NCBI GenBank assembly: GCA_025929715.1
Contig: JAICPS010000004.1
Coordinates: 1-37,208, forward strand
Direction of reading: 5' to 3'
DNA from: Anaerolineae bacterium
GTDB lineage: Bacteria; Chloroflexota; Anaerolineae; Promineifilales; Promineifilaceae
Length of the DNA stretch: 37,208 bases
Shown here: piece by piece, positions 1-37,208 of the stretch
Layout of the letters: each line of letters begins with the position of its first letter
How positions within the stretch are numbered: position 1 is the first letter of the stretch
Notes under the pieces: model-generated
The model's input: the letters and a program-made list of their open reading frames with translations, nothing else
What the model was told of the DNA's origin: nothing
Databases searched by the model: none
Position numbers and translations under genes: made by a program

Positions 1-3000
1 GCTGAGATTCACGTTGCCCCTGACGACGCCGTTGAGATCCGCCGTATCAGGCTTAGCAACGATGGTGACCGCCGTCGCCTGCTACGTCTCACCAGCTATG
101 CGGAAGTCGTTCTTACCGAGCAGGGGACGGACCAGCGCCATCAAGCATTCGCCAAGTTGTTCGTCGAGAGTGACTATATGCCGCAGTACGACGCGCTGCT
201 TTTTTGTCGCCGCCGGCGATCCCACGACGAGAAGCCGATGTTCATGGCCCACATGCTCGTCGCAGAGGGAGCTTTCGAAGACAGTGTGCGCTATGAGGGT
301 GAGCGTCTTAATTTTCTGGGCCGCAACAATAGCGCCCGCCGTCCGCAGGCGCTGGATGGTGTGTCCTGGCTTTCAGGAACAACCGGCGCCACGCTGGATC
401 CCATCATGTCGCTCGGAAGGCAAATTGAGCTTGAGCCCTACAGCACCATTGAGCTGGCGCTGATCACCGTTGCCGCCGAGTCGCGCCGCGAAATTGAAAC
501 GCTGCTGGAACGTTATCGCTCCTGGTCCATGCTGGACCGCGTGGTGGAGCTGGCGCGGGCGCGGGCTGAATATGAACTTCAACGGATCGATCTGGGCAGC
601 CCCTCCCTCGAACTCGGACAACAACTGCTATCACTTCTCTTCTACCCGCACCCGGCGCGGCGCGCCGCCAGTAGCACGCTGTCCGCCAATCAAAGAGGAC
701 AGCCGGGTTTATGGGCCTATGGTATCTCCGGAGACTTTCCTATTTTACTGCTCAGGCTGCGGGATGAGGCAGAGTCTGCGCTGTTAAATGAACTGCTGCG
801 CATTCACGGCTACTGGTACAGCCGTGGCCTGAAGATCGCTCTCGTCGTTCTCAATGACCAACAGTCAAATTACGGCCAGGTGCTGCAAAATTTCATCTTC
901 CGCGCGATTCGGCGTGCAGGCGCCGCGGATCGCCTGCAGCGGCGTGGAGGTATTTTTGTCATCAGTACCGACCAGATAGGCGACGACGAGCGGCTTCTGT
1001 TGCAGGCGGCGGCTCGTGTAAATCTGGATGGCGCGCAAGGGAGTTTGAGCCAGCAGCTTGCCGGCATCTATGATCAGCCCACGCGCCTACCTGCGTTGGA
1101 GCCCACCATGGCGCCGCAAGAAGAACTTTCTGAGCTGTCCCGCCCGGGCGGTCTTCTTTTTGATAACGGCTTCGGTGGTTTCAGTCCCGGCGCTGAAGAT
1201 CACACACCGGGCAGGGAGTACGTTATCTACCTGCGGCCGGGCCAGGCGACTCCCGCGCCCTGGATCAACGTCATTGCCAATCCCGACTTTGGCTTTCTGG
1301 TTTCGGAGAGCGGAGCTGGGTTCACCTGGTCAGAAAATAGTGGCGAGAACCGGCTAACGACCTGGCGTAACGATCCGGTCGCCGACCAACCTTCCGAGGC
1401 GCTTTACCTGCGCGATGAAGAAACCGCGGCCGTGTGGTCGCCCACGCCACAACCCGCGCCGGCTGCAGCACCGTATCTGATACGTCACGGCGCAGGATAC
1501 ACAATTTTCGAGCACCAGAGCCACAATCTCAGGCAGGAAGTACGGCTCTTTGTGGCTGCGCAAGCCCCTGTAAAGATCGTGCAGGTGCAGCTCAAGAATC
1601 TTTCGCAGCGGCAGAGGAGACTGACTGCGACCTACTATGCCGAGTGGGTGCTGGGTACAGGGCGCGAGATTACACAACAATACTTGATTCCCGAATACGT
1701 TGGTGATTGCAATGCCCTTCTCGTGCGCAACCCCTATAACGTCGAGTTTGGGCAGCGCGTGGCCTTTCTTGCCACCGGCCGCGAGCCACACGGCGTCACC
1801 GCCGACCGTATCGAGTTCCTGGGGCGCCTCGGTTCGTTGCAACGTCCGGCTGCTTTGCAGCGCGTCGGCCTCGAAAATGCTGTGCGCGCCGGTTTCGATA
1901 CCTGTGGCGCAATGCAGTTGCATGTCGATCTCGCCCCGGGCGCAACAGAAACCGTCTACTTTGTCCTGGGACAGGGCGGCAGTCGCGAACAAGCCCTGCA
2001 AATATTGGGCCGCTTCCAAGAGGCGGATCAAGTAAACGCCGCCTGGGACCAGGTCCATGATCTTTGGGAGAATATTCTGCAAACGGTGCAGGTTGACACG
2101 CCCGATCCGGCTATGAACCTTCTATTAAATCGCTGGCTCCTCTATCAGGCGTTGTCCTGCCGTGTTTGGGGGCGCAGCGCGCTCTACCAGTCCAGCGGCG
2201 CCTATGGGTTCCGCGATCAACTGCAAGACGTGATGGCGCTCGTCCACGCCTGCCCGCAGTTGGCGCGCGAGCATATCCTGCGCGCCGCCCGCCACCAGTT
2301 TGAGGACGGCGACGTGCTGCACTGGTGGCACCCTCCGTCTGGTCGTGGTGTCCGCACCCGTATCAGCGACGACCTTCTCTGGCTGCCTTTTGTCACCGCT
2401 CACTACGTTGCCGCCACCGGGGATACAGCGATCCTTGAGGAGCAGTTACCGTTCCTTAAAGGAAAGCTGCTGGGCGAAGATGAAGAGGAACGATATGGTC
2501 ATTACGCGCACACGACGGAAACATTTTCGCTCCTCGATCATTGCGTGCGTGCGTTGTATAAGGGAATGACCGTCGGCGAGAATGGCCTGCCCCTCATCGG
2601 CGCCGGTGATTGGAACGACGGCATGAATCGCGTTGGCATCGAAGGCCAGGGCGAGAGCGTGTGGCTGGGCTTTTTTTTGTATGCCGTCTTGCAGGATTTC
2701 GCCGATCTCTGCGAGCAGATCGACCAGAGCGAATATGCCATGACGTTCCGCGAACGGGCAGAAGCATATCGCCAGGCGCTGGATTTCAACGCCTGGGACG
2801 GCGAGTGGTACCGCCGCGCCTACTACGACGATGGGTCGCCGCTGGGCTCCCGTCAGAGCAATGAGTGCCAGATCGACGCCATTGCTCAGTCGTGGAGCGT
2901 GCTGTCTGGCGCAGGGGACGCTGAACGACGAACAGAGGCCATGGCTGCCGTGGAACGGCGCCTGATAGACTGGGATGACCGTCTGCTTCTCCTTTTTACG

Positions 3001-3570
3001 CCGCCTTTCGATCAGACGCGCAAAGATCCCGGCTATATCAAGGGCTACCCGCCGGGCATCCGCGAGAATGGAGGCCAGTATACGCACGCAGCAATATGGA
3101 CAATATGGGCTTTTGCCGAAATGGGGCAGGGAGAGAAGGCCGAAGCCTTATTCCGCCTCGCAAACCCCATCTACCATGCCGAAACGCAGGAAATGGCGCT
3201 CAATTATAGGGTCGAGCCCTACGTCATCGCCGCCGACGTCTATGGGGTTGAACCCCATACGGGTCGCGGCGGCTGGACCTGGTACACCGGCTCCAGCGGC
3301 TGGATGTATCGCCTGGGCGTTGAGGCCATTCTGGGCGTGCGCCGCCAGGGCAACGCCCTACGCATCAAGCCCGCAATCCCCGCGCATTGGCCAGGCTACA
3401 GCCTAATATACCGTTTTGGGGGCGCAACGTATCACATCAAAGTACTGAACGCTGGCGAGCAGGGACAGAATGCCGTCGTCACTCTGGATGGCGAACGCCT
3501 GGCCGATGGGCTGATTCCATTGCGTGATGATGGGCGGGAGCATATCGTGCAGGTGCGACTGGCGGCATGA
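1..3570 (+). CDS. GH94 family, cyclic beta-1,2-glucan synthase (NdvB-like) / 1,2-beta-oligoglucan phosphorylase-like protein, 5'-truncated by window edge
   Basis: Frame 1 is open from base 1 (AEIHVAPDDAVEIRRIRLSNDGDRRRLLRLTSYAEVVL...). GH94-type motifs include GAGDWNDGMNRVG, KGYPPGIRENGGQYTHAAIW and GRGGWTWYTGSSGWMYRLGVEAILG. The listed ORF start at 157 is internal. Confidence 0.88.
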   Translation, partial: AEIHVAPDDAVEIRRIRLSNDGDRRRLLRLTSYAEVVLTEQGTDQRHQAFAKLFVESDYMPQYDALLFCRRRRSHDEKPMFMAHMLVAEGAFEDSVRYEGERLNFLGRNNSARRPQALDGVSWLSGTTGATLDPIMSLGRQIELEPYSTIELALITVAAESRREIETLLERYRSWSMLDRVVELARARAEYELQRIDLGSPSLELGQQLLSLLFYPHPARRAASSTLSANQRGQPGLWAYGISGDFPILLLRLRDEAESALLNELLRIHGYWYSRGLKIALVVLNDQQSNYGQVLQNFIFRAIRRAGAADRLQRRGGIFVISTDQIGDDERLLLQAAARVNLDGAQGSLSQQLAGIYDQPTRLPALEPTMAPQEELSELSRPGGLLFDNGFGGFSPGAEDHTPGREYVIYLRPGQATPAPWINVIANPDFGFLVSESGAGFTWSENSGENRLTTWRNDPVADQPSEALYLRDEETAAVWSPTPQPAPAAAPYLIRHGAGYTIFEHQSHNLRQEVRLFVAAQAPVKIVQVQLKNLSQRQRRLTATYYAEWVLGTGREITQQYLIPEYVGDCNALLVRNPYNVEFGQRVAFLATGREPHGVTADRIEFLGRLGSLQRPAALQRVGLENAVRAGFDTCGAMQLHVDLAPGATETVYFVLGQGGSREQALQILGRFQEADQVNAAWDQVHDLWENILQTVQVDTPDPAMNLLLNRWLLYQALSCRVWGRSALYQSSGAYGFRDQLQDVMALVHACPQLAREHILRAARHQFEDGDVLHWWHPPSGRGVRTRISDDLLWLPFVTAHYVAATGDTAILEEQLPFLKGKLLGEDEEERYGHYAHTTETFSLLDHCVRALYKGMTVGENGLPLIGAGDWNDGMNRVGIEGQGESVWLGFFLYAVLQDFADLCEQIDQSEYAMTFRERAEAYRQALDFNAWDGEWYRRAYYDDGSPLGSRQSNECQIDAIAQSWSVLSGAGDAERRTEAMAAVERRLIDWDDRLLLLFTPPFDQTRKDPGYIKGYPPGIRENGGQYTHAAIWTIWAFAEMGQGEKAEALFRLANPIYHAETQEMALNYRVEPYVIAADVYGVEPHTGRGGWTWYTGSSGWMYRLGVEAILGVRRQGNALRIKPAIPAHWPGYSLIYRFGGATYHIKVLNAGEQGQNAVVTLDGERLADGLIPLRDDGREHIVQVRLAA

Positions 3571-3585
3571 CTGTGCCCGTTGTAG

Positions 3586-3604
3586 CGTAGGCTGCCAGCC
3601 TGCG
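3586..3604. repeat. Intergenic hairpin CGTAGGCT-GCC-AGCCTGCG, candidate dispersed palindromic repeat
   Basis: 8-bp stem with one G-T wobble in the GH94-SGNH gap, within GTTGTAGCGTAGGCTGCCAGCCTGCGTTCGGCGCA. Confidence 0.5.
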
Positions 3605-3634
3605 TTCGGCGCACAAGCAGGACGTTTTACCAAG

Positions 3635-4264
3635 ATGCTATTCGAATCTGGACAGAAGATCGTATTCATCGGCGACAGCATTACCGATACTGGCCGGCGA
3701 GGGCCCAGCGTCCCTTACGGCGCGGGCTACGTCGACCAGGTACGCAGCTTCATCATGGCCCGTTACCCTGAACGCCGGCTCAATTTTGTTAATCGCGGCG
3801 TCAATGGCGACACAACTCGCAATCTACTCGCTCGCTGGCAAACGGATGTGATTGCGGAGCAACCTGATTGGCTTTCGCTCATGATTGGCATCAACGATGT
3901 CTGGCGCGCTTTTGGCGGTGACGCGCACCAGGCGGTCTCACTGGACGAGTATGCTGAAAACCTGCGACATTTGATTGAGCTGACCGCTGTAAAGACCAAT
4001 GCGCGCCTGATCTTACTTACCCCATACATGATCGAACCGCAGCGCCAGAATCCCATGCGCGCACAGATGGATCGCTTTGGCGACGTGGTCAAGTCAGTGG
4101 CGGGCGAGGCTAGTACGCTGCTGGTCGACACCCAACAAGCGTTCGATGACGCGCTGCGAAATACCACGTCACGCGACTGGGCCAACGATAAGGTGCATCC
4201 CAACGGGCCGGGACATGCCGTCATTGCCCTGGCTTTTCTGCGCGCCGCTGGTTTTGAGTTATAA
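3635..4264 (+). CDS. SGNH/GDSL-type hydrolase (esterase)
   Basis: [17 protein letters not shown] block [20 protein letters not shown], and [10 protein letters not shown] block V. Start chosen at MLFESGQ rather than the longer ORF start at 3524, which overlaps the GH94 end. Confidence 0.85.
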
Positions 4265-4284
4265 CAGGCAAAAGGAGCAAACCC

Positions 4285-5157
4285 ATGATTTCCAAAATAG
4301 CTTTTGGTCGAACCGGCCATATGAGCACGCGAACGCTCTTCGGCGCGGCCGCCCTCAGCGAGGTCACACAGGAGGAGGCGGATCGCACGATGGAGCTGCT
4401 GATCGAGTATGGCGTCAACCACATCGATACTGCAGCCAGCTACGGCGACTCGGAGTTGCGGCTAGGCCCGTGGATGGAACGCGAGCGCGCACGCTTCTTT
4501 CTTGCGAGTAAGACAGGAGAGCGGCGTTACGAACAGGCGCGCAACGAGATCCACCGTTCCCTGGAACGACTGAGGGTGGATCAGATAGACCTGATCCAGT
4601 TGCACAACCTGGTCGATGCGCAGGAGTGGGAAGTGGCGCTGGGGCCGGGTGGAGCGCTGGAAGCGGCTTATGAAGCGCGCGCGCAGGGATTGGTGCGCTT
4701 CATTGGCGTGACCGGGCATGGCACCGAAGTCGCCATGATGCACCAGCGCAGCCTCGAGGTGTTCGATTTTGACTCCGTCTTACTGCCCTATAGCTACGTG
4801 ATGATGCAGAACCCACAATATGCGGCCGATTTTGAAACATTGATGCAAACGTGCCAGGCTCGAAACATCGCCGTACAGACGATAAAGGCCGTCGTTCGCC
4901 GACCCTATGGCGACCGCCAGCGCACTCACGCCACCTGGTACGAGCCGTTCGTGGAGCAAGGAGCGATCGATCGCGAGGTTCACTGGGTGTTGGGCAGGCC
5001 GACTTTTTTCTTGAACACGCCGGGTGATATCCACGTACTGCCTAAGGTGCTTGATGCGGCGGCCCGTTTCCAGAGTCGCCCGACAGATGCAGAGATGGAC
5101 GCACTACACGAGCGCCTGGGCGTGGAACCGCTGTTTGTGCACGGCGAAGCGCCGTAG
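4285..5157 (+). CDS. Aldo/keto reductase family protein
   Basis: [60 protein letters not shown]; upstream RBS AAAGGAGC. Confidence 0.88.
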
Positions 5158-5270
5158 CTGCGCGTTCGCCTGAACGCGTTTCACGGGGTGCGCGCCATTT
5201 TTGTTGACAAAAGGAAAAGAGGAGAGAATTTGGCAGGTCGACAAGTGGCGGGTGGCAAAGGAGGAAGGAG

Positions 5271-5445
5271 ATGAGCGAGCAGCAGGACAAGTGGCAAGAG
5301 TTACAGGAAGAGATCAGCAAAGCGGTAGCGGCCTGGCGAAAACGGCACCCGACGGCGACGCTCAGCGAAATCGAAGATATCGTGGATAGGCAGCTGGCAC
5401 CGCTGCGGACGCAGATGGTAGAAGATTTGGCACAGGAGCAGCCTG
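5271..5445 (+). mobile_element. 5' fragment of an insertion-sequence transposase (ISKra4-like N-terminus)
   Basis: MSEQQDKWQELQEEISKAVAAWRKRHPTATLSEIEDIVDRQLAPLRTQMVEDLA with a strong SD (GGAGGAAGGAG ATG). Sense ends abruptly near 5440, where antisense regulator coding begins. Confidence 0.5.
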
Positions 5446-7103
5446 CAGATCGCCGCTCGCCCAGTAGGCCAGCCCCAAAAGCGCCGTCGTCGTGCCGCGC
5501 TCGTAATAGCCATCCTCCTGCAACAGCTCGAGCGCCTGGCGGGCCTGGCAGACGGTGCCAGGTATGTCGTCGAGCGCCTGCGCGCGATAGGCGCGAGCAT
5601 TGGCAATCGTCGCGCGTAGCGAGTGATACTGCGCTTCGTCGGCCACGACCATTGGGACGCCGTCTTTTTCGGTCGCCGGGATTCGCGCGCTTTCCGCCTC
5701 GTCCTTGGCCTCGTCCAGCCAGCGCTCCGCCTCCTGCAGATAGGCCTCGGCGACGTCATACTCGCCGCCATCGAGGTGGGCCCAGGCAGAGACGACGCTC
5801 AGTACGGGCCTGGCGTGGAACAGGGAATCGGGCAGCGCCCTTACACAACGAAGCACGGTTGCTTCCTGGCGACGCCTGCGCATGGCCGGCCAGGTCCGCT
5901 CGACCAGCGCCGCCGCTCGCTCGAAATCGGCGCCGGCCAGCGCATGACGGATGGCATCCGACGGCAAGTCATTTTGCTCGTACCACGCGCTCGCCCGCCG
6001 GTGCAGGTTGGGGACCTGGGCGGGCTGCTCCTTCAACAGCCGGGCGCGCAGGACCTCGGCAAACAAGTGGTGATAACGATACCAATGGCGCTGCGCGTCC
6101 AGCGCAATGACAAACAGGTTGCCGCGCTCCAGAGCCTCCAGCATCTCTTCGCCGGCTTGCTCGCCTTTAGCGCCGCGTCGGCGCCTAAACGCACGGCGTC
6201 GCACAGCGGTCCGCTCAAGCGGTCGAGAAGGGCGGTCTGTAGCAAGAAGCTGCGCACGGGTTGCGGCTGGCGCCGCAGTACCTCTTCAAGCAGGTAGTCG
6301 ATGACGAAACGGTGGCTGCCGGTGAAGGCCTGGATGAAGCCGGCGCTGTGGCCCTCATGTGCAGACAGGTCACCCTGCAGCGCAAGGGCAGCCATCTGCA
6401 GCCCGGCGACCCAGCCCTCGGTGCGGGTCTCCAGCGCGGCGACGTCGTCGGCCGAGAGGTTCAGGCCCATCACCTGGTTGAGGAAGGCGGCGGCTTCCTC
6501 GGGCGTGAAGCGCAGGTCGGCGGCGCGCAGCTCGGCCAGCTTTCCCCGAGCGCGCAGCCGCGCCAGGGGCAGCTGTGGGTCGGAGCGGCTGGCAATGACC
6601 AGGTGCATGGCTGGTGGCAGGTGGTCGATCAGAAAGGTGAGGGCATCGTCGATGGAGCGGTGCTCGATGAGGTGGTAGTCGTCCAGGACGAGAATGAACG
6701 CTTGAGCACTCTCCACGACTTCATTGATGAGGGCCGTGAGGAACAGCTCGACCGGCCGAGGCTGTGGCTCTTGTAGGAGCCCCAGGGCCGCGGCTCCCAC
6801 GTCGGCGTCCACGGTTTGCAAAGCGGCGACCACGTACGTCCAGAAGCGGGACGGGTCATTGTCGCCGGCGTCGAGCAACAGCCAGGCGACGTCGACGTCG
6901 GGCTCGAGTCGGCGGCAAGCGGCGATCCATTCGCTGGCCAGCGTGGTCTTGCCAAAGCCGGCCGGGGCGGAAATGAGGCTTAGCTTGTGTGCAAAAGCTC
7001 CGTTCTGGCGCAGACCGGCGTTCAGCCGCTCAACCAGGCGCGGCCGCGGCACGCGGTTGGGCCGGGGGATATATAGCTTTGTCTTTAACAGGCGCTCGGT
7101 CAC
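5440..7103 (-). pseudogene. MalT-like STAND/LuxR-family regulator, frameshifted and missing its 3' end (C-terminal TPR and HTH absent)
   Basis: N-terminal part (7103-6033) has LSLISAPAGFGKTTLASEWIAACR (Walker A) and AFILVLDDYHLIEHRSID. It continues in another frame (6204-5440) as GEQAGEEMLEALERGNLFVIALDAQRHWYRYHHLFAEVLRARL to LLGLAYWASGDLQAA, then stops at the transposase fragment. Confidence 0.85.
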
Positions 7104-7173
7104 CCAGACATTATGTACACCTCGATACGGCCGGCACCTAATAGAGGGGGACTAGGAACAAGTTGTCAGCTCG

Positions 7174-7231
7174 GGCCGGTCTCCCCCTCCGGTGGGGCGG
7201 GTGGGTCATTTGACCCAATAGAAGACCGGCC
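7174..7231. terminator. Nested inverted-repeat structure 3' of GH1 gene
   Basis: GGCCGGTCT (7174-7182) pairs with AGACCGGCC (7223-7231). An inner palindrome TGGGTCA-TT-TGACCCA lies at 7202-7217. The region sits between the GH1 stop and the regulator pseudogene start. Confidence 0.55.
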
Positions 7232-7255
7232 ACAGCAGCATTACGTTCTCCCGCA

Positions 7256-8479
7256 TTAGGGTCTGTTGGCCATGGCAACCGCGCTCAACCAGCGGGCGCT
7301 GGGCTTGACGGTCCGTTGTTGCGTGCAGCGGTCGACGGTTATGATGCCGAACGTGGGCCGGTAACCAAGCAACCACTCGAAGTTGTCGAAAGCAGACCAG
7401 GCAAAGTAACCGCGCACATCTAGGCCGTCTTGTAGACAGGCTGCTACAGTTTGCAGGGCAGCCTCGTAGTAGGCCAGGCGGCGCTCGTCGTCTTCGGTTC
7501 CGATGCCATTTTCAGTCACGATCAGGGGCACGTCGGCGACCTCATGGGCGCGGCGCAGGGTCGCGCCAATGGCCTGGGGCCAGAATTCGTAATCCATCTG
7601 CGTTAGCTCCACGCCTTCCTCTGGCCCTAAAATGCCCTCCGCGCCATACCGTTCGCGGGTATAGGTTTGCACGCCGACAAAATCATCTTCGCGGGCGGCT
7701 TCCAGGAAAACGTCCTGCAATTCATGGCGCATCCTGTCGCGCACCTCTTCGCCGCCGGGTAGGGCCTGCATATCGGACATCGCAATCGTCAGGCCAACGG
7801 GAAGTGAAGGCCGTTCGGCCTTGATTGCCGCCCGCGCCTGGTGGTGAGCCGCCAGAATGACGTCCCGCGCCTCAGCCGTGCCGGCAAACATGAAGGGGGC
7901 AAACTGTTGAGGCGTGGTGTGCAGCGCGTGGGCCGATTGGCGGATGAACGTCTCGCCGGGTCCGCCAGCCATCCACAGCATCGCAGACATGCGTGGGATG
8001 TTCACTTCGTTGATCGTGCACACCATCTCGGCGAGGTCGCCTAGGTGCTGTGTGACTTTCTGGCTGTAGCGGGCGAACTTGGCAGCCATGTCCATATCCT
8101 GCCAACCGCCCTGTGCGATCAGCCAGCGCGGTGACGTAAAATGATGGTAGGTCAACACAGGCTTCAGACCATGCGCCAGGCAAGCCTCGCACATGCGGCG
8201 ATAGTGATCCAGGGCGGCAGTGGAGAAGCGGCCGTCTTCCGGCTCTACACGCGCCCACTCCACCGAAAAGCGGTAGCTGTTGAAGCCCAAACTGGCCAGG
8301 AGGGCAATGTCTTCGCGATAACGGTGGTAATGGTCAATGGCGTCGCCCGACGGCTCGGCAAAGACAGTATCGGGCAGGTGTTCCATGACCCAGAAATCGC
8401 TGTTGGCGTTGTTACCTTCTACTTGGTGCGCAGCCGTGGCCGTGCCCCATAGAAATTCTGGCGGAAATTGGTGGTTCAT
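7256..8479 (-). CDS. Glycoside hydrolase family 1 beta-glycosidase
   Basis: FPPEFLWGTATAAHQVEG, SYRFSVEWARVEPEDG, CTINEVN acid/base region, LIVTENGIGTEDDERR nucleophile region, GYFAWSAFDNFEWLLGY. Confidence 0.93.
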   Translation of the reverse strand: MNHQFPPEFLWGTATAAHQVEGNNANSDFWVMEHLPDTVFAEPSGDAIDHYHRYREDIALLASLGFNSYRFSVEWARVEPEDGRFSTAALDHYRRMCEACLAHGLKPVLTYHHFTSPRWLIAQGGWQDMDMAAKFARYSQKVTQHLGDLAEMVCTINEVNIPRMSAMLWMAGGPGETFIRQSAHALHTTPQQFAPFMFAGTAEARDVILAAHHQARAAIKAERPSLPVGLTIAMSDMQALPGGEEVRDRMRHELQDVFLEAAREDDFVGVQTYTRERYGAEGILGPEEGVELTQMDYEFWPQAIGATLRRAHEVADVPLIVTENGIGTEDDERRLAYYEAALQTVAACLQDGLDVRGYFAWSAFDNFEWLLGYRPTFGIITVDRCTQQRTVKPSARWLSAVAMANRP

Positions 8480-8529
8480 GTTGTTATCCTTTATGTGGTT
8501 ATTGTGGCGTGGCGACGGTCCGGCGCCTG

Positions 8530-8545
8530 AGCGGCTAAAGCCGTT
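8530..8545. repeat. AGCGGCT-AA-AGCCGTT intergenic hairpin, candidate dispersed repeat
   Basis: 7-bp stem with one wobble between the GH1 start and the GH3 stop; sequence context GAGCGGCTAAAGCCGTTGCTGCAA. Confidence 0.45.
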
Positions 8546-8577
8546 GCTGCAAGCTAGCGGACTTGGTTTGCATAACG

Positions 8578-10877
8578 TTAGTAGCCCAACGATTGCCCGC
8601 TTACACTGTTTACCTGCGCGAGTAGCAGATCCACAATGTCTTCGGCAGGCTGTGTTAGGGTATCCTCCTGAAAATAGAGAATGTTTAGCAGGGGCATGTC
8701 GAGCAAGAACCCGGTGGGATCGATGCCGGTGCTTATGCCGCCGTTCTCGTCCGTGCCGCCAAAAATGCGGTGCAGCTGCGAGGCCAACTGGCGGTACATG
8801 GGCTCGAAGGTGATTCGGCCACGCGGATCTTCCAGCCAGTCTCGGATGGTCGATTCACGATGCAAGACAGACGGGAGTTGCAGCGTCGATTCCACCGTCA
8901 CGGTGACGGTGCTGCGAATGTCAGCGGCGGAGGTCCCGATCAGAAAGTCAAACTGGCCGCTTTCTGTGACCCAGCGCTGATAAGCGGGGTTGTAGAAGGC
9001 AAAAGCGCGGAAGTCGAGGGCGATGGCCACGGTTTAGTTTGCCCCGGTTGCAGTTCGACCTTAGCAAAGCCCTTCAGTTCCTTGAATGGCCGCAGCAAGC
9101 GTGCCTCATGGTCGTGAACATACACCTGCACCACTTCCTTGCCGGCCACCGCACCCGTATTGGTCACGTCCACAGAAACGGTCACGCCGTCGACATCGCG
9201 GAATACAGCCGCCGAAGCGCGCGCGTTGGCGTAAGCGAAGGTCGTGTAGCTCAGTCCATGGCCAAAGGGGAACTGGGTCGGCGCCCCCTTGGCGTCGTAG
9301 TAGCGATAGCCGACGAACAGACTTTCACTATAGCGCACCTCGCCATTTTCTCCGGGAAAGTGGAGATATGCCGGGGTATCGGCCAGTTTGATGGGGAATG
9401 TTTCGGCAAGCTTACCGGAGGGATTGGTTTTGCCAAAGAGGATGTCGGCAATGGCGCCGCCGCCGGCCTGTCCCATCATCCATGCTTCCAGGACGGCGGC
9501 CGTGCCGTCGATCCAATCATGCATGGTAATGGGCGCCCCGTTGTTGAGAATGACGACGGTGCTAGACTGCACGGCCGTGACGGCCTGAATCAATGCGACT
9601 TGATGCGCGGCCAGGTCCAGATCGGCGCGGTCGTAGCCCTCCGACTCCTTGAACGCGGGCAGGGCAACGTATAACAGCGCCACGTCGGCGGAGCGCGCAG
9701 CGGCCGTTGCTTCGTCAATCAGATCCTGTTGGAAGCAATCGTCTTCACGGTAACCGGCAGCAAAATACAACGTTGCTTTTCCGGCCAGCTTTTGCAGCTC
9801 GGCAAAGGGAACGTCGACCTGCGTGGGGTTGATGTGCGAGCTGCCGCCGCCCTGGAAGTGCGGTTCCTGCGCGGCCCGGCCAATGACGGCAATCCGCTGC
9901 GGGTTTTTAAGAGGCAGCAGGCCATTGTTCTTGAGCAAGACCATGCCTTCGGCCGCCACCATTCGCGCCAGGGCATGGTGGGAGGCAACGTCGAAATCGC
10001 CGCCCTTGGGCGTTTGCGCCGCACGCCCCACGACCTCCACGATGCGGCGAACCGAACTGTCGAGCACCGCTTCGTCCAGGATGCCGTCACGCACCGCGGC
10101 GATGAGCGCGTTCACCCGCGTTTGTTTAGGGCCGGGCATCTCCAGGTCCAGGCCAGCCTTCAGCGCTGCCACGCGGTCGTGAACGGCGCCCCAGTCGGAG
10201 AGCACAAGGCCGGCAAAGCCCCATTCGTTCTTGAGGATGTCGGTGAGCAGGCGACGGTGTTCAGAGGCGTACGTGCCGTTCACTTTGTTGTAGGCACACA
10301 TTACCGTCCAGGGTTTGGCTTTGGTCACGGCCTTTTCGAACGCCGGTAAATAGATCTCGCGCATGGCGCGCTCGTCAACTTCGGCGCTGATCGAAAAGCG
10401 CTCGAATTCCTGGTTATTGGCAACAAAATGCTTCAGCGCTGTGCCCACACCCTTGCTTTGGATGCCGTCAATCAGGCCGGCCGCCATCTCTCCGGCCAAA
10501 TAAGGGTCTTCGGAGAAGTATTCAAAGTTGCGCCCGCACAGAGGTGAGCGCTTAATGTTGACGCCGGGGCCCAGGATCACGTCGACCCCTAGTGCAATCG
10601 CTTCTTCTGCCAGGGCCTGCCCCATCTCATATAACAAATCGGGATCCCAGGTGGCGGCCAGGCAAGAGGCGGTAGGAAAGCACGTTGCGGGCAGGCTCTG
10701 ATGGGCCGCAGCGTGCCCATCGGGAATGCGACGAATACCGTGCGGACCGTCAGCGACGAGCACCTGCGGGATGTTGAGACGCGGCAGGGAGGTCGTAGTC
10801 CAGTTGCTGGCGCCCGTACATAATGCCGCTTTTTCCTCCAGGCTCATATGCGCCAAAATCGCTTGAGTATCAGACAT
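8578..10877 (-). pseudogene. Glycoside hydrolase family 3 beta-glucosidase (GH3 #1), interrupted by a single-base frameshift near 9033
   Basis: ORF 10877-8940 carries the GH3 N/C domains (VLSDWGAVHDRVAALKAGLDLEMPG, GGGSSHINPTQVDVPF) and enters the wrong frame after LQPGQTK. ORF 9030-8578 continues with IALDFRAFAFYNPAYQRWV, collinear with the paralogue at 13455-15743. Confidence 0.85.
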
Positions 10878-10914
10878 GGTAGCCTCTTATGTGCGCCTTT
10901 ACGTCCAATGCCCT

Positions 10915-13392
10915 TCACTCCTTTTGGATGTCGGTAAACGAGTCGTACACGGAGCGAATGCGCAACGCGGACTCCGCCCGGGGCAGATCCCAGCCTGAGG
11001 GCAGCGGGCAGGTTATGGCGACGGTCCGGTTGGCAGCCAAATCGAAGATGTTATCGCTAAATACCACGTCTGCGTCGTCCAGCGAGAGTTCGACCAGCCT
11101 CGCCAGGGAACGACAGGACAGTTCAACATGCAGCTGCTCGCCTTCGCTGCGACAAACGGCGCTCAACCGTGGATCGACAAGCGTGAGGTGCTTTGTGGGC
11201 GCGAAGTAGGCCGTCTGCCAGGCGACGCGGGCATCACCCTGCCACAGCTCGGAGACAAAAACCAGGTTGCGGCGGTTGTCGTCGTTCACCTGAACGCTAA
11301 AGTCGAAGGTGTTGGCGGCAGTCGTCGACAGCGGCGGCACTTGCATTGCCTGCTCACCCGCCGCCAGCCTGTCACCGTCCAACGTTTCCAGCTGCCAGCG
11401 GATGCTGCCGTTCCATGCATCGCAGCGGTCATTGGTGATGTACAGGCTTTGGCGCGGCGGATCATCTTCGATGGAGAACAGCAGGGGCGCGTAGAAGCGC
11501 CGGGCGGCATAGTGCAGGGCCTTCCAACGACCGAAATAGTCGAGGCTGGACCAAGAGGCGACGGGCCAGCAGTCGTTGAGCTGCCAGTAGAGCGTGCCCG
11601 CCACGCGGTCGCGATGCCGCCGCCAATGCTCCACGCCATAGCGAATGCCTTCCGCTTGCAGCACCATGCTGAGGTAAACCAGCGATGGGAAATCTTTGGG
11701 CAGGCGGAAGGTATCGAGCATCTGGCTGACCATCAAACTGTTGCCGCTGTCGTTCTTCTGGTGCTGCTCCATGATGTAGGAGGTCATGTTCCAGTCGGCT
11801 TCCCCGGCAAAGGCGCGAATCGTGGCCAGCGGCGGCAGCGCCTGGAAACCGAACTCGCTCATGAAGCGGGGGAATTGCGTGCGATAGGCGGTGAACGGCT
11901 TACGACCGTGCCACACGTCCCAGTAGTGGGCATCGCCCTGCCGCTGGCCGTTGGGATCGACAACTGGCGTATCAGACGAGGGCGAGCTGGGCCAGTAAGG
12001 GGTATCGGGGTCCAGAGTCGTGCTCCAATCGGCCAGAGTGTGGTGGAAGAAACGGTCGTAGGCCAACTTCATGTCGGCCAGATCGGGTCGCGTCCAGCCC
12101 CAGTCGACCCAGCCCCACTCCATCTCGTTGTTACCGCACCACAGCGCCAGGCTGGCGTGGTGGCGTAAACGGCGCACGTTTTCGGCCACCTCAACCCGCA
12201 CGTTTTCCAGGAATTGCGGATCGTCCAGGGGATAGACGCTGCAGGAAAAGATGACGTCCTGCCAGACCAGGATGCCATATCTGTCGCAGAGATCGTAGAA
12301 GCGGTCTTCCTCATAAAAGCCGCCGCCCCAGACGCGCAACATGTTGTGGTGTGTCGCCGCCGCGTCGCGAATGAGCGCTTCCAGCTGCTCATCGCTTATA
12401 CGCGTGGGGAAGGAATCCGCCGGAATCCAGTTCGACCCTTTGGCGAAGATGGGCACGCGGTTGACGATGAATTCAAATGAGCGCCCCCATTCGTCTTCTT
12501 CCTGGCGCAGGGTGATAGTACGCAGGCCAAGCCGGTACGTGCGGTTGTCGAGCACCTCTGCACCCTGAAGCAGGCTCACCTCAACCTGGTACAGCGGCTG
12601 CGCGCCATAGCCGTTGGGCCACCACATTTGTGGGCGAGAGATGGGCACGCCGAGGACGGTTGCAGCCGCCGGGGAAACGGCCGTCTCGGTCGTCAGCTTT
12701 GCACCATCCGGCCCGGCAACACGGACCCGGGCGGTCAGGCGCTCGCCTGAACCCTGCGCCACCGTCAGAGCAACCGACACGTCGACGTGCCCTTCACGGT
12801 GGCTCTGCCGCACGTGAACGTCGTCCAGGCGCGGCCCCGGGCCGGCTTCCAGCCGAATATCCTTCCAGATGCCAATCGGAGGCAGCTGCGGACCCCAGTC
12901 CCAGCCGAACTGGCAAGGCGCTTTGCGCAAATAGGGGCCGCCGGGGATGGCCTGCGAGACACCGGGCAGCGGGCGTTCCGATTGTTTCTCCGCGATGTAC
13001 CGTATAGGGGAAGCGAATGTGATGTGCAGTTCGTTGTCCCCGGGCTGTAGCAACGCTTTCACGTCCCAGCGGTACTGGCGAAACATGTTGTCCGTGTGGC
13101 CGAGTAGATGGCCGTTCAGCGCCACCGTCGCCAGGGTATCGAGGCCGTCACACACCAGCCAGATGCAGGGCTGCACGAACAGGTCGGGCGTGACTGCGTA
13201 CCGGGTGCGGTACTCCCAGCCAGTTTCGGCAACCCACTGCACCTTTCTTTCATTGTCGCCAACAAAGGGGTCCGGTATGCGGCCTAAGGCCAGTAGATCG
13301 GTGTGCACGCCGCCGGGGACGGTCGCCGGCAGCCATTCGTCTGTCTCAAGTTGGCGGAAACGCCACGCTGAAGTCAAAGATTGAGTTTTCAT
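10915..13392 (-). CDS. Glycoside hydrolase family 2 beta-mannosidase-like enzyme
   Basis: VPGGVHTDLLALGRIPDPFVGDNERKVQWVAETGWEYRTRY, RKAPCQFGWDWGPQLPPIGIWKDIRLE, MLRVWGGGFYEEDRFYDLCDRYGILVWQDVIFSCSVYP, WCGNNEMEWGW, FMSEFGFQALP. Confidence 0.92.
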   Translation of the reverse strand: MKTQSLTSAWRFRQLETDEWLPATVPGGVHTDLLALGRIPDPFVGDNERKVQWVAETGWEYRTRYAVTPDLFVQPCIWLVCDGLDTLATVALNGHLLGHTDNMFRQYRWDVKALLQPGDNELHITFASPIRYIAEKQSERPLPGVSQAIPGGPYLRKAPCQFGWDWGPQLPPIGIWKDIRLEAGPGPRLDDVHVRQSHREGHVDVSVALTVAQGSGERLTARVRVAGPDGAKLTTETAVSPAAATVLGVPISRPQMWWPNGYGAQPLYQVEVSLLQGAEVLDNRTYRLGLRTITLRQEEDEWGRSFEFIVNRVPIFAKGSNWIPADSFPTRISDEQLEALIRDAAATHHNMLRVWGGGFYEEDRFYDLCDRYGILVWQDVIFSCSVYPLDDPQFLENVRVEVAENVRRLRHHASLALWCGNNEMEWGWVDWGWTRPDLADMKLAYDRFFHHTLADWSTTLDPDTPYWPSSPSSDTPVVDPNGQRQGDAHYWDVWHGRKPFTAYRTQFPRFMSEFGFQALPPLATIRAFAGEADWNMTSYIMEQHQKNDSGNSLMVSQMLDTFRLPKDFPSLVYLSMVLQAEGIRYGVEHWRRHRDRVAGTLYWQLNDCWPVASWSSLDYFGRWKALHYAARRFYAPLLFSIEDDPPRQSLYITNDRCDAWNGSIRWQLETLDGDRLAAGEQAMQVPPLSTTAANTFDFSVQVNDDNRRNLVFVSELWQGDARVAWQTAYFAPTKHLTLVDPRLSAVCRSEGEQLHVELSCRSLARLVELSLDDADVVFSDNIFDLAANRTVAITCPLPSGWDLPRAESALRIRSVYDSFTDIQKE

Positions 13393-13413
13393 GTCCGCAG
13401 CCTTGAGCGCGAG

Positions 13414-13441
13414 GGCGAGAGCCGGATGAAAGGCTCTCGCC
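13414..13441. terminator. Hairpin GGCGAGAGCC-8nt-GGCTCTCGCC between GH3 #2 and GH2
   Basis: Perfect 10-bp stem with an 8-nt loop in the intergenic gap; no T-tract, so it may be an mRNA-stability element rather than a terminator. Confidence 0.5.
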
Positions 13442-13454
13442 TGGGCTCGCCCCT

Positions 13455-15743
13455 CTATTTCTCGGCGTGGGTCCGTTGCAGCAAGCCGGCAACGATGTCT
13501 TCGGGATGCATCGGCAGCGCGCTCTGCTGGAACATCAGCACGCTCACCAGCGGCATATCTTGGAACATGTCCATCATGTCCAAGCCGATGGCGCCGTCAC
13601 TTCCATTCTGGTCGCCGTCGCCGCCGAACATCTGGCGCGCCGCGGATTCCATTTCTGCATAGAAAGGACCAAAGACGGCATTGCCGCGCGGGTCGGCCAA
13701 CCACTCACAAACCGTGGATTCCTCGTCCAGCAGGCAGGGTAGGTCCAGCGTGGATTCAAGGGTCACGGTCAAGGTGTGGCGAATGTCCGCGACGGAAGCC
13801 GCGAGCAGCAAGTCGAAAGCGCCGTCTTCGGTGATCCACTGCTTGTATTCGGGGTGATAGTAGGCAAAAGCGCGGAAATCGAGCGCAATGGAAACGGTTT
13901 TAGTCTCGCCCGGCTGGAGCTCTACCTTGGCGAATCCTTTCAACTCCTTCTGCGGGCGCACCAGGCCCGATTGTTGGTCGTGGACGTACACCTGCACAAT
14001 CTCCTTGCCCGCGACCTCTCCGGTGTTGGTCACAGCTACGGATACGGTCACGCCATCCACGTCCTTGAAGGTCGTCGCCGATACCTGCGGATTGTTGTAC
14101 GAGAAAGTGGTATAGCTGAGCCCGTAGCCAAAGGGGAAAAGGACCGGCATTTGCTTAGCATCATAGTAACGGTAGCCGATGAATAGCCCTTCGCCATAGT
14201 TCACTTTGCCCACGCCGCCAGGCCAATTGAGGTACGCAGGCGTGTCCGCCAGCTTGAGCGGGAAGGTTTCGGCCAGTTTGCCAGAGGGGTTCACCTTGCC
14301 AAAAAGGATGTCGGCAATGGCTGCGCCGCCGGCCTGGCCCATCATCCACGCCTCCAGAACGGCGGCGACGTCGCCAAGCCAGGCGCTCATGGCCACCGGC
14401 GCGCCGTTGTTGAGCACGACGATAGTTTGGGGCCGGACGGCGGCGACGGCCTTGATCAGCGCCACCTGCTGCTAGGTCAGATCCAGGTCTTTGCGATCGT
14501 ATCCTTCCGATTCTTTGGAAGGGGGCAGGGCTATGTACAGGATGGCCACGTCGCTCGATTGGGCCAACGACACCGCCTCGTCAATCAAATCCTGATTGAA
14601 AACGTCCACGGGTAGGTAACCCTCGGCATAGAGCAGTTCTGCCTCTGTGGCCCGGGCCTGTAGTTCGGCGAACGGTACGGCAACTTTCGTGGGGTTGATG
14701 TGCGAGCTGCCGCCGCCCTGGAAGTGGGCGTGCTTGGCGGAATGGCCGATGACGGCGATGCGCTTCTGTCCCTGCAGCGGCAGAATGCCGTTATTCTTGA
14801 GCAGCACCATGCCTTCGGCGGCAACGCGTCGCGCCAGCTCGTGATGCGCGTCGACGTCAAACTCACCGCCCTTCGGCGTCTCCGCGGCCTTGAAGACAAT
14901 GCGCAAAATGCGCCGCACGGACTCGTCCAACATTGCCTCGTCCAGTTTTCCGGAACGTACGGCGGCAACGACCTCCTCGACGTGGCGGTCTTGCGGGCCG
15001 GGCATCTGCCAGTCCAATCCGCCTTTCAGCGCTGCTACGCGATCGCGCACGGCGCCCCAGTCTGAGACGACCAGGCCCTCAAAGCCCCACTCCCGTTTGA
15101 GGATGTCGTTTAGCAAGGCCCGGTGCTCGGAGGCAAACGTGCCATTGACCTTGTTATACGAGCACATCACGGTCCACGGTTTCGCCTGTTTGACTGCTTT
15201 TTCAAAAGCGGGCAGATAAATCTCGCGCAAGGTGCGCTCATCCACTTCCGCGCTGATGATGAAGCGCTGGAACTCCTGATTATTTGCGGCGTAGTGCTTG
15301 AGCGATGTGCCGACGCCTTTACTTTGCACGCCGTCGATGTAACTGGCAGCCAGCTCGCCAGCCAGATAAGGGTCTTCGGAGAGGTACTCAAAGTTGCGGC
15401 CGCCGAGCGGAGAACGTTTCATATTGGCGCCGGGGCCGAGAATCACGTCTACGTTCAGCGCAAGGCACTCCTGCGCCAGCGCTTCACCTTCGCGGCGCAT
15501 CAAATCGACGTCCCAGGTGGAAGCGAGGCAGGATGCAGTGGGGAAGCAAGTGGCGGGCAGGCTCTCGCTGGCCATATCGTTGAGATCGGGCAAGCGCCGC
15601 ACGCCGTGCGGCCCATCCGAAACGATCATTTCTGGCACGCCCAGCCGCTCCACGGGCGTAGACGACCAGGCGCTGGCGCCTGTACAGAGGTCCGCTTTCT
15701 CTTCGAGCGTCATTTGTTCGATTATTGATTGGATATCCATCAT
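13455..15743 (-). pseudogene. Glycoside hydrolase family 3 beta-glucosidase (GH3 #2), interrupted by one in-frame TAG
   Basis: ORF 15743-14472 ends ...SEGYDRKDLDLT* and the same frame resumes directly with QQVALIKAVAAVRPQTIVVLNNGAPVAM. GH3 #1 has DLDLAAHQVALIQAV at this point. Confidence 0.88.
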
Positions 15744-16639
15744 GGTTTCCTTTGAAGCTGCGTTTCCTTCCAGATTGCCTGCAAGGCGCGATAATTTAAG
15801 AGAATGATGCCTTCTTCTTTGATAACATCTTTGGTTTGCTGCGAAGTCAGAAAGTCAAAATCTGTCTGTCGGTTGTAGCTGCCACCAGGGTCTATCGTCT
15901 GCAACTCGGCGTTGTCCACACCAGGATGGACGGCCCATTCGCTGAGGCCGGCCGGTAAGTTGCGCAATAGCTCAACATAGAGATCAGCTTTAGTCGCCGG
16001 ATCGACCAGGTAACTATCCAATAGGTCGTAATCGTTGGCCGGCAGACCTTGATTTTGCACTTGCTCGCCCCACGATTGATCGGCGACTCGTAGCGCCAAC
16101 CCGTACTCTCTTGCGAGCCCGAGCATCAACGCCGAAATATCCTGGCGGTTTTTTAGGCGAAGCGCGTGCCAGTCGAGGTGTGTGGGCTGCAGTCCCGCCG
16201 CTAGGACGGCTTCGATCTGCGCCCTGAATTCCGTTTCCAGCTCGTCAAAACTGACGTGGGCAAGGAATTCAGGCATCTGCTGAAAGTTGTGAAACGTGCC
16301 TTCCGCATTTAGGAGGGTTGGCACCCGTTCTCGTGGCGTCAGCGGGCCCCAACGATATTCTTCCCAATCGGAGATGGCCGTAAGATGGACGCCAAAAGGA
16401 ATCTCGGGATGATCGGCCAGGAAGTGCATGGCATGCAAAGCCCAGGGGCAGGGAACCATCAAGGTTGTAGACTGGGCAATGCCCTCCTGCAGCGCGCCGA
16501 AAATGGCCGCGTTTACAGCATGGCACATCCCAAAATCGTCGGCATTAATGATCAGCAGACGAGCATCGGCCGGATAACCCAACAGCCGGTTTGTCTGGCC
16601 CTGGAGTGCCTCATTGCTTAAACGGTTGAAAGATCCCAT
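15740..16639 (-). CDS. ChbG/YdjC-family carbohydrate deacetylase
   Basis: [76 protein letters not shown]. The stop overlaps the GH3 #2 ATG (ATGA). Confidence 0.9.
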
Positions 16640-17451
16640 TCTTCGTAGATCTTGGGAACGTCGCTGATCAGGCGTTTGGTGTATGGCTCCTGCGGTTTCA
16701 GGATCACGTCGTCGGCGGAGCCGCTTTCCACGAAGCGGCCTTTTTCCATGATGTAGACGGTGTCAGAGACGTAATAGGCCAGGCCAATGTCGTGGGTGAT
16801 GAAAATCGGCGTCATGCCGCCTTCGCTGCGCAGCTGCATCAACATGTCGAGGATGGTGGCACGGGAGCAGGCGTCGATCATCGAGGTCGGCTCATCAGCC
16901 ACCAGTATCTTGGGCTTCAAGATGAAGACGCGGGCGAGCATGAGGCGCTGCTGTTGGCCGCCAGAAAGCTCAAATGGATACTTGTTGGTCAGCTCTTCAT
17001 ACTTCAGGTTGACGAAGCCGCAAGCCTCGGCCATCATCTCAACCTTCTTCTCGTGGGGCAGGCGTTTGCCGCCTATCATGTTGATACAGTCGAGGAGCAC
17101 GGAGTCGATCTTGTTGAAGATGTTGTAAGAGGCAAACGGATCCTGGAAGATGGCCTGAATCTGTTTCCAGTACGCTTTTCTCTTACGGTTGGAGCTGATG
17201 TCGCGCCGTTTGCCTTGAAAGTAGATCTCGCCTTCGGTGGGGTTGATCAGTCCCAGGAGCATCTTGGCCAGGGTGGTTTTGCCGCTGCCCGATTCGCCAA
17301 CAATCGAAATGACTTCGCCTTCCTTGAAATCAAAATCGACGTGATCCACGGCGACCGTCTTGCTGCGTCCCAGGCCAAACACCTTGGTCAACCCTCTGCC
17401 GCGCAAGCATGGTTTTCGTTCGTCAAGCATGTTGGGCAGCCTCCTTGGCAT
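16618..17451 (-). CDS. Oligopeptide/oligosaccharide (Opp/Dpp-type) ABC transporter ATP-binding protein, second ATPase
   Basis: [28 protein letters not shown] Walker [18 protein letters not shown] signature, [16 protein letters not shown] Walker B. Confidence 0.92.
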
Positions 17452-18445
17452 ACATCCTTCTCAGCTCGTCTTCAGGGAAGATACAACGATAGGCGCGGCC
17501 GTTGCCGATTTCACGAAGCGGAATGGCGGTGACCGTGCATTCTGGCTTGGCATACTTGCAGCGTTCGGCAAAGCGGCAACCCGAGGGCGGGTTTTTGAGA
17601 TTCGGCGGCACCCCTGGAATGGCCGTCAGTTTTGTGCTGCGCAGCCCTTCTTCAGGCACGATGATCGAGCCCATGAGGCCCTTGGAGTAGGGGTGGAGCG
17701 GGTCGAATACGGCATCGTGGGCGCTGGCTTTCTCGACGATCTGTCCGGCGTACATCACCATGATGTCGTCGGTCACATTATAGAGCAGCGGTAGCTCGTG
17801 GGTGATGAAAATCATGGCTTTGATGTACCCGATTTCCATCAAGTTGCGCAGCATCTTAATCACCATTTTCTGCGACGTGACGTCCAGCGCGGAGGAGGGC
17901 TCGTCGGCGATGAGCACCTGCGGCAAGAGGAGAACCGAAATGGCAATGACCGTGCGCTGTTTCATGCCGCCCGACAGCTCAACCGGATATTTGTGCAGCA
18001 CCTCCGCGGGCAAGCCCAGCGATTCGAAGAGCTCTTTGGCCTTTTCGTAAATCGCTTTCTTGCTGACGGATGAATCGTGCGCCTGTACGACGTCTTCGAC
18101 GAAGTTGATGATTCTCTGCGTGGGATTGAGCGCGTTCATCGCCGACTGGGGAATGTAAGCAATTTCGCGGCCCAGGATAGATTTGCGCACGTCGTCGGGC
18201 TTCATCTTAGAGATGTTGATGCCGTCGATGATGATCTCGCCGCTCGTGTAATGCAGGGGAGGGAAGTAATAGCCCATCAGACTGAGCGCGAGCGTCGACT
18301 TGCCGCAGCCAGACTCTCCGGCAATACCCAGCGATTTCCCTTCTTCGATTTGCAACGAGACACCATCAACCGCGTAGACGTTCTCCCTGTAGCGGGTGAT
18401 ATATTTCGTGGTCAGGCCCCGGACATCCAGTATCACTCTGTTCAT
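17423..18445 (-). CDS. Opp/Dpp-type ABC transporter ATP-binding protein, first ATPase
   Basis: [101 protein letters not shown]-terminal [28 protein letters not shown]. Start placed at MNRVIL, not the long ORF start at 18847. Confidence 0.9.
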
Positions 18446-18453
18446 GCTGTGCG

Positions 18454-19704
18454 CTATTCCCGCAGTGCCGGGTTGAACACCTGGTCCAGACCCGTATTCA
18501 TCAAGTTCATGGAGAATGCAATCAGCGCGATCACGATGATGACTGGGAGGTAGGCCCACCATTTGCCCAGGATATGGGCCTGGTAGATCATCGCCCAGTT
18601 CATCATCAAGCCCAGCGTGGGCACTTCCGTCGTCTTCGGGCCGAGTCCCAGGATGGACAGTCCGGCTTCGGCCAGAATGGCGGACGAAATCTGTAGGATC
18701 AGAGCCATGACGACGTAGGAAGCAATGTAGGGCAGGATGTCGCGAAAGATGATATGCGCGATGGAATGTCCCGAGAGCTTCGACAGGTTGACGTGGTCGC
18801 GGTTGCGCAGCGAAATAACCTGCGAGCGCACGGCCCTGGCGGTCCACACCCAGGATGTGAAGCCGATCACCACGGCAATGGTGACGGCGCCGCGTTGTTC
18901 CTGGCTGATACTGAACGAAATCAGGATCAACAGTACAAAACTGGGGATAACGATGAACATATTGGTGATGAACATGAGGACGTCGTCGACGAAGCCGCCG
19001 ACGTAGCCAGAAACCAGCCCCAGAATCAAGCCGATCGTGGTGGCAATGATCCCCGCCACAAAGCCGATCTTCAGCGAAACGGCCGTTGCCTTTACCAATT
19101 CTGTCAGCACATCACGGCCAAAGTTATCCGTTCCCAGCGGCAGAATGCGCACGTTAGGAATTTGGCCGACATTCACGTAAGCGCTTGGCCGAATCGTTCC
19201 GGCCGCTTCCAGTGATGCCGTTTCCTCGTTTGCATGCGCAATAATAACGTCCTCGGTGGACAGCAGCCCCTGTATTGAGCTGTTGAGCCGGATATAGTAG
19301 TTGCGGTCGGCGTTGGTCATTCCTGGAATACGCACGGTGGGATCAAAATTGCTGAACCACTGATCCAGGAGCTGTTCGGTATTGGCGATATCAATCTCAC
19401 TCTCGGGAATCCCGACGCCTACCAGCCATGTCAGTATCGCCCCGCGATCTCTGTCGGCCAGGCGACCGGCGATGCGCCGCTCGGCGGCTTCGTCGAGATT
19501 GAGCGTGAAGTGAGGCGCAGAGATGCTGTCATAGACGTTGACGTAGATGCCCGGCTCGAAAAACGTCCCCTGACCGATTATGCGTAGAGGAGGCTCGGGC
19601 ACGAGCAGCGGATAAATCGTCACGACCAGCAGAATCGCCACGAAAATGGCAAAACCGCTCACAAATTTGCCAGATTCAAAGACCTGTCGAAGTGTATGCT
19701 TCAT
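18454..19704 (-). CDS. Opp/Dpp-type ABC transporter permease (DppC-like) with a large N-terminal-proximal insertion
   Basis: TM1 then an approx. 130-residue hydrophilic segment, then [42 protein letters not shown] and [22 protein letters not shown]. Confidence 0.9.
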
Positions 19705-19718
19705 AAGCGCATCCTTCC

Positions 19719-20723
19719 CTAGTCGGCCTGAGCCGCTTTGATGCGCGGATCGAGAATGCCATAGATTATCTCGATGATGAAGTTGGCCAGCAACGCCATG
19801 ATGGTGATGATCAGGGTCGTAGCCGAAACAAGCGGGTAATCCTGACCCAGAACGGCCGTCAGGATCGTCGAGCCTAGCCCCGGATAGCTAAAGATGACCT
19901 CTGCCACCACTGCGCCAAAGAGCATGGTGCCAATGGCTAACGCCAATCCGGTAATTTGGGGCAGCATAGCGTTGCGAAAGACGTAACGGACAATCTTGCC
20001 ATCTTTTATACCCATGAAACGGCTGTACTTGACATAATCGGAATTGAGCTCATAGATGGCCATTGCGCGCATGCCGATGGCCTGCCCGCCGATAGTGATC
20101 AAAACGATGGACCAGAATGGCAGCTGATAATGGGTAATGACGGACCACATGAATCGCCAACTGAAGTTGGGAATCAGATCGTAACCGTAGCCGCCGGAGG
20201 TGGGGAGCCATTTGAGGGAGACGGCAAAAATGACCAGCAAAATAATGGCCATGCCGAAAGCCGGCAAACTGCTGGCAAAAATACTGGCGGGCATGAGAAT
20301 CTTGTCGAAGGTTCCCTTACGGTAGGCAGCCAGCGCGCCGAGCCAGTTTCCGATGCTCCAGCCGACGACAATGGCCGGGAACTGCAAGGCAATGGTCCAG
20401 CCGATGGACGTTCGAAGGACATCGGCCACGGTTCTGGGGTATTGGCTGAATGAGAAACCAAAGTCACCCCGGAAGACATTTCTCATATAGATAAAGAACT
20501 GTTCCACGATTGGTCTGTTGGTGCCGAACAGTTCTGTATACTGCTCGTAAATGGCCTGGACGCCGGTAGTGTTCGACATTCCCTGGGCCATCCTGGCTAC
20601 GATCGCTGCCACCGGATCGCCCGGCATCAGGCGCGGCAGGGTAAAGTTCAGGATGAAGGCAACGACCAGGGTAACCAGGAACCAGAGTAGCTTGGTGAGG
20701 AAGTAATTGCGGTACCCTTTCAA
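19719..20723 (-). CDS. Opp/Dpp-type ABC transporter permease (DppB-like)
   Basis: [87 protein letters not shown]. The TTG start (LKGYRNYF) with SD GGGAGGTG is preferred, because the ORF-track start at 20753 lies inside the terminator hairpin. Confidence 0.88.
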
Positions 20724-20739
20724 CGTGGCACCTCCCGCT

Positions 20740-20779
20740 AAAAAAACAGCCATGTCCCGTTCGTCGGGACATGGCTGTT
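20740..20779 (-). terminator. Strong rho-independent terminator/attenuator between SBP and DppB genes
   Basis: On the minus strand: AACAGCCATGTCCCG-ACGAA-CGGGACATGGCTGTT followed by T5, so the T-run is T7 including the stem end. Perfect 15-bp stem. Confidence 0.9.
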
Positions 20780-20795
20780 ACGATACCTTCAAGGT

Positions 20796-22763
<1,968 letters not shown>

Positions 22764-23008
22764 TATAGTCTCTCCTTCCTACGGGTTGATTTCTGCCGCA
22801 TTTGCAGGCAACTCGGTCTTCCCCTGAAGCAAACGGCAAGAATCGATAAATGTTAGATTGTCCGGCACCAGACAATTACCCACTTTCTTATTAAGAATTA
22901 TCGAAAAAGGAGGCTTTGTATATCTGGATTATGGATGATTTCACCAACATGCGGGCGGGTGTTTAGCGGCAGTATGGGACTTTAGTCGTGCTCTGGTAGA
23001 TGAAAAGC

Positions 23009-23056
23009 ACCCAAAAGTTACCCAAAAGTGATGTAGTGTGTTATATTTTGGGTAAC
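23009..23056. promoter_or_regulatory. Candidate operator array: ACCCAAAAG direct repeat (11-bp period) plus inverted copy TTTTGGGTAAC
   Basis: ACCCAAAAG at 23009-23017 and 23020-23028. GTTACCCAAAA (23017-23027) is the exact inverse of TTTTGGGTAAC (23046-23056). Lies between the divergent SBP and regulator genes. Confidence 0.6.
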
Positions 23057-23129
23057 TCTCTGTTGGGTCGCACCTTTTCTCTAAGAAGGGCTGAGTTTGA
23101 TTCTCTAAGCGCCGCCGGGAGGATTTGAA

Positions 23130-26100
23130 ATGGGGAAGGTAATTGAGCCGGTCGTCCAGGATGGCATCCTGTGGATACGGGGGCAGGACACGACTGATGT
23201 GTCGGCGATCTCGCTCGACACTGCGCGCTGGACCGGCTGGTTGGAGGCGCACAAGAAGTTCAAGTTTGAAGGAGCCACCGGGCATTTCTCGGCGCGGCGT
23301 GAAACGCGGGGTGGCAACCACTACTGGTACGCCTATCGCCGTCGCGACGGCAAGCTCAATAAGGTCTATTTAGGAAAAGCAGAAGATATCACGCTGGCGC
23401 GCCTGGAAGATGCTGCGGCCGATCTGGCCGACACACCTGCCTTACCGCAGTTGGCACGCTCCACGGAAACGCCATACAACCTTTCCGACAGGACGTGGAT
23501 TAGCACTTCATTTCCGGCCCTGACAAAGTTCAGGCCACCGATTCTGCCGCCTAACCTGATCACCCGGCCCCGCCTGATCCAGAAACTCGGCTCGCCGGTC
23601 ACCTTCATTTGTGCACCGGGCGGCTATGGCAAGAGCACGTTGTTGAACGCCTGGCAGCAGGAACGCGAAGACCTGCCCATTGCCTGGGTTGCCCTGGAAG
23701 CAGATGACAATCACTTGCTGCGCTTCTGGTCCACGGTGATCATGGCCTTGCAGACGGTGGCGCCGGGCATCGGGAAGGACCTACTACCGTATTTGCAGCT
23801 TTCGTCGTCTGTGACGCCATCCGAAATCGTGGCGCGCCTGACAAATGAAATCGTTCAGAACAGGGTAGAAACGGATTGTATTGGCCTGGTGCTGGACGAT
23901 TACCACCACATCCAACACCCGGCCATCCATAACTCTATCCAGGCCTGGCTTGACCATTTCCCGCCTGCTTTGCAGCTCATCGTTTCCGGCCGCACCAGGC
24001 CGCCCATCGCCCTGGGCTACTTGCGCTCGCGCGGGCACGTCACCGAGCTAGAGATGGACGATCTGCGCTTTACCCTTGAGGAAGGGATAGAATTCTTGCA
24101 GCAGCATATCGTCGAGCAGCCGCTGGCTTACGGGGATATGGAAACGTTGGTCAAGCGAACGGGCGGATGGGCGGCCGGCCTGATGCTGGCTGTGGTGGGT
24201 CTGAACAAACATGAAGACCGTAACCACTTCCTAAACTCTTTCAACGGCGCCCACATCTTCTTTCGCGAGTATTTTCTGGAGAGCGTGCTTCAACAGCAGC
24301 CCGCGTCCGTAGAGAAATTCCTGCTAGAAACGTCCATCCTAACCAAATTGACCGGCGGCCTGTGTGACGCCGTCACGGGACAATCGGACGGGGCGCAGAT
24401 GCTGGATCGCCTGTGGCAGGAAAACCTGTTCATGGTTCGTTCCGAAGAGCCAGAGTGGTTTCAATATCATGATTTGTTTGCCGAAATGCTTAGCAACCAG
24501 CTGCAGATGTGGCATCCCGAGCAGATTCCTGACCTCCATCGCTGCGCGGCCGCCTGGTACCGCGAGCAAAACGCTTCGACCGATGCTGTGCGACATTTGC
24601 TGGCCATACAGGATTGGGAAGAAGCAGCTTCCTTAATAGAGGACGTCATCCTACGCGAACTAATGGAGTACGGTGAGGATTCGCGCCTGCTGCGCTGGAT
24701 TCAACAATTACCCCAATCCGTTTTTCAGCACCACAAAACGCTGCTCTTTGCCTATTTGCGGCTGGCGAGATTGGCGCTGCATCCGGTCGAAGTCGAACGC
24801 TTCCTGCAGCGGCTAGAAAACACACTCGTCGACAAGCCTGACGAGAAAATGACAGCGGATGAGCGGGAAGTGTTGGCCGAGATCCAGACGATCCGGCAGC
24901 GCACCATCGCCGGAGACGCGATAGAGCCGCCGGCAGACGTCACCGATTCACGCTGGCAACTGCTGGATGCCTTGTGGATTGTCGAGGCAAGCTATATGCC
25001 GCAGACGGTCGAAGTGGGAGAGCGCCTGCACGAGATATACGAGCAAGCACGGGCAAGAGGCAACCTGTTTGTGGTGCTGATTGCCGGAGCAGACTGCGCC
25101 AACCGCGCCTTCTTGCACGGGCAGCTACGACAAAGTGAAAAGATCGTTCGCCAGGTCTTACAGCACGCCTCGGCTCGGCGTGGCAAGTTACCAGAACCCG
25201 CCAGCATCGCGTTGTACACGTTGAGTCTCGTGTGTCTGGCCCGCAACGAGTTGGCCGAGGCTCGCCAGCTGCTGGAACAGGCCACGGACGTCGATCCACA
25301 TCCGACCAGCTCCAACATCATTATGAACATTGCCATCGCGCGCGCCAACCTGCAGTCGGCGTTGGGAAATCACGCGGCGGCGCAATCTACGATTCAGGGC
25401 GCGCGCGCCCTGCAGGCGCAACAGCCTTCAAGGGTGTGGCGCGACCAGGACCTGGCTGCTTATGAAGCAAGATTCTGTATTCGTCAGGGGAAATGGGCGG
25501 AAGCGCAACGGCTGCTGACTGAGGCGACAACAGGAAAAGACACCGCCTTGTCACAGCTGGTACAGGCTGAGATGCTGCTATACGAGGAGGAGGCAGCTGC
25601 CGCCGAAGACGTTTTGACCGATTTTGTGGCCAAGTATCCCCACGGCTATCCGAACGAACCTTCGCTGGGCGCGCGAGTCTTGTTGGCCGTGGCGCTGTTT
25701 AATCAGCACAAAATGCACCAGGCCCGGCAGGTATTGGCAGAAACCGTGCGGCTGGCTGCGCCAGAGCGCTTTATGCGGCCGTTTCTCGACTACGCATCCC
25801 AAGGCCCCTCGCTGTTCGCGCTCTTGCACACTGAAACCCTGAACGCCGGTGCACAGAAATTCACGGAAGAGATATTGCAGACCTTAGGGCAGGCGGACCA
25901 GATAGAAGACCTGATACCGCCGGCAGACCTGAGGTCGCTGGCGCTGGCGGCATCGATCACGGAGCGTGAGCAGGAAGTGCTGCAGCTGCTCAGTGGCGGC
26001 CTGTCCAATCGCGAGATCGCCTTAAAAATATGCACGTCACCCGGCACGGTGAAAACACATTTGGCCAACATCTATGGCAAGCTCAACGTGAACAACCGCG

Positions 26101-26141
26101 TGCAAGCCGTGGCAGAGGCGCAACTGCTGCATTTGGTGTGA
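23130..26141 (+). CDS. MalT-like STAND ATPase / LuxR-family transcriptional regulator with extra N-terminal domain
   Basis: VTFICAPGGYGKSTLLNAWQQ (P-loop), CIGLVLDDYHHIQHPAIH, TPR-like region, C-terminal LTEREQEVLQLLSGGLSNREIALKICTSPGTVKTHLANIYGKLNVNNRVQAV-type LuxR HTH (read here as ITEREQEVLQLL...). Confidence 0.93.
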   Translation: MGKVIEPVVQDGILWIRGQDTTDVSAISLDTARWTGWLEAHKKFKFEGATGHFSARRETRGGNHYWYAYRRRDGKLNKVYLGKAEDITLARLEDAAADLADTPALPQLARSTETPYNLSDRTWISTSFPALTKFRPPILPPNLITRPRLIQKLGSPVTFICAPGGYGKSTLLNAWQQEREDLPIAWVALEADDNHLLRFWSTVIMALQTVAPGIGKDLLPYLQLSSSVTPSEIVARLTNEIVQNRVETDCIGLVLDDYHHIQHPAIHNSIQAWLDHFPPALQLIVSGRTRPPIALGYLRSRGHVTELEMDDLRFTLEEGIEFLQQHIVEQPLAYGDMETLVKRTGGWAAGLMLAVVGLNKHEDRNHFLNSFNGAHIFFREYFLESVLQQQPASVEKFLLETSILTKLTGGLCDAVTGQSDGAQMLDRLWQENLFMVRSEEPEWFQYHDLFAEMLSNQLQMWHPEQIPDLHRCAAAWYREQNASTDAVRHLLAIQDWEEAASLIEDVILRELMEYGEDSRLLRWIQQLPQSVFQHHKTLLFAYLRLARLALHPVEVERFLQRLENTLVDKPDEKMTADEREVLAEIQTIRQRTIAGDAIEPPADVTDSRWQLLDALWIVEASYMPQTVEVGERLHEIYEQARARGNLFVVLIAGADCANRAFLHGQLRQSEKIVRQVLQHASARRGKLPEPASIALYTLSLVCLARNELAEARQLLEQATDVDPHPTSSNIIMNIAIARANLQSALGNHAAAQSTIQGARALQAQQPSRVWRDQDLAAYEARFCIRQGKWAEAQRLLTEATTGKDTALSQLVQAEMLLYEEEAAAAEDVLTDFVAKYPHGYPNEPSLGARVLLAVALFNQHKMHQARQVLAETVRLAAPERFMRPFLDYASQGPSLFALLHTETLNAGAQKFTEEILQTLGQADQIEDLIPPADLRSLALAASITEREQEVLQLLSGGLSNREIALKICTSPGTVKTHLANIYGKLNVNNRVQAVAEAQLLHLV

Positions 26142-26217
26142 CGCTTAAACCAGCGCGCACCGCGACAGCGCCAACACAAGTATGCCGCTCGGCCTCGGCC
26201 GTCTGGCCGTCTGCCGG

Positions 26218-26634
26218 CTATTCTCCGTCCGAGAAGACTCCCTCGCGCTGAAGCTCCCGCAAACGGCGCCGGCGCGCGCGATTAGCACGCTGGCTGCTTT
26301 CGTCCGCCGCGCGCGCCTCGCCGCTGGTCACGAGCAAGAGGTCGATGTCGAGGGCCGATTCGTCAAAGTCCATCTCGCGACCACTGCTCTGCAGGCGCTG
26401 CGCATATTCGCGGCCCCAACGCATAGCTTCTTGCCGCAACGCGCCGTCGCCAGGAGCTTGCTTGAGGGCGACAAGCGCCTGCATGTAATTCTGCTGTACT
26501 TTTTGCAAGCCGCTATGCCGTCGCCGGATGGCGCGGTTGAAGAGCCAGATCAGGCTGAAGAGGGCCACCACAGCGAGAATGGTAGGTCCGATGACCGTGA
26601 CAAAGCTAAGCAGGCTGCTCGTGTCGGTTTCCAT
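26218..26634 (-). CDS. Small predicted membrane protein of unknown function
   Basis: METDTSSLLSFVTVIGPTILAVVALFSLIWLFNRAIRRRHSG: one TM helix then a charged C-terminal domain. Confidence 0.6.
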   Translation of the reverse strand: METDTSSLLSFVTVIGPTILAVVALFSLIWLFNRAIRRRHSGLQKVQQNYMQALVALKQAPGDGALRQEAMRWGREYAQRLQSSGREMDFDESALDIDLLLVTSGEARAADESSQRANRARRRRLRELQREGVFSDGE

Positions 26635-26686
26635 CGTCAATTCCTTGCTTGCCCGCAAGCCGTTTAGCCCCGGGGCAGGAGCGCCG

Positions 26687-27082
26687 CTAACCGCTTGCAG
26701 TTGCGTCTTCGGTGGCTTCCTGGCGCGCCATCATGCTGCGCAAACGCTCCACCGTGATGCGCAATACTTGGAGGGCGAAGAAAGGGGTGCGGTGCACATG
26801 GTTCATAAACGCCTGCTCGTCGAGCGGCACGAGGCGGGATTCTTTGGTGGCGACGATGTCCGCTGTGCGCGGAGCGCCGTCGACAAGGGCCATCTCGCCC
26901 ACAATGCCGCCGGGACCGATAGTCTCGACAACCGTGCCATCCACCAGGCGCGCCTCCAGCTCTCCCTCTTGTACGACATACATGTAGTCGGCTGCGTCTC
27001 CACGTCGCATCAGCGTCTGCCCCTCAGACACCATTACCACGTTCGTCTCGCGCTTGAAGATATTGATCTGCGGTCTGGTCAT
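26687..27082 (-). CDS. Cyclic nucleotide-binding domain (cNMP-BD/CAP_ED) protein without HTH
   Basis: VVMVSEGQTLMRRGDAADYMYVVQEGELEARLVDGTVVETIGPGGIVGEMALVDGAPRTADIVATKESRLVPLD; SD AGGAGG-CGC-ATG supports start MTRPQ. Confidence 0.85.
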   Translation of the reverse strand: MTRPQINIFKRETNVVMVSEGQTLMRRGDAADYMYVVQEGELEARLVDGTVVETIGPGGIVGEMALVDGAPRTADIVATKESRLVPLDEQAFMNHVHRTPFFALQVLRITVERLRSMMARQEATEDATASG

Positions 27083-27128
27083 GCGCCTCCTCTGGTAGGG
27101 TTCGATCATACCTATTGTCCGCAACTCC

Positions 27129-27156
27129 GTTATCCGCCGGTTATCGCGAGGTTATC
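27129..27156. promoter_or_regulatory. Three phased GTTATC direct repeats, 11-bp period (candidate OmpR/PhoB-type box)
   Basis: GTTATC at 27129, 27140 and 27151, each 11 bp apart, upstream of the cNMP-BD gene and of a truncated plus-strand ORF. Confidence 0.5.
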
Positions 27157-27370
27157 GTTTTGTAAAGGGTGTGCTGACAGCGGACATTCGGCGCCGTGAC
27201 TGCGATCTTTCCTTTGCGGCCCATTTACAGGCTGTTAGCGAACACTTAAGGTTGCCTTGAATCGGGCTTAACGGAACGCACCTATCATGCCACCTATGAA
27301 CGATGCGGTTACCGGCAGATCCTTCTCTTTTCCCCGTCTTTTGAATCAAACGAACAAGGAGTTGACGAAC

Positions 27371-27409
27371 ATGATCAGACGTCCTCACGTCCCCCGGATT
27401 TTGCTACTA
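27371..27409 (+). pseudogene. 5' stub of an unidentified gene (signal-peptide-like start) beheaded by the Tn3 element
   Basis: SD AAGGAG then ATG: MIRRPHVPRILLL..., running straight into the left inverted repeat. Confidence 0.5.
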
Positions 27410-27446
27410 GGGGTTTTTGCATAACGCCCAACAGGGTCCAATCCAG
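27410..27446 (+). repeat. Tn3-family left terminal inverted repeat (37 bp)
   Basis: GGGGTTTTTGCATAACGCCCAACAGGGTCCAATCCAG. Confidence 0.95.
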
Positions 27447-27482
27447 AATTCAGGATTCAGTGGTTGAGAGAGAAATCTTCCT

Positions 27483-28016
27483 TCAGGAGCGGTACACACT
27501 GGATTTCGAGACATCGTACTCCTTCATCAGTGTCTTAACAAGCACCCCCTCCGCCCGCTTGCGTTGCAGTTCAGCGATCTGCTCCGGGCTTAATTTCTTC
27601 TTCTTACCAAACTGAACCCCGCACTCCTTTGCTTTTCGAATCCCCTCTCGCTGCCGCTCGGCACGAATCTCCGTCTCGAATTGGGTAATGGCACCCAACA
27701 TATTAAATAGAAGACGCCCCGTGGCATCACTGGTGTTGATATTCTGGTCCAACACCTGGAGGTCGACCTGTTTCCGTTCCAGTTCGGCCGCGATCTGGCA
27801 CAGGTGCAGGGTCGAACGCGCCAGTCTGTCTAGCCGGGTCACTACCAACGTATCCCCTGCCCTGACGTACTCGAGACAGGCTTGCCAGTGCGGCCGTGTG
27901 CCGGTGGCTCCACTTTGTTTTTTCTGAAAGACCTTGTCACACTGCCCGAGCTTGTCCAGTTGCACCGCGAGCGTCTGTCCCACGGAACTGACCCGCGCAT
28001 GACCGATGAGCGCCAT
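27483..28016 (-). CDS. tnpR: Serine recombinase / Tn3-type resolvase
   Basis: MALIGHARVSSVGQTLAVQLDKLG, DTLVVTRLDRLARSTLHLCQIAAEL, TSDATGRLLFNMLGAITQFETEIRAERQREGI, C-terminal HTH. Confidence 0.92.
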   Translation of the reverse strand: MALIGHARVSSVGQTLAVQLDKLGQCDKVFQKKQSGATGTRPHWQACLEYVRAGDTLVVTRLDRLARSTLHLCQIAAELERKQVDLQVLDQNINTSDATGRLLFNMLGAITQFETEIRAERQREGIRKAKECGVQFGKKKKLSPEQIAELQRKRAEGVLVKTLMKEYDVSKSSVYRS

Positions 28017-28157
28017 CCTCAACCTCCCGTCCCAAATCCTCTGAGGCCTTTTTCGAAATCCATTATGGGACATAGAATGAGACACGTTTTTGACCATGTG
28101 CCATCAAGCATACCTTTTGGGACGTTTCCGCAAAACCGTTATTCCAGGAAAGACAGA
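28017..28157. promoter_or_regulatory. Putative res site / divergent tnpR-tnpA promoter region
   Basis: 141-bp gap between divergent tnpR and tnpA, with recurrent GRGACRY motifs (ATGGGACATAGAATGAGACACG, TTTTGGGACGTTTCC); position only, weak sequence support. Confidence 0.4.
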
Positions 28158-30718
28158 ATGAAAAACCAGAACGACGACAGGACGCAACGACGCCTTCAGA
28201 TTCTTGGCGAGAATGAAATTGCGGCCATGTACGCTCGACCCCTCTTCAACTACGAAGAGCGCGTCCACTACTTCTCTTTGTCGCCGCCCGAAAAGGCAGC
28301 CTTGCAACAGTTCCACACCTTCCCCTCGCGCATCTTCTATATCCTGCAGCTGGGATACTTCAAGGCCCGCCGGCAATTCTTCACCTTCACCATTCAGGAT
28401 GTTGCCGTCGACGCCGGCTACGTGCAGCAGACGTACTTCCCCGACTTTCCCCTGACGGATTTCGGCATTGCCAAAGGCACGCGGGGAAAGCAACAGCGCA
28501 TCATCCTCGAGCTATTTTGCTATCGCTTCTGCACCCGGGCCGAACGCCGGCTGCTGGTTGGCCGAGCTCGGCAGGCGGCAAGGATTTCCAGCAAACCCAT
28601 CTACATCTTGCGCGACCTGTTACAGTATCTCGCCGAGCAGCGCATTGTCGCGCCGAGCTACACCGTCCTGCAGGATATCGTCGGCAGGGTGCTGACGGCT
28701 GAACAGGAGCGCCTGGTCCGCATCGCCGACGAGCACCTGGCTGCCACCGACGTGGCTGCGCTCCGCAAACTGCTGACCAATCCCCACGGCTTGTATGAAA
28801 TCACGCGCCTCAAGCGGGAGCCCAGGGATTTCGGTTATGAGGCGATGGCGCGGGAAATCCGGCGGGGCGAGCAAATCGCCAGCCTCTACCGGCTGGCCCA
28901 GGAGTTGCTGCCATTCATGCAGATTTCCCCTGAGAGCGTCAAGTATTACGCCTCGCTGGTCAACTTCTACTCTGTCTTCCGGCTGCAGCAACTTGACGAG
29001 CAGCTGGTCTTCATCTATCTCCTCTGTTTCGTCTACCACCGTTACCAGCAGCTGCACGACAACCTGCTCAATACCCTCCTTTACCACGTGCGCCAATACA
29101 CCGATATCGCCTGTTGCGCAATGGGCTGGAAGCGGGTGACATTTTCTGCCATGACAGCGTCCGCTTTCGCAGCTTTGAGGACGATTTGCTGGACGAAGAA
29201 CAATGGCAGAGAAGAGAGGAACTGATTGCCAGCACGGGACTCTCTATCCTCCAGGTACCGGTTGGGGAGCACCTGGACAGGCTTGAGCAACTGCTTGAAC
29301 GGCGCCTGCTCGAGGCCAATCGCCGCATCGCGTCGGGCGAGAACAAGCAGTTCCGGCGGAAGCGGAGCGGGCGCTGGACGCTACCCACTCCCCGCGCCAG
29401 CACGACGGTCAACCATCCCCTGTTCGTAGTGCTCCCTGACATTAACGTCCAGACCGTGCTCCGTTTCGTGAACCGGTGCACCCGCTTCATGGACGCCTTC
29501 GAGCACGTGTTGCACCGTTACAGCAAGAGCGAAGCGGACGACGATGTCATCAGCGCCTGCCTGCTGGCCTGGGGCACGAACATGGGGTTAGGGCGCATGG
29601 GCACCATCTCCGATGTCACCTACGCGACGTTGGCCGATGCTTCGGACAATTTCATCCGGCTGGAGACACTGCAGGCGGCCAACGACGCTGTCAGCAACGC
29701 GACGGCCGGGCTCCCCATCTTCCGCCACTACGACATCGGGGAGACGGTACACTCCAGCAGCGATGGCCAGAAGTTTGAGACGCGCCTGCACACCATCAAT
29801 GCCCGCCACTCGTCCAGGTATTTCGGCTTGAAAAAGGGGATTGTGGCTTACACCCTTGTTGCCAACCACATCACGATCAATGCCCGCGTCATCGGCGCCA
29901 ACGAGCACGAAAGCCATTACGTGTTCGACTCGCTGTTCAACAACATGACCGAGGTGCAGCCCACCATCCATTCCACCGACACGCACGGCAGCAACCCGGT
30001 GAACTTTGCCCTGCTCCACTTCTTCGGCTACCAGTTCGCGCCGCGCTACAAGGATCTCTATGACAGGGTTCGCGCCTCACTCTACGGTTTCAAGCACCCC
30101 AGCCGCTACGGTGGGCTGGCGCTCAAGCCGATACGCAAGATCCAGCGGAGCCTAATCGAAAACGAATGGGAGAATATCCAGCGCATCCTCCTTTCGCTTG
30201 CTCTCAAGACGGCGACGCAGTCCATTATCGTCGGGAAGCTCAGCGCGTACGCCAGAAAGAACAGGACCAAGCGCGCTCTCTGGGAGTACGACAATATCAT
30301 TCGCTCCCTGTACCTTCTCGATTACATCGACTCGCCGGCGTTGCGTCGTAACGTGCGACGGGCGTTGAGCCGGGGAGAGAACTACCACCAGCTACGCCGC
30401 GCCGTATCGTATGCCAATTTCGGCAAGCTGCGGTTCAAGACGGAGCACGAGCAGCAGATCTGGAACGAGTGCAGCCGGCTGATCACCAACTGCATCATCT
30501 ATTACAATGCCGTCATCCTTTCCGACTTGGTACAGCTGAAGGAGCAGCAGGGTGACGCCCGGCAGGTTGCCTTGCTGGAGTACGTCTCTCCTGTGGCCTG
30601 GCAACACATCAATTTCCACGGTCGTTTCGAGTTCAGAAGCTCCCCGGAACAGATTGACATCGCGGCGATGGTGCAGGAGCTTGCACGGTATCCAATCCAG
30701 TCAATACCTATCCCCTAG
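28158..30718 (+). pseudogene. tnpA: Tn3-family transposase with internal deletion/frameshift near 29100-29107
   Basis: 5' part is DUF4158-like (MKNQNDDRTQRRLQILGENEIAAMYARPLFNYEERVHYFSL...LLNTLLYHVRQYTD). 3' part in another frame is YRLLRNGLEAGDIFCHDSVRFRSFEDDLL...STDTHGSNPVNFALLHFFGYQFAPRYKDL, with the Tn3 catalytic core. Confidence 0.9.
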
Positions 30719-30721
30719 GCG

Positions 30722-30758
30722 CTGGATCGAACCCTGTTGGGCGTTATGCAAAAACCCC
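30722..30758 (-). repeat. Tn3-family right terminal inverted repeat (37 bp)
   Basis: CTGGATCGAACCCTGTTGGGCGTTATGCAAAAACCCC. Confidence 0.95.
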
Positions 30759-30767
30759 CTTATGGTG

Positions 30768-32978
30768 TTAGGTGTCACGAACAGTGAACGACCCTTCGAG
30801 GCCACTACTGCTGGCGGGACCGATCCAGACCTGAAACTGGCCCGGTTCAACATGATAGGCCATATCGAGTCCGTAAAAGCCCAGTTCTTGCACGGGGATC
30901 GCGAACCGCACCCGCCGCTCTTCGCCTGCAGTCAGGCTCACGCGCTGGAAGCCTTTTAGCTCCTTCACCGGCCGCGTTACCTCGGCCACAAGGTCGTGAA
31001 CGTATAACTGCACGATCTCATCGCCCGCGCGACGGCCCACATTGCGCACCATTGCCGATACGACGACCTCGCCATCGAGATCGACCACCGGCGTTTCGAC
31101 CTGCAAGCCCTCGTAGCGGAAGGACGTGTAGCTCAGGCCGTAACCAAACGGAAATTGCGGCGAGTTTTCCTCGTCGATATAGTGCGAGCGGAAAGCTTCG
31201 TCGAATTGCCTGACGCCCGGGCCCGTTACCGGCCGGCCTGTGCTTTTGTGTGCGTAGTAGATAGGAATCTGGCCCTCTGCCCTCGGCCAGGTCGCCGTCA
31301 ATTTGCCGGATGGATTGACGTTGCCAACGAGAACATCGGCGATAGCCCGGCCGGCACGAATGCCGCCATGCCACGCCTGCACAAGCGCCGGGATATGGGT
31401 CGCAAGCCAGGGGATAACCAGCGGCCGGCCGCTCATAAGGACCACAACCAGTGGTTGTCGCTTCGCTTGCGGCCCTTGAGTCGTCGCCTCATAGACCGCC
31501 TGCAGCAGTTGCATCTGCGGCGCGGGCGGGCCCAGGTACGCCCGCGAATGCGCTTCGCCGCTCATCGTTTCCGCTTCACCCAGCACCATCACGACCACGT
31601 CACTTGCACTTACGGCCTGAACGGCTGCGCCGACTCCCGCTGGCTCGCTCTCCAGCACATTGCTTCCACGTACGCAGATGATCTCTGTCTCGGGCAACAC
31701 CGCACGCAGGCCGTCCAACACACTCTCGGCGTCTTCGTCGCGTCCGATGCGGTGCCAGGTTCCCAGAATTTCGTGATGGTCGTCGGCCAGCGGGCCGATG
31801 AGCGCCAGACGCCGGACCGCTCTGTCCAAAGGCAGCAGGTCCCCCTCGTTTTTCAGAAGGACGATTGACTTGTGCGCGACTTCCAACGCCTTCGCGCGAA
31901 ATTCGGGTCTAAGAAACGAATGCGCCGCTCGTGATTTATCGACGTATGGCTGTTCAAAGAGTCCGAGAATGCACTTCTGTCGCAAGATGCGGCGCGCGGC
32001 CAAATCGATAACCGCCGCTGGCATCGCTCCCTCTGCGACCAACTGCTCAAGATGTTGCCGGTAAGCGTTGGAGGCCATGTCCATATCGATCCCTGCCCCT
32101 GCGCTGAGGGCGGCGGCTTCACGTAGGTCGGCGGCGCAGCCATGCGCGATCAGCTCTCCGACGGCATCCCAATCGCTGACGACCAGCCCCTGGAAGCCCC
32201 ATTCATCGCGCAAAATTGTTTGCAGCAGGAAAGCGTTTGCCGTGCAGGGCACGCCCGCAATTTCGTTGAAGGCCGACATGACAGCGCCTGCGCCCGCGTC
32301 GAACGCAGCCTTGAAAGGCGGCAAGAAAACGTCGCGGAGCGTTCGTTCCGAAAGGTCTACCGTGTTGTAATCTTTGCCCCCCTCCACTGCTCCATAAGCC
32401 GCGAAATGTTTAGCGCAGGCGACAAGCCTGCGCCCGCTTTCTAAATTGTCATGCTGAAACCCTTGCACCTGCGCGCGGGCCATAGCCGCCCCCAGAAAAG
32501 GATCTTCGCCGGCGCCTTCCGCAATGCGGCCCCACCGCGGATCGCGGGCAATGTCCACCATCGGTGCGAACGTCCAGTGAGTGCCATCGGCCGTCGCTTC
32601 CTCAGCCGCGATGCGCGCCGCTTCCTGCGCCAGTTCAGGATCCCACGTACACGAGATGGCGAGCGGAATAGGAAAGATGGTGCGGTAGCCGTGAATGACG
32701 TCATTCGCAAAAAGGAGAGGGATACCCGCCGCCGACTCCTCTACGGCTGCCCGCTGCAACCGATTCAGCTTCGACGCCTCGTAATAGTTGAGTACAGATC
32801 CCACGTGACCACCAGCAATCAGCTCCAGGCTTGCTTCCACGTTTCCGTCGTGCACGTGGATCTGCACCATCTGTCCGATTTTTTCGCGAAGGGAGAGTTT
32901 AGCCAGAAGCTCGTCAACCTGCGCCTCAACTTCCGGGTCCAGAAGGTTAGCGTCGAAATGCAGCATACCGCGAATCAT
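30768..32978 (-). CDS. Glycoside hydrolase family 3 beta-glucosidase (BglX-like, GH3 #3), intact
   Basis: LSLREKIGQMVQIHVHDGNVEASL, FAPMVDIARDPRWGRIAEGAGEDPFLG, LVACAKHFAAYGAVEGGKDYNTVDLSERTLRDVFLPPFKAAFDAGAGAVMSAFNEI, GLVVSDWDAV, C-terminal Fn3-like domain. Confidence 0.93.
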   Translation of the reverse strand: MIRGMLHFDANLLDPEVEAQVDELLAKLSLREKIGQMVQIHVHDGNVEASLELIAGGHVGSVLNYYEASKLNRLQRAAVEESAAGIPLLFANDVIHGYRTIFPIPLAISCTWDPELAQEAARIAAEEATADGTHWTFAPMVDIARDPRWGRIAEGAGEDPFLGAAMARAQVQGFQHDNLESGRRLVACAKHFAAYGAVEGGKDYNTVDLSERTLRDVFLPPFKAAFDAGAGAVMSAFNEIAGVPCTANAFLLQTILRDEWGFQGLVVSDWDAVGELIAHGCAADLREAAALSAGAGIDMDMASNAYRQHLEQLVAEGAMPAAVIDLAARRILRQKCILGLFEQPYVDKSRAAHSFLRPEFRAKALEVAHKSIVLLKNEGDLLPLDRAVRRLALIGPLADDHHEILGTWHRIGRDEDAESVLDGLRAVLPETEIICVRGSNVLESEPAGVGAAVQAVSASDVVVMVLGEAETMSGEAHSRAYLGPPAPQMQLLQAVYEATTQGPQAKRQPLVVVLMSGRPLVIPWLATHIPALVQAWHGGIRAGRAIADVLVGNVNPSGKLTATWPRAEGQIPIYYAHKSTGRPVTGPGVRQFDEAFRSHYIDEENSPQFPFGYGLSYTSFRYEGLQVETPVVDLDGEVVVSAMVRNVGRRAGDEIVQLYVHDLVAEVTRPVKELKGFQRVSLTAGEERRVRFAIPVQELGFYGLDMAYHVEPGQFQVWIGPASSSGLEGSFTVRDT

Positions 32979-33064
32979 ACCATGGACGAATAGTTAGCAC
33001 TATCTGTCACAAGCGAATAGGCGAATGGGGTTGAAGTATTTCTAAGAGTAGGGAAGTACCCCAT

Positions 33065-33084
33065 ATAGAGAAGCGCTTCTCTAT
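33065..33084. promoter_or_regulatory. 20-bp perfect palindrome ATAGAGAAGCGCTTCTCTAT, LacI/GalR-type operator candidate
   Basis: Perfect self-complementarity about a central CG (AAGCGCTT core), about 90 bp upstream of the GH3 #3 start. Confidence 0.65.
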
Positions 33085-33289
33085 GTTAAAGTCACTTACA
33101 CCTTCTCCTGGCAAAAGGGCCCTTCCACCAGAAAAGCCGTGCGGATCATTCTGCTTTTGGGCTGACTGGCTTACACCTGAACATCGACTTAATTGTATTA
33201 AGTTCAGTTATGCAGCTAGCAGAGCATGCAGCGAGGCAAGCTGCCGACCTGTGTATTGGTAAGAAAAATACAGCAGTACCGGAGAGCCA

Positions 33290-34486
33290 ATGACGTCTGG
33301 TAGCTGGCCTTTGGTCCATCGCCTGCTGGTCGTCCGGCTCGATAACATCGGCGACGTAATCATGCTGGGGCCGAGCCTGCGCACGCTACGACAGGCGCTG
33401 GCCCAAGCTTCGATCACCCTAATGGCATCGCCGGCCGGAGCGCAGGCAGCGCCGCTATTACCCTGGATCGACGACCTCATCATACACCGTGCCCTGTGGC
33501 AGGACGTAAGCGGCAGCCTGGCCCATGACCCGGGCCGGGAGCAAGAGCTGGTGCAAACGTTGCAGGAACGCCGTTTTGACGCTGCCCTTATCTTCACCAG
33601 CTTTTCACAATCACCCCATCCCGCTGCATACGCCTGTTATTTGGCCGGCATCCCTGTGCGCGCCGGCCAGTCCAAGGAATTTGGCGGCGCGGTGCTATCC
33701 CAATGGATTAAGCCGCCGCCCGACGAGACCCACCAGGTAGATCGCAACCTGTTTCTACTCGAATCGGCCGGGTTTCGGCCGGAAGAACGGCAATTGAGCC
33801 TGAGCGTGCCCCCAGGCGCGCGCATAACTGCCGACCGGCTCCTGGCCGAAGTGGGTATTCAGCCCGGCGTTCCCTTTATTGTTCTGGCGCCCGGCGCAAG
33901 CTGCGCAGCCCGGCGCTATGATCCCGTGCGTTACGCTGCCGTCGCTCGCCAGCTACCTTCGCGAACGGGCATGCACGTGGTCGTCGTCGGCAGTCTGCGG
34001 GAGAGTGAACTCGTCAGACCGATTCTTGACCCCGCTCACGATAGGGTCGTTTCCCTGGTCGGCCAAACTTCAATTCCACAACTTGCGGCGGTTATCGAAC
34101 GCTCCGCCCTCGTCATCGCCAATAATTCCGGTCCCATGCACATTGCCGACGCTTTCCTGCGCCCCACGCTGGTCCTTTACTCGGGTACCGAGTACGAGAG
34201 CCAATGGCGCCCGCGCAGCGCCCCGGCCACGCTGCTAAAACGGTCTGTCCCTTGTTCGCCCTGCTACAACTTCCACTGTCCTTACAACATGGAGTGTCTC
34301 GACGTTCCTCCAGAGGAAGTTCTAGCCGAAGCTTCGCACATGTTGACACAGTCAAGTCTGCGCGGCGCGCACAACGAAACACATCTTAATCAATTCTCTG
34401 CGTTCTCCGCGTCCCCGTGGCAGCCACGGGCCTCTGCGGTAAACCAACAGGAGATCAAACATGCAAAAGAGGATTGCCCTCATTAG
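33290..34486 (+). CDS. Glycosyltransferase family 9 (heptosyltransferase-like)
   Basis: RLLVVRLDNIGDVIMLGPSLRTLR; VVVGSLRESELVRPIL; LVIANNSGPMHIADAFLRPTLVLYSGTEYESQWRP; CSPCYNFHCPYNMECLDV. Confidence 0.88.
   Translation: MTSGSWPLVHRLLVVRLDNIGDVIMLGPSLRTLRQALAQASITLMASPAGAQAAPLLPWIDDLIIHRALWQDVSGSLAHDPGREQELVQTLQERRFDAALIFTSFSQSPHPAAYACYLAGIPVRAGQSKEFGGAVLSQWIKPPPDETHQVDRNLFLLESAGFRPEERQLSLSVPPGARITADRLLAEVGIQPGVPFIVLAPGASCAARRYDPVRYAAVARQLPSRTGMHVVVVGSLRESELVRPILDPAHDRVVSLVGQTSIPQLAAVIERSALVIANNSGPMHIADAFLRPTLVLYSGTEYESQWRPRSAPATLLKRSVPCSPCYNFHCPYNMECLDVPPEEVLAEASHMLTQSSLRGAHNETHLNQFSAFSASPWQPRASAVNQQEIKHAKEDCPH
34396..34440. repeat. 9-nt-periodic CTCTGCGTT / CTCCGCGTC / CTCTGCGGT sequence interrupted by hairpin CCCGTGGC-A-GCCACGGG
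   Basis: Read directly; overlaps the 3' end of the GT9 ORF immediately before the GT4 RBS. Confidence 0.55.
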
Positions 34487-35735
34487 TGAGCACGCATCGC
34501 CCCTGGCGGTACTGGGCGGTGTTGATAGTGGCGGACAGAACGTGTACGTCACTCAGGTAGCCAGACACCTGGCTGCCCAAGGGTATCAGACCGACGTGTT
34601 TACCCGGCGAGATGATGCCGAACTTCCCGAAGTGGTCCCATGTAGCCACAACTTTCGTGTGATCAACGTTCCGGCCGGTCCGCCCACCTTTATACATAAA
34701 GAAGAGCTACTGCAGCACATGCCGGCTTTCACCAGTTTCGTGGAAGAACAGTGCCGCCGCAATCGCTACGACCTGCTTCACGCGAACTTCTTCATGTCCG
34801 GCCTCGTCGCTGCGGACGTCAAAAAGCGACTCAATATTCCCTTCGTAATCACTTTTCATGCCCTGGGACGCGTGCGGCGCCTACACCAGGGAACGGACGA
34901 TCACTTCGCCGACGAGCGCTTTGATATCGAGGCGCGCATTGTCGCCGAGGCCGATCAGATCATCGCCGAATGCCCTCAAGATGAGGAGGATCTCATCCAA
35001 TTGTATCAAGCCGATCCCCACAAGATCACCATCATTCCTGCCGGTTTTGATCCGGATGAATTTGAACCGTTAGACAAAACGCTGGCGCGAAATGCGCTGG
35101 GACTGCCGTTGAATGAGCGCCTGATCCTGCAATTGGGCCGCATGGTGCCGCGCAAGGGCGTGGCTACGGTCATTCGCGGCCTTTCCTGGCTCCATAGGCG
35201 TCATCATATTCCCGCGCGGCTGCTCGTCGTGGGTGGTGAATCTGAATGGCCCGATCCGGCCCTCACCCCGGAAATCGGGCGTCTGCAAGCCATCGCCGAT
35301 GAAGAGGGTATAAGCGACTATGTCACCTTTGTCGGCCGTCGCAAACGTGAGCTACTCAAGTATTACTACAGCGCCGCCGACGTCTTTGTCAGCGTGCCCT
35401 GGTACGAACCGTTCGGCATGACGCCTGTCGAAGCGATGGCCTGCGCAACGCCGGTCATTGGTGCTGCCGTCGGCGGCATCAAGTTCACCGTCAAAGATAG
35501 CGAAACTGGTTTTCTGATTCCCCCCAAAAACCACCAGATTCTGGGTGAATATCTGGCGCTCGTATTCCGCAAACCCGAGATACTCAATCGAATGAGAGAA
35601 CAGGCGGTGAGCCGGGTCAACCAGGAATTCACATGGCCGGTGGTAACCAAGACCATTGCCAGACTGTACGAGGCAGTGTGTGCGCCTGTTGCGGCGCAAC
35701 CGCAGGCGGCCGCGCTCCGTGCACAAAATGGGTAG
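34461..35735 (+). CDS. Glycosyltransferase family 4 (GT-B retaining)
   Basis: RIALISEHASPLAVLGGVDSGGQNVYVTQVARHLAAQGYQTDVFTRRDD; IIPAGFDPDEFEP; VPWYEPFGMTPVEAMACATPVIGAAVGGIKFTVKDSETGFLIPPKN. Confidence 0.93.
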   Translation: MQKRIALISEHASPLAVLGGVDSGGQNVYVTQVARHLAAQGYQTDVFTRRDDAELPEVVPCSHNFRVINVPAGPPTFIHKEELLQHMPAFTSFVEEQCRRNRYDLLHANFFMSGLVAADVKKRLNIPFVITFHALGRVRRLHQGTDDHFADERFDIEARIVAEADQIIAECPQDEEDLIQLYQADPHKITIIPAGFDPDEFEPLDKTLARNALGLPLNERLILQLGRMVPRKGVATVIRGLSWLHRRHHIPARLLVVGGESEWPDPALTPEIGRLQAIADEEGISDYVTFVGRRKRELLKYYYSAADVFVSVPWYEPFGMTPVEAMACATPVIGAAVGGIKFTVKDSETGFLIPPKNHQILGEYLALVFRKPEILNRMREQAVSRVNQEFTWPVVTKTIARLYEAVCAPVAAQPQAAALRAQNG

Positions 35736-36312
35736 ATATCACGCGGTTTTCCTGGATAAGGACGGAACACTTATTGAAGACGTGCCGTATAACGTAGACC
35801 CGCACAAGATCCGTTTGATGCCCGGCGTTGCCCTTGGATTGCGCGCGTTGCAAGACGCCGGTTATCGCCTCATTGTCGTGAGCAACCAGTCGGGCGTGGC
35901 GCGCGGATACTTTGCAGAGACCTCGTTGAGGGCCGTTTTCCAACGGCTGCAGCAGCTTTTGGCTGCGACCGGCGTTACGCTGTCCGACTTTTATTACTGC
36001 CCGCACCATCCAGAGGGCACAGTCGAACGCTATGCGCTCGGCTGCCACTGCCGCAAACCGCAACCGGCGCTGATTTTGCGCGCGGCGCGCGACCACGACG
36101 TTGACCTGAGCCGCTCCTGGTTTGTTGGCGATATCCTCGACGACGCCGAGGCCGGTCACCGCGCCGGTTGTCGCACAATTCTCGTCGACGTCGGCAGTGA
36201 GACAGAGTGGCTCGACGGTTCCCAACGCCGGCCGGATTATATCGCTCACAATTTCGCCGAAGCGGCTCGCGCCATCCTGGCGCATCATTTTTCTTCGAGT
36301 AATGGAGGTTAG
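35728..36312 (+). CDS. HAD-IIIA phosphatase, D-glycero-heptose-1,7-bisphosphate phosphatase (GmhB)-like
   Basis: AVFLDKDGTLIEDVPYNVDPHKIRLMPGVALGLRAL, VVSNQSGVARGYF, zinc-site-like CPHHPEG...LGCHCRKPQPALI, FVGDILDDAEAGHRAGC. Start ATGGGTAG overlaps the GT4 stop. Confidence 0.88.
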   Translation: MGRYHAVFLDKDGTLIEDVPYNVDPHKIRLMPGVALGLRALQDAGYRLIVVSNQSGVARGYFAETSLRAVFQRLQQLLAATGVTLSDFYYCPHHPEGTVERYALGCHCRKPQPALILRAARDHDVDLSRSWFVGDILDDAEAGHRAGCRTILVDVGSETEWLDGSQRRPDYIAHNFAEAARAILAHHFSSSNGG

Positions 36313-36314
36313 AC

Positions 36315-37208
36315 ATGTACACCCTTGGCCTGAATGCGGCCTATCATGATCCCGCTGCCTGCCTGGTAAAGGATGGGCAGGTAATCGCCGCCGTAGAGGA
36401 AGAACGCTTTACCCACGTTAAACACGGCAAAAGAGCCGTTCCCTTTTCGACCTACGAGCTGCCCTTTAACGCCATTAACTACTGCCTGAGCGAGGCAGGT
36501 ATTATCCTGACCGACGTCGATCATATCGCTTATTCCTACGATCCGTACTTGCTGCTTGGGGGGTATCGACAGGACGAGGTGATTACCCTGCCGTTGGAAC
36601 CCAGCGCGCATCCCACACCTGACGAGTGGGAGGCAGCCTGGGATCCTCTCTTCCTTTCGTCTATTGTGAATGCGCCGCGCCACCTGGTAGGCGGGCCGCC
36701 GCATCATCTGCAGGCACGTTTTAAGGGCGCGCGGCTACAGGGTGATTTTCAATGGCACTATGTGGAACACCATCTGGCCCACGCCGCCAGCGCCTTTCTG
36801 GCTTCGCCGTTCCACGAGGCCGCCGTCATGACGCTCGACGGCCGGGGCGAGAGAGCCACGACGACGTACAATCTTGGCGAGGGGAACTATCTGCGGCGGC
36901 TGGGACAGGTTGACATGCCCCACTCGCTCGGCATGCTTTATGAACGAGTGACCGAGTATCTGGGCTTCTTGCCCTCTTCTGACGAAGGCAAGGTCATGGC
37001 GCTGGCCTCATATGGCGAGCCGCGCTTCGTGGAAGCGTTTCGAGATATGGTGTCCCTGGAGGATAGCGGCTGTTACACCATTGCGCCGCTGCGACTCGAA
37101 GAGCGTTTCGGTCCCGCCCGCCGCAAGGGAGACCCGCTGAAGTCGCACCACTTTGACATTGCGCATTCCCTGCAGGCGGTACTCGAAGAAACTGCCCTGG
37201 AGTTGGCC
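36315..37208 (+). CDS. NodU/CmcH-type carbamoyltransferase, 3'-truncated by window edge
   Basis: MYTLGLNAAYHDPAACLVKDGQVIAAVEEERFTHVKHGKRAVPFSTYELP, HYVEHHLAHAASAFLASPFHEAAVMTLDGRGE, GFLPSSDEGKVMALASYGEP. Open to the last base. Confidence 0.92.
   Translation, partial: MYTLGLNAAYHDPAACLVKDGQVIAAVEEERFTHVKHGKRAVPFSTYELPFNAINYCLSEAGIILTDVDHIAYSYDPYLLLGGYRQDEVITLPLEPSAHPTPDEWEAAWDPLFLSSIVNAPRHLVGGPPHHLQARFKGARLQGDFQWHYVEHHLAHAASAFLASPFHEAAVMTLDGRGERATTTYNLGEGNYLRRLGQVDMPHSLGMLYERVTEYLGFLPSSDEGKVMALASYGEPRFVEAFRDMVSLEDSGCYTIAPLRLEERFGPARRKGDPLKSHHFDIAHSLQAVLEETALELA

Follow-up and report, generated by a model that had tools for sequence, protein, structure and literature searches.

A conserved inverted repeat upstream of a MalT-like regulator gene in Anaerolineae as a probable self-operator

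Among LuxR-type regulators, the half-sites of GerE and NarL lie close together. Those of GerE form overlapping 12-bp repeats (PMC9628970). MalT of E. coli uses sets of sites (PMC4381067) with the MalT-box consensus GGA[TG]GA (PMC9628970), and SCO6993 of Streptomyces coelicolor, a MalT-like large ATP-binding LuxR regulator (LAL), is a repressor that binds its own promoter and leaves a footprint there (PMC9628970). P4 Int and IntS also repress their own genes (PMC2951348). The integrase of phage P4 carries a Pfam arm domain, and its annotated arm sites, which read NNNTGCCCCCAA, are found at the start of its own gene as two direct copies with a 12-bp period and one inverted copy. Autobinding by an LAL is thus already known from SCO6993. 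In the papers that we searched we found no TTRCCCAA operator, no LAL with an arm-type domain and no operators of the LAL/MalT-like regulators of Chloroflexota; both the operator and the arm-like LAL domain reported here appear new. Such regulators are abundant in this phylum, and the finding offers one testable binding code for them.

We analysed a stretch of 37,208 nucleotides from an Anaerolineae bacterium (hereafter the window; contig C383, one of 776 in a 5.06-Mb genome), in which a MalT-like regulator gene and a transporter operon diverge from a common intergenic region. The features considered are the following:

20796–22763, minus strand: divergent SBP_bac_5 gene, which opens an Opp-like ABC operon and may be a second target
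22915–22945, minus strand: second conserved intergenic block, probable SBP promoter, from eight aligned orthologous intergenic regions
23009–23017, plus strand: additional half-site ACCCAAAAG in direct orientation, preceding the left arm by 11 bp
23016–23027, plus strand: left arm of the operator dyad, AGTTACCCAAAA, with the core TTACCCAA at 23018–23025; kept in 24 of 25 subfamily members
23028–23045, plus strand: dyad spacer, which holds the regulator -10 box (TAnAAT) in most relatives
23046–23057, minus strand: right arm of the dyad, TTTTGGGTAACT on the plus strand and AGTTACCCAAAA on the minus strand; conserved
23063–23068, minus strand: weak extra inverted half-site TTGGGT, a fourth copy 15 bp after the right arm
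23130–26141, plus strand: MalT-like STAND/LuxR (LAL) regulator of 1003 aa (Pfam TPR_MalT, GerE), presumed operator binder and target
23130–23438, plus strand: N-terminal arm-type-like domain, aa 1–103, predicted to bind DNA (AlphaFold, Foldseek)
25953–26114, plus strand: C-terminal GerE/LuxR-type HTH, aa 942–995 (Pfam)

The two arms of the inverted repeat match perfectly over 12 of 12 positions across an 18-bp spacer, one base longer than claimed in an earlier note on this DNA. Its score of 12 was reached by none of 60 shuffles of the 300-bp upstream region, for which the maximum was 9. The direct repeat of ACCCAAAAG that the same note had reported is borne out, the two copies (23009–23017 and 23020–23028) lying at an exact 11-bp period, and when the whole window was shuffled 100 times, two copies of this word were reached twice. 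The 11-bp copy at 23009 is absent from the seven closest intergenic regions, and is so either recent or lost elsewhere. A partial TTACCCA reported near 22876 is indeed present (22876–22882), but across seven orthologous intergenic regions it is not kept. Nor is the spacing of the TTGGGT at 23063–23068 conserved in the relatives whose pairs we listed. Scanning the genome of origin with the relaxed dyad ACCCAA-N17-24-TTGGGT gave a single occurrence in 5.06 Mb, at this locus, and none for the reversed control; TTACCCAAAAG has one further occurrence, on contig C442, which lies inside an ORF without a partner arm. No regulon was found in this search of the genome, and the presence of one dyad in the whole of it indicates a local rather than a regulon site.

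We then compared the locus with those of Anaerolineae/Chloroflexota MAGs. The subfamily sample comprises 25 members with upstream DNA (matches at E < 1e-112, or paralogues in which the N-terminal domain is also present), sharing 33–72% identity and drawn from many families of the class. In 24 of these 25, TTRCCCAA-N18-22-TTGGGYAA outscores every other inverted repeat in the 300 bp before the start; it lies within 260 bp of the start codon and beats all 60 shuffles of its upstream region in each of the 24. In the 25th (G007b), the dyad is found ~1 kb upstream, with TAAAAT in the spacer on the regulator strand. Identity between members amounts to 95% in the arms and 34% in the spacers. Two arm columns covary, both sides always changing (A-T to G-C in five members, G-C to C-G in three), with 24 of 24 pairs intact; one left-arm base deviates in G187b. 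Conservation upstream of orthologues, whose absence had been named as an argument against a regulator-binding site, was thus found.

In a class-wide scan of 396 genomes (counted by hand from tables), the dyad is present in 17 of the 17 genomes with a subfamily regulator versus 29 of the 379 without, and a reversed-pattern control matches 38 of the 396, about the rate in the regulator-free genomes. The tie to the regulator family therefore appears exclusive within the class, and this comparison supports well the earlier proposal of a candidate site for the adjacent 1003-aa regulator, since the dyad tracks the gene. In one genome (G018), the regulator and the dyad are on separate contigs, the dyad being at a contig end, with 85 bp between it and the SBP gene. 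One of the 29 regulator-free genomes (G297) displays a perfect promoter dyad followed by just the last codons of a lost regulator: the regulator was deleted and its promoter left behind.

At that locus (L141, G297:C540, 1887–2079) the operator-promoter is intact and only the last codons of the regulator HTH remain. The dyad matches at L102, L103 and L104 lie inside ORFs and were treated as chance. The copy in G039 belongs to a regulator gene broken by an adapter; this 26th member keeps the dyad intact up to the start codon, with one position unpaired. There, Illumina/Nextera adapter sequence in the MAG contigs splits one regulator gene across two contigs (L045, G039:C358; L142, G039:C600). Dispersed palindromes of the form TTACCCAATTAC..GTAATTGGGTAA were also seen at G006:C464:15840, G027:C11:49254, G027:C68:35574 and G027:C73:50192, and resemble a family of intergenic repeats with no relation to the operator.

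The dyad also has a recurrent position relative to the predicted promoter. In 16 of 24 members a -10 box matching at least five of six positions stands on the regulator strand at a fixed offset in the spacer, compared with three on the opposite strand and with a mean of 1.4 and a maximum of 6 in 5000 rounds of shuffled spacers. A -35 box of at least five of six positions precedes it at 16–18 bp in 10 of 24 members (shuffles: mean 0.3, maximum 3 in 2000). This places the left arm between -35 and -10, with the right arm beginning 6–10 bp past -10, at about +1, as in TTGACA-AGTTGCCCAACACGGGG-TACACT (G187a) or TTGCCA-AGTTGCCCAACAGTGAG-TATAAT (G144). Judging from these boxes, the dyad usually straddles what would be the sigma70-type promoter of the regulator itself; RNA polymerase would face competition there from a protein bound to both arms, which points to autorepression rather than to a MalT-like activator site. 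Exceptions are G007 and G025, with TATAAT upstream of the dyad instead of inside. Note that the promoter in the window departs furthest from the canonical pattern: its intergenic region yielded no consensus promoter, and the spacer region offers just TATATT (23042–23047), whose offset differs from that of the relatives' -10 box. With no good -10 at the expected place in this copy, the statement of promoter overlap concerns the family, in which the site overlaps its own core promoter as expected of an autorepressor operator, and is not clear for the window.

Beyond the subfamily, the N-terminal domain was found in many more LALs of the phylum (57 of 400 genomes, often several per genome). Of 83 arm-domain LALs from other classes, 21 have an exact TTACCCAA/TTGGGTAA upstream, against 3 for the reversed word and 4 for permuted words. 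For LALs without the arm domain the half-site was upstream of 2 of 40 (controls 2 and 2), and of 0 of 15 in a second set. The half-site thus tracks the arm-domain LAL family into other classes, in further agreement with the candidate-site proposal. Same-strand ACCCA pairs within 40 bp are spaced by 10 (5), 11 (2), 12 (7), 19 (1), 20 (3) or 21 bp (2), and by 29, 32 and 33 bp (4 together), roughly one, two or three turns of the helix, while none occur at 13–18 or 22–28 bp. A pair at 9–13 bp is present in 14 of 81 arm-domain regions versus 0 of 40 controls, the loci with pairs being partly from related genomes and counted as about seven independent groups. At several distant loci the sites come directly after an extended -10, for example TGCTATACT...ATACCCAAacTTACCCAA (L169) and TATAATgTTGGGTAAC (L214). 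Helical phasing of direct copies, as claimed earlier for the window, therefore holds for the family, although the 11-bp copy itself is missing in the close orthologues.

The regulator has the MalT-type STAND/LAL architecture, with an NTPase NOD, a MalT-like TPR sensor and a C-terminal GerE HTH. It scores 68 bits with Pfam TPR_MalT (cut-off 45) and 63 bits with GerE (cut-off 23.5), its residues 133–520 match the PDB structure of MalT 8bob (E 1e-45), and its 318.7 bits with the MalT equivalog NF003420 (NCBIfam) are below the cut-off of 537, so that it is MalT-like and not MalT. Residues 1–103 form an additional domain with invariant W, Y, K and YLG positions. The AlphaFold model is confident over residues 30–100, with core pLDDT above 90. 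The integrase arm-type fold is a three-stranded sheet plus a helix. The best Foldseek match in the PDB is 3rmp, a P4-like integrase/attP entry (prob 0.90, E 0.035), with 3jtz also found (0.87); the best viral matches are two phage integrases (prob 0.99 and 0.97; E 0.006 and 0.01). Overall, the fold matches have E of about 0.006–0.06, none below 0.001. Searches by sequence gave no significant match: Pfam Arm-DNA-bind_3 scored 13.2 bits (cut-off 27, E 0.1) and matched 2 of 25 members, hhalign of the domain against the integrase arm domain gave E 0.028 with a probability of 1.7%, a PDB sequence search with the N-terminal profile returned no match, and tblastn of phage records returned no arm-domain homologue. 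We rejected the Pfam match as evidence, as it is non-significant and the same model also matches leucyl-tRNA synthetase at E 0.0015–0.006. On the structural model, site and regulator would be linked through an N-terminal domain resembling the arm-type domain of tyrosine integrases. Covariation between half-site type (A or G) and the GerE recognition helix was also looked for, and gave no clean sorting. Two short proteins, L172 (280 aa) and L174 (295 aa), combine an arm-like domain and a GerE HTH without NTPase or TPR.

How does this locus compare with the described systems? With MalT it shares the NOD-TPR-GerE architecture, several short direct and inverted sites and a divergent transport operon; it differs in its sites (here TTRCCCAA, not GGA[TG]GA, the motif being unlike the MalT box as already pointed out in the earlier note), in their place on the regulator's own -35/-10/+1 and in the extra N-terminal domain. 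Like SCO6993, footprinted on its own promoter and acting negatively, it is an LAL with binding predicted at its own gene; SCO6993, however, has 606 aa and short palindromes without a common consensus, and no comparable class-wide conserved dyad. The GerE/NarL-type operators have in common with it the C-terminal GerE HTH and two inverted half-sites, which are 18–22 bp apart here. With the P4-like integrases the likeness lies in the predicted arm-type fold, in sites ending in CCCAA, in 12-bp direct plus inverted copies and in autorepression, here predicted, at an overlapping promoter, whereas the P4 site is TGCCCCCAA rather than TTRCCCAA, and the regulator is without the recombinase domain with which integrases recombine DNA. 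The parallel in site layout is a direct observation; the likeness of the domains rests on the fold, the sequence homology not being significant.

Taken together, the array is probably the self-operator of the adjacent regulator, which would bind the half-sites, cover its own promoter and repress its own gene. By its parts, binding of the dyad by the regulator is very probable given the comparative data, and repression of the regulator's own gene by this binding is likely. In the mechanism that we propose, the regulator would be a STAND protein of MalT-like type to which an integrase-arm-type domain has been added at the N-terminus, the TTRCCCAA half-sites most likely being bound by two of its subunits, or by more where phased direct copies exist. 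The gene would then stay repressed until the regulator is activated or released, and the divergent transporter operon may be regulated from the same site, perhaps by acting at the same time from upstream on the SBP promoter ~100 bp away. The variation of arm spacing from 18 to 22 bp suggests two flexibly joined binding units and not one rigid dimer; for the latter a range of nearly half a helical turn is odd, and this counts against the self-operator reading. Whether the arm-like domain rather than GerE reads the half-site we consider evenly balanced. Somewhat more tentative is the wider picture in which an arm domain resembling that of P4-type integrases, joined to Chloroflexota STAND/LuxR regulators, rather than the LuxR HTH reads TTRCCCAA, with one self-operator code family-wide; a paralogous family of up to at least 10 copies per genome would then share this code, in the form of dyads or helically phased arrays on their own promoters. 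From this finding one would expect negative autoregulation and also, in a STAND protein, an additional domain for DNA binding that is possibly related to integrases.

The main competing explanation, which we consider unlikely, is that the dyad is an activator site on which the regulator binds cooperatively like MalT and switches on the divergent SBP/transporter operon, its own gene being incidental. MalT, the best characterized relative of this MalT-like regulator, is an activator, and this counts against autorepression; a transporter or glycosidase operon is the divergent neighbour in many relatives, and the conserved probable SBP promoter has the dyad ~100 bp upstream. However, the dyad holds its register with the regulator -35/-10 while the divergent genes (SBP, GH3, others) and their distances vary, the orthologues show no second copy near the SBP promoter, and the motif is unlike the MalT box (PMC9628970). 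The MalT-like activator array suggested in the earlier note for the SBP/regulator promoter does not fit the geometry: one inverted repeat placed on the regulator's -35/-10/+1, a repressor position.

Less probable still is an operator for another transcription factor, encoded elsewhere and controlling the regulator gene. Binding by the regulator itself is predicted, and the recognition helices of GerE do not sort cleanly between A-type and G-type carriers, which would leave room for such a factor; but the dyad co-occurs with the regulator in 17 of 17 genomes and is at background frequency where the regulator is lacking, the window's own genome has one copy, and the half-site follows the arm-domain family, not other LALs, into other classes. 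Covariation of the arms would also be explained if the regulator mRNA folded into a hairpin in its 5' leader, and G007 and G025 have TATAAT upstream of the whole dyad. This reading is nevertheless very improbable, as the -10 between the arms in most relatives would leave the left arm untranscribed, the direct copies of distant relatives at helical spacing form no hairpin, and TTRCCCAA is itself conserved, beyond pairing. Chance, which the shortness of the words and the copies at 22876, at 23063 and at 11 bp, unconserved in close orthologues, might suggest, is practically negligible: shuffles and conservation tests all speak against it, and for the dyad it is already refuted. The self-operator is our preferred reading.

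As to the neighbouring genes, the SBP operon includes Opp-like permeases and ATPases, and the same divergent SBP neighbour was found in eight other genomes (G026, G027, G028, G029, G032, G033, G037 and G018). The block at 22915–22945 reads CTTGTAnATnTnGTTTTTGG..GATTT, with a minus-strand TATACA at 22923–22918. It also contains GG[AC][TG]GA, near the MalT-box core, in 8 of 8 aligned orthologues, which may be chance. Further away, two minus-strand ORFs (13455–14465 and 14472–15743) hold the halves of one GH3 glycosidase (exo-alpha-1,6-L-arabinopyranosidase-like), which match consecutive parts of one model, the split being a frameshift or an assembly error. A second MalT-like regulator, also on the minus strand (5689–7130), is read in two frames (query aa 115–422 and 416–575) and is probably a decayed or frameshifted paralogue.
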